NCBI GenBank assembly: GCA_020849945.1
Contig: JADZFK010000161.1
Coordinates: 1-64,000, forward strand
Source: Pirellulales bacterium
GTDB taxonomy: Bacteria; Planctomycetota; Planctomycetia; Pirellulales; Lacipirellulaceae
Direction of reading: 5' to 3'
Length of the DNA stretch: 64,000 nt
Shown here one piece after another: positions 1-64,000 of the stretch. Position numbers and translations under genes: made by a program. Position 1 is the stretch's first letter, and each line of letters starts with the position of its first letter. The notes under the pieces are model-generated. The model was not told the origin of the DNA. It was given only the letters and a program-made list of their open reading frames with translations, and searched no databases.

Positions 1-166
1 CATAAGCTAGCAATGCATCTGCCAACCCCTTGTGCAGACGCTCGATGCCCAGCACAACCTATGGCCCTGGCTGCCTAACGCTAATCTACATCCGGCCTTG
101 AAACACCAAATTGCAAAAGTTCAGTTACAACATGCGCATGATTGGCCCCGGGCAGTCTAGGCCGAA

Positions 167-320
167 TTCTCGCCACGGAGCACACCGAGGTCACGGAGAA
201 CAAGCCAAGAGATCGTTTGAAGCAAGGTCAACGGCCCGTAGGTACGAGACAGGGTGTTTCCACCGTTCATGGTGGTAGGGGTACTTGCTACTGGTTTTCT
301 CCCTGGCTCCGTGGTTTTGA
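167..320. repeat. CCAC-type short inverted-repeat element (copy a)
   Basis: Ends cgccacggagcacaccgaggtcacggag / ctccctggctccgtgg; internal sequence is near-identical, in reverse complement, to 62860-63005. Confidence 0.75.
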
Positions 321-389
321 TTGTGAGAAATGCGGACTAATCGCCGCCAAGTTTCCGATGGCCAGAGGCATTGTCTCGAGGGCTGGGGA

Positions 390-872
390 TTACGCGAATA
401 AAGGCCAGTTCGACTCGCGGCAGAGCAGGGCCAGGCCCGCAAGAACCAACGCCGCGTAGAGGGCCGCCATCACGTCGTCGGCCATGACGCCTAAGCCCTC
501 GGGCAACTCTTCCAACTGCCGAGCCGGGGGCGGTTTGGTGATGTCGAACAAACGGTGGAGCAGCAGGCCGGCCAGCGCGACTCGCCAATTGGCGAGCGGC
601 ACGGCCAGAAAGACGATCGGCAGCGAAACGATTTCATCCCAAATGATGGCTTGATGATCCTTGCCCCCGCCAAGCGCTTTGCCGGCCGCGGTCGCCAAGG
701 GAACGCCGACTGCAAACAAAAGGGCGATCACGGCGACCTGCCACCCCACCCCGGGCAACATTCCCACCGCCCATGCCAGCGGCAAACCCCAAACCGCGGT
801 CCCGACCGTCCCGGGTGCCTTGGTAATCAACCCCAGCCCAAAACCGGTGCAAATCAACACAGAGAGTTTCAT
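390..872 (-). CDS. pgpA: Phosphatidylglycerophosphatase A
   Basis: MKLSVLICTGFGLGLITKAPGTVGTAVWGLPLAW..IIWDEIVSLPIVF..RLFDITKPPPARQLEELPEGLGVMADDVMAALYA; PgpA signature; start chosen at MKLSV inside the 390-941 ORF. Confidence 0.9.
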   Translation of the reverse strand: MKLSVLICTGFGLGLITKAPGTVGTAVWGLPLAWAVGMLPGVGWQVAVIALLFAVGVPLATAAGKALGGGKDHQAIIWDEIVSLPIVFLAVPLANWRVALAGLLLHRLFDITKPPPARQLEELPEGLGVMADDVMAALYAALVLAGLALLCRESNWPLFA

Positions 873-1570
873 GGCACCTAAAATAGCGTTCGAAGTGCTT
901 CGCAGTCGACCTCCATGGGCGAAAATGCGGTTCTTTGTCATGCGGCCAACGGGAAGGCCGAGCCGTTGTCAATTCGGCGTGTAAACCAAGGCGTTGGGAG
1001 CCGTTGTTGCGAACGTCAAGAATCGGCTGCGAACACTTGCGGTTCTTTTTCTCCGCCCTCCGCAAGATGAGGCAGCCCGCGGCGGTTTGGGGATAGGCTC
1101 GAAGGCGTGCCGGGGATATTTGCGCGTATTGCAACGGGTGCGGAAACGTGGTTTTGGATGCAATAATCGGCGAGTTTTGCGCCTGGGGCTGGGCGTTTCT
1201 GCCGGGAAGTGAAGCGTTTTCCCGGGGTGGGGGTGTTGCAATAATCGATGATTTTGCTCATCGTTGCGAACAATTAACTGTGGGGGCGGGTGGTTGTTGT
1301 TGGTTGGGTGCGTCAAGGTTGGGTGCTTCGCCGAGCCCCCGGTCATTGACCGGGGGCTAAATAGGACGATTGCACACGATGCGCCACGGAGCGCGTGCCC
1401 GATGTGGGGGCGTGGCGTCGGGTAAATTGTCAAAGAGCTGCGGGCCGCTGGTTCGGCGCGTGGGCATCTTAGCAGATTACGGTACACGATTCCACTAAAA
1501 TTCTTGGCCACTTGGTGGGTCGAGGGTTTAGGGTCGAGGGTCGAGGGCCAGAAGGGAGGTTGTGTGGTGT

Positions 1571-1711
1571 TTAGCCGCGACGCGGAGCGGAGCGCGGGGC
1601 CTGGGCCTGCGCGACCGCCTGCCCCGCGATCCACCGCGGACGACCTCGGCGACCACGAGGGCAACTCGATGACTTGCGAACCCAGGACGACTTCGGATAC
1701 TTTCGTGACAT
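1571..1711 (-). CDS. Possible 46-aa very basic small ORF
   Basis: ATG preceded by aggaga; reads MSRKYPKSSWVRKSSSCPRGRRGRPRW...; no family recognised. Confidence 0.2.
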   Translation of the reverse strand: MSRKYPKSSWVRKSSSCPRGRRGRPRWIAGQAVAQAQAPRSAPRRG

Positions 1712-2205
1712 GGTGTGTGTCTCCTTCTAGGAATGAAATGACTACCCCCGGAATGTATACTCCGGGAGATGGAGACACCACTTTTTCAACTAAACTAGGG
1801 ACATCCTCGTTTTTGTGAACGCCTGGAGAGCGACCCGTTCGAGTTCGGAAAACTGGAAACTGCCTCCCGGCATGATCCCTTTCGGTGAGTGCTCGTTGAA
1901 GGATTTCCTTACGTTGTTGTATTTGAACTCGTTGAGGAAGAAGTATTTGTGTACGCCGTTGCCCACGCCGGCCGGCGTCCAAATTTCTGGAAGCGGCGGA
2001 AACGCATGCCGGCTGGGCAATGATTTTCGTGATGCAGTTACCGATTCCCCGGTAAGTACATCCTGAATTGCCGAGTCGGGAAGATCGTGTGTGGCGAGTC
2101 CACAAACGCGTTCTAGCGAAAGAACTCGCCCACGACACAAGCAAAGCCGGGCAACACGCAGGGCCGATTCGTTATTCATGTACGGGACAGCGAGGACTCA
2201 CGAAC

Positions 2206-2262
2206 CCGAAGCGTTAGCGAGGGAATGGGAGCATTTTTCCTTCCCTCGCTGACGCTTCGGGC
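2206..2262. repeat. Palindromic hairpin cccgaagcgttagcgagggaa...ttccctcgctgacgcttcggg
   Basis: About 20-bp nearly perfect inverted arms around a ~16-nt loop. Confidence 0.8.
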
Positions 2263-2311
2263 TGGTTTTCAAACCACTCGCCCAATTTGAATAACTGATC
2301 GGCCCTGATTT

Positions 2312-2452
2312 CTATCCAATGGCCGGTCACTCTCAACTTGTTCGAAATGCGGAGAAAGCGAGGGCTTTCCCTTCGGTGCAAACATCATCCGACACTTTAT
2401 CGTACCTCCAAATCCGGAGTTACCTGTCGCAGCTGAAGTGTGATTTCATTGA
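2312..2452 (-). repeat. Dispersed repeat family R2, inverted copy
   Basis: Reverse complement matches 2951-3100 and 46853-46990 (core gcttgtcgaacaagttgagagtgaccgggcaatggatag). Confidence 0.75.
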
Positions 2453-2636
2453 ATGGAAGAGTATTTCGAAGAAGGACAAAAGAAAGAGTCCAGACTCTTA
2501 TTGACGTTGAATTGACGATGGGTGGGCCGACCGTTATGGTACCGGATACAGCTCGGGGGTGAGGCAATCTCGGCGTACGTTCCTTGCGTCGCGAAAGAGT
2601 CCTGGCCTTTTCTGATCCGGAATAAAGGGGACACGT

Positions 2637-2954
2637 GTGGAAAAAGCGGTACCAGATCCTGAAGTCGTGAAACAGTTAAAGAAGTTCTTCCATCGCAACG
2701 GCTACATTCGGCGGGTGGATGCGGTACGGCGCGTTGAGGAGGGCCAGTTGTATAAGAAAGGCGCCGAGGTTCGGCTGGTGGCCGAGTCGGCGGCTGAGTT
2801 GTCGGAGATTCGTCAGCTTCTGAAGCAGGCCAATTTTAAGCTGGCTCGGCCGTTTGCCAAGGATCGAAAGTGGCGGCAGCCCGTTTATGGAGTTGCCGAG
2901 GTTGCCCGGTTCCTGTCTCTCGTCGGGAAGCGAAAGAAAAAGCGGAGTAGGTGA
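2637..2954 (+). CDS. Hypothetical protein, basic C-terminus, bracketed by inverted R2 repeats
   Basis: 105-aa ORF with coherent composition (MEKAVPDPEVVKQLKKFFHRNGYIRRVDAVRRVEEGQLYKKGAEVRLVAESAAELSEIRQLLKQANFKLARPF...). Confidence 0.55.
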   Translation: MEKAVPDPEVVKQLKKFFHRNGYIRRVDAVRRVEEGQLYKKGAEVRLVAESAAELSEIRQLLKQANFKLARPFAKDRKWRQPVYGVAEVARFLSLVGKRKKKRSR

Positions 2955-3130
2955 ATTCAAACATCAAGTGCGACAGACGACATCGGATTGTAGTTACGAT
3001 AAAGAGTGGGGAGATGATTGCACCGAAGGGAAAGTCCTCGCTTTCTCTGCTTGTCGAACAAGTTGAGAGTGACCGGGCAATGGATAGACAGCTTCAAAGC
3101 CGGGGGCTGCGAGCGGTTCCAATTGCTGGC
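2951..3130 (+). repeat. Dispersed repeat family R2, direct copy
   Basis: Shared core ctgcttgtcgaacaagttgagagtgaccgggcaatggatagacag and tail gcgagcggttccaattg with 46853-47100. Confidence 0.8.
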
Positions 3131-3145
3131 CCCCTTTTCTGCTAA

Positions 3146-3175
3146 TTGGCATTCTTGATCATGGCGCGGTATAAT
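3146..3175 (+). promoter_or_regulatory. Candidate sigma70-like promoter upstream of hicBA
   Basis: TTGGCA (3146-3151), 18-bp spacer, TATAAT (3170-3175). Confidence 0.45.
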
Positions 3176-3180
3176 ACTAT

Positions 3181-3304
3181 TAGGCTTTGTCTCAAAACCG
3201 GTTCTGATTCGGGTAGCGGGTCGAGCAAGGCCAAGAATCCTGGGATGCGCGAACCCTCCCCTAACCCCTCCCTAAAAGGGCGGGAAGTTTTGGGACAAAG
3301 CCTA
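3181..3304 (-). repeat. R3 MITE-like element (copy 1), 124 bp
   Basis: Terminal inverted repeats taggctttgtctcaaaac / gttttgggacaaagccta. Confidence 0.8.
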
Positions 3305-3348
3305 GTTGCGCACCCCCGAGTCGAACACTCTACCCACGAGAACTCGAA

Positions 3349-3567
3349 GTGATGAGCTTTACTGCCGTTTTCATGCCTGTACCGGAGGGTTTCGTTGCCT
3401 TCGTTGAAGAGCTTCCAGGAGCTAATACTCAAGGGGTGACTATTGAAGAAACTCGCCAAAATCTTCAGGAGGCCGTTGCCCTGGTGCTTGAGACGAATCG
3501 TGAACTGGCCGAGCAGGCGTTAGTCGGGCAAGAAGTCGTTCGCGAGCCGTTCGAGCTTTCAATCTGA
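3349..3567 (+). CDS. hicB: HicB-family antitoxin
   Basis: FTAVFMPVPEGFVAFVEELPGANTQGVTIEETRQNLQEAVALVLE: HicB-like fold motif; directly followed by a HicA gene. Confidence 0.85.
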   Translation: MMSFTAVFMPVPEGFVAFVEELPGANTQGVTIEETRQNLQEAVALVLETNRELAEQALVGQEVVREPFELSI

Positions 3568-3752
3568 TGAAGCGGGTAGATCTGATTCGGCATATTGAGT
3601 CGTATGGCTGTCGATTGCTGCGCGATCGTGGGAAGCACAGCGTGTATTTGAATTCCGCGATCAAGCGAGTTACCACCGTACCCCGGCACCGCGAGATCAA
3701 TGATTTCTTGGCTCGTAAAATCTGCCGCGACTTGGAAGTTCCGGAACCTTAA
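3567..3752 (+). CDS. hicA: HicA-family toxin (mRNA interferase)
   Basis: MKRVDLIRHIESYGCRLLRDRGKHSVYLN...TTVPRHREINDFLARKICRDLEV: HicA/YcfA motif with conserved H and RH.EI. Confidence 0.88.
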   Translation: MKRVDLIRHIESYGCRLLRDRGKHSVYLNSAIKRVTTVPRHREINDFLARKICRDLEVPEP

Positions 3753-6134
3753 TCACACCAATCCCCAGCGTTTCCGCAAGAACCATTCGGCGGCCAACAG
3801 GCCGACGAAGGTGAGGAAGAATGGCCAGGTGTCCCAGTAGGTGATTTTGGCAACGACTTCTTGTTTGACATCGGGGGGCTGAGCGGCGAGGCGTTTGAGC
3901 AGGTCGGGGAGTTCCTCGGCGGCCAGGGCCGCGCCGCCGGCGGGTTGGGTCATGGCGGCTAGTTGGGCCATCAGGGTGGGTTCGGCGGCCGGGCGATCGA
4001 GTTCCACATCCTGATTTGGCACGAGGAAACGTGCTTCGGCTTTGCCCAACTCGGTTCCGTTGGATTTGGCTGTCACGACGATTCGGTAGTCGCCGGGTTT
4101 CGTGGCACCACGGTACGCGGCCGTCCAACCTTCGCTGGACTTGGTCGGCTGCACGGGTTCGCTCTTGCCTTCGGGCGTCAGAACATTCACGGTGAACTCG
4201 GTTCCTTCGGCGGGCTGGCCCTGGGGCGTTTCGGCACCGAGTTTGAAATCGACTCGTGCCCCACGGGCGGCACGGCGCGAGGCAAGTTCGATCCACACTT
4301 TGCCCTCGGTTCGCTCGTCTTTTTTCGCAAGCCACAGGATGCCCTGTCGCCAGAAGCGGCGATGGGCTTCGCCGAACCCAGCCATCACCCAGCGCCAGGT
4401 CGAGTCGCCCGCGAATGCCAACACGCGGCCTTCGCCCGCTTGGCCCACGACCAGTAGCGGATGCCGTTGCGGGTCGTCGGCTTCGGCCAATACCTGGGCA
4501 TTGGGTTTTAAGTCGGTCCGTTCGATGCGGTTCGCGCCATCGAGGGGTGGAAGCCGCGGCCATGGGTTGCCGTCGGAGCCTTCCGCGTGGGCGGGTGTTG
4601 GGTTGCGTAGGTTGCCGGAACCGGTTGCCGATAGTTGCATGATGGGGTGCTTCAACCCGAGCGGAGCGGTTGGTCGAATTCGCAGAGGGCCTGCAAGCTG
4701 CACATCGTGCCGGGGTGTTTCGCCAAATGCCTGGCGTTGGGCGGGGCCGATTTCAACCGGCAGCACATTGGCCAGTTGCGATCCACGAAAACCACCAGGG
4801 CCGAAACTGTGATATCCGCCCGTCATGATGAGCCCCATCCCACGCTCGACACGTTGAGCGATAGCCTGCCAGCTTGCGGCATTGAGGCCCTGCGAATCGA
4901 CATTGTCCAAGACAACAACATCGGGCAATGGGTTTGCGCGTGCGTTGGGAGTGCCGCGAGGGATTCCGCTGGCGGCGTTTGCGAGGGGCGTTGGTGAACC
5001 GACCAACTCGGTGATATCGACGCCCATCGGATCGTAATTGATAAGCCGGCGCGTGACGACGATATCGGGCGAGCGGGCAAGGGCGGCGCGGACGAACCGC
5101 TGTTCAGGCCCGGCGCCGCCGCCTACTCGTTGTGCCCCGACGAGGTACAGTACGTTGATCCCCCCGGGACGGACGCGGACGAACGTGCTGGCCTCGTTAT
5201 TCGTGGTGATAAGCTCCCCCGCGCGTGGTTCGACGCGAACGGTCACTTTGTATTCGCCCGGTTCGCGGGGCGTGTAGCGGAGGGCGATGGGGGTTGCACC
5301 GCCTTGCGAGCCTGTTTCGACCTGTTGGGTATCCACGGCTTCCATGCCGCGGGGGGTTTCCCAAAGGAGTTGAACCTTCACTCGTTGGCTTGCATAGCCC
5401 TCGGCCGAGAGCAGCGCACGCACGTCGGTAGGCGTTTCGGAAAAGACGGATTCATTGGTCAGGAGGTCCGAGAGGCTGAGGTCGGCACGTTCGCTGCCCC
5501 CCGACTTGCCGAAAGTGAACGTGTAAAGCGGAATGTTTTCGGCGACAAGCCGACGGGCGGCCACGTGGGGCGGCGTCTCGCGTGGAGGGGCGGTTCGTTG
5601 GGCGCCATCGGAGAGGAGCAGGACGGCCGATACGCGTTTGTTTACTTCACGATCGAGCGCATCGCCGAGCGCGGCACCGATGGCCGTCGATTCGCCGTTG
5701 GGCGACGAGTCGAGAGCGAGTCGGCCCGACGACACCTCGACCGGTGTTGAATCTTCGGAAAACTGATAGGCGGTCACGTCCCCCTTGCTGGCCAACTTGG
5801 CAAGGTCGTCGGCAGCGGCATCGAGGAGAAGGCGGACGGCTTCCCACCGCGATTTGTCGCCCAAGGAATCGGCGACCTGCATGCTGCGCGAGTGATCGAC
5901 CAGCATCACGAGCGAGGCCCGCACGGGTTCGACTTTTGTGGTGACGAGCGACGGGCGCAACAGGGCGAACAGGAGCAGCAAGACCACAACGAAGCGCAAG
6001 CCGATGAGTGTTGCCGCTTGTCGGCGGTTGAGCCGCACGTGTCGTGGCCGCACCAACAAGAGCGCAAGCAGGATGGCCGCCGCTCCGATCGCGACCGTCA
6101 GGCTGACCACGGGTTGGAAGTGTAGCTCGATCAT
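3753..6134 (-). CDS. VWA/glutamine-amidotransferase-like membrane protein (BatA-associated)
   Basis: VMLVDHSRSMQVADS MIDAS-like motif, N- and C-terminal TM segments; overlaps the BatA gene by a few bases. Confidence 0.75.
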   Translation of the reverse strand: MIELHFQPVVSLTVAIGAAAILLALLLVRPRHVRLNRRQAATLIGLRFVVVLLLLFALLRPSLVTTKVEPVRASLVMLVDHSRSMQVADSLGDKSRWEAVRLLLDAAADDLAKLASKGDVTAYQFSEDSTPVEVSSGRLALDSSPNGESTAIGAALGDALDREVNKRVSAVLLLSDGAQRTAPPRETPPHVAARRLVAENIPLYTFTFGKSGGSERADLSLSDLLTNESVFSETPTDVRALLSAEGYASQRVKVQLLWETPRGMEAVDTQQVETGSQGGATPIALRYTPREPGEYKVTVRVEPRAGELITTNNEASTFVRVRPGGINVLYLVGAQRVGGGAGPEQRFVRAALARSPDIVVTRRLINYDPMGVDITELVGSPTPLANAASGIPRGTPNARANPLPDVVVLDNVDSQGLNAASWQAIAQRVERGMGLIMTGGYHSFGPGGFRGSQLANVLPVEIGPAQRQAFGETPRHDVQLAGPLRIRPTAPLGLKHPIMQLSATGSGNLRNPTPAHAEGSDGNPWPRLPPLDGANRIERTDLKPNAQVLAEADDPQRHPLLVVGQAGEGRVLAFAGDSTWRWVMAGFGEAHRRFWRQGILWLAKKDERTEGKVWIELASRRAARGARVDFKLGAETPQGQPAEGTEFTVNVLTPEGKSEPVQPTKSSEGWTAAYRGATKPGDYRIVVTAKSNGTELGKAEARFLVPNQDVELDRPAAEPTLMAQLAAMTQPAGGAALAAEELPDLLKRLAAQPPDVKQEVVAKITYWDTWPFFLTFVGLLAAEWFLRKRWGLV

Positions 6135-8392
6135 GCGTGGGTATCGAACGTATCGGCCGCGTGGCCGGCAGAGCGTGGACGTCGGGCGGCGGTTTGCGGG
6201 TTGGGTGCGTCGTACGCGCGGAAGTCGGCAAGTTGCGATTCTAGTTCGCGCGGCGGCGCATCACTGGCCACACCTCCGCTGTAGAAGCGATTCGCGAGCC
6301 ATTGTTCAGCGGCCAACACGAAGGCAACCGCCAGGATGATCGCCGGAAATAATTCGTATCCCACGCGCCCCACGCCAACTCGCACCTCGATCTCTTCGCG
6401 GGTTCGGGCCAGTCGCGTGCGTTGGTCGCCGAGTTGCTGGAGCAGCGGGGTCATCGCCGCGCGATCGAGCCGGCAGATTTCGGTGGGCAGGTTGACGCTA
6501 AATCCTTGGTCGAGTGTTTCCTCGAGTCCGCCGGCGCGGACGCGGTAGTTTCCTAGCTCCTCGGTCGTGGCAATCGTGAGGTCGCTCTGGTTGGCCGAGA
6601 GCGTTTGCCGCACGGCAGTGGCATCTGGCAGTTGCAACACGTAACCGGTGAGCTGGTGATCGGGTGCCAGCGGAAGCACGGCCGTTTGCCCCGCCAGGTA
6701 GTTTAGTTGTGTTTCGGAGTTACCGGCCAGGTAGCGGGTCATGCTGTTGGCCAATGCGATGAACGGCCAGGGGTCGGCGCCGGTGGGCAGCAGATTCCAG
6801 GCATCTTGCGAGGCGCGATCGGAGACCGAGGTGGTGATGAGCAGCGAGCGGCCCTTGCCGAGCGGCCGTTCGAGAATGGCGGGCCGACCGTTGGCAAATG
6901 TCGCCACAACATGAAACGGCTGCTCGCCGGCTTCCAATTCCCAGTACTTGAAGACGGGGAAATCCGACCACGGGGTGGCCTCGGCCATGGCCGCCATGCC
7001 GCCCAATGCGGGGTGTTCGACCGCGACGGGGCGAAGGTAGGTCGGTTCGCGCGATTGCCAGCGGAGTTTTGCGGGCATCAGCCGTTGGGCAGCGGCCGAG
7101 TTCATCTCTTCTCGGCGCGCATGGCGCCCCAGTGCAATCCCCACGCCTCCGCCAGATTCGGCGAAATCGGTCAAGGCATTCCACGAGTCGTCTGCAAGCG
7201 GCGGAGGATTCGCCAGAAGAACGGCCGAGTAATCGGCCAACCGTTTGCTCGGCATTTCATCGACGGTAATGGCTTCGCAAACGAACTCGGTCGGAGCGGC
7301 ACCGACCGCGACCGATGGTGCTAGCGCCTCTTGCAGAAAAAGTGTATCGCCCGTTTCTTTGCCGATGAGCAGCACGCGAGAAGGCGGCCGGACGACCAGC
7401 GTGAAGTATCGAACATCGTCGCACGGCAAGGCGTCGTGGCCAAGTAGCTGAACGAAACCCTGATGCGTGCCTGCTTGCAAACCCGTGAGCGAGAATTCAA
7501 TCGGCGTGGACTCGTGCTCGAGGGGGATGATTTGTTGGCCACGTTTTTCCGGAGGCGATGATCCGTTGCCAAGAAACAATTCGACGGTCGTTTCGCCCTT
7601 TGCGGCACGGCCGGTTCTGCGGAGGTCGGTGCTTAGTTGGAGAATCCCCGTGGAGGCTACCTGCTCACTCGATAGTTTCAGGAGGCCCAGGCCACGATTG
7701 CTCGGTTCGAGGACGCCGACATCGATCAGGTAAACGTTCGTGCCAGGTAATTCATCGAGCGATTTTGCTAACGCCGCCACCGACGATTCGGGCCAGGCCT
7801 CGGCTGACAGATCGGTAAACACGTAGAGTTCGCCACGGTACTCTTTCTTTTTTGCGAGCCAGTGCATCGCGTCGCGTAAGGCATCTTGCATGGGCCGCAC
7901 GGCCGGGCTTGGCTCCAGGCGATCGATGCGTGTTTCCACGGCGTCGCGACCAAGGTCTTGCCCACGCTGCCTGCCCGCGCGATCCACCAGCGTCATCGGG
8001 GAATCGCTCGGAAGCTGGCGAACGAGCCATTGGGCCAAGTCTTTTGCTTTTTTCCAACGGGTCGTGCTTTCTTGTTCGTACTGCATGCGTAATGAGTTAT
8101 CGAACACGAGGGCCGAGGCGACGGCCGCACCTTCCTTGTTCGCCCCGCCCGAGCTACGCACCGTTGGCCTTGCCAACGCGAGTGCCAACAGTGCGATGAT
8201 GGCACAGCGGAGCGCTAAGAGTAGCAATTGGCGCAGTCGCAGCCGATGTTGGTTTACCATCCGCCGTTGCTGGACAAACCTTAGGGCCGGAAACTTGATC
8301 AATACGGCCTCTCGCCGCATGATTAGATGCAACACCACGGGTATCGCAATAAGCGCTGCCCCGCCGAGTAATACTGGTGTTACGAAAGACAT
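6131..8392 (-). CDS. BatA domain-containing VWA-type membrane protein
   Basis: MSFVTPVLLGGAALIAIPVVLHLIMRREAVLIKFPALRFVQQRR... is the BatA N-terminal signature. Confidence 0.85.
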   Translation of the reverse strand: MSFVTPVLLGGAALIAIPVVLHLIMRREAVLIKFPALRFVQQRRMVNQHRLRLRQLLLLALRCAIIALLALALARPTVRSSGGANKEGAAVASALVFDNSLRMQYEQESTTRWKKAKDLAQWLVRQLPSDSPMTLVDRAGRQRGQDLGRDAVETRIDRLEPSPAVRPMQDALRDAMHWLAKKKEYRGELYVFTDLSAEAWPESSVAALAKSLDELPGTNVYLIDVGVLEPSNRGLGLLKLSSEQVASTGILQLSTDLRRTGRAAKGETTVELFLGNGSSPPEKRGQQIIPLEHESTPIEFSLTGLQAGTHQGFVQLLGHDALPCDDVRYFTLVVRPPSRVLLIGKETGDTLFLQEALAPSVAVGAAPTEFVCEAITVDEMPSKRLADYSAVLLANPPPLADDSWNALTDFAESGGGVGIALGRHARREEMNSAAAQRLMPAKLRWQSREPTYLRPVAVEHPALGGMAAMAEATPWSDFPVFKYWELEAGEQPFHVVATFANGRPAILERPLGKGRSLLITTSVSDRASQDAWNLLPTGADPWPFIALANSMTRYLAGNSETQLNYLAGQTAVLPLAPDHQLTGYVLQLPDATAVRQTLSANQSDLTIATTEELGNYRVRAGGLEETLDQGFSVNLPTEICRLDRAAMTPLLQQLGDQRTRLARTREEIEVRVGVGRVGYELFPAIILAVAFVLAAEQWLANRFYSGGVASDAPPRELESQLADFRAYDAPNPQTAARRPRSAGHAADTFDTHA

Positions 8393-8452
8393 GGCAGACA
8401 GGTGGCCTGCGAAAGCCGATAATGGATGATGGAGTCGAGTAGAGGAAACTTA

Positions 8453-8977
8453 ATGACTTTGCTTAACGAACCGACTGAACTTGATCGTGACGCACCACGT
8501 TTGGGAAGGCGATTCCGATTCGGTGTCCGTACCCTCTTGCTCGTGATGACGCTGGCCTGCATTGTTATGAGCATCCCTGGTATGAGCTACGTATTGGGTT
8601 CCGTTCTCGGTGCTATTGTCGGTGGTACATTGGTCCTTGGGCCACTGATCGCAATTCAAGTTGCCATCATCTGGCTAATCCCTCCGCTGCGGCGTCGTTT
8701 CTTCAGGAAGAATGTCGGTTCTAACTCCACGGATCATTTTCAAAGTAATAGTCAATACACACTATGCTGTGAACAAATCCATTCAATGCGTAGCATGAAA
8801 ACGATAATACCGAAGAAGTCACATATTGTTGCTTCTCTCGAGCATTATTCTTCATTCCTTTGCGACTTCGCGACTCTGCGTGAGACTCCTTCCGCCCATC
8901 ATCCGCGGGATTGCCGCATGACGAGGTACTCGGTGAGTGCGCGGTCGAACGGCATGCTGGTGTCTAGGGGAACGTAG
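8453..8977 (+). CDS. Small membrane protein
   Basis: RFRFGVRTLLLVMTLACIVMSIPGM.. plus a second hydrophobic stretch; C-terminal part runs antisense into the DUF58 gene, so the true 3' end is uncertain. Confidence 0.45.
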   Translation: MTLLNEPTELDRDAPRLGRRFRFGVRTLLLVMTLACIVMSIPGMSYVLGSVLGAIVGGTLVLGPLIAIQVAIIWLIPPLRRRFFRKNVGSNSTDHFQSNSQYTLCCEQIHSMRSMKTIIPKKSHIVASLEHYSSFLCDFATLRETPSAHHPRDCRMTRYSVSARSNGMLVSRGT

Positions 8978-9795
8978 TCGATGCCGCTTTGGAAGCACTC
9001 GCGGCGGTATTGTTCGCGGAACTGTTCGATTTCTTGCAGGTAGTCGCGGCGGTAGCCGTCGGCATCGACTTCCAAACGTGCGAGCGATTCGGGATCTTCC
9101 AACTCGACGAGGCCGGAAAAAGGAAACTGGACCTCGGCTTCATCCAGAATGTGGAACAGAATGACATCGTGCCCGCCGTGGCGGAGCCGGCGGAGCGCGG
9201 TAATGATCGGCTCGGGGTCGGCCAAGAGGTCGCTGAATACCATGACCAGGCTGGCATGCCTGAGCATCGCGGCGAGTTGCACGAGGCTGCGGCCGACATC
9301 GGTCGCCCCGGCCGGCTTGAGCCGTGCTAGCAGCGAGAGGATGTTCCCAATCTGCTGCCGCTTGCTTTTGGGGGGAAGATGATTTGAGATCTGCTCGCCA
9401 AACGTGACGACTCCCACGGGGTCGTTTTGGTGAATCATCAGGTACGCCAACGCGGCGGCCAAGCAGATCGAGTAGTCGAGTTTCGTCAGTTCTTGGCGAT
9501 AGGTGTAGGCCATCGATTCGCTCAGGTCCATCGCAAGATATCCCGTGATGTTTGTTTCGGCCTCGAACTTCTTCACGTAATACTTGTTCGTCTTGGCATA
9601 CACGAGCCAATCGATGTCGTGCGGATCGTCGCCCGGGGTATACTTGCGGTGTTCGCTGAATTCGACCGAGAACCCATGAAACGGACTGGCATGCAGCCCG
9701 TGCAGGAACCCGCGCACGATGAATTGGGCACGCAGGTCGAGCCGCGATATCTGCCGAATCACTTCCGGCTTCAAATACTTCTCAACGGTTGACAT
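8899..9795 (-). CDS. DUF58 domain-containing protein
   Basis: MSTVEKYLKPEVIRQISRLDLRAQFIVRGFLHGLHASPFHGFSVEFSEHRKYTPGDDPHDIDWLVYAKTNKYYVKKFEAETN; start placed at MSTVEK. Confidence 0.9.
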   Translation of the reverse strand: MSTVEKYLKPEVIRQISRLDLRAQFIVRGFLHGLHASPFHGFSVEFSEHRKYTPGDDPHDIDWLVYAKTNKYYVKKFEAETNITGYLAMDLSESMAYTYRQELTKLDYSICLAAALAYLMIHQNDPVGVVTFGEQISNHLPPKSKRQQIGNILSLLARLKPAGATDVGRSLVQLAAMLRHASLVMVFSDLLADPEPIITALRRLRHGGHDVILFHILDEAEVQFPFSGLVELEDPESLARLEVDADGYRRDYLQEIEQFREQYRRECFQSGIDYVPLDTSMPFDRALTEYLVMRQSRG

Positions 9796-9811
9796 GTAGG
9801 ATGGGGATTGG

Positions 9812-9883
9812 GGATGCAGGATGCGGGGGGCAGGGAAAGAACACCGGTGGTTCCGCGTACCCTGCCCCCCGCATCCTGCATCC
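9812..9883. repeat. Perfect 24-bp inverted repeat / hairpin between moxR-like and DUF58 genes
   Basis: ggatgcaggatgcggggggcaggg (9812-9835) and its exact reverse complement ccctgccccccgcatcctgcatcc (9860-9883). Confidence 0.95.
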
Positions 9884-9892
9884 TTCCCCCTT

Positions 9893-10936
9893 TCAACTGG
9901 AAAACTTTGGGATTGCGGGTACGGGCGTTTCGCGCAGCAGCCGGGCGATGAGGTCTTCGGTCGAAAGACCTTCGGCCTGTGCTTGGAAGTTGGTGCTGAT
10001 GCGATGACGAAGCACGGGGACGGCGACTTTTTGGATGTCATCGATGGCGACGCTGAACCGACCATCCATGGCCGCGAGTGCCTTGCCGCCGTTGATGAGG
10101 AACTGCCCCGCCCGTGGCCCCGCGCCCCAATCGACGAGTTCGCGCACGAACTTGGGGGCGGAGTCATCTTTGGGTCGAGTGGCGCGCACCAGCGAGGCCG
10201 CGTATTTGATGATGTGCTCGCTCACCGCGACCGACCCGACGAGCTTCTGCAGGTTGAGGATCGCCCGTTCGGAAAGCACCTTGTTCACCTCGGGCTTATC
10301 TTGCCGCGTGGTGGCGGTGAGGATTTGCTCTTCCTCGGTTGCGGTTGGGTAATCCACCTTGATATTAAACATGAAACGATCGAGCTGTGCTTCGGGCAGG
10401 GGGTAGGTGCCTTCCTGCTCGATCGGGTTTTGCGTGGCGATGGTGAAGAACGGGTTCGGCAGCGCGTAGGTAGATTGGCCGGCCGTTACCTCGCGCTCTT
10501 GCATGGCCTGAAGAAGGGCGGCCTGCGTTTTGGGAGGCGTGCGGTTGATTTCGTCGGCCAGCAGGATATTTGTAAAGATGGGCCCTTCCACGAATCGAAA
10601 CGACCTGCGGCCATCGGCATCCTCTTCCAACACGCTGGTGCCTGTGATATCGGAGGGCATGAGGTCGGGCGTGAACTGAATCCGCTTGAATTGCAGGTCG
10701 AGGATTTGGGCGAGCGTGCTGACGATCAGGGTTTTCGCCAAGCCAGGCACGCCAACCAACAGGCAATGGCCGCGGGTGAAGATTGCGGCAAAAATCTGCT
10801 CGATCACCAGGTCTTGGCCGACAATCACTTTCTGCAATTCGCGCTGCATCACCAGGCGATGATTGCGGAACTCCTGCAATACATCGCCCAGGTTGCGAGT
10901 TTTGTTGCCAGGGGATGTCGGCGGCGAAGTGGACAT
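9893..10936 (-). CDS. MoxR-family AAA ATPase
   Basis: [15 protein letters not shown] Walker [51 protein letters not shown]. Confidence 0.93.
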
Positions 10937-10994
10937 AGTTTAGGGGGGCGTTGTTGGTAGTTGGTAGTCAGGTTGGTTGGTTGTTGGCGAGAAT

Positions 10995-11046
10995 GCCCAA
11001 GCCGCCGACTTGTCGGCGGCGGCCGACGGCGAGCCGTCGGCTTGGG
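10995..11046. repeat. GC-rich composite palindrome between moxR-like and DUF4159 genes
   Basis: cccaagccgccgacttgtcggcggcggccgacggcgagccgtcggcttggg. Confidence 0.75.
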
Positions 11047-11219
11047 TGATGGTGTACCATTTGACCAACAAGGGCAGCCCACGGATGAACTTCTCACTCG
11101 CATTCTATCGGTGCCTAGCAACCGCGACAATTGAGAAACGTGAGCGCGTTGCCGCCGGAACCACTGAATCGTAGACTACTTATGGGCAGCCCCCGCGCCC
11201 TGGCCGCGAAGGATGCGAA

Positions 11220-13586
11220 ATGACTCTTCGATGGAATCTGATCTGCACTGCGATCTTGACGGTCGTAGTAGTTATGCCGACCGCGAGTGGCCTGCGCGCC
11301 GTTCGTGCCCAGCGGCCGCAAGACCGTCCGATCGACGCTGGACAGGTTATTTCGGCGATCGATCGCGGGGTCGCATATCTCAAACGCGAGCAGAATGCCC
11401 GCGGCCATTGGGGCGAGCTCCCGGGTTACGAAGGTGGCGTGAGTGCCTTGTGTACGCTCGCGCTATTGAATTCGGGTGTGCCCTCGAATGACCCCGCCGT
11501 GCGTAAGGCGGTCGAATACTTGCGGGGTCTGGAGCTGGACAAGACCTACACGGTGTCGTTGCAAACGATGGTTTTGTGTGCTGCCGATTCTCAACAGAAC
11601 TTGCTAACGATCCAGCGCAATGTGAAGTGGTTGGAAGAGAATCAGATCAAGGAAGGCCAGCGCAAGGGAGCTTGGTCGTATCCCGGGCCAGGTGGCGATA
11701 ACAGCAATTCCCAGTTTGCCGTTCTTGCCCTGTACGATGCCCAGCGCGTGGGAGTTTCGGTGAGTCGAGAAACATGGCAGCTTGCGGCGAACTATTGGCG
11801 CGGCACGCAAAACGACGACGGCTCTTGGGGCTACGTGCCAGGCGACCCGGGGAACGGCAGTATGACCTGCGCCGGCATCGGCGGCTTGGCTGTTTCCTCG
11901 GCCGCGCTGGAATCGGGCGACGCGTTGGTTGCCAACGGCAAGGTCGAATGCTGCCGACCCCACGCGACCGACGACAAGCTCGATCGTGCGATCGGGTGGT
12001 TGGCGAAGCATTTTTCGGTGAATCACAACCCGCGTCCCGCCGGTGGTGGCCAGGCGTGTTTGTACTATTATCTCTACGGCCTGGAGCGAGCCGGGCGACT
12101 CACCGCGCGGCGATTCATTGGCGATCACGATTGGTACCGCGAGGGTGCCGAATTGATTGTCCGCGAGCAGGATTCGCTTTCGCACTATTGGAAAGGGAGC
12201 TGGTACGCGGAACGCGAGCCGCGGATCAGCACGGCCATGGCGCTGTTGTTCCTTTCCAAGGGGCGACGCCCGATCGTGTTGGCCAAGCTCAAGTATGGCG
12301 AGGGCGAGGGTTGGAACCAGCACCGGCGCGACGCGGCGCATCTTACCGAATACACGGAGGAGGCCTGGGGACTTGGCCTGACGTGGCAGGTAATAGACCC
12401 AGCCACCGCGCGTGTGGAGGACCTTCTGCAGGCACCGGTTCTATACATCAGCGGCAGCCAGGCCCCCGCGCTACTGCCCCATGCAAAAAAGCTACGCGAT
12501 TACGTTGACCGCGGGGGATTCTTGTTCGCAGAGGCATGCTGCAGCGATTCCTCGCGGTTCGATGCCGCGTTCCGGCAGCTTTTGGCGGCGGTGTTCCCGG
12601 AGCCGGAATACAAGCTTCAGCCGATACCGCCTGGCCACCCGGTGTGGCGCATGCAGGAAGTGGTTCGGCCCGATTCCCGTTACGCCGGCAGGCTTTATGG
12701 TGTCGAGTACGGTTGTCGCACGTGCGTGGTGTACTGCGACCGCGATCTGTCGTGCTCTTGGGAGTTAGCACGGCCAGGCCTTTGGAAGGAGTACCCCGCG
12801 GATGTTTCCCAACAGATTGCCGATGCGTTGACCGTTGGCGTGAATGTTCTCACGTATGCCACGAATCGTGAACCGAAGGGCAAGGAGCAGAGTTTCGATA
12901 CGCCCCTTGCGGATGATTCGGCCGCGGCCGAGGCCGGCGTACGGGCCACGATTGAAATCGTGAAACTCCGGCACGGAGGCGGTTGCAACGATGCGCCCGG
13001 CGCGCTGCTCAACTTGTTAAGCACGGCATCGAAGGGCGAGCTTAAGTTACAGGTCCGCGCGGCACCCGAGCTGATCAACCTTTCCGACCCTTCGCTGTTT
13101 CGTTACCACCTTGCGTTCATGCACGGCCGGTATGAGTTTCGACTTACCGAGCAAGAACGGGTCCAGCTTCGGCAGTATCTTGAACGAGGCGGAACCCTGC
13201 TGGCCGATTCGATTTGTGCGAGCAAGTCATTTACGACGGCGTTTCGACGTGAACTGGGCGCGGCACTCCCTGGGCACGGTCTTGCCCGAATTCCGGCCGA
13301 TGACCGGCTCTTCACGAATTCGTATGGCGGCTACGATGTCCGTGCCGTGTCGCTGCGTGATCCGCAAGCGGCTGGCGACAACCAGCAACCGCTGGCACCT
13401 CGAATCCGCAAGTCGGAGCCGCAACTGGAAGGCATTCAGCTTGATGGCCGATGGGCCGTCATTTTCTCGCCATACGATATTAGTTGCGCGCTCGAAAGCC
13501 ACGAAGCGCTGAGTTGCCGAGGCTACACGCGCGAGGATGCGGCCCGGATTGGCCTGAATGTGCTGCTTTACTCGCTCAACCAGTGA
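11220..13586 (+). CDS. DUF4159 domain-containing protein with N-terminal terpene-cyclase/prenyltransferase-like repeats
   Basis: QNDDGSWGYVPGDPGNGSMTCAGIGGLAVSSAAL repeats plus two DUF4159-like regions (FLFAEACCSDSSRFDAAFRQLL; LLADSICASKSFTTAFRREL). Confidence 0.8.
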   Translation: MTLRWNLICTAILTVVVVMPTASGLRAVRAQRPQDRPIDAGQVISAIDRGVAYLKREQNARGHWGELPGYEGGVSALCTLALLNSGVPSNDPAVRKAVEYLRGLELDKTYTVSLQTMVLCAADSQQNLLTIQRNVKWLEENQIKEGQRKGAWSYPGPGGDNSNSQFAVLALYDAQRVGVSVSRETWQLAANYWRGTQNDDGSWGYVPGDPGNGSMTCAGIGGLAVSSAALESGDALVANGKVECCRPHATDDKLDRAIGWLAKHFSVNHNPRPAGGGQACLYYYLYGLERAGRLTARRFIGDHDWYREGAELIVREQDSLSHYWKGSWYAEREPRISTAMALLFLSKGRRPIVLAKLKYGEGEGWNQHRRDAAHLTEYTEEAWGLGLTWQVIDPATARVEDLLQAPVLYISGSQAPALLPHAKKLRDYVDRGGFLFAEACCSDSSRFDAAFRQLLAAVFPEPEYKLQPIPPGHPVWRMQEVVRPDSRYAGRLYGVEYGCRTCVVYCDRDLSCSWELARPGLWKEYPADVSQQIADALTVGVNVLTYATNREPKGKEQSFDTPLADDSAAAEAGVRATIEIVKLRHGGGCNDAPGALLNLLSTASKGELKLQVRAAPELINLSDPSLFRYHLAFMHGRYEFRLTEQERVQLRQYLERGGTLLADSICASKSFTTAFRRELGAALPGHGLARIPADDRLFTNSYGGYDVRAVSLRDPQAAGDNQQPLAPRIRKSEPQLEGIQLDGRWAVIFSPYDISCALESHEALSCRGYTREDAARIGLNVLLYSLNQ

Positions 13587-13698
13587 ATCGCTTGCATTAG
13601 GGATGCATTGGAACTTGGGGCGAGTGAGGTGACGGGGCATCTTTCGGTGTGCCGCGCTCCGCTTTGCGTCGCGGCTAAACGATGCTTCGCCTTCTCAT

Positions 13699-13962
13699 TC
13701 ACTGTTTGGCCATCAGCTCTTCGACCAGTTGGGCGAGTAGTTTGGGGTCATCCTTTTTTCGCAGGTGTTCGATGCGGTCGGCGGGCAGGCCAATTTTTTC
13801 CAGCACGGGCAGAATGTACTTCCACTGCCGCTCGCGGGCCTTGCCTTCGGCCAGGTAAAGCTCGGTCACCAACTCACTTAACCGCTGGAGAGAAATTGCA
13901 TCGCGGTTTTCGTAGTAATTCTTAATGATGTTCTGTTGGAACTTCGTGTAATTCTTGTTCAT
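13699..13962 (-). CDS. Small conserved hypothetical protein (87 aa)
   Basis: MNKNYTKFQQNIIKNYYENRDAISLQRLSELVTELYLAEGKARERQWKYILPVLEKIGLPADRIEHLRKKDDPKLLAQLVEELMAKQ; helical, soluble composition, stands alone in an intergenic gap. Confidence 0.65.
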   Translation of the reverse strand: MNKNYTKFQQNIIKNYYENRDAISLQRLSELVTELYLAEGKARERQWKYILPVLEKIGLPADRIEHLRKKDDPKLLAQLVEELMAKQ

Positions 13963-14046
13963 GGTGGTATTGCCAAAAGACGGTGGTCGGATTCAGTAGG
14001 GGCTTTCCGTGTACAACGCGGACTTCGGTAGAGGGCCAGATTGGAT

Positions 14047-14212
14047 GTACTCATCTCGCACCGCGAGATGAAATACCGACCGGGGGCGGCCGTGATTTAT
14101 TGGAAAGTGGGCAATCGGTATGGGTGCAAGTAGTGAAGATGACCGGTTCAAACAGCGGCCTGGCGGCCGCGGCTAACTCGAATTAACATTTCATCATAAG
14201 CGCGGAGCGAAC
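14047..14212 (+). repeat. Dispersed repeat family R1, copy A
   Basis: gtactcatctcgcaccgcgagatg ... ggaaagtgggcaatcgg..accggttcaaacagcggcctggcggccgcggctaactcgaatt. Confidence 0.8.
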
Positions 14213-14352
14213 GACATTGTATTCTCGAAACGGACCAACTGCCCGGATTTCAAGCCGCCTTTGCGCCCCTGCGTGAGGTCGTTAGAATATAGTATCGGGG
14301 CCACGGCCGCCTCGGCTCGCACAAAAAACTTTAACGCCCACGGTGTAACTTT

Positions 14353-14742
14353 ATGCCGGTCGTCAAGTTTGTCAAAGAGAACAAAGAAATTGAAGTTCCC
14401 ACGGGTGCCAATCTTCGGCAGGAAGCCATCAAGGCTGGCATCAACGTCCACCAAGGCCTCAATGGTTTCGGGGCGAATATCAACAAGTTCGTCAACTGCC
14501 ACGGCTTGGCCCAATGCGGTACCTGCCGCGTGAAGATAACGAAGGGAATGGATCACACGAATCCGATGGGCCTGATGGAGAAGGCGAGGTTTTATAATCC
14601 CTTGCCGGATCCCATTCCGTGCCTGAGCTACATCGGCAACGAAGGTTCCATGCGGCTCTCTTGTTGCGTGCGTGTGATGGGCGATATCGAAGTTGAAACA
14701 GGCCCCGAACTCGACCTGTACGGCGAAAACTTTTTCAGTTAG
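14353..14742 (+). CDS. 2Fe-2S ferredoxin
   Basis: MPVVKFVKENKEIEVPTGANLRQEAIKAGINVHQGLNGFGANINKFVNCHGLAQCGTCRVKITKG...RLSCCVRVMGD; cysteine spacing of a plant-type 2Fe-2S ferredoxin. Confidence 0.85.
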   Translation: MPVVKFVKENKEIEVPTGANLRQEAIKAGINVHQGLNGFGANINKFVNCHGLAQCGTCRVKITKGMDHTNPMGLMEKARFYNPLPDPIPCLSYIGNEGSMRLSCCVRVMGDIEVETGPELDLYGENFFS

Positions 14743-14819
14743 CAATGCCCCCCCCGATGAACCGCAACGTTTGATCCTCGACCCGCGATCTTCGACCTTC
14801 GCCCAACCGTTTAGCGGCG

Positions 14820-14962
14820 ATTCGGAGAGGCTATGATGATTTGGTAAGTGGGCAACCGGTTTCGGTGCAAGTGGCGGCGGCATTTGGTTCAAACAGCGGC
14901 CTGGCGGCCGCCGCTAACTCGAAATAATATTTCATCACAAGCTCGGAGCGGAGCGAGCAGCC
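14820..14962 (+). repeat. Dispersed repeat family R1, copy B (left end degenerate)
   Basis: ggtaagtgggcaaccggtttcggtgcaagtgg..aaacagcggcctggcggccgccgctaactcgaaataatatttcatcacaagctcggagcg. Confidence 0.8.
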
Positions 14963-14974
14963 GAACCGCTTCCC

Positions 14975-15310
14975 ATGAAACAGATCATCGCCATCGTGAA
15001 GCCCTTTCTGGTCGAGAAGATACTGGAATCGCTTCGCCAATCGCCGCTCGAAGCGTTGAGCGTGACCGAGGTGAAGGGCATGGGCAAGCAGAAGAACTAT
15101 CTCGATCGCTACGCCGACACCGAGTACTCGCTTACGTTCCTGCCGAAAGTTGAAATCACCGTGTGGGTCGATGACCTGCGTGCCGAGGAGGTTGCCCGGA
15201 AGATCGTGGATGTTGCCCGAACCGGGCGTATGGGCGATGGCAAGATATTCATCCTTCCCTCGCAATCCTACGAATCGGTGATCGATCTAGCCGCTTTGCC
15301 CAGTTCGTGA
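14975..15310 (+). CDS. P-II family nitrogen regulatory-like protein
   Basis: MKQIIAIVKPFLVEKILESLRQSPLEALSVTEVKGMGKQK..YSLTFLPKVEITVWVDDLRAEEVARKIVDVARTGRMGDGKIFILP. Confidence 0.85.
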   Translation: MKQIIAIVKPFLVEKILESLRQSPLEALSVTEVKGMGKQKNYLDRYADTEYSLTFLPKVEITVWVDDLRAEEVARKIVDVARTGRMGDGKIFILPSQSYESVIDLAALPSS

Positions 15311-15343
15311 GGCATCGATTAACCGCGTGCTTGGAGTTCGTCC

Positions 15344-16678
15344 GTGCTCAACCGTGTTTTGGTGGTCGTGCCGCTCGGTGTTGCCGTAATCGTGATAACG
15401 GCCAGCAAGCTTCCGGCACAGGGGGGCGAGCCGCGCGTGTTTACGCCCAGTCAGGCCGAGTCGGCTGGAATTCGCACGTTGGCGGGGCGAACCATCACGA
15501 TTTATACGGATGTTCCAACCAGCCCAGAGGTCGATCGGTTGCCGGCCCTCTTCGACGCGGCCGTACCCCTATGGGCCGCCTATTTTGGCATCGATGAAGC
15601 GAAGACCGCGAAGTGGCAGGCCCGCGGATACCTCATCGGCGATCGTCGCCGGTTCGAGTCGCTCGGGCTGATGCCCCCAGGGCACGCCAACTTCGTCAAC
15701 GGCATTTCGATGGGTGCCGAACTTTGGCTCGTCGATCAACCAACCGATTACTACCGACGCCACTTGCTCCTTCACGAAGGTACGCATGTTTTCATGGCCT
15801 CATTTTTGGGCGGTTGCGGCCCAGGCTGGTACATGGAAGGCATGGCCGAGCTGTTCGCCACCCATCGGCTCGAGGACCCAACCAGCCAACTCACGCTTCG
15901 CATCATGCCGTCCAGCCGCAACGAAGTCCCCATGCTCGGGCGAGTGAAACTCATTCACGATGCCGTGGCTGCCGGACGCCCCCTTTCGTTCGAACAAGTG
16001 ATGAAGATCGACAACCGCGAACAACTCGGCAACGAGTCGTACGCTTGGTGTTGGGCGGCGGCCAAGTTTTTGGATTCGCACCCGCGGTACCACGCCCGAT
16101 TTCACGACTTCTCGAAACAGGTGCTCGATCCAAAGTTCGATGACCGCGTTCGGCGCGAGCTCAAAGACGATTGGCCAGACCTCGTGGCCGAATGGCGGGC
16201 CTATGTGGCGATGCTCGATTATGGCTACGACTTCGAACGAGGGGCGGTTTCTTTTCATGCCGGCAAGTCGTTTCGCGCCGGCGATCATCTCCGCGCCGAG
16301 ATTGCCGCCGATCGTTCATGGCAATCGACGGGGGTTCGGCTGGAGGCGGGGGCAACGTACCACATCTCGGCTTCGGGCCGGTATCAAATCGCGCTCGAAG
16401 AGCAGGAGGGCACACCCCGCCCTTGGCCGTGCGAGCCGGGCGGCATTACGATCGAGTACCACGACGGGTTGCCTCTCGGCATGTTGCTGGGGGCGATTCA
16501 CGGCGAGCGCACCGCCGCCGACCCACAATCGGCCACATTTGAAAGGCCGATGGCGATAGGCACCCAGGCGATTGTCAAGCCGACCGCTTCTGGGATCCTG
16601 TTTCTCCGCGTCAACGACTCGCCCGCAAAACTTGCCGATAACGCGGGTTCCCTCATCGTCACCATCGAGCGGCCATAA
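15344..16678 (+). CDS. Secreted zincin-like putative metallopeptidase
   Basis: Signal-like N-terminus; LLLHEGTHVFMASFLGGCGPGWYMEGMAELFATH gives HExxH-like HEGTH plus a downstream E. Confidence 0.6.
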   Translation: MLNRVLVVVPLGVAVIVITASKLPAQGGEPRVFTPSQAESAGIRTLAGRTITIYTDVPTSPEVDRLPALFDAAVPLWAAYFGIDEAKTAKWQARGYLIGDRRRFESLGLMPPGHANFVNGISMGAELWLVDQPTDYYRRHLLLHEGTHVFMASFLGGCGPGWYMEGMAELFATHRLEDPTSQLTLRIMPSSRNEVPMLGRVKLIHDAVAAGRPLSFEQVMKIDNREQLGNESYAWCWAAAKFLDSHPRYHARFHDFSKQVLDPKFDDRVRRELKDDWPDLVAEWRAYVAMLDYGYDFERGAVSFHAGKSFRAGDHLRAEIAADRSWQSTGVRLEAGATYHISASGRYQIALEEQEGTPRPWPCEPGGITIEYHDGLPLGMLLGAIHGERTAADPQSATFERPMAIGTQAIVKPTASGILFLRVNDSPAKLADNAGSLIVTIERP

Positions 16679-16831
16679 CGCCCGAAAAGGGTGCGGGCCA
16701 ATGCAGATTTCGTGCGTGATTGCCGTGGCAGGCACCGAGCAGCGATTGACACTGCGCCGCTACGCCTAAACAATGGCGGCAGAACGTAATACGAGGAAAA
16801 ACACCTTGACCGCTTTCTTGGACGATCCCAA

Positions 16832-18109
16832 TTGCAAACACCCGCCTTTGATACCGTGACAAACTTTATCGAACAAAAAGACCCGGCCGTGTGGCAGGCC
16901 ATTGCTGGCGAAATCGAGCGCCAGGTTGATGGCCTCGAGATGATCGCCAGTGAGAACTACACCAGCCCGGCCATCATGCAGGCCGCCGGCAGTGTTCTTA
17001 CCAACAAGTATGCCGAGGGGTATCCCGGCAAACGTTACTACGGCGGCTGCGAATTCGTGGACGTGGTCGAGCAGCTCGCCATCGATCGCGCCAAGCAACT
17101 CTTTGGCGCCGAGTATGCCAATGTCCAACCGCATAGCGGTTCGCAAGCAAATACCGCAATTTACCTTACGGCTTTGCAACCTGGCGACACGGTCCTCGGA
17201 CTCGATCTAGCGCACGGCGGCCACCTCACTCACGGAATGAAGCTTAACCTGAGCGGTTTGCTTTACCATTTCGTCAGTTACGGGGTGACGCGCGACACGA
17301 ATCGGCTTGATTTCGATCAGGTGGCCGCCCTTGCCCGCGAGCACAAACCGAAGATGATCGTTGCCGGCGCCAGCGCCTACCCGCGAGAAATTCCCCACGA
17401 ACGCTTTGCGGAAATTGCCCGCGAGGTCGGGGCGAAGTTGATGGTGGACATGGCCCATTACGCGGGTCTTGTGGCGGCTGGGCTTCACAACAACCCGGTC
17501 CCGGTGGCCGATTTCGTGACCTCGACCACGCACAAAACGCTTCGCGGCCCCCGCGCCGGGCTTTGCCTGGCCAAGGAAGAGTACGGCAAGACGATTAACA
17601 GCCGCGTGTTCCCAGGCATCCAGGGCGGGCCGCTCATGCACGTCATTGCCGGCAAGGCCATCTGCTTTGGCGAAGCACTTCAACCCGAGTTCAAAGTCTA
17701 TGCCCAGCAGGTCATCGACAACGCCAAAGCCCTGGCCGACGTGTTGCTGGCCGGCGGCCTTAAGCTCGTCAGTGGCGGAACCGATAACCACCTCCTCCTC
17801 GTCGATGTGACGCCCCTCGGCATCGGCGGAAAGCTGGCCGAGCAATCACTCGATCGCTGCGGAATCACCGTTAACAAGAACATGATCCCGTATGACGAAC
17901 GCAAGCCGGTTGATCCCTCGGGCATCCGTGTGGGCACCCCGGCCCTTACTACCCGCGGCATGAAGATCGACCAAATGCGTGCGATTGGCGGCTGGATGCT
18001 CGCGGCCCTCCGCGCACCGAACGATGACGGCGAGCTCGCCCGCATCCGCGGCGACATCCGCGAGCTTTGTCAACATTTTCCCGTCCCCGCCGCGGCAATT
18101 ACCCATTAA
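16832..18109 (+). CDS. glyA: Serine hydroxymethyltransferase
   Basis: [44 protein letters not shown] ... [16 protein letters not shown]. Confidence 0.97.
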
Positions 18110-18156
18110 CTTTGTTGACGTGAACAGTAAGCGGAGCCTGGTTTATTCGAACGCCC

Positions 18157-18600
18157 ATGCCAAAATCCAACAAGAAAAGTCGAATCCTCATTGCCGACGA
18201 TAACGAGCCAAACGTCGAGTTGCTCGAAGCCTACTTGGCCGGGCTCGGTGTGGAAACCGCCGTCGCGGTGGATGGTCAGGATACGCTCAACAAGGTCGCG
18301 GAGTTCAAGCCCCATCTTATTTTGCTCGATATCATGATGCCCAAACTGAGCGGCTTCGAAGTTTGTAAGAAACTTAAGAGCGACCCCGCCACCAGCAACA
18401 TCATGATTCTCATGGTGACGGCCCTGAATGAGCTTGGCGATATCGAGCGAGCCGTTCAGGCCGGCACCGATGACTTCCTCTCTAAACCGGTTAACAAGGC
18501 CGAACTGCTCAAACGGGTGGATAACATGCTCAAACTCCACCACGTTACCGATGAGGTCGAACGCCTGCGGCAGTACATCGAACAGATGGAACGTCGATAG
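18157..18600 (+). CDS. Response regulator (receiver domain)
   Basis: RILIADDNEPNVELLEAYLAGLGVE..KPHLILLDIMMPKLSGFEVCKKLK..MVTALNE..AGTDDFLSKPVNKAELL. Confidence 0.93.
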   Translation: MPKSNKKSRILIADDNEPNVELLEAYLAGLGVETAVAVDGQDTLNKVAEFKPHLILLDIMMPKLSGFEVCKKLKSDPATSNIMILMVTALNELGDIERAVQAGTDDFLSKPVNKAELLKRVDNMLKLHHVTDEVERLRQYIEQMERR

Positions 18601-18603
18601 AGT

Positions 18604-18761
18604 CGGCGATTCCATCGCATTACCGGCGATACCATCGCCGGCTTTGTGGAACGATACCATCGCCGGCTTTCACGACAACACCATAACGCCGGCGATGGTA
18701 TCGCCGTACGCCGTATCGCCGTACGCCGTATCGCCGGTCTTCGCCCCGATGGTATCGCCGT
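18604..18761. repeat. Cluster of ggcgataccatcgcc / gatggtatcgccg palindromic repeats
   Basis: Motif repeated at least six times in both orientations, plus tandem gtatcgccgtacgcc units. Confidence 0.9.
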
Positions 18762-18816
18762 TCTCGCACGGTCCGGGTATGATTAAGGAAGTCATTCGTG
18801 TGCGGGGAGCATTCTC

Positions 18817-20694
18817 ATGGCAGGCCGATGGTTGCGAACTTGGGCGGCAAGCTGCGGAATCGCAGTGTTCCTGATATCGAATTACTGCCATGCCCAGGTG
18901 GCTGCCACCACGCGGGCCGAGCCCGCGCATGGCGAAGCCCCGCCCGCCCAGCAAGAACGGATCGACCAGTTGATCCGCGAGCTTGGGAGTCCGCGTTATG
19001 GTGCCCGGCGAGCGGCCGCTGCCGAACTGCGGCAGATCGGCGCGGAGGCTTTCGATTCTCTGTATGCGGCAACCGAAGATGTCGATCCCGAAATTTCCGC
19101 CAGCGCAAATTATCTGTTGCGGCAAATCAATGTTCGCTGGGTACAGCCCGACGATCCGCCGACGGTCCGTTCGTTCTTGCGAAGCTATGGGCAAGAACCG
19201 GAGTCAACCCGGCAAGCGGTTGTGGAAGAAATAGCGAAGTTGCCGCGAGGCGAAGGGCAGGTGGCTCTCTGCCGGATCGCGCGCTTCGACCGTTCCCCCC
19301 TTATCTCCCGAACGGCGGCTCTCGGCATCCTGCGGCCCAGGGGAATCGGCAAGACGCCAATCGTGCCAGATACTGCCGCCCTTGAAACGCAACTTGGGCA
19401 CAGCACACGGGTGGCCACCCGCTGGATTCGCCAGTACCTTGCCCAGCTTGAAGACCCGGCAGCTTCGGTTGCGAGATGGAAGCAGCTCATCGAAGAAGAG
19501 GAGGCCCGAATCGAGAAGAGCGGCGAAACCTCGTCCGATATTCTCTTGTATCTGGAATGGAACCTCGCGGACATCCATCGGCAACTGCGCGATGATCGGG
19601 CCACCGCGGCCACGCTCGATCGCATGATGGGTTTATCAGAATCCGAAGCCGATCAATCTGTTATCGCCGTGCTAGACTGGCTGACCGAATACCAATTGTG
19701 GGGTGTCCTGGATTCATTTCTTGGCAAACATCAATCGCGGTTTGAACATCGCAAACGGGTGCTTTACCACACGGCACTTGCCCGCGAGAAGCAGGGGCAG
19801 ACCAAGTTGGCCGACGAACTGGCGACGCGGGCAGCCCAGGCGGCTCCCAGTCTTTCGCACGAAGCGATTAGCGCCGCCATCGACCTCGAGCGAAAGAACA
19901 AGCACGAATGGGCCATCCGCGAGTATCGCGGCAGCATCGAGCGGCTTGCCTCCGCACCCATCAACGAGGATGTGATCATCGCCCGCGTCCAGCTAGCTCG
20001 TCTGTTGCACGACGACGACCGCGACGCTGAGGCGTCCGAAGCGATCGAACCACTCGTCCGCGCAGTACTGGGAAAAGGCAATACGGCGAACCTCTACAAC
20101 AACATCCAGGAACAATACGAGCGTGTTGGGATTGATATTCCCAGCCCCGAGGTGTTGGCGGGGCGATATCATTTCTATCGCGCTTGCCAGTACCAGCGTG
20201 ATCAAGATTACCGTCGCGCACAAGATGAATACGAATTGGCCGTCAAGTTCGATTCGTCCGATGCCGATCTGCTCATCGCCATGTTTCACTTCCCGAAAGC
20301 GGACGATGCCTGGCGAAGCAAGGTGCGGATTCATCTCACCCGATTGGTGCAGCAGCTCCAGCAGCAGATCGACGACAACCCGGCCGACCCCACCCCTTAC
20401 AACCAATGGGCCTGGTTGGTGAGCAATACCGAGGGCGACTTCCAAAAAGCGATCCGCTATTCGCGCCGATCGCTCGAACTCAACGATGTCGGCGAGACCG
20501 GCGAAGCCAGTTATCTCGATACGCTAGCGCGCTGCTACTATGCCGTCGGCGATTACGAACAGGCCGTTAAGTACGAGCGGCAAGCGATTGAAAAGCTGGA
20601 CTACATGCGCGTTATGCACCGCCAACTTGCAATCTTCGAAAAAGCACTCGCCGAGAAGAAAGCGAAGGAGGGGCGAGGAGTGAGGAGTGAGTAG
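18817..20694 (+). CDS. Secreted HEAT/TPR-repeat protein
   Basis: Signal-like N-terminus; LIRELGSPRYGARRAAAAELRQIGAEAFDSLYAA; C-terminal TPR-like ...TYLDTLARCYYAVGDYEQAVKYERQAI. Confidence 0.7.
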   Translation: MAGRWLRTWAASCGIAVFLISNYCHAQVAATTRAEPAHGEAPPAQQERIDQLIRELGSPRYGARRAAAAELRQIGAEAFDSLYAATEDVDPEISASANYLLRQINVRWVQPDDPPTVRSFLRSYGQEPESTRQAVVEEIAKLPRGEGQVALCRIARFDRSPLISRTAALGILRPRGIGKTPIVPDTAALETQLGHSTRVATRWIRQYLAQLEDPAASVARWKQLIEEEEARIEKSGETSSDILLYLEWNLADIHRQLRDDRATAATLDRMMGLSESEADQSVIAVLDWLTEYQLWGVLDSFLGKHQSRFEHRKRVLYHTALAREKQGQTKLADELATRAAQAAPSLSHEAISAAIDLERKNKHEWAIREYRGSIERLASAPINEDVIIARVQLARLLHDDDRDAEASEAIEPLVRAVLGKGNTANLYNNIQEQYERVGIDIPSPEVLAGRYHFYRACQYQRDQDYRRAQDEYELAVKFDSSDADLLIAMFHFPKADDAWRSKVRIHLTRLVQQLQQQIDDNPADPTPYNQWAWLVSNTEGDFQKAIRYSRRSLELNDVGETGEASYLDTLARCYYAVGDYEQAVKYERQAIEKLDYMRVMHRQLAIFEKALAEKKAKEGRGVRSE

Positions 20695-20746
20695 TGAGGG
20701 GTGGCAGTGTTTTTGCTCCGTCTCGTGCGATTTCGCAATCCATCTT

Positions 20747-21559
20747 ATGCAAACAGTGTCTCTTCCTCATGGCCCGCTCGCTTTCCTCGATCGGGGGCGC
20801 GGTCAGGTGGTGCTGTTGATCCACGGGTTCCCGCTCGATCACACGATGTGGAACTCCCAAATCGAGGCCCTTGCTTCGCGGTACCGCGTTGTGGCTCCCG
20901 ACCTGCGCGGGTTCGGTCAAACCCCTCTCGGCGACATTGATCCCGAACGTGGCTTTCGCATGGAAGAGTTTGCCGAGGAGTTGGTCGCGTTGCTCGCCGC
21001 GCTCAACATTACCAAGCCCGTGGTGATCGTTGGGTTTTCGATGGGCGGATATATTGCGTGGCAGTTGATCTGGAAACATGCGGGCCTTGTGCGGGCACTT
21101 GTGCAGTGCGATACGCGAGCCGCCGCCGACAACGACGAAGGCCGGCTGGGCCGGCTCAAGATGGCAGACCATGTGGCCGAATGGGGAAGTAGCCGCGTTG
21201 CCGAGATGATGGGCCCGAAGCTATTCTCCCCAAGAGCGTATTCTGAAAGGCCGCGGCTTTTGGACGAAATCCGCCAGGTCGTGGGGAGCACGTCGCCGGC
21301 CGCGATTGCCGCCGCCCAGCGCGGCATGGCCGTCCGGGCCGATGTCTCGGCGTTGCTCCCCTCGATTCAGGTTCCCACTTTGATCGTCGTCGGCGTGGAG
21401 GATGCCATCAGCACCCGCGATGAGATGCGGTCGATCGCCGCCTCCATTCCCAATGCTTCGTTCGTGGAAATCCCCCAGGCCGGCCATATGACCACGTTGG
21501 AAGAACCGGTTCTCGTCAACGAAGCACTGATCCGCTTCCTGGGCAACTTGCGCGAATGA
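20747..21559 (+). CDS. Alpha/beta-fold hydrolase
   Basis: VVLLIHGFPLDHTMWNSQIEALASRYRVVAPDLRGFGQT; nucleophile elbow GFSMGG; C-terminal AGHMTTLEEP. Confidence 0.92.
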   Translation: MQTVSLPHGPLAFLDRGRGQVVLLIHGFPLDHTMWNSQIEALASRYRVVAPDLRGFGQTPLGDIDPERGFRMEEFAEELVALLAALNITKPVVIVGFSMGGYIAWQLIWKHAGLVRALVQCDTRAAADNDEGRLGRLKMADHVAEWGSSRVAEMMGPKLFSPRAYSERPRLLDEIRQVVGSTSPAAIAAAQRGMAVRADVSALLPSIQVPTLIVVGVEDAISTRDEMRSIAASIPNASFVEIPQAGHMTTLEEPVLVNEALIRFLGNLRE

Positions 21560-21621
21560 GAGCCTATCGGAGAACCTTCTCCTTTTGGGCATGGGTCTCG
21601 ACACAAGTTGAGCTGATTAAA

Positions 21622-21794
21622 GTACTCCGCTCGCTCCGCGAGCGGAAATTCACCTCGCGGAGAAGTTGCGATTATTGGAAAGTGGGCAGCCGGTTTCGGT
21701 ACAAGTGGCAGAGACAACCGGTTAAAACAGCGGCCTGGCGGCCGCCGCTAATTCGAATTGATATTTCATCACAAGCTCGGAGCGAGATGAGTAC
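21622..21794 (+). repeat. Dispersed repeat family R1, copy C (173 bp)
   Basis: gtactccgctcgctccgcgag ... cggcctggcggccgccgctaattcgaatt ... ctcggagcgagatgagtac. Confidence 0.85.
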
Positions 21795-21914
21795 ATTCGA
21801 ATGGACTCACTGCCCTTCAATCGCAAATTCATCAAGTCGTTCGACTTGTGTAGATACCAGTGCCCGGCGGGAGAGGGAGTATGGAGTATTTGGAAAGACT
21901 CGGAGCGGCCAAGG

Positions 21915-22541
21915 TCACTTTTCCGGCAGGGTAAACACCGATTGGCTCTTCACGATCGCGTAATCGTCGGGGAAGGTATGGAACGCCTGAATCTTGAGGC
22001 TGCGATCGCGCGAGTGAACGTTGACGTAGCTCAAAGCGCCGAGGCCGAACCGAGCACTCGGCTCGAAGCAATGGAGCAGGCCCTCGCGGGTACCTAACTC
22101 GGCGAGTTCTTTCTGGTAGGTCCAGAACATCTCGCGGGCAATCGGTTCGAGCGAGAAATCGACATGGTAGGTAATGCCGCCGCGGCATTCCAGGCCGTCG
22201 CTGCACTTGTCCTTCAACCGATGCGACATGAGCCGCCGCCGCTGAGGCAACGGGTGATGGGCAGAGGCGGCCACTTCGGTCAGCATCATGCCATCGTACT
22301 GCCACGCAACGACATGACCGGCGTTGGTGATCTGCACATTCACTTGGTATCCCCCGCGCTCAACCCGCCGACTGCGATGGACCTGAAACAGTTCGGGGTG
22401 CAACGACCTGCCGTAGACCTGAAACACCAGCTCAGCTATTCGCGGACGTACCGATAACACGGATCCAGCCTCAATGAATAGGAACGAACGGTGTAGGTCA
22501 CTCGACCCACTTTGAGGAGGATGGCTTGCCAGAACCTCCAC
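21915..22541 (-). CDS. DUF2617-like protein
   Basis: VLSVRPRIAELVFQVYGRSLHPELFQVHRSRRVERGGYQVNVQITNAGHVVAWQYDG; likely start GTG near 22460. Confidence 0.65.
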   Translation of the reverse strand: MEVLASHPPQSGSSDLHRSFLFIEAGSVLSVRPRIAELVFQVYGRSLHPELFQVHRSRRVERGGYQVNVQITNAGHVVAWQYDGMMLTEVAASAHHPLPQRRRLMSHRLKDKCSDGLECRGGITYHVDFSLEPIAREMFWTYQKELAELGTREGLLHCFEPSARFGLGALSYVNVHSRDRSLKIQAFHTFPDDYAIVKSQSVFTLPEK

Positions 22542-22706
22542 CGTGCTTGATTATACTCGGAGCGAAAAACAACAACAAAGATCGATTCAGAAGCGGATAA
22601 TTCCCAGCCGATTTCAGACTTGACATTTTCGCCAGCAGCTTGGTTTCCCAATACGGCACAAAACAAACACCATGCCATGCCAGCCGCGTGGTTTGCGAGT
22701 CGTGCA

Positions 22707-23375
22707 ATGTCGGTGCATTTGAAACACGTTTTTGATACGTTGCTTGCCGCGCTCGGGCCACAACACTGGTGGCCGGGCGAATCGCGGCTTGAAATCATGG
22801 TCGGCACCGTGCTGGTGCAGAATACGTCGTGGCGGAACGTCGAACGGGCCATCGGCAACCTGCGCGAGTCGGGGGTCCTCAACCTCGTGGCATTGCTCGA
22901 TCTGCCGATACAAGAACTCGCCGATTTGATCCGCCCCGCCGGATACTTTCAGGTGAAGGCCAAACGACTGCAGAACCTGTTCGCATTCATCCGCGACGAT
23001 TGTGGCCGGTCACTCGAAACCATGTTCGGCAAGAACATGGAATCCCTTCGCGAGCAACTGCTCGGCATCCACGGGATCGGGCCTGAAACGGCCGACGCGA
23101 TCCTCCTCTACGCCGGCGGAATGCCGTCATTCGTCGTCGATTCCTACACCCATCGCATCCTCGCTCGTCACGGCTGGATCGGCTACGAAGCCGACTACCA
23201 CGAAATCAAGGACTACTTTGAACTCGCGCTTCCACAAGACCCTCAACTCTTCAACGAATACCACGCTCTGCTGGTGTGCGTCGGCAAAGACTTCTGCAAA
23301 CGCACAAACCCCAAGTGCCCATCTTGCCCGCTCATCCGTCTGCTGCCTTCCCACGGCATCATCGAGCCGGCGTAA
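22707..23375 (+). CDS. Endonuclease III-like HhH-GPD DNA glycosylase
   Basis: MVGTVLVQNTSWRNVERAIGNLRE...LLGIHGIGPETADAILLYAGGMPSFVVDSYTHRILARHG...C-x6-C-x2-C-like CVGKDFCKRTNPKCPSCPL. Confidence 0.9.
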   Translation: MSVHLKHVFDTLLAALGPQHWWPGESRLEIMVGTVLVQNTSWRNVERAIGNLRESGVLNLVALLDLPIQELADLIRPAGYFQVKAKRLQNLFAFIRDDCGRSLETMFGKNMESLREQLLGIHGIGPETADAILLYAGGMPSFVVDSYTHRILARHGWIGYEADYHEIKDYFELALPQDPQLFNEYHALLVCVGKDFCKRTNPKCPSCPLIRLLPSHGIIEPA

Positions 23376-23438
23376 ATGAAATCGAATCTCTCGCACGCCA
23401 AGACCGTTCGCCACCGCCAAAAAGACTACAACGCTAAG

Positions 23439-23629
23439 TCAAACCACAAAGGCCACAAAGAACACGAAGGAAATAGAGCATCCATCGTGGCGGAAATACT
23501 GGGGTGCCCATGCGCGTTGCAATGAACAAGTTGGTTTATTGAAGTTGCGCACAATTGGTCCCGGCTGGTCGAACTCTGAATGCCCAAAATGCCGGCTTGA
23601 TTGGTGTTCTTCGTGCTCTTGGTGGTCAA
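23439..23629. repeat. CCAC-type short inverted-repeat element (copy b)
   Basis: tcaaaccacaaaggccacaaagaacacgaagg ... ttcttcgtgctcttggtggtcaa. Confidence 0.7.
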
Positions 23630-24072
23630 TCAACGTAGCGCTGTGGTACGAACCAAGTTCAACGGTCTCTACCAAAAGAGATAACTGAGGCGAGGGGCGT
23701 CATCGAGACGTTTCCTGCTCGGTTTGTTTGTGGAGCAATACACCTCCATCAACCAGACCCAAGGGGGGGGTAGCGACTAACCATTGATGGCCAATGTGTC
23801 ATGGCACCTGGGCATGCTTTCTTTCCGAGCAGCACCAGGGGATTACCACGCAGAAATGGCTCGTTTTTGTGAACCGGGGATCCTACTGGGGACCAGTTCC
23901 CTTGATCCGGGAACCTGGCTCGCCACCCGAGAAAAAAACTTGCCCAAAGGGGGCAAGAAAACTTGCAATCTGCTTAAGGCGTCAGTAGCATAATTCTAGA
24001 ACTTAACGCTGAAGAGTGCTTTGGCATTTCAGCTTCCATTCGCTGCTTGAAACGTCTTGGTGGAGGTGGCTA

Positions 24073-24696
24073 ATGCGTTTACATCTGGGTTCCGCAATTA
24101 TTATTCTGGCGCTCTCATTGTCCCAGTTTTCGCTCTCGGCGCCGATTCTCGACCAATCTTATGATCCGAACTCTGGCGGTGGTTACACGATCAACTCCGC
24201 GGCCACGTATGCTCAGTTGTTCCAAGCAGGGCTGTCGGCTCCTGTCGCGGGCATTGAAGCTCGAGTGTTGAACTATTATGGTGCCGCCACGCAACCCATA
24301 AAACTCGATCTATGGACCGTTACCGGTTCCTATCCCGAAACGCTCGGCACAAATTTGGCGTCTGCCTCGATCCCCCAATCGCTAGTTCCTTCGTCTTCGA
24401 GTTTGGTTTACTTCGATTTGAGTTCGTCGAATGCTTCCTTCGCGGCCGGCCAAACCTATGCGGCCGTGCTCTCAACGACCTCGGGTTACTCTTACCTCTG
24501 GGAGGGGCCGAGCAACGGTACGTATGCCAACGGTAGCGGTCGGCTAGTCAGCAGCGGACATGTCTACTACACACTTGCAGGCCAAAACCTTGATTTCTGT
24601 TTTAAAACGTACGTAATTCCAGAGCCGAGTGTATTGGCTATCGCTGCATTCGGCTTCGTGCTGCCATGGATTTACCGGCGCAACCGGGCGTACTGA
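24073..24696 (+). CDS. PEP-CTERM-like sorting-domain protein
   Basis: Signal peptide MRLHLGSAIIILALSLSQFSLS; C-terminal VIPEPSVLAIAAFGFVLPWIYRRNR. Confidence 0.75.
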   Translation: MRLHLGSAIIILALSLSQFSLSAPILDQSYDPNSGGGYTINSAATYAQLFQAGLSAPVAGIEARVLNYYGAATQPIKLDLWTVTGSYPETLGTNLASASIPQSLVPSSSSLVYFDLSSSNASFAAGQTYAAVLSTTSGYSYLWEGPSNGTYANGSGRLVSSGHVYYTLAGQNLDFCFKTYVIPEPSVLAIAAFGFVLPWIYRRNRAY

Positions 24697-24721
24697 CCTT
24701 CTGCGAGCACGACTCGGAACT

Positions 24722-24825
24722 TCCCTCTCTATAGGAAGGGGTTGAAGGAGGGTTCAAGGAGTGCTGGGTTTTTCGCCTTGCTTGAACGGCTGACCGATCC
24801 AGAACAGGTATTGAGACAAAGCCTA
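24722..24825 (+). repeat. R3 MITE-like element (copy 2, left end degraded)
   Basis: ggaaggggttgaaggagggttcaa ... gatccagaacaggtattgagacaaagccta. Confidence 0.7.
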
Positions 24826-25962
24826 TCTCTGCCGGGCCATTTGCAGAAAATCGTGATAGCGAGATTTCATCTCGGCCAGGCTGTCGCCGCCGAATTTGTC
24901 GATGAAGGCCGACGCGATCTCGAACGCAACCACATTCTCAATAATAACACTCGCGGCCGGAACCGCGCACACGTCGCTACGTTCGTAGCTGGCTTCCTGC
25001 CGTTGCTTCGTGTCCAGGTTGATCGATTCGAGCGGTTTCGCGAGTGTGCTGATCGGTTTCATCGCCGCGCGCAAGACGAGCGGTTGGCCATTGGTCATGC
25101 CGCCCTCGATTCCGCCCGCATTATTTGTGGGCCGAACGTAACCAAGGTGAGGTTCGTTGCGGAGAGCCGGATCGTACTGAATCGGATCGTGAACTTGTGA
25201 GCCACGCAGGCGGGCAGTTCCAAAGCCGAGCCCCACTTCAACCCCTTTGATGGCTTGGATACTCATGACGGCCTGGGCAAGCCGCGCATCGAGTTTGCGA
25301 TCCCACTGAGCGTGAGAACCAAGGCCGAAGGGGAGTCCGTAAACGCAAACTTCGAAGATGCCCCCGAGCGTGTCGCCATCTTTGGCGGCTGCATCGATGA
25401 GTTGCTTAATCGCCTGTTCACGCGACGGATTCAGACCGTATATTTCGCTGCAATCGCGTTTCTTGCGGAGTTTCTCGAGCGGCGCAACAATTGGCTCGAT
25501 ACGTTCGCCCCCGATTTCCACCACATACGCGAACGGGGTGATCCCGAATTGGGTCAGCAGTTGCGAGGCCAAGGCCCCCGCGGCGACGCGGACGGCCGTT
25601 TCACGGGCCGAGGCCCGTTCAAGCACGCCCCGGATCGAGCCAAGGAATTTCAGAGCGCCGGTGAGGTCGGCATGACCGGGGCGGGGCCGGGGTAACTCAT
25701 CCAGCCGATCGAGCTTGCAATCGCGGTTCGGCACCTCGAGCGTAATCGGACTACCGAGGGTGACGCCCTTCCAAACTCCAGAAAGAACATGGACCTCGTC
25801 GGTTTCGATGCGCTGCCTTCCGCCACGCCCATACCCGCCTTGCCTACGCCGTAGTTCGCCGTTGATAGACTCGATATCGATCTCTAAACCAGCGGGGAAG
25901 CCATCGACCAAAGCAATTAACGTTTTGCCGTGCGATTCGCCAGCGGTGAGGTAACGCAACAT
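24823..25962 (-). CDS. aroC: Chorismate synthase
   Basis: MLRYLTAGESHGKTLIALVDGFPAGL..RRQGGYGRGGRQRIETDEVHVLSGVWKGVTLGSPI..RPGHADLTGALKF. Confidence 0.97.
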   Translation of the reverse strand: MLRYLTAGESHGKTLIALVDGFPAGLEIDIESINGELRRRQGGYGRGGRQRIETDEVHVLSGVWKGVTLGSPITLEVPNRDCKLDRLDELPRPRPGHADLTGALKFLGSIRGVLERASARETAVRVAAGALASQLLTQFGITPFAYVVEIGGERIEPIVAPLEKLRKKRDCSEIYGLNPSREQAIKQLIDAAAKDGDTLGGIFEVCVYGLPFGLGSHAQWDRKLDARLAQAVMSIQAIKGVEVGLGFGTARLRGSQVHDPIQYDPALRNEPHLGYVRPTNNAGGIEGGMTNGQPLVLRAAMKPISTLAKPLESINLDTKQRQEASYERSDVCAVPAASVIIENVVAFEIASAFIDKFGGDSLAEMKSRYHDFLQMARQR

Positions 25963-26144
25963 GGGGATTAGGCATTCGAGGTGGCGTGTAAAAAATAATC
26001 GGGGCGGCGCACGAAGCGCCTATCTAGGTGCGCTTTCAAGGCGGAAGAGGGAGGATTTCAAAACACATTCTAAGGTGTAACTTGTGGGGCGGGACTCCAT
26101 TCTAGCCTTTCCTGGGGTCTCGTGCAGCGATTCATCTCGACCAA

Positions 26145-27038
26145 TCACTTCCAGCGAAATGCCGTCCCCGTAATTTTTTCGAAGGCCTCGATGTACTTGG
26201 CCCGGGTGTTGGCGACGACTTCTGCCGGAAGCTCGGGGGGCGGGCTGTTCTTGTCCCAGCCGCTCTGGATCAGCCAATCGCGGACGAACTGCTTATCGAA
26301 CGAGGATTGGCCTTTGCCCGGCTGATACCTATCCGCCGGCCAGAACCGCGAACTATCGGGCGTGAGGACCTCGTCGATCAAAATCAATTCGTCATCGAGC
26401 AGGCCGAACTCGAACTTTGTATCGGCGATGATGATGCCTCGCGTGGCCGCATACCCGGCACCACCGCTGTAAAGTTCAAGGCTCCGCTGCGAAAGCAACT
26501 TGGCAAGTTCACTTCCAACGCGGGCGCAGGTTTCATCATAGGAGATGTTCTCATCGTGCAGGCCCTGTTCGGCTTTGGTGGCCGGCGTGAAGATTGGTCC
26601 CGGCAGTTTATCACTTTCACTTAGGCCGGTGGGTAGTTCGATCCCGCACACAGTGCCAGTTCGTTGGTACTCGCTCCAACCCGATCCGGAAAGGTACCCG
26701 CGCACCACGCATTCGATCGGCACCACACGCGTCTTGCGGACAAGCATCGAACGGCCCTCAAGCGGCTCGCGGTCGACACCGGGGGGCAAGTCGAAGTCAT
26801 CCACGTCGCACGAGATCATGTGGTTGGGTACGTCCTTAAACTTTTCGAACCAGAAGCGGCTCAGTTGCGTCAGCACACGACCCTTATCCGGGATGCCCGT
26901 CGGCAGTACCCAATCGAACGCGCTGAGGCGGTCGGTGCTTACCAGCAGCAAGGTATCTCCCAAGTCGTAAATATCGCGCACCTTGCCGCGACGAACAGGA
27001 AGATCGGCGAGTGTGGTCTGCGTTACAACGGAGGTCAT
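26145..27038 (-). CDS. purC: Phosphoribosylaminoimidazole-succinocarboxamide synthase
   Basis: [72 protein letters not shown]; start at MTSVV. Confidence 0.95.
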
Positions 27039-27418
27039 GGGGATTCCTTTCGGAGGACTGGTTTGCCGAGCGAAACTTCGTGCACGGTGGAATATGCGGA
27101 CAGGAACGAACGCGTGGCTGGGGCTTTCGCCCGTAGTTATCACGGACTAAAGTCCGTGCCACGCCCGATCCGGGGGCGATGTGTTCAGCCCACGAACAAC
27201 GACTCTATAAGGACTTCATAGCCTACCTATAGAAAATATACAGCTTTTCAACCCGGGTCGGCTATGGTTGTTGCGGATCATGCTGGCCAGTAGAATCGAG
27301 TTTTTGCCGTGGGGCGAATGCCATTGCTCTGGCGACGGGCGGAACGGTCGCTGGGAACCGCGGTTTGTTGGTTGGCTGCTTTGCCAAATGTGCCGAGGCG
27401 CGCCTTGCCATGGGCCTA

Positions 27419-28903
27419 ATGCGTTTTCAAGTCCACGATCGAGACCGGATTCCGCCGGGTGGGCTTGACCACGTTCACTTGTGCGGACAAGACGATCTCC
27501 CCTGGTTCTCTAGGACCTATTTCAGCGGCGATCATCTCATCATCGAACGGAACGAGGAGGATTCGGGCAAGCTGTTCGTGCCTTGGCGTGTCGACCAATC
27601 GAGCCCGCTGTTGATCAATACTTCGACGTTGTCCGAACGCGAACGCCCCTATCTGCTCGAACTCGAGCTGGCCCGGGGCATGCTGAACAACCTTCGGAAT
27701 CAAATTGCCATTTGGGAGGGCATGGGTCTGGTCGTCGGTCCGCAACTCTCGAAAGGTGTGCTGAAAGCAACGACGGAATTTTCTCGGGCAGCCACCACGC
27801 AAGAAGACCAAACGACCTCGGCAGATTGGGCGGAGCGCTCGCTCGCCTCGACCGTATCAACCATGACTTACCTGACGGAGGAGTACGTCCGGCAAGCAAC
27901 GGCTCAACGACGCGCGCAATCTCGGCCAACGACCACCTGGTTCGGCGTGAACTTGGGCAGCCAACCGCCAACGGCCAGCGTTACGCAGCACGTCGTCAAC
28001 ACGTTCAACATGGTTTCCGTGCCCGTCGGCTGGCGCGCGATTGAGGCCGTGGAAGGCCGGCGGAATTGGACAGAATCGGACGCCCTGTTCGAGTGGGCAA
28101 AGACGACCGGAATGCGTCTCTCCGCCGGGCCTCTCTTGGAACTCGACGATCGCGGGGTTCCCGATTGGACCTACTTATGGGAAGGCGATTTCGAGAGCGT
28201 GACAAGATTCTCGCTCGACCAGGTTACCGCAGTGGTCGAGCGATACCGTGGCCGAGTCCACTTGTGGCAGGTCGCGGCGCGGATGACCCACGGCCACGTG
28301 TTGGGTTTAGACGAGGGGCACCGCCTGCAACTCGTGGCGAAAGCGATTCAGACGGTTCGCAAGCTCGACCCCTCCACGCCCGTGGTCGTTTCGTTCGATC
28401 AGCCTTGGGCCGAATACATGGCCCACGAACGTTTGGACCTGGCGCCTTACCATTTTGCCGATGCGTTGGTGCGAGCGGACCTTGGGCTGGCGGGCGTGGG
28501 GCTGGAGATCAACTTCGGCTACGATCCGGGCGGCTCGGTGTATCGTGGCCCGTTGGCCATGAGCCGCCTCGTCGATATGTGGAGCCAGCTCGAAGTACCC
28601 CTTCTCGTCGCGCTGACAATGCCCAGTTCGGCCCAACAGGATCCGCGAGCAAACCCGAAGGCGAAAGTCATCGCGGGCGATTCGAGCGAGATTACCCACG
28701 AGACCCAACGAGAGTGGATCGAACAGCACCTTCCGTTACTCATGGCCAAGGGGGCCGTTCAGATTCTCTTGTGGAACCAACTTTCCGACTCGTTGCCACA
28801 CCACTATCCCCACGGCGGATTGTTCGACGCCCACGAGCAGCCGAAACCCGCGATGGAATCGCTCAAGACGATTCGTCAGCAGTTTTTCAACGGTGGCAGG
28901 TGA
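27419..28903 (+). CDS. GH10-like (endo-1,4-beta-xylanase-type) protein
   Basis: FNMVSVPVGWRAIEAVEGRRNWTESDALFEWAKTTGMRLSAGPLLELDD..VHLWQVAARM..VGLEINFGYDPGG; TIM-barrel GH-like. Confidence 0.6.
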   Translation: MRFQVHDRDRIPPGGLDHVHLCGQDDLPWFSRTYFSGDHLIIERNEEDSGKLFVPWRVDQSSPLLINTSTLSERERPYLLELELARGMLNNLRNQIAIWEGMGLVVGPQLSKGVLKATTEFSRAATTQEDQTTSADWAERSLASTVSTMTYLTEEYVRQATAQRRAQSRPTTTWFGVNLGSQPPTASVTQHVVNTFNMVSVPVGWRAIEAVEGRRNWTESDALFEWAKTTGMRLSAGPLLELDDRGVPDWTYLWEGDFESVTRFSLDQVTAVVERYRGRVHLWQVAARMTHGHVLGLDEGHRLQLVAKAIQTVRKLDPSTPVVVSFDQPWAEYMAHERLDLAPYHFADALVRADLGLAGVGLEINFGYDPGGSVYRGPLAMSRLVDMWSQLEVPLLVALTMPSSAQQDPRANPKAKVIAGDSSEITHETQREWIEQHLPLLMAKGAVQILLWNQLSDSLPHHYPHGGLFDAHEQPKPAMESLKTIRQQFFNGGR

Positions 28904-29036
28904 AAAGTGGGAGGCCTCGAATCGCACGTTCGCAGTGGTCCCCGTGTCTCCGTGGTGTAGTCGTGAAGTTGTCTTCGCGGGATGTTTGCATGGTGTGCGT
29001 ATCGTGGCTTCGGGTAATTCTGCTCAGAAAGTTCGG

Positions 29037-29411
29037 CTAGAGATGCGCTCTTTCGCCCATCACGGCCGCTTCGCGTGAAGGATGGTTGGGCAACGCCGAT
29101 TCCAAACGGAAATCGTGTAGCGTTTCTTCGCACTCGGGAGAGAGCCCGCAGATCCGCAGCGCGCCGCCACACTGTGAAAGTCGCTCTTGCAGCATTACCA
29201 ATTGGCTCATCATGTTGCTCGGCATCTCCGCGATGTCATCAAGCTCTAGCACCAATCGGTAGATGAAATGCCGCGACGAGATCGACCACAGTTTCTCCGC
29301 GATGTGAGGAACTTCGTCGAACGGTTCTTCCCGCGAACGCAGTTTGACGAACAACCAATTCGGGCCTCGGTCCACGTTCAATTCCAAGCCATCAACATTG
29401 TGAATAGCCAT
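29037..29411 (-). CDS. STAS-domain anti-anti-sigma-like protein
   Basis: FIYRLVLELDDIAEMPSNMMSQLVMLQERLSQCGGALRICGLSPECEETL. Confidence 0.7.
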   Translation of the reverse strand: MAIHNVDGLELNVDRGPNWLFVKLRSREEPFDEVPHIAEKLWSISSRHFIYRLVLELDDIAEMPSNMMSQLVMLQERLSQCGGALRICGLSPECEETLHDFRLESALPNHPSREAAVMGERAHL

Positions 29412-29713
29412 GGTACGCTCCCTCTTACAAGCCGGGTGCCAGCGGGCACGTTCCGAAGAATAGAAATGCGGCGTGTAATCAGTCCGTTGTCAATCCGAGT
29501 TGAAGCCGCCCGCCGTTCGTTCATCTTATGGCGGGGCAATTCCGGTCCGCAATCCGTATACACAAAGATTTCACATGCTAGCAACAAAGCCGAACCGCCC
29601 CGCGAGGGCTCTGCCAGGGGTTGATGTTGGCTCACCCTCGGCCAAGCCGGGGACTGATTGCTTTTCAGCTTTGTAGATGACGGGTGAACAACGGATCGGC
29701 AATGGCTAACAAG

Positions 29714-32533
29714 CTACGTGGCGAGCATCTTGCGGATGGTATCTTTGGCAATTTGGAGAGCTTCAGGTAACTTGTGAGGTTCCTTGCCGCCGGCTTGGGC
29801 CATGTCGGCACGACCTCCGCCGCCACCTCCCACGGCACTTGCCACCGGGCGTATCCACTCGCCGGCGCTAAGTTTCCGGGCCTGTAAGTCGCGGCTGATG
29901 CCGGCAATCAACGTGACTTTGTCGTCACCCTGCCGGCTCGCAAGCAGCACGGCCGAGGATTCGGTCTTTCCACGAACCTGATCGATCAGTTGCCGCATCA
30001 GGTTTCCCTCGACCCCCGGCAGCTCGGCCACCACGACGGTAACGTCGCCCACTTGCTCAGCCGATTCGAGCAGTCGATCGCCAGAAAGCGGCCCGGCCGC
30101 CGCCCGTTCGGCCAGTTGCTTTTCGAGTTGTGCGGCTTCATTCTTTAGAGCCACGATACGCTCGGGCACCGCGAGGATGGCCACCGACAGCATGCGGCCG
30201 ACTTCGGCCAGGCTGGATTTCAACTCTCCGAAGGTTGGTTTGGCAGCCGCCATCCCAGCCGTTTGAGGCTTGGCCTGCTCGGGTGCCAAGCCGCCGGTGG
30301 CCAGTGCTTTGCGAAGTTCCTTCACGCGGCCGGCCATTGCGGTAGCGGCCGCAATCATCTCATGCGGTAGCACGCCGAGGAGTCGCGCGGCTTCGTTCGA
30401 GGCCGCTTCAATCTGTCGAATATAATCGGCCGCCTTTGCGCCGGTGAGGGCCGTGATGCGGCGTGTGCCGGCCGACACGCCCTCTTCGCTCAGGATTTCG
30501 AAGCACGCCACTTCGCTCGTGTTCGTCAGGTGGGTGCCTCCGCACAGTTCTTTGCTGAAAGCCCCCATCGAGACCATCCGCACGGGGTCGGGATACTTTT
30601 CGCCAAATAGCATCATGGCACCTTGTTGACGAGCCTCGGCGAGCGGCAGTGTTTCCCACTTAACCGGCGCGGCCGCGGTAATCTGCGTGGCGACATCCGC
30701 GCAGATCGCCGCCAGTTGCTCGGCGGAGACGGGGCTAAGGTTCGTGAAGTCGAACCGAAGCCAGTCCTCATCCACCTTCGATCCTTGTTGCTGAGCATGG
30801 GTGCCGAGGTTCTTCTGCAACGCGTAGTGAAGGATGTGCGTGGCCGAGTGCGCGCGGCGGATGCCGCCGCGGCGGTTGGTATCTACGCTGGCCCGCACCT
30901 TGGCGCCTTCGTTCATAGTGCCGCGCACAAGGTGGCCGTGGTGGATCGTGAGGCCACCATCCTTCTGGGCATCGGTTACGAGGAACTCGAAGCCATCGCC
31001 GACGAGTTTGCCCGTGTCGCCCACCTGTCCGCCACTTTCGCCGTAGAACGGGGTGCGATCGAGAACAACGCGGACCGGGTTCTTGTGTCCGACCTCTTCC
31101 ATCTTGTCGCACAGGTGATCGTTCGGGGCCGTGCCGGCAATGATTCCTTTTACAACGGCATCGGCCTCGGTCGTTTCGTAGCCCAGAAATTCGCTCGCGT
31201 GCAAGGCCTGCTTGAGCGAATCGACCGGACCGCGAGCGCCCATCACGGCGTGTTGCACCTTGCCCGAGGCTTCGCCGTGTTGCTCCATTGCGCGTTCGTA
31301 GCCTTGCCAATCGAACGCCAAATTATGTTCCGCCGCAAGCGACTCGAAGAGTTCAGGAGGCACGCCATAGGTTTGGTAAAGCTCGGCGGCAACCGCGCCA
31401 TCGACCGTGACGCGATTATCGCGCCGCATGGTGTCGAACACGCGGTCGATGTGGTTGAGACCGGCGTCGATCGTGCCGAAGAAGTTCGCCTCCTCTTTTT
31501 CGATGACCCCGCTCACGCGTTTCACCGTTTCGCCCAGTTCAGGGTAGGGCTGTTTCATCATTTCGGATACGATGGGCACGAGCTTATGCAGGAAGGGTTG
31601 GCGGAGGCCCATTTGGTGACCATCCAGCACGGCCCGACGCAGCAGCCGCTTTACCACGTACTTCTCCTTGTTCGCGCCAGGATAAACATTCTCGTGTACG
31701 GCAAACGTACATGCCCGAATGTGATCGGTAATTCGACGGAGTCGGCGACCGTCTTCCGAGTCGTATTCGTACTTCTTGCCGCAAACATCCGCGGCGGCCT
31801 GCACGATGGGGTAGAGAATATCAATGTGGTAGTTCGTCGGTACGCCTTGCAGCGTCGAAGCACACCGCTCAAGCCCCATGCCTGTATCGATGTTCTTCGA
31901 AGGCAGCGGCCGCAAGTTGTTCGGCGGCGCGCCGACCCGATTGAACTGCGTGAACACAAGGTTCCAAATTTCCACCGCCTTGCTACCTTCGGGGTGGTAA
32001 TAGATTTCGCTGCATGGCCCGCACACGCCATCCGGCCCTTGGGTCGGCGCGCTGGCGGGCCAAAAGTTCTCGTCCTCGCCACAACGCTCGATCCGCTCGG
32101 TGCGAAGGCCGATGTCTCGCTGCCAAATGCCGGCCGCTTCGTCGTCGTCGCTGTAGACCGTCACGGTCAGTCGTTCGGCCGGCAGGCCTAGCCATTTCTT
32201 ATCGGTGAGGAACTCCCAGGCCCAGTGAATGGCTTCGCGCTTGAAATAGTCGCCGAAACTGAAGTTGCCGAGCATCTCGAAGAAGGTGTGATGATAGGCC
32301 GTGCGGCCCACGTTATCGATATCACCCGTCCGCAGGCACTTCTGGCAAGTAGTTGCCCTCGTGAAATCGAGCTTCACCTTCCCCAGAAAATGGTCCTTGA
32401 ACTGATTCATGCCGGCCGGCGTGAACAGAACCGAAGGGTCCCAGGTCGGCACGAGCACATCGCTCGGGCAACGCTTGTGCCCCTTGGTTTCAAAAAAGGC
32501 AAGATACTTTTCGCGGAGTTCGTTGGTTTTCAT
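29714..32533 (-). CDS. alaS: Alanine--tRNA ligase
   Basis: MKTNELREKYLAFFETKGHKRCPSDVLVPTWDPSVLFTPAGMNQFKDHFLG; HSATHILHYALQ; CGGTHLTNT; start at MKTNEL. Confidence 0.97.
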   Translation of the reverse strand: MKTNELREKYLAFFETKGHKRCPSDVLVPTWDPSVLFTPAGMNQFKDHFLGKVKLDFTRATTCQKCLRTGDIDNVGRTAYHHTFFEMLGNFSFGDYFKREAIHWAWEFLTDKKWLGLPAERLTVTVYSDDDEAAGIWQRDIGLRTERIERCGEDENFWPASAPTQGPDGVCGPCSEIYYHPEGSKAVEIWNLVFTQFNRVGAPPNNLRPLPSKNIDTGMGLERCASTLQGVPTNYHIDILYPIVQAAADVCGKKYEYDSEDGRRLRRITDHIRACTFAVHENVYPGANKEKYVVKRLLRRAVLDGHQMGLRQPFLHKLVPIVSEMMKQPYPELGETVKRVSGVIEKEEANFFGTIDAGLNHIDRVFDTMRRDNRVTVDGAVAAELYQTYGVPPELFESLAAEHNLAFDWQGYERAMEQHGEASGKVQHAVMGARGPVDSLKQALHASEFLGYETTEADAVVKGIIAGTAPNDHLCDKMEEVGHKNPVRVVLDRTPFYGESGGQVGDTGKLVGDGFEFLVTDAQKDGGLTIHHGHLVRGTMNEGAKVRASVDTNRRGGIRRAHSATHILHYALQKNLGTHAQQQGSKVDEDWLRFDFTNLSPVSAEQLAAICADVATQITAAAPVKWETLPLAEARQQGAMMLFGEKYPDPVRMVSMGAFSKELCGGTHLTNTSEVACFEILSEEGVSAGTRRITALTGAKAADYIRQIEAASNEAARLLGVLPHEMIAAATAMAGRVKELRKALATGGLAPEQAKPQTAGMAAAKPTFGELKSSLAEVGRMLSVAILAVPERIVALKNEAAQLEKQLAERAAAGPLSGDRLLESAEQVGDVTVVVAELPGVEGNLMRQLIDQVRGKTESSAVLLASRQGDDKVTLIAGISRDLQARKLSAGEWIRPVASAVGGGGGGRADMAQAGGKEPHKLPEALQIAKDTIRKMLAT

Positions 32534-32831
32534 GGAAGAGGGGATTGGATGCAGGGCGCGGCGACCGCGCCCCATACTATCCGCTGTTAATGGATGGATC
32601 GAAAGCTGCGATCGCGGAGCAACGCAATGTTAAGCCCCAACATGTACCAAGGCTGTGCGATCGCAGCGGAACGCGGCCTCCACCGGGTTTCTTGACGCCG
32701 TGCCAAGCCGGTTGCCAGCGAAGTGCTCGAATATACCGTTTTTTCCAGCTTTCGGGCAGCCCAGCCCAGCGGCCGGTAGAACGTCCGCTTCGAGAAAACA
32801 AAGTTGTCCGCTGGCCCCGCGAGAGGAAATT

Positions 32832-33006
32832 GTACTCCGCTCGCTCCGAACTTGTGAGGGAATGTTCATTCGAGTTAGCGGCGGCCGCCAGGCCGCTGTT
32901 TCAACCGGTCATTTCTACCACTTGTGCCGATACCGGTTGCTCGCGTTCCCAAAAAATCACAGCCTCCCTGCGAGAGGAATGTCATCTCGCGGAGCGAGAT
33001 GAGTAC
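32832..33006 (-). repeat. Dispersed repeat family R1, copy D (175 bp)
   Basis: gtactccgctcgctccg ... attcgagttagcggcggccgccaggccgctgttt ... ctcgcggagcgagatgagtac. Confidence 0.85.
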
Positions 33007-33080
33007 ACTCCATCCGACCCACTACCCAGCGGCCAGGCGATGGTTTGCATCGCGGAAGAGGGGATGTTGGCGATGAGTCG

Positions 33081-33398
33081 TTAGGGAATCATGTTGTCGA
33101 GTAACAACTTGGTGATGAGTGCTACGGCCATTCCCCAGGAGAAACTCATGAGGGTTCCTATGGTGATGTACTCGGCCTCGAGACGGTTTCTCCGGTCGCT
33201 GAGCTCGCCGAAGCGGAAGACCGATTTGGCAGCGATCAGGAAGCCAACACCCTCGGGGTGCGCGGCCAAGACCAGCAAGAAGATAAGAAAGCGTTCGAGT
33301 TGGCCGATGAGTTTTCCGCCATCGGCGAAGCCGCGAGCCTGAGGTGCCGATGCAGATGGGTCGTGTGCCGATTTGAGTTCCGTGGCGAAGCGATTCAT
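33081..33398 (-). CDS. DUF3307 C-terminal-like membrane protein
   Basis: GGKLIGQLERFLIFLLVLAAHPEGVGFLIAAKSVFRFGELSDRRNRLEAEYITIGTLMSFSWGMAVALI. Confidence 0.65.
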   Translation of the reverse strand: MNRFATELKSAHDPSASAPQARGFADGGKLIGQLERFLIFLLVLAAHPEGVGFLIAAKSVFRFGELSDRRNRLEAEYITIGTLMSFSWGMAVALITKLLLDNMIP

Positions 33399-33478
33399 AT
33401 GTACGTCGAGACGAAGCTATTGCCGCCAATCGTGGCGAGGAAGGCTCCGGCGAGGCACACGAAGATGGCTGTGAGCAT
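33395..33478 (-). CDS. 27-aa hydrophobic peptide, ATGA-overlapping with the downstream membrane ORF
   Basis: MLTAIFVCLAGAFLATIGGNSFVSTYI*, stop overlaps the 33398 start (atATGAat). Confidence 0.4.
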   Translation of the reverse strand: MLTAIFVCLAGAFLATIGGNSFVSTYI

Positions 33479-33548
33479 GGAAACACCAAGTTCCCGGGGT
33501 TGGATATAGCGCTTATGCGCTATAAATACATAATATAGCCATTAAACG

Positions 33549-34220
33549 CTATTTTCTCTGATAGCTCGCCCAGAATAGCTCGAACTCGGCAATTGCTCGA
33601 GAAATCGAGGACCAACCGGCCGATTTCAGGCTTCGGTTAACAGAGGGCTGCTCGATCCGTGGACTCCACAGCGTACCGATATCTTCTTGTTTCCAGCCTC
33701 GTAGCGCGCCAGTCATGGCGAGCGCTTGTTTTTCGGACCAATGCTGACTTGCCAGGGAATCGATCAAATCGAAAGCAAGGTCCCATTGGTGGGTTGCTTG
33801 AAGGTCGTGGGCGGCGAACGCCATGCGGCGTTTGCGAAGCCCTTCCCTCAACAATTGGCCTGATAATCGAAACGCTTCGCCATCGCCTTCGGAAACGTTC
33901 TTGCCGGGCACGAAATCGATCGCACCGATGCCGACGACGAATCGCGTATCGCACTTCAAACCGGAAGAGCGGAGGTGCGCTCGGTACAACAACCCGGCAG
34001 CAAGTGTCTTGCCTGGATTGGTTAGCAACACTTGCCAGGAATCTCCGCTGAAGATGTCAACATCGAGAGGCATCACTTTGCGTCCTAGCCATTCCTCAAG
34101 GAGCGAGGAGCCGGTTTTCATGGACTTAAAAAGCAATTCTCGTTGGAACTTGTCCAACTTAGTCGAGCCAACGACATCACCCGAAATAACACCGTATAGC
34201 TGCTCGTAATCAATATTCAT
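33549..34220 (-). CDS. SatD-family protein
   Basis: YGVISGDVVGSTKLD..DVDIFSGDSWQVLLTNPGKTLAAGLLYRAHLRSS..RFVVGIGAID; SatD-like signature. Confidence 0.75.
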   Translation of the reverse strand: MNIDYEQLYGVISGDVVGSTKLDKFQRELLFKSMKTGSSLLEEWLGRKVMPLDVDIFSGDSWQVLLTNPGKTLAAGLLYRAHLRSSGLKCDTRFVVGIGAIDFVPGKNVSEGDGEAFRLSGQLLREGLRKRRMAFAAHDLQATHQWDLAFDLIDSLASQHWSEKQALAMTGALRGWKQEDIGTLWSPRIEQPSVNRSLKSAGWSSISRAIAEFELFWASYQRK

Positions 34221-34229
34221 GGCAGGCGG

Positions 34230-36077
34230 TTAGATTGAAAGTGCTTGACGTTCCGCAACGCGACGCCGGATCAGGTCGAGGTCGTCGTTGGGCGTGGCCG
34301 CGATAAGGCGGCGGGTGTACTCTTCGCGTGGGTTGTTGTAAATGTTTTCCGAGGGGCCGAATTCAACGATCTTGCCTTCGTTCATCACGGCCATCATGTC
34401 GGCCATGAACTTGACGACGCTCAGATCGTGGCTAATGAAAATGTACGTGAGGCCGCGCTTATCTTGCAGTTCTTTGAGCAAGTTGAGTACCTGCGCCTGC
34501 ACGCTCACATCGAGCGAGGAGACCGATTCATCGCAGATGATGAATTCAGGCCCGGCGGCCAGCGCGCGGGCAATGCACACGCGTTGCCGTTGCCCGCCGC
34601 TAAACTCGTGCGGATAGCGGCGGAGGAAATCGGGCTTCAGCCCGACTTCGCGGAGGAGCTCCGCGGCGCGGTCGCGGCGATCGGCGCGATTTGTGCCGAT
34701 CCGCTGAATCACCATCGGCTCGGTGACGGCCGTTTCGATCGTCATCCGCGGGTTCAGTGACCCGTAGGGGTCTTGAAAAACGATTTGCATCTTGCCGCGC
34801 ATCGCGCGGAGTTCGCTGCCCGAAAGCTGTGCCAGGTTGACGCCACGGTAGAGCACCTGACCGCCGGTGGGTTCGATGAGCCGGAGGATCGCGCGGCCGG
34901 TTGTGGTTTTTCCGCAGCCGCTTTCACCCACCAGCCCCAGCGTTTGGCCCGGGTACACGTTGAAACTGACGCCATCCACGGCCCGGATGTAATCGACGGT
35001 ACGGGCAAGGATGCCACGCTTGACGGGGAAGTGAACTTCCAGGTTGCTGACGGCAAGCACGGGTTGCGTGCCTTCCTCGATCGACTGGGTTTGTGGCGCG
35101 TGGTGGCCTTCTTCCCACGGGTGGCCAATTACGGCCAGTTCGCTCTTCGGGTGGAGCAATCGGCCGCGGCCTGTGGTTTCGAGGTGTTTCAAGCGTGCCG
35201 CATCCATCTTCTTTTCGATAACGCGAATCGAGCCCTCTTTCGTCACGGTTTCCATGAAGTCATCAACGGTGGGCAACCGCCGGTACTTGGTTTCCAGCCG
35301 TGGCCGGCAAGCCAGCAAACCTTTCGTGTACGGGTGCTTGGGGTTCGCAAAGATATCGAGCACCGGCGCGTATTCCACTTCTTCGCCGCGGTACATCACG
35401 AGCACATCGTCCGCAATTTCGGCAATGACGCCGAGGTCGTGCGTAATGAAGATAATGGCCATGCCGCGTGTATCGCGCAGCTTGCGGAGAATTTCGAGAA
35501 TCTGGGCCTGGATCGTGACATCGAGTGCGGTGGTCGGCTCATCGGCGATGAGCAGTTGCGGGTTGCAGGAAAGGGCCATCGCGATCATCACACGCTGTTT
35601 TTGGCCTCCCGACATTTGGTGTGGGTAGGAATCGATACGTTGCTCCGGCTTGGGGATGCCGACCTCGCGCATCAAGTCGATCGTCCGCTGCCGGGCCACG
35701 GTTCGGCTCACCCGCTGATGCAGGATGATGGCCTCCATGATCTGTGAGCCTACGGTGAAAACCGGGTTGAGCGAGGTCATCGGCTCCTGAAAAATCATGC
35801 TAATATCGCGGCCGCGGATCGATTGCATTTCGCGCTCCGGCAGGCCGACGAGGTCGCGCCCAAGGAACGAAATGCGTCCCGATTCAATCTTGGCGTTTGA
35901 CGTAAGCAGCTGCATGATCGAAAGCGAGGTAACACTTTTGCCGGAACCGCTTTCGCCCACGATACCCAGCGTGCGTCCCGGCTCAAGCCGAAACGTAAGC
36001 CCATCGACGGCGCGGACAACGCCCTCTTCGGTGTGAAAGAATGTGCGGAGACCATCAACTGCGAGGACAGTAGTCAT
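34230..36077 (-). CDS. Fused double-ATPase dipeptide/oligopeptide ABC transporter protein (DppD-DppF type)
   Basis: Two ABC cassettes: [33 protein letters not shown] and [39 protein letters not shown]. Confidence 0.93.
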
Positions 36078-36081
36078 ACAG

Positions 36082-36585
36082 TAGCCACAAAAAGGCACAA
36101 GAGACACAAATAAGAGGACTGTGGTTTTACATCTCGTCAGGTGGCGAGTTGTTTTGATCGAGTGTGAAGATGTACTTCTTGATGAACAGGCGAGGAGCAC
36201 CGAAGTTGATCAGCAAACCATGCTCCTTGCCGGATGAACGAAGGTAACCAATCATTTGAGCAATGTGATCGTTCACGATTGCGTTGCACGCCTTGATTTC
36301 GACGATCAAGCAGTTTCCTATCAGCAAGTCGACATAATATTCTCCAAGAATAGTACCATCTTCATCGTAAACGCTAAGTGGATGTCGGGTATGAACAATC
36401 AGACCAATCTTTGCAAGTCGATGTGCCAAGGCGCGTTCGTAGACTTTCTCCAAGTGCCCATGTCGAAGGTAATTGTGAATCGCAAAACTCGTCTCTCTCA
36501 CAATGTCGCATAGCTCATTGATAGTTTTTCACTTCTTTCCCATTGCCAGCCCACTTTTCGTGTTCTTTGTGCTTTTTTGTGGCTA
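36082..36585. mobile_element. Candidate 504-bp element: GxxExxY gene inside CCAC-type terminal inverted repeats (copy c)
   Basis: tagccacaaaaaggcacaagagacacaaa (left) and tttcgtgttctttgtgcttttttgtggcta (right) are imperfect inverted repeats surrounding ORF 36127-36501. Confidence 0.6.
36127..36501 (-). CDS. GxxExxY protein
   Basis: GHLEKVYERALAHRLAKIGLIVHTRHPLSVYDEDGTILGEYYVDLLIGNCLIVEIKACNAI...GYLRSSGKEHGLLINFG; GxxExxY motif present as GHLEKVY; PD-(D/E)xK-like D..EIKA. Confidence 0.9.
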   Translation of the reverse strand: MRETSFAIHNYLRHGHLEKVYERALAHRLAKIGLIVHTRHPLSVYDEDGTILGEYYVDLLIGNCLIVEIKACNAIVNDHIAQMIGYLRSSGKEHGLLINFGAPRLFIKKYIFTLDQNNSPPDEM

Positions 36586-37680
36586 TCACTTAGCTTGCCT
36601 CAACCTTGGGTCGGTCGCTTCTTGCAAACCTTCGCCGACGAGGTTGTAAGCCAGGACGGTGAAGAAGATGGCAAGGCCGGGGAAGAGCACAAGCCACCAC
36701 ATATTCAGGTTGCTGCGGCCAGCGTCGAGCAGCGCGCCCCAACTGGGGTTGGGGGGCGGGGTGCCGAAGCCAAGGAAGCTCAGGCCGCTTTCGAGCAGGA
36801 TCGCGGAAGCGATGCCGAACGTGATCGGCACAAGCACAGGCGCAAGCGAGTTGCGAAACACGTGGCGGTACATGACGCGATACCAAGGCACGCCGAGCGC
36901 GCGGGCAGCCATCACAAAATCGGCTTCCCGCAACCGAATGAATTCGCCGCGCATCAGGCGGGCGATGCCCGTCCAGCGGGTGAAGCCCAGCACGGCCATG
37001 AGATGCCAAATCGTGGGCCGTTCGAGGATCGCAATGAGAGCGAGAATGAGCACCAGGGGCGGTACGCACATCACAAGTTCGATGAGGCGGCTCAGCAGCA
37101 TATCAACCCAGGAGCCAAAGTAGCCGGCCAGTGAGCCGACAACGATCCCGATCACCGAGGCAATCCCCATCGACACGAAACCAACGAGCATGGCCGTGCG
37201 GGTGCCATGCACCATCTGGGCGAAGACATCGACGCCCGAACGGGTCGTGCCAAACCAGTTATACCGCGACGGGCTACCCGTATCGCGCGCCGGGTTGGCC
37301 GGCAGGTCGGGCCACTCATTCGCCCGCACGCGCCGGTACGGGTCTTGATATACGAGCGGCCAATACGCCCAACTCTCCGGGTCTTTCTTTGTCAAATTCG
37401 CCGGATAGACGCCGCGAAATCGATCGATGAGAAAGATCGGGTGCTCCCACTTACTGTAGAAGTATCCTAACGCGGGGAAGTACAGATTCCCCTTGTAAGA
37501 ACACACGAGCGGCTTGGTGCCGACGATGGCTGGCGAAAAGAGCGCAACGAGGCCCATGAATGCCACGTACACGAAGGCGGCCATCGCTAACTTGCGTCGG
37601 CGGAAACGACGCCATGTCTCCACCCAGAAGCCAGGCGACCGGGGCAAGGTGGTTTTAACGGGGGGGGAAGTAGTGGGCAT
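36586..37680 (-). CDS. Dipeptide-type ABC transporter permease (DppC-like)
   Basis: RLIELVMCVPPLVLILALIAI..GWTGIARLMRGEFIRLREADFVMAARALGVPWYRVMYRHVFRNSLAPVLV. Confidence 0.92.
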   Translation of the reverse strand: MPTTSPPVKTTLPRSPGFWVETWRRFRRRKLAMAAFVYVAFMGLVALFSPAIVGTKPLVCSYKGNLYFPALGYFYSKWEHPIFLIDRFRGVYPANLTKKDPESWAYWPLVYQDPYRRVRANEWPDLPANPARDTGSPSRYNWFGTTRSGVDVFAQMVHGTRTAMLVGFVSMGIASVIGIVVGSLAGYFGSWVDMLLSRLIELVMCVPPLVLILALIAILERPTIWHLMAVLGFTRWTGIARLMRGEFIRLREADFVMAARALGVPWYRVMYRHVFRNSLAPVLVPITFGIASAILLESGLSFLGFGTPPPNPSWGALLDAGRSNLNMWWLVLFPGLAIFFTVLAYNLVGEGLQEATDPRLRQAK

Positions 37681-37717
37681 CGGCGAAACGGGGCGGTGGG
37701 CGCTAAGCCGCGAGCGG

Positions 37718-38710
37718 CTAGTGGTAAGTCACGCGGGGGTCCACAACCGCGTACAAAATGTCAGCCAGCAACTGGCCAATGAGCGTGAGAACCGAAAACA
37801 AAAGCACCAATCCCATTGTGGTTGGGTAATCGCGCATGCGGATCGATTCAAAAAACAACTTGCCCATGCCGGGCCAACTGAATATCTGCTCCAAAATAAT
37901 ACTGCCGCTCAGCAGCGCCGGCAGTTCGAGGCCGATCATCGTTACGAGCGGAATCAGCGTGTTGCGAAACGCATGATGCAACAGGATACTTCGCGATCCC
38001 ACGCCTTTGGCACGGGCCGTGCGAATGTAATCTTGTCGGATGACTTCCTCCATGTTTGCCCGAATGAATCGGCTGTAAAACGCCAGCGCGCCATAGGTAA
38101 AGCATGCCACCGGCAACAACGAATGGCAAAACAAATCGCTGAACTGCTGGACGAACGAAAGCTCGGAATAATTATCGCTCGTCATGCCAAAAAGCGGCAA
38201 CTCGAAGCGAGTACCCTTCAGCTTGATTGAAAATAGAACCTGCAAGCCGAGCGCCGCTACGAACGCGGGCAGCGAGTACAGCATGTACAGAAGAACGCTG
38301 ACGGCCCGCTCATCGGGCTTGCCGCTCCGTGCCGTAGAGTACAGGCCGAGGGGGATCGCAAGCAGGTAGGAAATGAGCAATGACGAAATTGTCAGCAGGA
38401 GCGTCGGCCCGACCCGCTGGCCAATAACCTTTGCAACCGCCGCGTGGTGCGTAAGCGAACTACCCAGGTCGCCCTGGGCGGCCTTCGCTAGCCACTTAAA
38501 GTACGCCTGATACCAAGGCAGGTTCAGCCCAAACTCTTCCCGCATCCGTTCGATGTCTTCAGCTCGCATATTCCGACCCGGGTCTACCGATTCCAGCTTC
38601 ACAAGCACCGGGTCGCCCGGCATCATGCGAATCAGGCCGTACACAAAGAACGTGATGAACAGCAGCGTCATCGACCCCAACAGCAATCGTCGAACAATGT
38701 AGCTTGTCAT
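37718..38710 (-). CDS. Dipeptide-type ABC transporter permease (DppB-like)
   Basis: MTSYIVRRLLLGSMTLLFITFFVYGLIRMMPGDPV..FIRANMEEVIRQDYIRTARAKGVGSRSILLHHAFRNTLIPLVTMIGLELPALLSGSIILEQIFSWPGMGKL. Confidence 0.95.
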   Translation of the reverse strand: MTSYIVRRLLLGSMTLLFITFFVYGLIRMMPGDPVLVKLESVDPGRNMRAEDIERMREEFGLNLPWYQAYFKWLAKAAQGDLGSSLTHHAAVAKVIGQRVGPTLLLTISSLLISYLLAIPLGLYSTARSGKPDERAVSVLLYMLYSLPAFVAALGLQVLFSIKLKGTRFELPLFGMTSDNYSELSFVQQFSDLFCHSLLPVACFTYGALAFYSRFIRANMEEVIRQDYIRTARAKGVGSRSILLHHAFRNTLIPLVTMIGLELPALLSGSIILEQIFSWPGMGKLFFESIRMRDYPTTMGLVLLFSVLTLIGQLLADILYAVVDPRVTYH

Positions 38711-38988
38711 GGGCGGCGGAAAGCGACGCGAGGAGTTCTAAGAAATTGCTGTGATGGCAAGGGCCGATTGCCGACTTACAACGGATTCGGTCGAGAGAAA
38801 ACCGGACCGCATAACGGGATTGCCGCGATGAACTGGAGAATCTGCCAGGCAGCCATCACGAGTGGGTCGCTCTCCGCAATCAATCTTTTCTTCTACGGGC
38901 AATGTCCTGAAAATCCTGCCGATCCTGTTATCCTGTCTAATCTCATCCTCGAGTCGTCTCGATGTCCTAACGATCAAGTTTCCGTTGA

Positions 38989-40902
38989 TTACGGAGTCCA
39001 GATCGCCCCAAAGCCCGGGCCATACGAAAATGGCCCGCGCGGGCTAAACCGATATCCCCGCAACTTCTTGTTGAATCCGTAAAATGAGCTTCTCGTATAC
39101 AGGAACAAGTAGGGCTGGTCCTCGTAGATGAGGTTCGAGATTTCACCGTAAATCGCTGCCCGCTTTTCGCGGTCAAATTCCTTCATGCCTTGCTTAAAAA
39201 GCGCATCGACCTTGGGATTCGAGTAACTGCCGTAGTTCCGGTCTTGGCCGGTGCCAAAGATGTTCTCGTTCGTGTAGGGGTCGGTGCCGGTGGACCACCC
39301 CGAGAGCTCGGCCTCGAATCGCTTCTTCTGCACACGCTCCTGGAACACGGCCGCCTCCATCGGCACGATGTGGCACACCACGCCTATCCCCTCCAGGTTC
39401 TCGCGGAACAAATTGCAGATGTTGATGCGGTCGGGCTTCTGGCTCACCATCAGAGAAAACTCGAACGGCACAAGTTGGCCGTTAATTTCCTTGTCGCGAA
39501 TGCCGTCGCCGTCGCTATCGACCCAGCCCGCATCATCCAGTAGCTCTTCGGCCTTGTCGAGGTCGTGCTCGATGAGCTTGGGCGGGTTCTTCGGGTACAT
39601 CCAGGAATCGGGGTGAAAGATGCCATAGCATCGCGGGTGAAGGCCAAAGCAAAGGTCGTCGATCATTTCGTCGTAATTCATCGCATGGGCCATCGCCCGC
39701 CGCACGCGCACGTCCTGAAAGAACGGCGTCGTCAAATTCCAGCCGATATAGAAGAAGGTCCATTCGTCCTCGTAGACCTTTGTGTTCTGGGCGTAGAAAT
39801 CGTTGTCCGAGGTTTGGGTTTCCCATTGCTCGGCGTCTAACTCGCCTTCGTCGATCCGCCCCGACTTGAGCGCCAACAGCCGCGTGTTGCCATCTTCGAT
39901 CACGCGGAAACGAATCTGTTTGAAATAGGGCTTGTCGCGCACCTGCTTGCCGTTGTGCATGTAATAGTTCTCGCGGCGGCGAAGGAGAATTTCCGAGCCG
40001 CGCGTCCACTCGGCCAGTTCGTAAGGCCCACCCGCGATCGGGTGACGCTCGAGGTTGGCGTGGTAGGCCGAAGTCGTCAGCGTAGAATCTTCCGCAATCG
40101 ACTTTTCGTAAACGTGTTTCGGGAGAATCGGATAATTAACGTTCCACACGTTCGTCGCCCCGGGCGCTTTGTGGAAGTACATGACGGTGTAGTCGTCGTA
40201 GGCCTTCACACACTTCAACTCATCGGTTCCGGCTCGAACGGCCGGCACCGGCACTTGCGAGGTCATGATCGCCCGGTACGAAAACTCCACGTCGTGGGCC
40301 GTGATCGGCTTCCCATCCGACCATACCAAATCCTTCCGCATCACAACCTTATCGACCATCCGATCCTTGCTCGTTTGCCACGATACCACAGAATCGCTTG
40401 AAGCAAACGGCCTCATTTCCCAATCGAAACTGAACAAACCGAACGAGGTCAGGTTCAGAAACTGAGATTCGGCAATGCTGCTGTAAAGAATGGGGTTGGT
40501 CGTCGAAAGATCGAGTTGCAATCCTCGGTTGATCGTCGCTTCGAAATCGACGCCTCGCCCATCGACCGGTGCCAACACGGAAAGGGCGCTCAATATCTTG
40601 CGATTCGCCTCCGGCGAATCGTTCTGCAAACCAAGTGCCTCCTCCACCGTCGCCAGTGGCGGTTGGCTCGCCATGAGCTTGCGAAGCTCCACCATCGGAT
40701 CGATGACCGGAAGGTCCTCCCATTCAGCCGTCTTTTCCAATTCCTCACTCGAGGGCGGCGTGAATGGCGGGCTCATGTTGCCAAGGCGAAACGGCTCGGC
40801 CCCCTCCGCCGCAACAACCCCTGGGGCACTCATGGCCAAGTTCAACACAATGAGGCCGGGCAGAATCCAAATCGGGAGCACCAGAGCAGAGAAACACCGC
40901 AT
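38989..40902 (-). CDS. Extracellular solute-binding protein (family 5, peptide-binding type)
   Basis: KDLVWSDGKPITAHDVEFSYRAI..YHANLERHPIAGGPYELAEWTRGSEILLRRRENYY..VRRAMAHAMNYDEM. Confidence 0.92.
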   Translation of the reverse strand: MRCFSALVLPIWILPGLIVLNLAMSAPGVVAAEGAEPFRLGNMSPPFTPPSSEELEKTAEWEDLPVIDPMVELRKLMASQPPLATVEEALGLQNDSPEANRKILSALSVLAPVDGRGVDFEATINRGLQLDLSTTNPILYSSIAESQFLNLTSFGLFSFDWEMRPFASSDSVVSWQTSKDRMVDKVVMRKDLVWSDGKPITAHDVEFSYRAIMTSQVPVPAVRAGTDELKCVKAYDDYTVMYFHKAPGATNVWNVNYPILPKHVYEKSIAEDSTLTTSAYHANLERHPIAGGPYELAEWTRGSEILLRRRENYYMHNGKQVRDKPYFKQIRFRVIEDGNTRLLALKSGRIDEGELDAEQWETQTSDNDFYAQNTKVYEDEWTFFYIGWNLTTPFFQDVRVRRAMAHAMNYDEMIDDLCFGLHPRCYGIFHPDSWMYPKNPPKLIEHDLDKAEELLDDAGWVDSDGDGIRDKEINGQLVPFEFSLMVSQKPDRINICNLFRENLEGIGVVCHIVPMEAAVFQERVQKKRFEAELSGWSTGTDPYTNENIFGTGQDRNYGSYSNPKVDALFKQGMKEFDREKRAAIYGEISNLIYEDQPYLFLYTRSSFYGFNKKLRGYRFSPRGPFSYGPGFGAIWTP

Positions 40903-41165
40903 TCTTTGCCTCGCAGCACAGACAGGATCGGTAACAAGGAAGCCCAAACAACGTGCCAACTGCCAGCACTTTGCCGGAACTCTAAGCTACCCAATGCTTT
41001 ACGGTCCGTCAATCTCGCGGCAAGCGCGCTCGGGGCCTTTCCAACTTTCCAACTTTCCGAATGGCGAACAGGTGTTGCCCGGTTTTCGCTGTGCCTGCTA
41101 AGCTACCGCCGCGATTTCTAGGCTCTTGGCCTGCCCTACATGCATCGTTCTTGTTCGAGGCTCTT

Positions 41166-44100
41166 ATGATAACGCGGCGCGGTTCGTGGGTAGCGGTTAC
41201 TGGTTTGGCGTGCTCGATCGTTCTCGCTCAGGCATGGCGAGCAGAGGGGCAAAACGGTGCCGGCATGTTGCGCCGTCCTGGCGCTGCCACCGCAACGAAG
41301 CCTAGTTCAAACACGAAGCTGCCCATTCCAAACGCAAACCAAGCCGATTCCAATTCCAACCCGCAGGCGGCAGCGCCCGCGCAGCGAACTCCCGAGCAGG
41401 CGGCCAAGGCAGCTGCCGAAGAGCGGGCCGCGTTTCTCAAACTCATCGGTGCGAATTGGATCTGGTCACCTGCCCAGAAAAAAGACGAAGTGCCGATCGG
41501 CGATTGTTACTTCCGAAAATCGTTCACGGTGAACCAAACCGATTTTGCCCAGGTACACATCGCCTGCGACAACCAGTACGAACTGTACGTGAACGGCAGG
41601 CTCGTCGGGCGCGGCGGAGACTGGCGCAATATGGACGTTCACGATATCAACTCATTCATGGCGCCAGGTTCGAACGTCGTTGCCGTGAAGGCGACGAACA
41701 CCGACGCGGGCGCGGCTGGCTTGGTCGCGCGGGTCATTGTGAAAGAACGCGGCGGCACACACCAATCGTTCTCGACCGATACCTCCTGGAAGACCAGCGT
41801 GAAGGAGCAAGCCGATTGGGCTCAGCCCCGACTCCGCGATCACGATTGGCTGGCCGCGAAAGTGTATGGCCAGTTGGGCACCGTTCTGCCCTGGGGCGAT
41901 GAAGTCGTGATCGGCGAGGAAGGCTCTCGATTCACGACCGATCCGGAGTTTGTCGTCGAGCGGCTGGTGGCCGACGAGCAAGCCGGTTCCCTCATCGCAA
42001 TGGCCTTCAACGCGTCGGGCGATATCCTCGCCTCGCGCGAAGGGGGGAGCCTGCTGCTCATCCGCGATCAGGATAAGAACGGCTCCTTCGAGTCGGTTAC
42101 GCCCTTCTCAAACGACGTGAAAAACGTGCAAGGAATCCTCTCGCTCGGCAATCGAGTTTACGCCGTGGGCGATGGCCCCGAGGGGGGCGCACTCTATCAA
42201 CTGACCGATCACGACAACGACGGACGATGCGATACGCACAAGACGCTCGTGAAATATCGCGGCCTGATCGGCGAACATGGGCCTCACACCGTTCGGTTAG
42301 GGCCTGATGGCCTGCTGTACGTGTTGTGTGGCAACTTCGCGCAGGTGGCTACCTCGATCGATGCTCGAAGCCCGTACGTTACCACCTACGAAGGCGATTT
42401 GATTCAGCCCCGCTACGAAGACCCCAACGGCCATGCCGTCGGGGTGCCCGCGCCGGGCGGTTCCTTCATCCGCACCGATACGAACGCAAGCTTCGTCGAA
42501 ATGGTCGCCGGCGGTTTCCGAAACCCCTACGACTTCACCTTCAACAGCGATGGCGAACTCTTCACCTACGATGCCGATATGGAGTGGGACATCGGTTCGC
42601 CCTGGTATCGGCCCACGCGGGTCGTTCACGTCACGCCCGGCGGCGAGTACGGCTGGCGCAGCGGTTGGGCCAAGTGGCCCGCGTATTTCTTGGATGGCCT
42701 TCCACCCGCCGCCGACATCGGCCTCGGCTCGCCCACCGGTGTCGTCTATTACAACCACAACGCCTACCCCCCTCGACTTCAGAACACGCTCTTCGTGGCC
42801 GATTGGGCACTCGGCCAAATTCACGCCGTCAAGCTCGAACGCAGCGGCGCAACCTACAAAGCCACGGCAGCCACGTTCCTCAAAGGCCGCCCGCTCAATG
42901 TCACCGGCCTGGATGTCGGGCCCGATGGCTTCCTCTACTTCAGCACCGGCGGCCGCGGCACCGATGGCGGCATCTACCGCGTCCGATGGGTCGGCACGGG
43001 GCCTCCGCAAGATATCAACTTCAATCAGGGCCTTCGGGCCGCGCTCGATCAACCCCAACTGCAAAGCGATTGGGCGCGGGCTCGCATCGCGGCCGTTCGC
43101 AAAAGCTTGGGCGATGCCTGGAAAACCGAACTCGAAAAACTCCTCGCGGAAAAGAACAGCCCCGCGCGCGATCGGCTACGCGCCATCGAACTGCTGACCT
43201 ACTTTGGGCCAGCCCCATCGTCCACGCTCTTGATCCAATTAACGACCGACCCCGATCCGGCCCTGCGAGCGCGAGCCGCTAGGCTCATCGGCAATCGTAG
43301 CGAAGCCGATCTCGGCAAGCCGCTCGTGGCCTTGCTGAAGGATGCCGATCCGTGGGTACGCCGCGTGGCCTGCGAGGCGATTGCCCATCGCGGCACCGAA
43401 TCCGCCGCCCCGAGGCTGATCGAACTGCTCGGCGACAACGACCGATTCGTCGCGTTTGCCGCCCGCCGCGCGTTAGAAAAACGACCCGCCGCCGAGTGGC
43501 AATCGCAGGTGCTTGCCGCTGAAGCCCCGCAAGTGTTCCTGACAGGGGCAACCGGGTTGCTCGTGCAAAGCCCCTCGAAACCACTGGCCCAGCAAGTGCT
43601 TGAGCGATGCGAATCCATGCTCCGCGGCCAGGTCCGCGAGCCAAGTCTCAAGCCAGGCCAACTAAGCGACGAAAGCTTCCTCGGCCTGCTACGCGTCGTG
43701 CAGTTAGCGTACATCCGCGGGCCGATCGCCCCGGGCGAAGTCCCCACGCTAACGCAGCAATTGTTACGCGAGTTTCCAACCCGCAACACCATGATGAATC
43801 GCGAACTGGTGCGGTTGCTGGCCTACTTGCAGCCCCCAGGGGCCGCGCACACGCTCGCCCATCAATTGGAAACGAACATTCCAAACGAAGAGAAACTCCA
43901 CATCGCGGCCTACGCGCAGCGTATCGCCAACGGTTGGGAAACGGCCGACAAGTTTCTCATGTTGCGGTACCTCGAAGACGTTCGCAACACGGAAGGTGGA
44001 CATAGTTTGAACGGCTATGTGGAATACTTTGCCCGCGATTTCTTCAGCAAACTTACCCTGGCCGATCGCCGCCAGATCGTGGCGGCCGGCGAAAATTACC

Positions 44101-45170
44101 CCACCTCCGCGCTCTCGGTGTTGGCCGGGCTGCCCGAAAACCCCGGCACCGAGCTCCTCGCGGAAATCCGCGCCCTCGACCAGCGACTCACGGGCAAGCC
44201 GGGTGAACCACTCTCGCGCCTTCGCGTCGGTATCGTTGCCGTGTTGGGCCGCAGCGGCGAAGCAGACTCGCTCCGATACTTGCATCAACTGTATTACAAC
44301 GACCCCGAACGCCGCGCCCCCGTCGCCATGAGCCTCACCCAACACCCCGAGGGCGAAAGTTGGCCCATCCTCGTCGACTCGTTGCGAACGGTCGATGGCG
44401 ATGCCGCACGCGAAATCGTGACCGCCCTCAATCGCGTCGAGTGTCGGCCCGAAACTTCGGAACCGTATCGAAATGCCATCTTGCTCGGCCTGCGGCTCCA
44501 AGGCAACGGCGGCGATCTCGTCGCCCGTTTGCTCGAACGCTGGGTCGGCCAACAACCCTACGCCGCCAACGCCAACGAAGCCGATCAACTCAAGGCCTGG
44601 CAAGCCTGGTACGCCAGCACCTTCCCGAACGAGCGGCCCGCCGAACTCCCTAAGGAAGCACAGCCCAACAAGTGGAGCTACGAAGAACTCCTCGCGTTCC
44701 TCGAAAGCCCGCAAGGAAAACTCGGTAGCCCCAACCGCGGCTCGCAGGTCTTCAAAGAGGGGCAGTGCGCGAGTTGCCACCGCTTCCGCGGCCAAGGCGA
44801 GAGCATCGGCCCCGACCTAACCGCCGTCGCTCAACGATTCCAACGCAAGGAAATCCTCGAGTCCATCGTCTACCCGAACCAAGTCGTTTCCGATCAGTAC
44901 GCGAGCCAAGTGGTAACCGCCGGTGGAAAAACCTACGTCGGCATCGTCGCCAAAGCTGCCGATGGTAGCCTCACCATCCTGCAATCGGATGCCAACAAGG
45001 TTCAACTGCGGGCCGATGAAGTCGAAGACGTGCAACCGAGCAAAACCTCGGCAATGCCCGAAGGACTGGCCAACCGCCTTACGCTCGAACAAATGGCCGA
45101 CCTATTCGCACTCCTCACAAACGCCCCCGAACCCAACATCGCCACTCGCCCGGCAACCGGTACGCGATAG
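41166..45170 (+). CDS. PVC-type haem-binding CxxCH protein with glucose-dehydrogenase-like propeller and HEAT repeats
   Basis: MVAGGFRNPYDFTFNSDGELFTYDADMEWDIGSPWYRPTRVVHVTPGGEYGWRSG; HEAT-like helices; CASCHRFRGQGESIGPDLTAVAQRF. Confidence 0.9.
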   Translation: MITRRGSWVAVTGLACSIVLAQAWRAEGQNGAGMLRRPGAATATKPSSNTKLPIPNANQADSNSNPQAAAPAQRTPEQAAKAAAEERAAFLKLIGANWIWSPAQKKDEVPIGDCYFRKSFTVNQTDFAQVHIACDNQYELYVNGRLVGRGGDWRNMDVHDINSFMAPGSNVVAVKATNTDAGAAGLVARVIVKERGGTHQSFSTDTSWKTSVKEQADWAQPRLRDHDWLAAKVYGQLGTVLPWGDEVVIGEEGSRFTTDPEFVVERLVADEQAGSLIAMAFNASGDILASREGGSLLLIRDQDKNGSFESVTPFSNDVKNVQGILSLGNRVYAVGDGPEGGALYQLTDHDNDGRCDTHKTLVKYRGLIGEHGPHTVRLGPDGLLYVLCGNFAQVATSIDARSPYVTTYEGDLIQPRYEDPNGHAVGVPAPGGSFIRTDTNASFVEMVAGGFRNPYDFTFNSDGELFTYDADMEWDIGSPWYRPTRVVHVTPGGEYGWRSGWAKWPAYFLDGLPPAADIGLGSPTGVVYYNHNAYPPRLQNTLFVADWALGQIHAVKLERSGATYKATAATFLKGRPLNVTGLDVGPDGFLYFSTGGRGTDGGIYRVRWVGTGPPQDINFNQGLRAALDQPQLQSDWARARIAAVRKSLGDAWKTELEKLLAEKNSPARDRLRAIELLTYFGPAPSSTLLIQLTTDPDPALRARAARLIGNRSEADLGKPLVALLKDADPWVRRVACEAIAHRGTESAAPRLIELLGDNDRFVAFAARRALEKRPAAEWQSQVLAAEAPQVFLTGATGLLVQSPSKPLAQQVLERCESMLRGQVREPSLKPGQLSDESFLGLLRVVQLAYIRGPIAPGEVPTLTQQLLREFPTRNTMMNRELVRLLAYLQPPGAAHTLAHQLETNIPNEEKLHIAAYAQRIANGWETADKFLMLRYLEDVRNTEGGHSLNGYVEYFARDFFSKLTLADRRQIVAAGENYPTSALSVLAGLPENPGTELLAEIRALDQRLTGKPGEPLSRLRVGIVAVLGRSGEADSLRYLHQLYYNDPERRAPVAMSLTQHPEGESWPILVDSLRTVDGDAAREIVTALNRVECRPETSEPYRNAILLGLRLQGNGGDLVARLLERWVGQQPYAANANEADQLKAWQAWYASTFPNERPAELPKEAQPNKWSYEELLAFLESPQGKLGSPNRGSQVFKEGQCASCHRFRGQGESIGPDLTAVAQRFQRKEILESIVYPNQVVSDQYASQVVTAGGKTYVGIVAKAADGSLTILQSDANKVQLRADEVEDVQPSKTSAMPEGLANRLTLEQMADLFALLTNAPEPNIATRPATGTR

Positions 45171-45221
45171 GCACAGTACGAGTTGCGCTTAGGCTCCCCG
45201 ACCCCGCACACCGAGATTTGA

Positions 45222-45280
45222 CGTTAGCGGCGGCCTCCTAGCCGCCGTTTGAACCGGTAATCTTCGCCACTTATCCCACT
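45222..45280 (-). repeat. R1-related partial repeat
   Basis: gttagcggcggcctcctagccgccgtttgaaccggtaatcttcgccactt. Confidence 0.6.
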
Positions 45281-45388
45281 CCAGTCATTGCTCAGTCTCC
45301 TACCCATTATGTCGCGGTCTCCAAACCATGCCATCCATGCGATATTCTTTGGAGAGAGTGTATCGGTTCAGATTGCGGGGGTCATTAC

Positions 45389-45718
45389 TCATGAACTGGC
45401 TGCTGCTGCCGCTGCTGCCGCCGCTTGTTCAATCACCGTTTGCGAACTTTGGCCACGAACGGAAATGAGCGATGTTGGTGCGCCCGCACCGTAGCCTTTG
45501 AGCGGGTTGTGCCACAGGATATTGCCGGTCTGCGGGTCGAGACAATAAATGTATCCGTTGGTCGAAGCGATCAAGCGATCAAAGTCAAGCAGCAAGGTAA
45601 CGTAGCCGCTCTTCATCTGATTGTTCGACCACACAATTTCGCCAGTATCGCGATCAAGTGCAACCGCGTAGCCATTCAACCCGACAAATATCAACTGCTC
45701 GATATTCATAGAAGCCAC
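45389..45718 (-). CDS. Short PQQ/beta-propeller-like protein with poly-Ala C-terminus
   Basis: GYAVALDRDTGEIVWSNNQ...GYIYCLDPQTGNILWHNPLKG (two PQQ-like repeats); ends IEQAAAAAAAAASS. Confidence 0.65.
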   Translation of the reverse strand: MASMNIEQLIFVGLNGYAVALDRDTGEIVWSNNQMKSGYVTLLLDFDRLIASTNGYIYCLDPQTGNILWHNPLKGYGAGAPTSLISVRGQSSQTVIEQAAAAAAAAASS

Positions 45719-45817
45719 CTTCCGTAAGAATCAATACCTTCTCAGTGAGGTCGATGTTGCTACTTTGTGCCCAGGGTTCCCGACCCTGCACCGAGGTGAA
45801 CAAACGCTGATTCATGT

Positions 45818-45868
45818 TTGCGGGGGCCACGTAGCCGCCGTTTGAACCAGTTATCTTCGCCCCTATTC
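45818..45868 (-). repeat. R1-related partial repeat (degenerate)
   Basis: gtttgcgggggccacgtagccgccgtttgaaccagttatcttcgccc. Confidence 0.45.
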
Positions 45869-45897
45869 CCGCAAGAGGTTGAACACATCCACCATCA

Positions 45898-46599
45898 TCA
45901 CCGAGTTCGTTGGCTCGGCGGGCTAGCAGGTAGGTGATTCAGGATGCAGTTGCTAACGGCTTTGGCCAGCACTTTGCTTCCCTCGGGCGTGTAATGTGTG
46001 CCGTCGGTACGCTGGATTTTGTCTAGGCCCGCTTTCATCACCACGGCGTGCAAGTCGTCGATTTCAACTCCCTTCTCTTTCATGATCTTGAGCGCGACTT
46101 CGTTGTATCGCCGCACGTCGGCTTCGCGACGATCGAACCCTCCGCCCCGCTTGGCGTGCAGCCCATCGCGGATGGGTGTGGTCGTGGCAAACACGAGGCG
46201 GGCCTTGGTTTCCTTCTGAAGGCGATCAACAATCGTCCGGAGGTTCTCTTCGTATTTGTCGAGCGGCACCTGCGGCAACTTCGTTGTGCGCGATTGTTTC
46301 AAATCGTGCAGCCCACAATTGAAGTGAACCACCGCCGGCTGATGCGCGACGGCCCATTCGCTAAGATTCTCCAGCACACGCACAGAATCACCCCCATTTT
46401 CCTTGGCGGCAATCACGCGCGACTTGCCTTCGAGCATTTCCGCGACGACTGGCGCATATCCCATCCGAATCGAATCTCCAATCAGTACAACGACCGGTGC
46501 CTTCTCCGGCTCCACCGCCTCAACCGCGGCAGCACGCAAGACGAACAAAGTACTTACCATCGCAGCGCCTAACAGGCGGTGCCAACAGGGCAGAATCAT
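45898..46599 (-). CDS. SGNH/GDSL-family hydrolase
   Basis: PVVVLIGDSIRMGYAPVVAEMLEGK..VHFNCGLHDLKQS..DGTHYTPEGSKVLAKAV. Confidence 0.85.
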   Translation of the reverse strand: MILPCWHRLLGAAMVSTLFVLRAAAVEAVEPEKAPVVVLIGDSIRMGYAPVVAEMLEGKSRVIAAKENGGDSVRVLENLSEWAVAHQPAVVHFNCGLHDLKQSRTTKLPQVPLDKYEENLRTIVDRLQKETKARLVFATTTPIRDGLHAKRGGGFDRREADVRRYNEVALKIMKEKGVEIDDLHAVVMKAGLDKIQRTDGTHYTPEGSKVLAKAVSNCILNHLPASPPSQRTR

Positions 46600-46852
46600 G
46601 ATGGGGCAACTCCTAAGTCGTTCGTGAGACCTTCCAAAGTCCAAAGATAAAGCATTTCCTCTTAGCCGCCGGCGGAAGCCGGTGGTTTCGACCCGCGTTT
46701 AACCGCCAGCTTTCGCCGGCGGGTGCCAATCGTTTCACGGCCGATTCCCAGACACACTCCGCAGCGAGAGAAAGCATGGAAGCGATCGCCGCGGGGCAGG
46801 CCTTTCCCTCGCCCTCTTACTTTCTTAACAATTGGCCAGTAGATTGTGTTGG

Positions 46853-47100
46853 TGAACTCAAACTTCAATTACAACAGACATTATCGAATTGGAGGTACGA
46901 TAACGAGCGGGGTGATGATGGCTCCGAAGGAGAAAGTCCTCGCTTACTCTGCTTGTCGAACAAGTTGAGAGTGACCGGGCAATGGATAGACAGCCCCCGG
47001 CTTTGCCCGGGGTTCGCCGCAATGTCACGAGGCGTGGATGGCTGAACCCCCGGCAAAGCCGGGGGCTGAAAGCGGTTCCAATTCTCGGACACCTTCAACT
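46853..47100 (+). repeat. Dispersed repeat family R2, longest copy with nested cccccggcaaagccggggg palindromes
   Basis: ctcaaacttcaattacaacagac...gcttgtcgaacaagttgagagtgaccgggcaatggatagacagcccccggctttgcccggggtt...ccccggcaaagccgggggctgaaagcggttccaattc. Confidence 0.85.
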
Positions 47101-47183
47101 AGTTTGTTGCAATTGAATGTTGAATTCACCTCTTTATAATAACCTCACCTTCTATGTCAACAATCTCCTGTGCGAGGAAAGCC

Positions 47184-48185
47184 ATGTCCAGCTCCCAAAG
47201 CAAGCCGATTACACGTCGCGAGGCGTTGCGCCGCACCGTCTTGTTTAGCTCGGCGGCATTCATAGGTTCCTCGAAGGTGTTGCAGGCCGCGCCCGCGCAA
47301 ACTCGGTTCGAGCACCAGGGGCTCGATCTGATTGCTTTCGGCGACTACGGCTACCCGAACAGCACCAATCAGGTCGCGGTTGCCAAGGCAATGGCCCAAT
47401 TCACCAAGTCGCTTGGTCGGCCGCTCTCCGCGGTACTGGCGATGGGCGACAACTTCTACCGCAAACTAACGCCCGAACGTATCGAGAAACAATTCGAGCG
47501 GATGTATTCAACCGAGCACTTGAACTGCCCGTTCTACGTATGTGCCGGCAACCACGATTATGGCACCACCGAGTACGATAAGCAGGAAGGCAAGCTGCAG
47601 ATGGAGCTCGACTACGCGAAGAATAATCCCACCTCTCGCTGGAAATTCCCGAGCAAGTGGTACTCGATCGAGTTGCCCAGCCCCGAAGCGCCGCTGGTGA
47701 AAATCATCGTGCTCGATGGCGACTACTGGGTGGGTGGCCTGACACCGAAAGAGAAGATCGCCCAACGGCGGTACCTTCAAGCCGAACTGGCGAAGAAGTC
47801 TTCGGCACCTTGGCTGTGGTTCGTCAATCACTTCCCCCTCTACACCGATTGCACCGAGCGCGAAGACAACAAATCGCTCATCCGCGAATGGGGTAAGCTG
47901 CTCGACGAACACCAAGTGTCGCTCTGCCTGGCCGGGCACGATCACACCATGCAGCATCTGCAAGTCGAAGGGCACTCGACCAGCTTTCTGGTGGCCGGCG
48001 CCGGCGGCGCGCCCTTGTACCCCGTGAAGCACACCGCGCGCGGTTTCTCCGACGACCAGCAGTTCGGCTTCTGCCACCTGCATGTCTCGCCCGAGAAGTT
48101 GTCGGTCCAATTCGTCAACACAAAAGGTGAATCTCTCCACCGGTTCGAACGCACACGCAACGGCGAAACGAAAGTGCGCGCGTAA
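47184..48185 (+). CDS. Metallophosphoesterase (purple acid phosphatase-like), Tat-type leader
   Basis: SKPITRREALRRTVLFSSAAF; LIAFGDYGYPN..LAMGDNFYRK..YVCAGNHDYG..WLWFVNHFPLY..LCLAGHDHTMQ. Confidence 0.88.
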   Translation: MSSSQSKPITRREALRRTVLFSSAAFIGSSKVLQAAPAQTRFEHQGLDLIAFGDYGYPNSTNQVAVAKAMAQFTKSLGRPLSAVLAMGDNFYRKLTPERIEKQFERMYSTEHLNCPFYVCAGNHDYGTTEYDKQEGKLQMELDYAKNNPTSRWKFPSKWYSIELPSPEAPLVKIIVLDGDYWVGGLTPKEKIAQRRYLQAELAKKSSAPWLWFVNHFPLYTDCTEREDNKSLIREWGKLLDEHQVSLCLAGHDHTMQHLQVEGHSTSFLVAGAGGAPLYPVKHTARGFSDDQQFGFCHLHVSPEKLSVQFVNTKGESLHRFERTRNGETKVRA

Positions 48186-48332
48186 CGCGGCCTTGTTCTC
48201 CGTGGTCGCTCGCGCCGCTCGAAGCGAAGCACACCTCATCCCGCCCCCGCTCGGAAAGCGCAAAGAAAACGGTCGGCAAAGAGCCTCTCTCCGCCGACCG
48301 CAGTATTGCATCGTCCAACTAACAGCTAACCG

Positions 48333-50348
48333 CTAATACCGGCATTCGGCACCGAGCTGCAGGCCGTGGATGAGCATCGATTCATCCGAATTGATGTGGG
48401 CGATTTCGGCCTCGCTGCTATAGTTGTCGGGGATTTGCCCGAGCGTGGTGGCGATGCCGCTGAGGGCGAGTGCCCGATAGGCCGCCACGGCCCGCCAATG
48501 GTACGAAATGTCGTATGAGCCGCCGAATCGCAATTCGCCCAAGAAGGCGATGTCATCCTTGTTGCTGCGAACATTGAAATCGTTGCCCGAATTGGAGAAC
48601 ACAATCGTACCGCCTCCGCCAGACCACATCCGCTGGTATTGCGACATGTGGTTGTTGTACACACCAAAGGCCGTGTTGCAGAAGAAATTCCAGCGGCTGC
48701 CGACGGCGTAATTCATCGTCCAGCCGAGTTGCGTGCCGACCAGGTTGTTCTCCACGTCGATGTCGTAGCACAACTCGTTGCTGTTGTCGTAGGAGAATCC
48801 GTCGGGCGTATCCTGATCATAGTCGGAACCGTCGTATTCGCCGAATTCGGTGTCGAACGCGAAGTTATCGTCGGTGCGGAAGTAACGCAGGCCGCACGAA
48901 CCGTACATCGAAAAATTCGAGCAGTTCGTCTCTTCGCACCCACAGCCGGTATAGCAATCACTACAGCCGGTGGTGCAAACGTTGCACACGGGGAACCGCA
49001 TGAGGTTGAGTTCGAGGTTCTGGGCTTTGAAGTCCGACCATGCCCGCTGAGCCAACACGAGCGTGTCACCAGCGCTCGGCGAGCCCGGCGGTGCCACAAT
49101 CGGCATTTCGTAGCCGAAGACATCGTTGACGGGCCGGGGCGTGTACGTGCCGCCGCCGCCGTCCCGATCGTAGTCCAACCCAGCAAAGTTCACCATGCCG
49201 TATACCAGAAGGGTCGGCGGGTCGGGGAATACTTCTTCCGACGGTTCGTGGTCGATTCCCCACCAAGCAAATTCCCAGGCGTACATCGTGGCGGGCGTGC
49301 AACAAGGGGCGCACCCGTTGCAGCCCGTGGCGTAGTTGCTGGCGCACGGGTCGCAACCGCCGCCGACCAGGAACGTGCTGCCAAGCCGTATTTCAACTCC
49401 CGAGCGGTAATCGTAACCAACACAGTCGGTGCAGATCACGGCTTCGCTCTGGAACGGAAAGTAGGGGTCCGGTGCCGTACTGTGGTCAACTTCGTAGGTT
49501 AACACCCGGCGATCGGGGTTCACGCGATCCATGTAGAGGTAGTAGATGCCGCCAAACCACTGGGTTGAACTGCAGCCAGAATCGCAATAACCACTGAGGT
49601 CTGGGTAGCCACTTGCACAGCCAGTGGCTCCGTAATAGCCGTTGGCCCCATAACCCGCGTTATAGCCCTCGCCGCCGCAGTTGCACCCTGCGGCACTATA
49701 GCCGTTGGTCATCGGCGTGGCCGAGGCAGGTACCCCCGAATCCATCGGGCCAGGCATCGGGGTGGCCGGCGTCGCTTCCATCGGCGGCATCACGGCACCA
49801 GGTTGGCCAGCATTGGGTTGGGCTTGCGGCGGTGGAAGTACTTCGGTCGGTTGCTGATTCGCCAGCAAAGGTGACGAACCGTAAGCGGCAGGATAACGAG
49901 CGGCCGTTTGCGGATACGGCACCGGAGCTTGCGTGTACGGCACCGCCACGGCAGGCTGATAAGGTGCAACGCTCGTCGGTTGATACGCCGGAACCTGCGC
50001 TTGCTGCGGGTATGCTTGGGCGTGGGCAGCAACCGGAGCCTGGTAACGCGCAGTCGCCGGCGGCTGATACGCGGGCTGTTGGTACGCCGGCTGCTGATAC
50101 GCCTGATACGCGGGTTGCTGATTCACGGGCTGCTGATTCACCGGATTCACCGGCTGCTGATACGCCGGCTGCTGGCGATACGCCATGTATTGCGGAGCCT
50201 GCGCCAGGGGTACTGTCGCTTGAGGTACCACGGGCTCGGGCGGGATCGGTTTGAAGGGTGCGTACTGAGCGGTCGCCGCCGCGCCGCCCATTCCGACTGC
50301 GATTGCCGCAGTGGCCGTTGCTCGCATCCATGCAGAACGGATTCTCAT
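48333..50348 (-). CDS. BBP7-family-like outer membrane beta-barrel protein with Pro/Gln repeats
   Basis: Signal peptide, QQPAYQQPV-type repeats, SSTQWFGGIYYLYMDR; C-terminal ALALSGIATTLGQIPDNYSSEAEIAHINSDESMLIHGLQLGAECRY. Confidence 0.75.
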   Translation of the reverse strand: MRIRSAWMRATATAAIAVGMGGAAATAQYAPFKPIPPEPVVPQATVPLAQAPQYMAYRQQPAYQQPVNPVNQQPVNQQPAYQAYQQPAYQQPAYQPPATARYQAPVAAHAQAYPQQAQVPAYQPTSVAPYQPAVAVPYTQAPVPYPQTAARYPAAYGSSPLLANQQPTEVLPPPQAQPNAGQPGAVMPPMEATPATPMPGPMDSGVPASATPMTNGYSAAGCNCGGEGYNAGYGANGYYGATGCASGYPDLSGYCDSGCSSTQWFGGIYYLYMDRVNPDRRVLTYEVDHSTAPDPYFPFQSEAVICTDCVGYDYRSGVEIRLGSTFLVGGGCDPCASNYATGCNGCAPCCTPATMYAWEFAWWGIDHEPSEEVFPDPPTLLVYGMVNFAGLDYDRDGGGGTYTPRPVNDVFGYEMPIVAPPGSPSAGDTLVLAQRAWSDFKAQNLELNLMRFPVCNVCTTGCSDCYTGCGCEETNCSNFSMYGSCGLRYFRTDDNFAFDTEFGEYDGSDYDQDTPDGFSYDNSNELCYDIDVENNLVGTQLGWTMNYAVGSRWNFFCNTAFGVYNNHMSQYQRMWSGGGGTIVFSNSGNDFNVRSNKDDIAFLGELRFGGSYDISYHWRAVAAYRALALSGIATTLGQIPDNYSSEAEIAHINSDESMLIHGLQLGAECRY

Positions 50349-50757
50349 TGATAAGTTCTCCTGAACAAATAGCGTTAGCGGTTGATGAGGGGGCGATCGC
50401 CGCTTCCTTGCGGGCGGTGCTCCCGAGAGAGAATCGAGATCGTGGAACCGGCCGGCGGCAGTCGAGTCGGCCTCCGTGCGGCAGGGGTGCTACTTTCGTC
50501 ATCTACGCGATAACCGGCGCAGTTGGATTTCGCCCCCGTTTTACCAATCGGCCCTCCGAGAGGCGCAAGCTGCACAATCCGCACGAACCGAAACCAGATT
50601 TCCCGCCGTTTGGCTGGTACGACCGTTCTAGCAAGTAGCGATTCCGTAACCCCTCACGCCTTCCTGGCCCGCAAAGCTTCACTCACCCGCCAACTCCCCC
50701 CTTTGCCGCGCTTTCCTCGCAATATCCAGCGTAGTGGCTTTTATTCTCGAATACATA

Positions 50758-50932
50758 GTACTTCTCTCGCTCCAACCTTGTGATTCAATGTCAATTCGAG
50801 TTAGCGGCGGCCGCCAGGCCGCTGTTCTAACCGGTCATCTTTGCCACTTGTGCCGAAATCGGTTGCCCGCTTTCCAATAGAATCACAGCCTTTCCGCCAG
50901 CGGAAATTCATCTCGCGGAGCGAGATGACTAC
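50758..50932 (-). repeat. Dispersed repeat family R1, copy E (175 bp)
   Basis: gtacttctctcgctcc ... aattcgagttagcggcggccgccaggccgctgttctaaccggtcat ... ctcgcggagcgagatgactac. Confidence 0.85.
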
Positions 50933-51036
50933 ACTGAACGATCCCTCGAACGAAAGCTAGCGGCTCCTTTGCCCCATTCCGCTTGCTGGTGTACGATGCA
51001 TGCTGGGCAATTCCCGCAGAGTTTTCAGGCAACACC

Positions 51037-52902
51037 ATGACGGTTTCCAGCCGCGGCCTTTACGCTTACCTGACCCTGCTGACGGGCAACCGGGCTGGTA
51101 CCAATTTCCCGCTCGATTCGCGCCGAAAAACGCTCATCGGCCGGGGGACCGATTGCCACATCACCCTGGCCGATCCGCTCTGCTCTCGCGTTCATGCCTC
51201 CCTTTCCTACACGCCCGACGGCTGGGTGCTTTGCGACTCTCGAAGCCGCAACGGTACCCTCGTCAATGGCCAGAAAGTCGACGAAGCCACCATCATCGAC
51301 GGGCACAAAATCCGTGTCGGTTCCGCCGAGTTCGAGTTCCACGAAGCCGAGGAGCCTCCCACCGCCAAGGGCGACGACCCGCAACTCATGCAGACCATCG
51401 TCCACGATCTGCCCATCGCCGTTCAGGAATCGCACGAAGACGCACTCGCCGGCCTGCCCAGCACCGAACAAGTCAAGGAGCTGATGCTCCTCTACCAGTT
51501 GTGCATCAAGCTGCTCGGTTGCGGCGACCCGAACCGCGTTTTGGAAAGCGCGCTCGATCTGCTCCGTAAACGAACGAATGCTTCGGTGGTGGGGTTTCTT
51601 TCGGTAAGCGATGAAGGCACCCTACAACCGAAGCTCGTGATCCCGCCAGACGCGGCCAACCGCGTCTCGCTCAACCAATCGCTCACCGAGCTGGTGTCTC
51701 GCCAAGGTCATGCCGTTTGGGTGGCGAATCAAGAATCGAAGGAGGGCTCGGAACATCTTGGGCATTTTGCCGATGGCGTGTGCGCGCCCCTCGTCCGCCG
51801 CACCCTCGAGGGCGAACGCACAACATTAGGCGCCATCCACGTCTATTTGGAAGCCGGGCGATTTCGACAGTCCGACTTTGATTTTATCATCTCCGTGGCC
51901 AACATCGTGGCCATCTCCTTGGTGCGTACCCGCGCCCTTGCCGCCTTGCAAAACGATTACCAGCGGCTCGTCGAAAAATCGCCAGGCCACGACGAACTGA
52001 TCGGCAACTGTCCTCCGATGCGCGACTTGAAGGCCAAGATCGCGCGGGTAGCCCGCGCCCCCGGCTGCGTGCTCGTCCGGGGCGAAAGCGGCACGGGCAA
52101 GGAGTTGGTGGCTCGCGCCATTCACCGCGCAAGCCCCCGCGCCGATCGCCCCATGGTTAGCGTCAACTGCGCCGCCATCCCCGGCGAATTGATCGAAAGC
52201 CAGTTGTTCGGCCACAAAGCGGGGTCATTCACCAGCGCCGATCGCGATCACAACGGCTTCTTTCAGCTAGCCGACTTGGGAACTCTGTTCCTCGACGAAG
52301 TCGGCGAATTGCCGCTCGAAGGTCAGGCCAAACTGCTCCGCATTCTGGAAGGGCACCCCTTCTTACCGGTAGGGGCCACCGAGGAAGTATGCGTCGATGT
52401 CCGCGTGATTGCGGCCACCAATCAGAACTTGCAAAGATACGTCCGCGAAAAACGATTCCGCGAAGACTTGTACTATCGCCTCAGCGTGTTCGAGCTGCAT
52501 TTGCCGCCCCTGCGCGAACGCGGCGACGACGTGGGTTTGCTGATCGATTTCCTTCTCGATCATTTCCGTCGTTTGCATGGTAGATCGACCCTCACGCTGA
52601 CCGAGGCAGCCCGAAATAAACTGGTCGAATACCGATGGCCCGGCAACGTGCGACAACTGCGAAACGTGCTCGATAGCGCCGTCGTCCTGGCCGATGGCGA
52701 TGCGATTCGCCCCCACGACCTGGCCCTCCGCGATTCTGGCGCAAGCGAACTGGAAACGCTCCGGATCGACGAATGGGAGCAACGGCTCATCACCGAGGCA
52801 CTCAACCGAACCGCCGACAACGTCCCCGAAGCCGCCAAATTGCTCGGCATCGGCCGCGCAACCTTGTACCGAAAAATCGAACAGTACCATATCGAACGAT
52901 AG
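51037..52902 (+). CDS. FHA-GAF-sigma54-dependent transcriptional regulator (Fis-type HTH)
   Basis: RKTLIGRGTDCHITLADPLCSRVHASL (FHA); VLVRGESGTGKELVARAIH; ESQLFGHKAGSFTSA; LFLDEVGELPLEGQAKLLRILEG; C-terminal PEAAKLLGIGRATLYRKIEQY. Confidence 0.93.
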   Translation: MTVSSRGLYAYLTLLTGNRAGTNFPLDSRRKTLIGRGTDCHITLADPLCSRVHASLSYTPDGWVLCDSRSRNGTLVNGQKVDEATIIDGHKIRVGSAEFEFHEAEEPPTAKGDDPQLMQTIVHDLPIAVQESHEDALAGLPSTEQVKELMLLYQLCIKLLGCGDPNRVLESALDLLRKRTNASVVGFLSVSDEGTLQPKLVIPPDAANRVSLNQSLTELVSRQGHAVWVANQESKEGSEHLGHFADGVCAPLVRRTLEGERTTLGAIHVYLEAGRFRQSDFDFIISVANIVAISLVRTRALAALQNDYQRLVEKSPGHDELIGNCPPMRDLKAKIARVARAPGCVLVRGESGTGKELVARAIHRASPRADRPMVSVNCAAIPGELIESQLFGHKAGSFTSADRDHNGFFQLADLGTLFLDEVGELPLEGQAKLLRILEGHPFLPVGATEEVCVDVRVIAATNQNLQRYVREKRFREDLYYRLSVFELHLPPLRERGDDVGLLIDFLLDHFRRLHGRSTLTLTEAARNKLVEYRWPGNVRQLRNVLDSAVVLADGDAIRPHDLALRDSGASELETLRIDEWEQRLITEALNRTADNVPEAAKLLGIGRATLYRKIEQYHIER

Positions 52903-52945
52903 GCTTTGCCTGAGTCTCAATACTCCGCTCCCTATCTGGGAGGGG
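52900..52945 (+). repeat. R3 MITE-like element copy 3, left half
   Basis: taggctttgcctgagtctcaatactccgctccctatctgggagg. Confidence 0.65.
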
Positions 52946-52949
52946 TTGG

Positions 52950-53106
52950 GGGAGGGTTCAAATATCTGAAGGTGCCGGACACCGGATACACAGCCCCCGG
53001 CTTTGCCGGGGGTTCTCGCCACGATAGCTCGATGCGTGGGTGGCTTAACCCCCGGCAAAGGCGGGGGCTGAAAGCGGTTCCAATTCCCGGATACCCTCGA
53101 AGATAT
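52950..53106 (+). repeat. R2-related palindromic module nested in an R3 copy
   Basis: cacagcccccggctttgccgggggttctcgccacgatag...ccccggcaaaggcgggggctgaaagcggttccaattc matches 46995-47092. Confidence 0.75.
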
Positions 53107-53171
53107 TCCTAGAGTCTTGCCCCTGCTCGAACCACTACTCGATCCAGAACAGGTGTTGAGACGAACGAATA
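53107..53171 (+). repeat. R3 MITE-like element copy 3, right half
   Basis: ctcgatccagaacaggtgttgagacgaa matches 24795-24820. Confidence 0.65.
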
Positions 53172-53215
53172 GGTTGTCACCACAACAACACGACGGAAAC
53201 TTCGGAATCAACGTG

Positions 53216-54544
53216 ATGAATACCTTTTCCCGCCGGCCAAGAGTTCTTGCCTGCATCACGCGATTTCGCGCGTTATTCGAACTTCGCGCGTTGGCCGCTG
53301 TGCGCGAAACCTACCGCATCGTTGGCGTACTTGCGATCGTTGCGTGGGGATCGCGGGCAGCCCTTGCCGAGAACTGGGACCGCTTCCGCGGGCCAAACGG
53401 GGGTGGGCAGTACGCCAACGATTCCATTCCCTCGATCTGGCAGCCCGAGAATATCCTCTGGAAGAAATCGCTCGATGGGGTTGGTCATGGTTCGCCCGTC
53501 ATCTGGGGCGATAAGTTGTTCCTCATGTCGGCCGACCCAACAACCGGCACCCAACTCATCGCCGCCTACGAACTCGATTCCGGTACGCTTCTTTGGCAAG
53601 AGCAATACGACGTCCCTCCTCATCACATCAATAAACTCAATAGTTATGCATCGAGCACCCCGGCCGTCGATGCGCATCGACTCTACGTCTTGTGGTTTCG
53701 AGAGGGACAGGTAACGCTTGCGGCACTCGATCACGCAGGCCACGAAGTGTGGCGGCGCGATGTCGGGCCGTTCGAAGAGGAACACGGGTTTGGCATTTCG
53801 CCCGTCGTCGTGGGAAACTTGGTCTACGTCGCTTGCGTCAGTGAGGCCCCCAGCGCAATCACCGCGTTCGATACCCAATCGGGAGAAGTGCGTTGGCAAG
53901 TACCGCGCGAGCCGGGCACGACCGCGTTCTCCACGCCCTGCCTCCTCGACCCGAACGCCCCGAAGCCCATCTTGCTCACAACCAGCACCTCCGCGGGTTT
54001 ATCGGCACTGGATGCCTCCACCGGCAACCTTCTGTGGCACGGCTTCAAGGAAGAGCTGAGCCAACGTTGCGTCGCTTCGCCCATCGTGGCGGGTGGGCTT
54101 ATCTTTGCCGGTTGCGGCCAGGGGGGGAATGGCAAACTGCTCCTTGCCGTGCAACCAGGCGACGCCAATACGCCTCCGCAAGAAGTCTATCGACTCGGAC
54201 GCGGCTCTGCCCAAGTCCCCACCCCTATCGCCGCCGGAGATTTGCTTTTCGTCTGGCACGACCGCGGCATCGTTTCCTGCTTCGATCTCGCCACCGGCGA
54301 ACAACATTGGCGCGAACGTGTCGGCGGCGATTTCCATAGCTCGCCCGTTTGCATCGGCAATCGCGTGTTTGGTTTCTCCCGCACCGGCCAAGTTGTGGTG
54401 CTGGCGGCGGCAAAGCAATTCCAACTCCTGGCCCGCAACGAACTCGATGAAAACTGCCACGCCACTCCGGCCTTGGCCAACCATCGACTCTTTGTACGTA
54501 CCGAACATTCATTGTTCTGCATCGGCACACCAACCACCGAATAG
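53216..54544 (+). CDS. PQQ-binding-like beta-propeller repeat protein
   Basis: ENWDRFRGPNGGGQYANDSIPSIWQPENILWKKSLDGVGHGSPVIWGDKLFLMSAD..AYELDSGTLLWQEQ..ALDASTGNLLWHG. Confidence 0.9.
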   Translation: MNTFSRRPRVLACITRFRALFELRALAAVRETYRIVGVLAIVAWGSRAALAENWDRFRGPNGGGQYANDSIPSIWQPENILWKKSLDGVGHGSPVIWGDKLFLMSADPTTGTQLIAAYELDSGTLLWQEQYDVPPHHINKLNSYASSTPAVDAHRLYVLWFREGQVTLAALDHAGHEVWRRDVGPFEEEHGFGISPVVVGNLVYVACVSEAPSAITAFDTQSGEVRWQVPREPGTTAFSTPCLLDPNAPKPILLTTSTSAGLSALDASTGNLLWHGFKEELSQRCVASPIVAGGLIFAGCGQGGNGKLLLAVQPGDANTPPQEVYRLGRGSAQVPTPIAAGDLLFVWHDRGIVSCFDLATGEQHWRERVGGDFHSSPVCIGNRVFGFSRTGQVVVLAAAKQFQLLARNELDENCHATPALANHRLFVRTEHSLFCIGTPTTE

Positions 54545-54631
54545 CCCCCACCCCTCACCCCGTTTAGCCGCGACGCAAAGACTCGGCGGAGCGGAGCGCG
54601 CCACCCCGTCGAAACCCTAGCGTAATTTCAC

Positions 54632-55912
54632 ATGACGATCTCCACACTGACTTCAGAGGATCGACGCCAAGCGATGCAGCTCGATCGGCCGGCCCTGGCC
54701 GCGCTCCAGCTCAAGAAGCTCAATCGACTGTTGGCCAACATTCTGCCACACAACGCTTTCTATCAACGCAAGTTGGCCGGTCTTCCCCCGCAACTCCACG
54801 ACCTTCAGCAGTTGGCTGGCATCCCCATCACCACCAAGGAAGAACTGCAACCCGACCCTGCTCAGCAGCCGCTCGCGGCCAACTGCACCTGGCCGATCGA
54901 AAAGTACGTCCGGTGCCATCATACTTCCGGAACGCACGGCCGCCCGCTCGTGGTGCTCGATACGGCCGACGACTGGCACTGGTGGTTGGAAGCGTGGCAG
55001 TACGTGCTCGATGCCGCCGAGGTGACCGCTCGCGATCGCGCCTTGTTGGCTTTCTCGTTCGGTCCGTTCATCGGCTTCTGGAGCGCTTTCGATGCCATCG
55101 TCCAGCGACAGTCGCTCGTAATTCCCGCCGGTGGCATGGGCAGCTTGAGCCGGCTCGAAATGATCCGCAACACGCACCCAACCGTGCTGTTCTGCACGCC
55201 AAGTTACGCTTTGCGATTGGTCGAGGTCGCGGCCGAACACAAGATCGACCTGACACGCTCGTCGGTCGAACGCATCATCGTTGCCGGCGAACCCGGTGGC
55301 AGCGTAGTCAGCACCCGACAAAGAATCGAAGCTGCGTGGGGGGTGCGGGTGATCGATCATGCCGGCGCGTCGGAGATCGGACCCTGGGGCTTTGCCGATG
55401 CCGACCAACGCGGGCTGCACGTCAACGAGGCCGAGTTCATCCCCGAATTCATTTCCGTCGATACCGGCCAACCCGCCCGCGAAGGTGAGCTGGCTCACCT
55501 CTATCTTACCACCCTAGGACGCTGCGGCGCTCCCGTCCTCCGCTACCGCACAGGCGACCTCGTGCGGCCACGCTGGTCGGCCACCGGTTCGTGCCGCTTC
55601 GTGCTGTTGGAAGGGGGCGTGCTCGGCCGCGCAGACGACATGATGATCATCCGCGGCGTCAATGTCTTTCCTTCCGCCATCGAAGAGATTCTCCACGGTT
55701 TCCCAGAGGTCGTCGAGCACCGCATGACGGCCCGCAAACACGGCGCACTCGATGAGCTGCTGGTAGAAGTGGAAGATCATCTGCAACAACCCGCGCGAAT
55801 TGCCGAGGAACTTCACCTCCGGCTCGGGCTTCGAGTCGATGTCCGCTGTGTGCCGCTCCTTTCGCTGCCTCGCTTCGATGGCAAAGGCCACCGCTTCATC
55901 GACGAACGCTGA
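54632..55912 (+). CDS. Phenylacetate--CoA ligase family protein (AMP-binding)
   Basis: RCHHTSGTHGRPLVVLDTADDW..CTPSYALRLVEVA..GEPGGSVVSTRQRIEAAWGVRVIDHAGASEIGPWG..YRTGDLVRPRW..GRADDMMIIRGVNVFPSAIEEIL. Confidence 0.9.
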   Translation: MTISTLTSEDRRQAMQLDRPALAALQLKKLNRLLANILPHNAFYQRKLAGLPPQLHDLQQLAGIPITTKEELQPDPAQQPLAANCTWPIEKYVRCHHTSGTHGRPLVVLDTADDWHWWLEAWQYVLDAAEVTARDRALLAFSFGPFIGFWSAFDAIVQRQSLVIPAGGMGSLSRLEMIRNTHPTVLFCTPSYALRLVEVAAEHKIDLTRSSVERIIVAGEPGGSVVSTRQRIEAAWGVRVIDHAGASEIGPWGFADADQRGLHVNEAEFIPEFISVDTGQPAREGELAHLYLTTLGRCGAPVLRYRTGDLVRPRWSATGSCRFVLLEGGVLGRADDMMIIRGVNVFPSAIEEILHGFPEVVEHRMTARKHGALDELLVEVEDHLQQPARIAEELHLRLGLRVDVRCVPLLSLPRFDGKGHRFIDER

Positions 55913-55956
55913 CCCCGCTCGATCGCGGCCGAATTCACCAAAAAAAGGCATCCAGG

Positions 55957-56280
55957 ATGACTCCCCACCCCACCGCGTTGGAACTTGCGGCACCCGATCT
56001 TCTTCATATCACCTGGAGCGACGGCCAAACGCTCGTCTATCCGGTACGCCATCTGCGAGATAACTGCCCCTGCGCAACTTGCCGCGAACAGCGAAACGCA
56101 CCGCCCCCCTCGCCCCTTCAGTTGCCGATCATTACGGAAGCCCAAACACACCCACTGCGGATTGCCGACATGAAGCCCGTCGGCAACTACGCTTACTCGA
56201 TTGATTTCAGCGACGGCCACGATACAGGCATCTATACGCTCGAAACGCTCCGCGCTTTGGGCCGTGCCACCCAAACATAG
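55957..56280 (+). CDS. DUF971 domain-containing protein
   Basis: LHITWSDGQTLVYPVRHLRDNCPCATCREQ..VGNYAYSIDFSDGHDTGIYTLETLRAL. Confidence 0.9.
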   Translation: MTPHPTALELAAPDLLHITWSDGQTLVYPVRHLRDNCPCATCREQRNAPPPSPLQLPIITEAQTHPLRIADMKPVGNYAYSIDFSDGHDTGIYTLETLRALGRATQT

Positions 56281-56440
56281 CCACGGAAAGAGTTTGCTGG
56301 CCAAGAACACATGCACCCCACACATGGAAGTTGCGGTGCCCCGCCGCTTCCCGCCTCATGTAGTAGCCGCCCTCGTGGGGAATTGTTCGACAAGGCCATG
56401 ACCAATCTGAATTCTCCGTGTCTCCGTGCCGCTGTGGCAA
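56278..56440. repeat. CCAC-type short inverted-repeat element (copy d, degenerate)
   Basis: tagccacggaaagag ... attctccgtgtctccgtgccgctgtggca. Confidence 0.5.
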
Positions 56441-56454
56441 AATCCTACAATTCA

Positions 56455-56613
56455 TTCACCACGGAGACACCGAGACACGGAGAAAGAGCCGATTTGCCAT
56501 TGATCACTACCCATTTCTGAACCAACAACCAACAACCAACAACCAACAACCAACGACTAACGCCCAATTTGCTTCTCTGCTTTCTCCGTGTCTCCGTGCC
56601 TCCGTGGTGAAAT
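56455..56613. repeat. CCAC-type short inverted-repeat element (copy e)
   Basis: ttcaccacggagacaccgagacacggagaa ... ttctccgtgtctccgtgcctccgtggtgaa. Confidence 0.85.
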
Positions 56614-56641
56614 AACCAGGCACCCAGCCAAACAAACCGGG

Positions 56642-58552
56642 CTACGGCTGTGCTCCTGGGATCGTCGGTAGGCCCGGAATCCCGACCGGCGGGGCGGCAC
56701 CACCAGGGGCCGCGGCATCGCCCTCGGCCTTCTTTTCTTTCTTCTTGATTACCTTGTCGTGGCTCACGCGTACCTTCTGGAACACCTCATCATCCACGAT
56801 GAAGTACCAATCGCCGAACCGCAGATTAAGCTCCTTCACGTTTTCTTGGCCCTTCTTGATGAGGGCCTGGTACTCGTCCAGCTTCTGCTGATTCTCTTTC
56901 TCGATCTTCTTCCGCTCGGCAATCACCTTCTCAAGCTCCTGGTTGCTCTCTCCTTCCTTCTTCGTCTCGCCGGCCGATGGCTTCGCTTCCTCCTTCGCTT
57001 CCTCCTTCGCTTCCTCCTTCGCTTCCGACTTCGCTTCATCCTTCGTTTCGTCCTTCGTTTCGTCCTTCACTTCGTCCTTCTTCTCGGTCGGCTCCGCTTT
57101 TTCGGTCTTTTCGGCGTCGGAAGCCTCGTTGGCCTTGGCGGCCGCTTCTTCGGACGGTTCGGTCTTCTCGGCCGTTTTCTCTTCAACCTCCGCCTTCTTA
57201 TCCTTCTCCCCACTCTCTGCGGCTTCGTCTTTCTTGTCTTGTCCGGCCGCGGGCACCTCCGGCAGTTCGACAAGCTCGGGCCGCTTCACCGCGCCCTCGT
57301 TGAACCGGGCCATCACAAACAAGTAACGATGGACATCGCTCTTGCCGTCCTTCTTCTCCTTGCCCTCCGCCGCGGCATCCGTCCCGGCAGTCTCCTGGCT
57401 CGCCCCGCCCGCTTCCGATTTCTCCCCGCCCGATACGTTCGTGAGGTTGCCGAACCGCAAAACGTATTCCGCGCCATTCTTCATCGTGGCAATGACTTCG
57501 CCATCGCTGGAAATCAGATCGCGTGGTCCACCTTCCTTCGTGGCCGTTGCCGCGAAACCCTTCTGAATCAGGCTCTCCAGCGCTTCGCGATTGCTCATGA
57601 AGTCTTCGCCCGCCTTCAGGTTGTCGCTTAGCCCTTGGGGCTTACGGCGCACATCCACGATCTTCAAGTCGTCGAGTGAGGTCTTGAGCGCGTTGAGCGA
57701 TTCCGAGTTCAACTCCTCATCTTCCGCCAATACGATCTCCTCGTAATCCCCTTGCCCTCCCTTCTTCGGGTTGAACTTACGCAGCTTGATGGGCGCCCAC
57801 TTCGACTGGGCATCATCGTACCCAAGCGTGAGTTCCGAGCGAGGGTCCCAAGCGACGCCGATCGAAGGCCGACCATCGGGGCCCATCACGAGTCCCATCT
57901 CCGCCGAGTAGTCCTTTACTTCAACCTGCTGCAAATCCCAGCCGTTTAGCTTAAGCAAATCCTTCTCGATCCAATCCTCGAAGTTCGTGGAAAGCTTCGT
58001 GGGGTCGATCTCAATCGCATACACGGCATCGCGCCCCGCCTCGCAGACGTATCGCTGGTTCTCGGCATCGCGCACCCCCTTGCCCACAATCAAATCGGCC
58101 AGCGGCTTCGAGCTATCGTCGCTAATCGTAACTCGCGTGCCGACGCCTTTCTGCCCCGGCCCAAGCTTCGGCGAGAGCGGATCGACCACGCCATACTGCT
58201 CGTGATCGCTCGCAACCTTGCTGGCCAGGTGAAGCACCTTGCGATCCATCAGCGCCGTCGATGCCTCGGCCATCTGCCTCGCCGCATCCGCTGGGTAGGC
58301 ATCCTTGGAAGGGATCGTCCACAGCCCGTCTTTTTCGGATACCTCGAACTCGCGCAGCGTGGCCGTCTCTTCGTCGTATCGCACGATCCGCAGCCGCTTC
58401 GCCTTCTCCGGCGAGTCGAAGGCCTTCGTTAGGTTTGTGCCCACCAGCGAACTTTCGTCGACCACCGCCGTCGAGGGTGCCGAAAAGAGGCCCACCACCA
58501 CCGCCACCAACCCGGCGGCAAGAAATGAAATCGTTTTCGCGTTCTCACTCAT
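56642..58552 (-). CDS. DUF4340 domain-containing protein with K/E-rich low-complexity insert
   Basis: MSENAKTISFLAAGLVAVVVGLFS..LRIVRYDEETATLREFEVSEKDGLWTIPSKDAYPADAARQMAEASTALMDRKV; context GldFG/ABC. Confidence 0.85.
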   Translation of the reverse strand: MSENAKTISFLAAGLVAVVVGLFSAPSTAVVDESSLVGTNLTKAFDSPEKAKRLRIVRYDEETATLREFEVSEKDGLWTIPSKDAYPADAARQMAEASTALMDRKVLHLASKVASDHEQYGVVDPLSPKLGPGQKGVGTRVTISDDSSKPLADLIVGKGVRDAENQRYVCEAGRDAVYAIEIDPTKLSTNFEDWIEKDLLKLNGWDLQQVEVKDYSAEMGLVMGPDGRPSIGVAWDPRSELTLGYDDAQSKWAPIKLRKFNPKKGGQGDYEEIVLAEDEELNSESLNALKTSLDDLKIVDVRRKPQGLSDNLKAGEDFMSNREALESLIQKGFAATATKEGGPRDLISSDGEVIATMKNGAEYVLRFGNLTNVSGGEKSEAGGASQETAGTDAAAEGKEKKDGKSDVHRYLFVMARFNEGAVKRPELVELPEVPAAGQDKKDEAAESGEKDKKAEVEEKTAEKTEPSEEAAAKANEASDAEKTEKAEPTEKKDEVKDETKDETKDEAKSEAKEEAKEEAKEEAKPSAGETKKEGESNQELEKVIAERKKIEKENQQKLDEYQALIKKGQENVKELNLRFGDWYFIVDDEVFQKVRVSHDKVIKKKEKKAEGDAAAPGGAAPPVGIPGLPTIPGAQP

Positions 58553-58586
58553 GATTCAATTGCTCCACCGATACGATCGGTTAAGG

Positions 58587-58749
58587 ATTTCACCACAGAG
58601 AGCACAGTGGACACGGAGAAGAAAGTATGATTGGTCATTGGAAATTGATAACTTGTCATTTAGCCGATTCTGAAATGACTCATTTTGATTGCTCAATTTG
58701 CTAGGAACGATTGCTTTCTCGGTGTCCTCTGTGCTCTCTGTGGTGAAAT
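58587..58749. repeat. CCAC-type short inverted-repeat element (copy f)
   Basis: atttcaccacagagagcacag ... ctgtgctctctgtggtgaaat. Confidence 0.85.
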
Positions 58750-58780
58750 GAAATGGATGACTAACGTTCAACCACCGCAT

Positions 58781-61654
58781 TTACGCCGCGTGGTCTTGTG
58801 CTTTGCCATACCGCAGCCGCTGCGCGCTCACGCCTTCCTGCTCCGCCTTGCGACGATGGAAGAACACAAAAAACGCCAGCAACACCGGCGGTATTGGCGG
58901 GATAAGCACCGCAAGGAGCTTGTAACGATCCTGCACCCCGCGAATCTCCGAAGCAAGCTCGCGTTCGCTGCGCTTCACTTCGGAATTACGCTTTTCTTCC
59001 AAGGCGTTAATCCTTACGTCGCGTTGCCGTTCGAGCCGAATCCGTTCACGTTCGATCAGTTGCTCTTTCACGCGCGGATCGAGATCGGTCCGATTCTCAA
59101 GTTCCGCGATCTTCTTCCGAAACTCGGATTGGGCCTCTTCGATCTGTTGGAGGGCATCGGTGCGAAACTTGTTTTGTTCATCGTTCGCCGTCTTCCGCTG
59201 TTCTTCGGTCGCCTTCTCCACTTTGGTTAAGGTGCGGTGCGATCGGCTTCGTTTTCGTAAATCAAGGAATCGATCATCCCCAGCAAGCGAGTCTAATACG
59301 TTCAGCACAAACGACACATTTTGAAACTTGAAATCGATGATCGAATCGGGATTCTGCCCCATTTCCCGCAAGCGGAAGATGATCGGCGCGATCCAGTCGA
59401 TATCGGAAATCAGCACAACGTTAAGCTTGGTCTTTTCGGGCGTTTTTCCGACCAACTTGTCTTGCTCTGCCGCCTTCGAGGCTTCGCCTTGGGCCGCCCC
59501 CTCGGCATCTTCCTTGCCGGCGCTGCCCTCTGCTTCGGGCCGCTTGCTGTCACTGCCCGCACCATCCTTTTGCTTATCCTCCGAAAGGTAGAGCCCAGTT
59601 TCCGGCGAATACTCCCCCGTCACATGAGCCGCAACAATGTACGGCTCTTGTGTGCCAACACGCCGCATGCCGAACGTATTGCCCGAGCGAAGCGACATAT
59701 CTACATCCTGGTAATTCACGGTGCCGCTTCTGCGCCCAGTCACGGCGAGTTTGTGAAACTCCAGTTTCGAATTCTCGGCAGGACGGAACGAACCCGGCCA
59801 GAAAAACAACACCTGCTTCAGCCCCGATGAAATTGGATCCTCCGAATCGAATGGAGTGAATCCCTTTCCGTCGCCAAGGCTTTCATCGATGAAGACCCAC
59901 TCCTTGAATATCTCGCCGAGTTTGGGTTCGGGATTGAAGTCTTGCCACACGATCTCATCGCCGTACATTTCAACACCCAGCAGTTTCCAGAGCTTCGAGA
60001 TATCTCCCTTGGGCTCGGGCGGGCCGCCTCCGCCAAACATGCCCATCATGCCACCTTGCGGACGCTTGGGCTGCGAAGTTCCAACCACGTCAGGGTACAT
60101 CTGTGGCCAAGGGTAGGGGTCTTCCAAGATCGCCGTCGGCTGGCCCGATTTAACCGCCGCTACGAAATTCTCCATCGAGGCCGGATTCAGCGACGAGGGC
60201 TGCACGGCAAGCATCACGTCGTACTTCTCGGTAATCGGTTTCGAGGGATCGACCTCAACAACGTCGTACTGCTTCTTCAATTCCGCCACAATCTGCGATT
60301 CTTCCGTCGGCCCTTGCATCGAGAATCCACCGAAAAGTGGTACGTCGGTCTTCACGACGCCAAGCTTCTTCCGCTGCTGTTGCGATACCGTGCAGATCGA
60401 TCGAACAAGCTCGTACTCAATCGGTATCCCCCGATCAATGAAGGGAATCTTCACAACATCCAAACCGGAAGTGAACACCGCGCCTAGGAAGACCTCTTCG
60501 ACCTTCCGAGCACCTCGATCGTTCGTCTCGACCTGGCGAGGCTCTATACCGTATGCCTTTTCAGCGTTGGCGGCCTCCTCGCTGAAGTTCTCCACTTCAT
60601 GAATGTCCACGATGATCTTTCCCCCGCTAAGCGAACTAAGTTCCGTTAGCGCCGAAAGCAGGTTGAGCTTGTGAGACGCGTATTCGGCCGGCACCTGCGG
60701 GCTTACGTAAGCATCGATCTTGATCGTCTTCGAATCCTTGTTGGTTCGCAACTCGTTAATAAGTTTCACAGTACGCGGTGAAAGCGAGTTGAGCTGCTCG
60801 CTCGTCGTATCCAATCGCAACGCGTTGTGGTGCGAAAGAAACAAGTTGATCCCGATCGCAAGGCTTATCAACCCCAGCGTGCGCGCGAAGTAGTGGAGCC
60901 CCATGGATTGATCTTCTTCGCGGCCGCCCCAGTGGCGGCGGCCAATGAGCACCATGCTCAGGTAAAGCATCACCACCGCGATCATCACAAAGTAACTAAT
61001 GCCGCCCAGGCTGATGACGCCCCGCTCGAAATCCCGAAACTGCTCCGCCGCGCCCCACCTCTTGATCTCTTGCGCCAGTTGCGGGTTCTTGATGATCCAA
61101 TCGGCCACACCGAACATCGCCAGTGGCGCGTTGAACACCATCCCCAGTATGAACCCCACCGTCAAATTGCTCGTGAGGAATGAAGCCACCATCCCGATCG
61201 AAAGCATCGCCAGGCCAACGAACCAATAGCCCACGTAAGTGCCCAGGAAAAGGCCCGTATCCGGCGTCCCAAGGCCGTAACTAAAAACAAGGTAGATCGA
61301 AAACATCGAAAACAGCAGGGCAACCGTGTAAATCGCCACGCCCGCCAGGTACTTGCCCACGACCACGTCCACGTCGCTCGCCGGCAGCGTGAGCAGCAGT
61401 TCATCCGTATGTTGCCGACGTTCCTCCGCCCAAATGCTCATCGTGATCGCCGGAATGAACACCAACAAAATAAACGGCAACCACTTGTTGAGCTGGTCGA
61501 GGTTCGCCAGGTTGTTGCTGAAAAAATCGGGCGGCCAAAACGCCGCCAACGCGCTCAGCATCACGAACACGCATATGAATACGTAGCCCGTGGGATTCGA
61601 AAAATAACTGACGAAATCGCGGCGAAAAATCGCTTTGAGGACAGTCCAGTTCAT
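58781..61654 (-). CDS. Fused ABC-2 permease (GldF-like) + GldG-like auxiliary protein
   Basis: N-terminus MNWTVLKAIFRRDFVSYFSNPTGYVFICVFVMLSALAAFWPPDFF..WAEERRQHTDELLLTLPASDVDVVVGKYLAG; middle RLDTTSEQLNSLSPRTVKLINEL..IDAYVSPQVP. Confidence 0.9.
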   Translation of the reverse strand: MNWTVLKAIFRRDFVSYFSNPTGYVFICVFVMLSALAAFWPPDFFSNNLANLDQLNKWLPFILLVFIPAITMSIWAEERRQHTDELLLTLPASDVDVVVGKYLAGVAIYTVALLFSMFSIYLVFSYGLGTPDTGLFLGTYVGYWFVGLAMLSIGMVASFLTSNLTVGFILGMVFNAPLAMFGVADWIIKNPQLAQEIKRWGAAEQFRDFERGVISLGGISYFVMIAVVMLYLSMVLIGRRHWGGREEDQSMGLHYFARTLGLISLAIGINLFLSHHNALRLDTTSEQLNSLSPRTVKLINELRTNKDSKTIKIDAYVSPQVPAEYASHKLNLLSALTELSSLSGGKIIVDIHEVENFSEEAANAEKAYGIEPRQVETNDRGARKVEEVFLGAVFTSGLDVVKIPFIDRGIPIEYELVRSICTVSQQQRKKLGVVKTDVPLFGGFSMQGPTEESQIVAELKKQYDVVEVDPSKPITEKYDVMLAVQPSSLNPASMENFVAAVKSGQPTAILEDPYPWPQMYPDVVGTSQPKRPQGGMMGMFGGGGPPEPKGDISKLWKLLGVEMYGDEIVWQDFNPEPKLGEIFKEWVFIDESLGDGKGFTPFDSEDPISSGLKQVLFFWPGSFRPAENSKLEFHKLAVTGRRSGTVNYQDVDMSLRSGNTFGMRRVGTQEPYIVAAHVTGEYSPETGLYLSEDKQKDGAGSDSKRPEAEGSAGKEDAEGAAQGEASKAAEQDKLVGKTPEKTKLNVVLISDIDWIAPIIFRLREMGQNPDSIIDFKFQNVSFVLNVLDSLAGDDRFLDLRKRSRSHRTLTKVEKATEEQRKTANDEQNKFRTDALQQIEEAQSEFRKKIAELENRTDLDPRVKEQLIERERIRLERQRDVRINALEEKRNSEVKRSERELASEIRGVQDRYKLLAVLIPPIPPVLLAFFVFFHRRKAEQEGVSAQRLRYGKAQDHAA

Positions 61655-61809
61655 AGCATTGTTGGTCGGACTTTAGTCCGACGCCTCATCGTTTCGTAGA
61701 ATCACAAGAACAGGGCTATTTCCGTTCTTGTAGAAAACATATTCCACCAATCTTCACTAATACTTGCCAACGGCTTGATAAGGCACCCACTGTCGGGCTG
61801 AAGCCCAAC

Positions 61810-62595
61810 CTACCGTGTAGTCGTCAGTTCATGAAACCGCTTGTCGATGTTCCGCTCGTCGGCGGCAAACTCGTTCGGCGCGCCGTCGAACACCAGCCGA
61901 CCTTCGTTGATAAATATCACGCGGTTGCACATCGCTTCAACTTCTTGCAAAATGTGCGTCGAAAGCAAGATCGTTTTCGTCTGCCCAATCCGCCGAACCG
62001 TTTCACGCACCTCGCGTATCTGGTTCGGGTCGAGGCCGGCCGTCGGCTCGTCCAAAATCAGCACGTCCGGCTCGTGCAGAAGCACCTGCGCCATCCCCAC
62101 ACGCTGCCGGAACCCTTTCGAAAGCTTGCCGATCGGTTTGCCGATCACCGTGCTGAGCCGGCACAAATCGATCACCACTTCCAACCGCTCTTCGATCTTC
62201 TCCGCCGAAAGCCCGCGGGCCTGGCCGAAGAACCGCAACAGGCTACGCGGCGACATATCCGGGTACAGCGGCCCGTTCTCGGGCAGGTAACCCAAGTGTT
62301 TCGCGCCTTCGAGCCGTTCGGTCGCCATGTTGTAACCGGCGATCCTCGCCACGCCCGCCGACGGCGCAAGGTACCCCGTCAGCAGTTTCATCGTCGTGCT
62401 TTTGCCCGCGCCGTTCGGCCCAAGGAACGCGGCCACCTCGCCCTGCCGAATGGTGAATGTCACGTCGCGCGTCGCGGCAAAATCTCCGTAAAACTTTGAA
62501 AGATTCACGGCTTCGATCATGGCCTTCCGATCGCTGGCCGTGCCGCCTGCGTGGCCAACCGGGCCGGATGATGCGTTAGGTATAGCGGTACTCAT
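61810..62595 (-). CDS. ABC transporter ATP-binding protein (GldA-like)
   Basis: AAFLGPNGAGKSTTMKLLTGYLAPSAGVARIAGYN..KLSKGFRQRVGMAQVLLHEPDVLILDEPTAGLDPNQI. Confidence 0.95.
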   Translation of the reverse strand: MSTAIPNASSGPVGHAGGTASDRKAMIEAVNLSKFYGDFAATRDVTFTIRQGEVAAFLGPNGAGKSTTMKLLTGYLAPSAGVARIAGYNMATERLEGAKHLGYLPENGPLYPDMSPRSLLRFFGQARGLSAEKIEERLEVVIDLCRLSTVIGKPIGKLSKGFRQRVGMAQVLLHEPDVLILDEPTAGLDPNQIREVRETVRRIGQTKTILLSTHILQEVEAMCNRVIFINEGRLVFDGAPNEFAADERNIDKRFHELTTTR

Positions 62596-62843
62596 GGTTC
62601 TGCAAGGGGTTCAAGGGAACCGGGCTAAGACTGGGGGGGAATATCGATTCCACCCAAATTCGAGCCGGGAAGGGGAAGGCCCGAAATTGCAGGTACGGCG
62701 GCGTCCTGTCGGGCGACACCGAAACCGCATGGCGGGAACCCGTGCCGATCGCCTGCTCGGGCCAACGTATCAAACACCCGTTCCCACTCTAAAAGCCTAC
62801 TCGCCAACGTGGTGGAGTGTCTATACCCGCCTACGAAAGCCAG

Positions 62844-63005
62844 CCACCAAAGGTTCGGCAAACACACGGAAAAAACCAGTAGCAAGTACCCCTACCACCA
62901 TGAGCGGCGGAAACACCCTGTCTCGTAGCGACGGGCGGTTGACCTTGCTTCAAACGATCTCTTGGCTTGTACTCCGTGACCTCTGTGTGCTCCGTGGTGA
63001 GAAAT
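62844..63005. repeat. CCAC-type short inverted-repeat element (copy g)
   Basis: accagtagcaagtacccctaccaccatga..caccctgtctcgta..gttgaccttgcttcaaacgatctcttggctt..ctccgtggtgagaa, reverse complement of 167-320. Confidence 0.8.
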
Positions 63006-63256
63006 CCGGGCTAACCCGCCGTGCCACATGCTGCCGGCGTTCGATTCCCGTGCCATCTCAAGAAGTCCACCCCACGAAACCCAGGGCCGAGCAATTCTTC
63101 ACTCTGGATAGACGAGCAGGTAGGTCCCGCGAGCCGAGCGCGGTACGGAATGACCTACTCGGTATCCACTTCACGGAAAGTGCCGCTCGGCTCCCGGCAC
63201 TTCCTTACCTGTTCCATGTGAACGATTGATCGGGCGTCCCACGAAACCGACCTACG

Positions 63257-64000
63257 CTAGGCAACCGATTTGCGAGCCGTCGCTCCATTCTCGCCTCGAA
63301 ACTGGGCGTGCAAGCTGCTCCAATCGACGACGAGTCGGCCGCCCGTCGCCTCGTGTTGCTTCGCCCAGTTCATCAACAGGTCGAGGCAGGCATGGTCGAT
63401 GTAGTCGAGCTTCTCCAATTCAACATGCAGCTCCGCATCCCCCGGCACCTTTTCCAGCGTCGATGCCAGCAGGGGCAATCGCAAGAAGGTTGCGGTCCCT
63501 TCCAAGTGCAACACCGTCCGTGTTCCTTTCGGATCGTGCCGCAATTCCGCCTTCAGGTGCGCGAATGTATACAACAACTTGGCGGCCGAAAGCCCTATCC
63601 CCACCAGTACGCCCGTCAGCAGGTCTGTTCCAACGATCGTGCCGAGCGTTGCCAAATAAATGGCAACCTCGCTGCGGCCGTACTTGTGCAGCTCGATGAT
63701 GTGACGCACGTTCACAAGTTTGTAGCCCGTGTACACCAAGATGGCCGCAAGCGCCGCCACGGGGATCGTTCGTAGCACTGGCGTAAGCAAACTGACAAAC
63801 AAGATCAACCACACCCCGTGCAAGATCGCGCTCCCGCGAGTCTTTCCCCCCGCTTGTACGTTGGCTGCGCTGCGCACGATCACACCGGTCATCGGCAGCG
63901 CGCCAACCAGGCCGCAGATCGTGTTGCCAACCCCTTGGGCAAAAAGTTCGCGGTCGTAGTTGGTCCGCGGGCCCGTGTGCATCTTATCGATCGCCGTCGC
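63257..64000 (-). CDS. SulP-family inorganic anion transporter, C-terminal part with STAS domain (5' end outside window)
   Basis: QGVGNTICGLVGALPMTGVIVRSAANVQAGGKTRGSAILHGVWLI..; STAS-like ELEKLDYIDHACLDLLMNWAKQHEATGGRLVVDW. Confidence 0.9.
   Translation of the reverse strand, partial: ATAIDKMHTGPRTNYDRELFAQGVGNTICGLVGALPMTGVIVRSAANVQAGGKTRGSAILHGVWLILFVSLLTPVLRTIPVAALAAILVYTGYKLVNVRHIIELHKYGRSEVAIYLATLGTIVGTDLLTGVLVGIGLSAAKLLYTFAHLKAELRHDPKGTRTVLHLEGTATFLRLPLLASTLEKVPGDAELHVELEKLDYIDHACLDLLMNWAKQHEATGGRLVVDWSSLHAQFRGENGATARKSVA

Follow-up and report, generated by a model that had tools for sequence, protein, structure and literature searches.

A GxxExxY gene between inverted arms at a planctomycete dppC–dppD junction: a likely gene-plus-satellite element resembling RAYT/REPIN systems

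How a small gene enclosed by inverted repeats came to lie between two genes of a peptide-transporter operon, and what it might do there, is the question raised by a 504-bp unit at positions 36082-36585 of the window, the 64,000-nt stretch of Pirellulales DNA analysed here. The unit contains a GxxExxY (TIGR04256) frame enclosed by inverted arms, with dppC on one side and dppD on the other. It was found where the initial annotation had placed it, and its ends are nearly flush with the neighbouring genes, as that annotation had described. The features of the locus are as follows.

34230..36077, minus strand: downstream neighbour, a fused two-domain Dpp-type ABC ATPase; its ATG is 4 bp past the 3′ arm
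36082..36110, plus strand: 3′ arm, the 5′ arm inverted; TAGCCACAAAAAGGCACAAGAGACACAAA
36127..36543, minus strand: GxxExxY frame (TIGR04256, PF13366); ATG at 36541-36543, stop at 36127-36129
36529..36531, minus strand: in-frame TGA; TGG (Trp) in four of five relatives' units at the dppC–dppD junction
36557..36585, minus strand: 5′ arm (in the sense of the ORF); 7-bp units CACAAAA, CACAAAG and CACGAAA, with TAGC ahead
36586..37680, minus strand: upstream neighbour, an OppC/DppC-like permease; its stop codon directly adjoins the 5′ arm

The two arms are 29 nt each, are 83% complementary and are separated by 446 nt. Each of them is a tandem of three units, which was missed in the initial annotation, where a single repeat consensus mixed the two arms into one. 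The 19-mer TAGCCACAAAAARGCACAA, searched with up to 3 mismatches, has two sites in the window, both of them the arms, against 0.02 expected by chance. The enclosed frame matches the TIGR04256 profile with 106.5 bits, above the curated cut-off of 35, and the Pfam family PDDEXK_3 (PF13366) with 95.3 bits (cut-off 22), and it therefore belongs to the GxxExxY family. Within the unit, the profile searches gave family matches to this frame only and no transposase ORF.

The window copy does not have a complete translatable frame. Downstream of the ATG at 36541-36543 stands the in-frame TGA at 36529-36531, and the frame is open from this TGA to the stop. The copy is regarded as N-terminally interrupted because the TGA stands where most of the relatives' junction units, aligned by eye, have TGG (L044, L049, L053 and L055; L052 differs). 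The first in-frame start past the TGA is the GTG at 36499-36501. The encoded domain keeps its family membership, and the window copy may lack activity or have a shortened N-terminus; its sequence indicates that it is probably either decaying or starting at this GTG. The predicted active site (D, E-x-K, Q-x-x-x-Y) is intact.

The same residues are conserved across the GxxExxY family and, together with the predicted fold, correspond to the PD-(D/E)XK motif and fold. The model of the window protein, which starts past the TGA, has a pLDDT of 92. Its best fold match in the PDB is the Cas4 protein SSO0001 (4ic1), and lambda-type exonucleases and AddB/RecE are matched as well; a PDB sequence search with GxxExxY gave no match. 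GxxExxY is thus predicted to be a minimal Cas4/lambda-exonuclease-like PD-(D/E)XK nuclease. The predicted fold and active-site layout are common to the Cas4, lambda exonuclease and AddB-RecB group, whereas GxxExxY is far smaller (~115-130 aa) and stands alone between its own repeats. One paper names the family in passing, reporting an RT-adjacent gene as GxxExxY instead of cas4. No description of the function, arms, unit code or satellites of GxxExxY was found in the open-access literature searched, nor anything relevant on the repeats or on GxxExxY combined with inverted repeats.

The initial annotation regarded the 504-bp segment as a discrete mobile unit rather than a resident gene of the operon. 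To place it, the dppC–dppD junction was surveyed in 40 genomes, its own and 39 relatives, 32 of which have a dppC match. At this junction, four genera (G000, G004, G007, G019) have a GxxExxY unit that belongs to the window's clade, and deleted remnants of such a unit are found in two more (G009, G011). Two genomes (G014, G023) carry a different GxxExxY clade with CACGGAT arms at the same place, four (G002, G008, G017, G024) carry arm-only units, and in G001 the junction has arms of the type seen at S23 loci. In several other relatives there is only a short gap between dppC and dppD, the kind of junction lacking the unit that the initial annotation had proposed to look for. The gene is not conserved here without terminal repeats in all relatives, the pattern named there as contrary to mobility; the junction is either empty or variously filled. 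The annotated unit is therefore discrete and armed, as claimed, and a recent insertion is not supported, one clade occurring at one junction in four genera, and as remnants in two more. The arms of this clade at the junction are CACAAAA, CGCAAAA or CACGAAA depending on the genus, yet they match inside each unit. Among 262 GxxExxY proteins, a sample weighted to high scores and not exhaustive, the window's clade was seen at dppC–dppD only within the sample from this family, and one further member, L363, comes from a Trichlorobacter genome. Since the same clade sits at this junction across genera and was unseen elsewhere in the family sample, the window copy is, on comparison of these sequences, probably an old, vertically inherited resident. 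Other inverted repeats were also observed at the junction, GACAAGAGTCAAGAGCC in L057 (G001, same genus) and GGATGTTGGTGATAGGGGGGATC in L067 (G021).

Persistence in place is not peculiar to this locus, as some other GxxExxY loci have also been conserved in position for long, which is unlike an active transposon. Orthologous copies have dN/dS values of 0.04-0.16 where dS is unsaturated, indicating purifying selection. The gene was found in 8 of 72,556 plasmid records, in none of 50,697 phage records and in 2 viral contigs; because of this near absence, plasmids and phages could not be used for pairs of empty and filled sites.

The arrangement of arm, ORF and arm recurs elsewhere in the genome, as the initial annotation had expected. 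In the window's own genome seven GxxExxY loci can be read on both flanks, and all seven have inverted arms, with a sequence particular to each locus; the eighth locus is interrupted by a contig end. Inverted arms above the 99th percentile of shuffles were found at 99 of 102 loci among relatives and, in a larger set, at 180 of 184 loci in the order and 67 of 78 in other phyla. The armed loci outside the order include members of Bacteroidota, Proteobacteria, Cyanobacteria, Chloroflexota, Acidobacteria and Methanosarcinales. One locus with flanks common across genera (L103, L109, L124, L137, L340) has two nearby GxxExxY units with separate arm codes.

Parsing of 57 elements showed that an arm consists of about three 7-bp units of the form CRCNRAK with spacers of 1-3 bp. 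Between the two arms of an element, agreement at unit positions 1 to 7 is.96,.93, 1.0,.71,.96,.97 and.97; between elements it is.84,.49, 1.0,.32,.48,.85 and.53. A part of this agreement is built into the parsing pattern, which leaves positions 2, 5 and 7 unconstrained; at these three, agreement is 0.93-0.97 between arms versus 0.48-0.53 between elements. The spacers agree at 0.63 between arms versus 0.37 between elements. The unit is nearly uniform over the six copies of an element and element-specific in sequence. Similar consistency was obtained with 154 elements; roughly one element in three falls outside the three-unit parse. The arms are thus no common terminal inverted repeat of the kind initially assumed, as their sequence changes from element to element. 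This is also why an exact search of the own genome with the window arm gave only two other close matches, and the notion that the window arm type is rare in the genome was dropped. The outer ends of the elements show a TTWAC-like consensus that fades 5-8 bp beyond the first unit. A TA or longer target duplication, for which the initial annotation had proposed to look, is not present across the 154 elements; a k=2 signal at offset 0 was read as a composition artefact.

The element-specific unit is linked to the protein that it encloses. Base 5 of the unit, which is A or G, covaries with protein columns 2 and 3, where the first helix starts; the mutual information excess is 0.51 and 0.43, and the next best column reaches 0.17. 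Threonine in column 2 goes with G at base 5 in 60 of 60 cases and alanine with A in 24 of 27, while in column 3 glutamate or glycine goes with G and lysine mostly with A. Disjoint closest pairs that differ at base 5 follow the predicted direction 36:0 for column 2 and 37:0 for column 3. The rule, derived from the same data on which it was tested, fits 130 of 140 cases overall and 106 of 111 in the main clade. Loci added later, some of them from genomes already in the set behind the rule, mostly fit it as well (for example L342, L347, L350, L351, L354, L356, L398 and L400; L360 does not). The window's clade breaks the rule, with C-D in columns 2-3 and A at base 5. On well-supported branches of the tree there are 6 independent pairs, of which about 4 are concordant and none is opposite, too few for significance. 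The arm does not overlap the codons of residues 2 and 3, because the 5′ arm is upstream of them. Base 2 is more weakly associated with columns 28, 55 and 85, and base 7, which changes 7 times on the tree, was set aside as evidence of coevolution, since it tracks nothing but the protein clade. The association between residues and bases is correlative. Because base 5 tracks two N-terminal residues, GxxExxY probably reads its own arms.

Arms also occur without the gene. The own genome has 234 arms (1 with the reversed control) versus 8 GxxExxY loci. In the order, none of seven gene-less genomes has an arm, and at least 2 arms are present in 32 of 33 gene-bearing genomes (Fisher p=4e-7, a value that treats relatives as independent samples, which they are not). 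In one gene-bearing genome, G013, control counts are also high, which makes its arm count uninformative. A closer analysis covered 0.815 Mb (20%) of the own genome, with 92 arms against 4 in the control. Among neighbouring arms less than 400 bp apart in this portion, 21 are inward-facing versus 5, and 19 of 22 arm pairs have the same code, where a fraction of 0.44 is expected; 77% of the arms lie outside long stop-free frames. The portion also contains about 30 copies of an arm-pair repeat of ~141-148 bp with roughly 80-97% identity, L418, L430 and L440 among them. The gene-free units in the window are the following.

173..320, plus strand: arm-only unit of the ~148-bp repeat family, CACGGAG-type arms
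23425..23647, no strand: arm-only unit, CACNAAG-type inverted arms
56455..56611, no strand: arm-only unit of 157 bp, a tandem repeat between inverted CACGGAG-type arms of 32 bp
58587..58749, no strand: arm-only unit of 163 bp, 34-bp inverted CACAGAG-type arms
62865..62997, minus strand: second copy of the 173..320 repeat, 93% identity over 133 bp

A similar dependence of dispersed arms on the gene is seen in Thioalkalivibrio. Between 11 and 156 arms occur in 7 of 9 gene-bearing genomes, one of which, G284, has a truncated gene, and more than 4 in 1 of 21 gene-less genomes (p=1.3e-4; the reversed-pattern controls gave 0). The two gene-bearing genomes without matches, G257 and G258, have CACGGAT arms that fall outside the search pattern. 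The single gene-less genome above 4 is the 2.1-Mb G272, with 43 arms and no GxxExxY gene detected. At a gene-bearing locus the site is empty in eight other species; a clean end could be defined at a single empty site and on one side, with extra repeats on the other. A match at the genome level between the code of the gene and that of the dispersed arms was considered and proved partial only: non-cognate A5-type arms make up 28 of 47 in G266 and 10 of 43 in G250, though the gene looks G5-type. Outer CACGAAG arms nesting inner CAC[AG]GAG arms were also observed, in G262:C3:1654-1900 and similar places, with many copies per genome.

We propose, and consider likely, that the window unit is one copy, probably in decay, of a chromosomal element that consists of a gene with satellites and works like RAYT/REPIN with an unrelated enzyme. 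Recognition of the arms by GxxExxY is very likely. That it drives the spread of arm pairs is a fairly likely reading of the sequences, and we lean towards the view that it cuts at the arms. With the beginning of its first helix, GxxExxY would bind the units in their DNA form, and it would nick or cut at or near the arms; this would allow copying or movement in trans both of its own element and of the gene-free arm pairs, and the host would finish the reaction. The genes are long-lived and mostly run in the direction of their operons, probably so as to be expressed by read-through. We infer movement of elements or arm pairs solely from comparative data.

The 'REPtrons' formed by RAYT (TnpA-REP), REP and REPIN sequences (PMC3116915, PMC8266576) are the closest system for comparison. 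In both cases repeats flank the protein gene, inverted doublets that lack it and measure roughly 70-150 bp lie outside genes in association with the gene, and enzyme and repeats co-evolve, which is seen here in base 5 and columns 2-3. In both the gene persists for long and hardly occurs on plasmids or in phages, the latter point examined here for GxxExxY only. The enzymes differ, RAYT being an HUH/Y1 transposase and GxxExxY a PF13366 PDDEXK_3 protein. The repeats differ too: REP sequences are palindromic and GTAG/CGTC-tagged, whereas a GxxExxY arm consists of three tandem non-palindromic 7-mers. In contrast to RAYT, planctomycete genomes carry several divergent GxxExxY copies each.

Among other explanations, regulation by a DNA-binding GxxExxY is unlikely. 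In this case the arms would be operators of an autoregulator, the dispersed arms would be regulon or chromosome-structuring sites, and spread would occur by other means. Putative inverted binding sites on both sides of the gene, the location of most arms outside long stop-free frames, and purifying selection with long conservation in place agree with it. It does not account for a nuclease active site conserved family-wide or for arms on both sides of the gene instead of upstream alone, and the ~148-bp repeat, with its conserved interior and its ~30 copies within the 20% portion analysed, resembles a spreading sequence. It is quite improbable that in the operon transcript the arms pair into an RNA stem enclosing the ORF, the unit being tolerated since RNase III-type processing excises it. 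The ORF runs with codirectional flanking genes 137:16 (flanking genes called by longest ORF only) and the arms lie within a few bases of genes, as such a stem would suggest; the co-orientation probably reflects selection for read-through expression, and insertion bias is possible. By what is generally known of RNA stems, arms conserved as one are expected to favour G-U pairs among their mismatches. The mismatches are 88 of G-U type and 88 of A-C type (26:34 at S23 loci), and for lack of a G-U excess the RNA stem is unsupported and was rejected. Moreover, arm agreement sits in the 7-bp units rather than in the spacers, and a stem needs neither tandem repetition of one unit nor its link to protein residues. 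In favour of a stem, S23-encoding intervening sequences have terminal repeats forming one (PMC4990558), and the S23 loci studied here are armed too.

Short non-autonomous copies with inverted ends are typical of IS/MITE families, and GxxExxY might be passenger cargo of an ordinary family moved by a conventional transposase that is encoded at another place. We consider this very unlikely: the units of ~400-630 bp hold little beyond GxxExxY, the arm unit co-varies with its residues, the arms are absent where GxxExxY is absent, and the elements were found without a DDE transposase, target duplication or fixed TIR sequence. Finally, template switching can homogenise tandem short units and their inverted copies, so that slippage and gene conversion might uphold the likeness of the arms without functional recognition. 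Such neutral processes predict neither the association of base 5 with residues 2-3 nor the gene-dependence of the dispersed arms, and the spacers are less homogenised than the units (0.63 versus 0.93-0.97), which leaves this explanation with hardly any probability.

A second, unrelated protein appears to use the same design. Intervening sequences of 23S rRNA encode S23 proteins (four-helix bundle, TIGR02436) between terminal inverted repeats of ~28 bp, which pair into a stem in the RNA (PMC4990558). They share with GxxExxY the small ORF between inverted repeats; the fold is unrelated, the unit type is different, and these sequences act in rRNA. Full-length S23 loci of relatives and of the own genome (L069-L098, L168-L171) have inverted arms in 30 of 30 cases. 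These arms consist mostly of about four tandem 7-bp units with no spacers and are element-specific (AGTAGGC, GGCTGTC, TCAAGAG), which suggests that S23 has the same arm design. The broader view, that GxxExxY genes are cross-phylum, self-recognising nuclease elements with a readable protein-DNA code, in which residues at the beginning of helix 1 determine base 5 of the 7-bp unit, and that they spread non-autonomous arm pairs in trans, S23 having independently acquired the same tandem-unit architecture, seems to us evenly balanced.

Judged by the open-access literature searched, what is new is that architecture, code and satellites occur together, the gene family itself being already annotated. 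Under the proposed reading, a widespread uncharacterised family gains a testable role, and a large class of dispersed repeats across phyla (CACAGAG, CACGGAG and similar) would be accounted for. The REPIN-like systems known to us are HUH-based only, and GxxExxY would give one built on a different enzyme. It would also offer a natural series of changes in protein-DNA specificity with a simple predicted recognition rule. No gene was identified at 20675-20716 of the window, where a tandem 7-bp repeat (GAGGAGT...) resembles the S23 arms.
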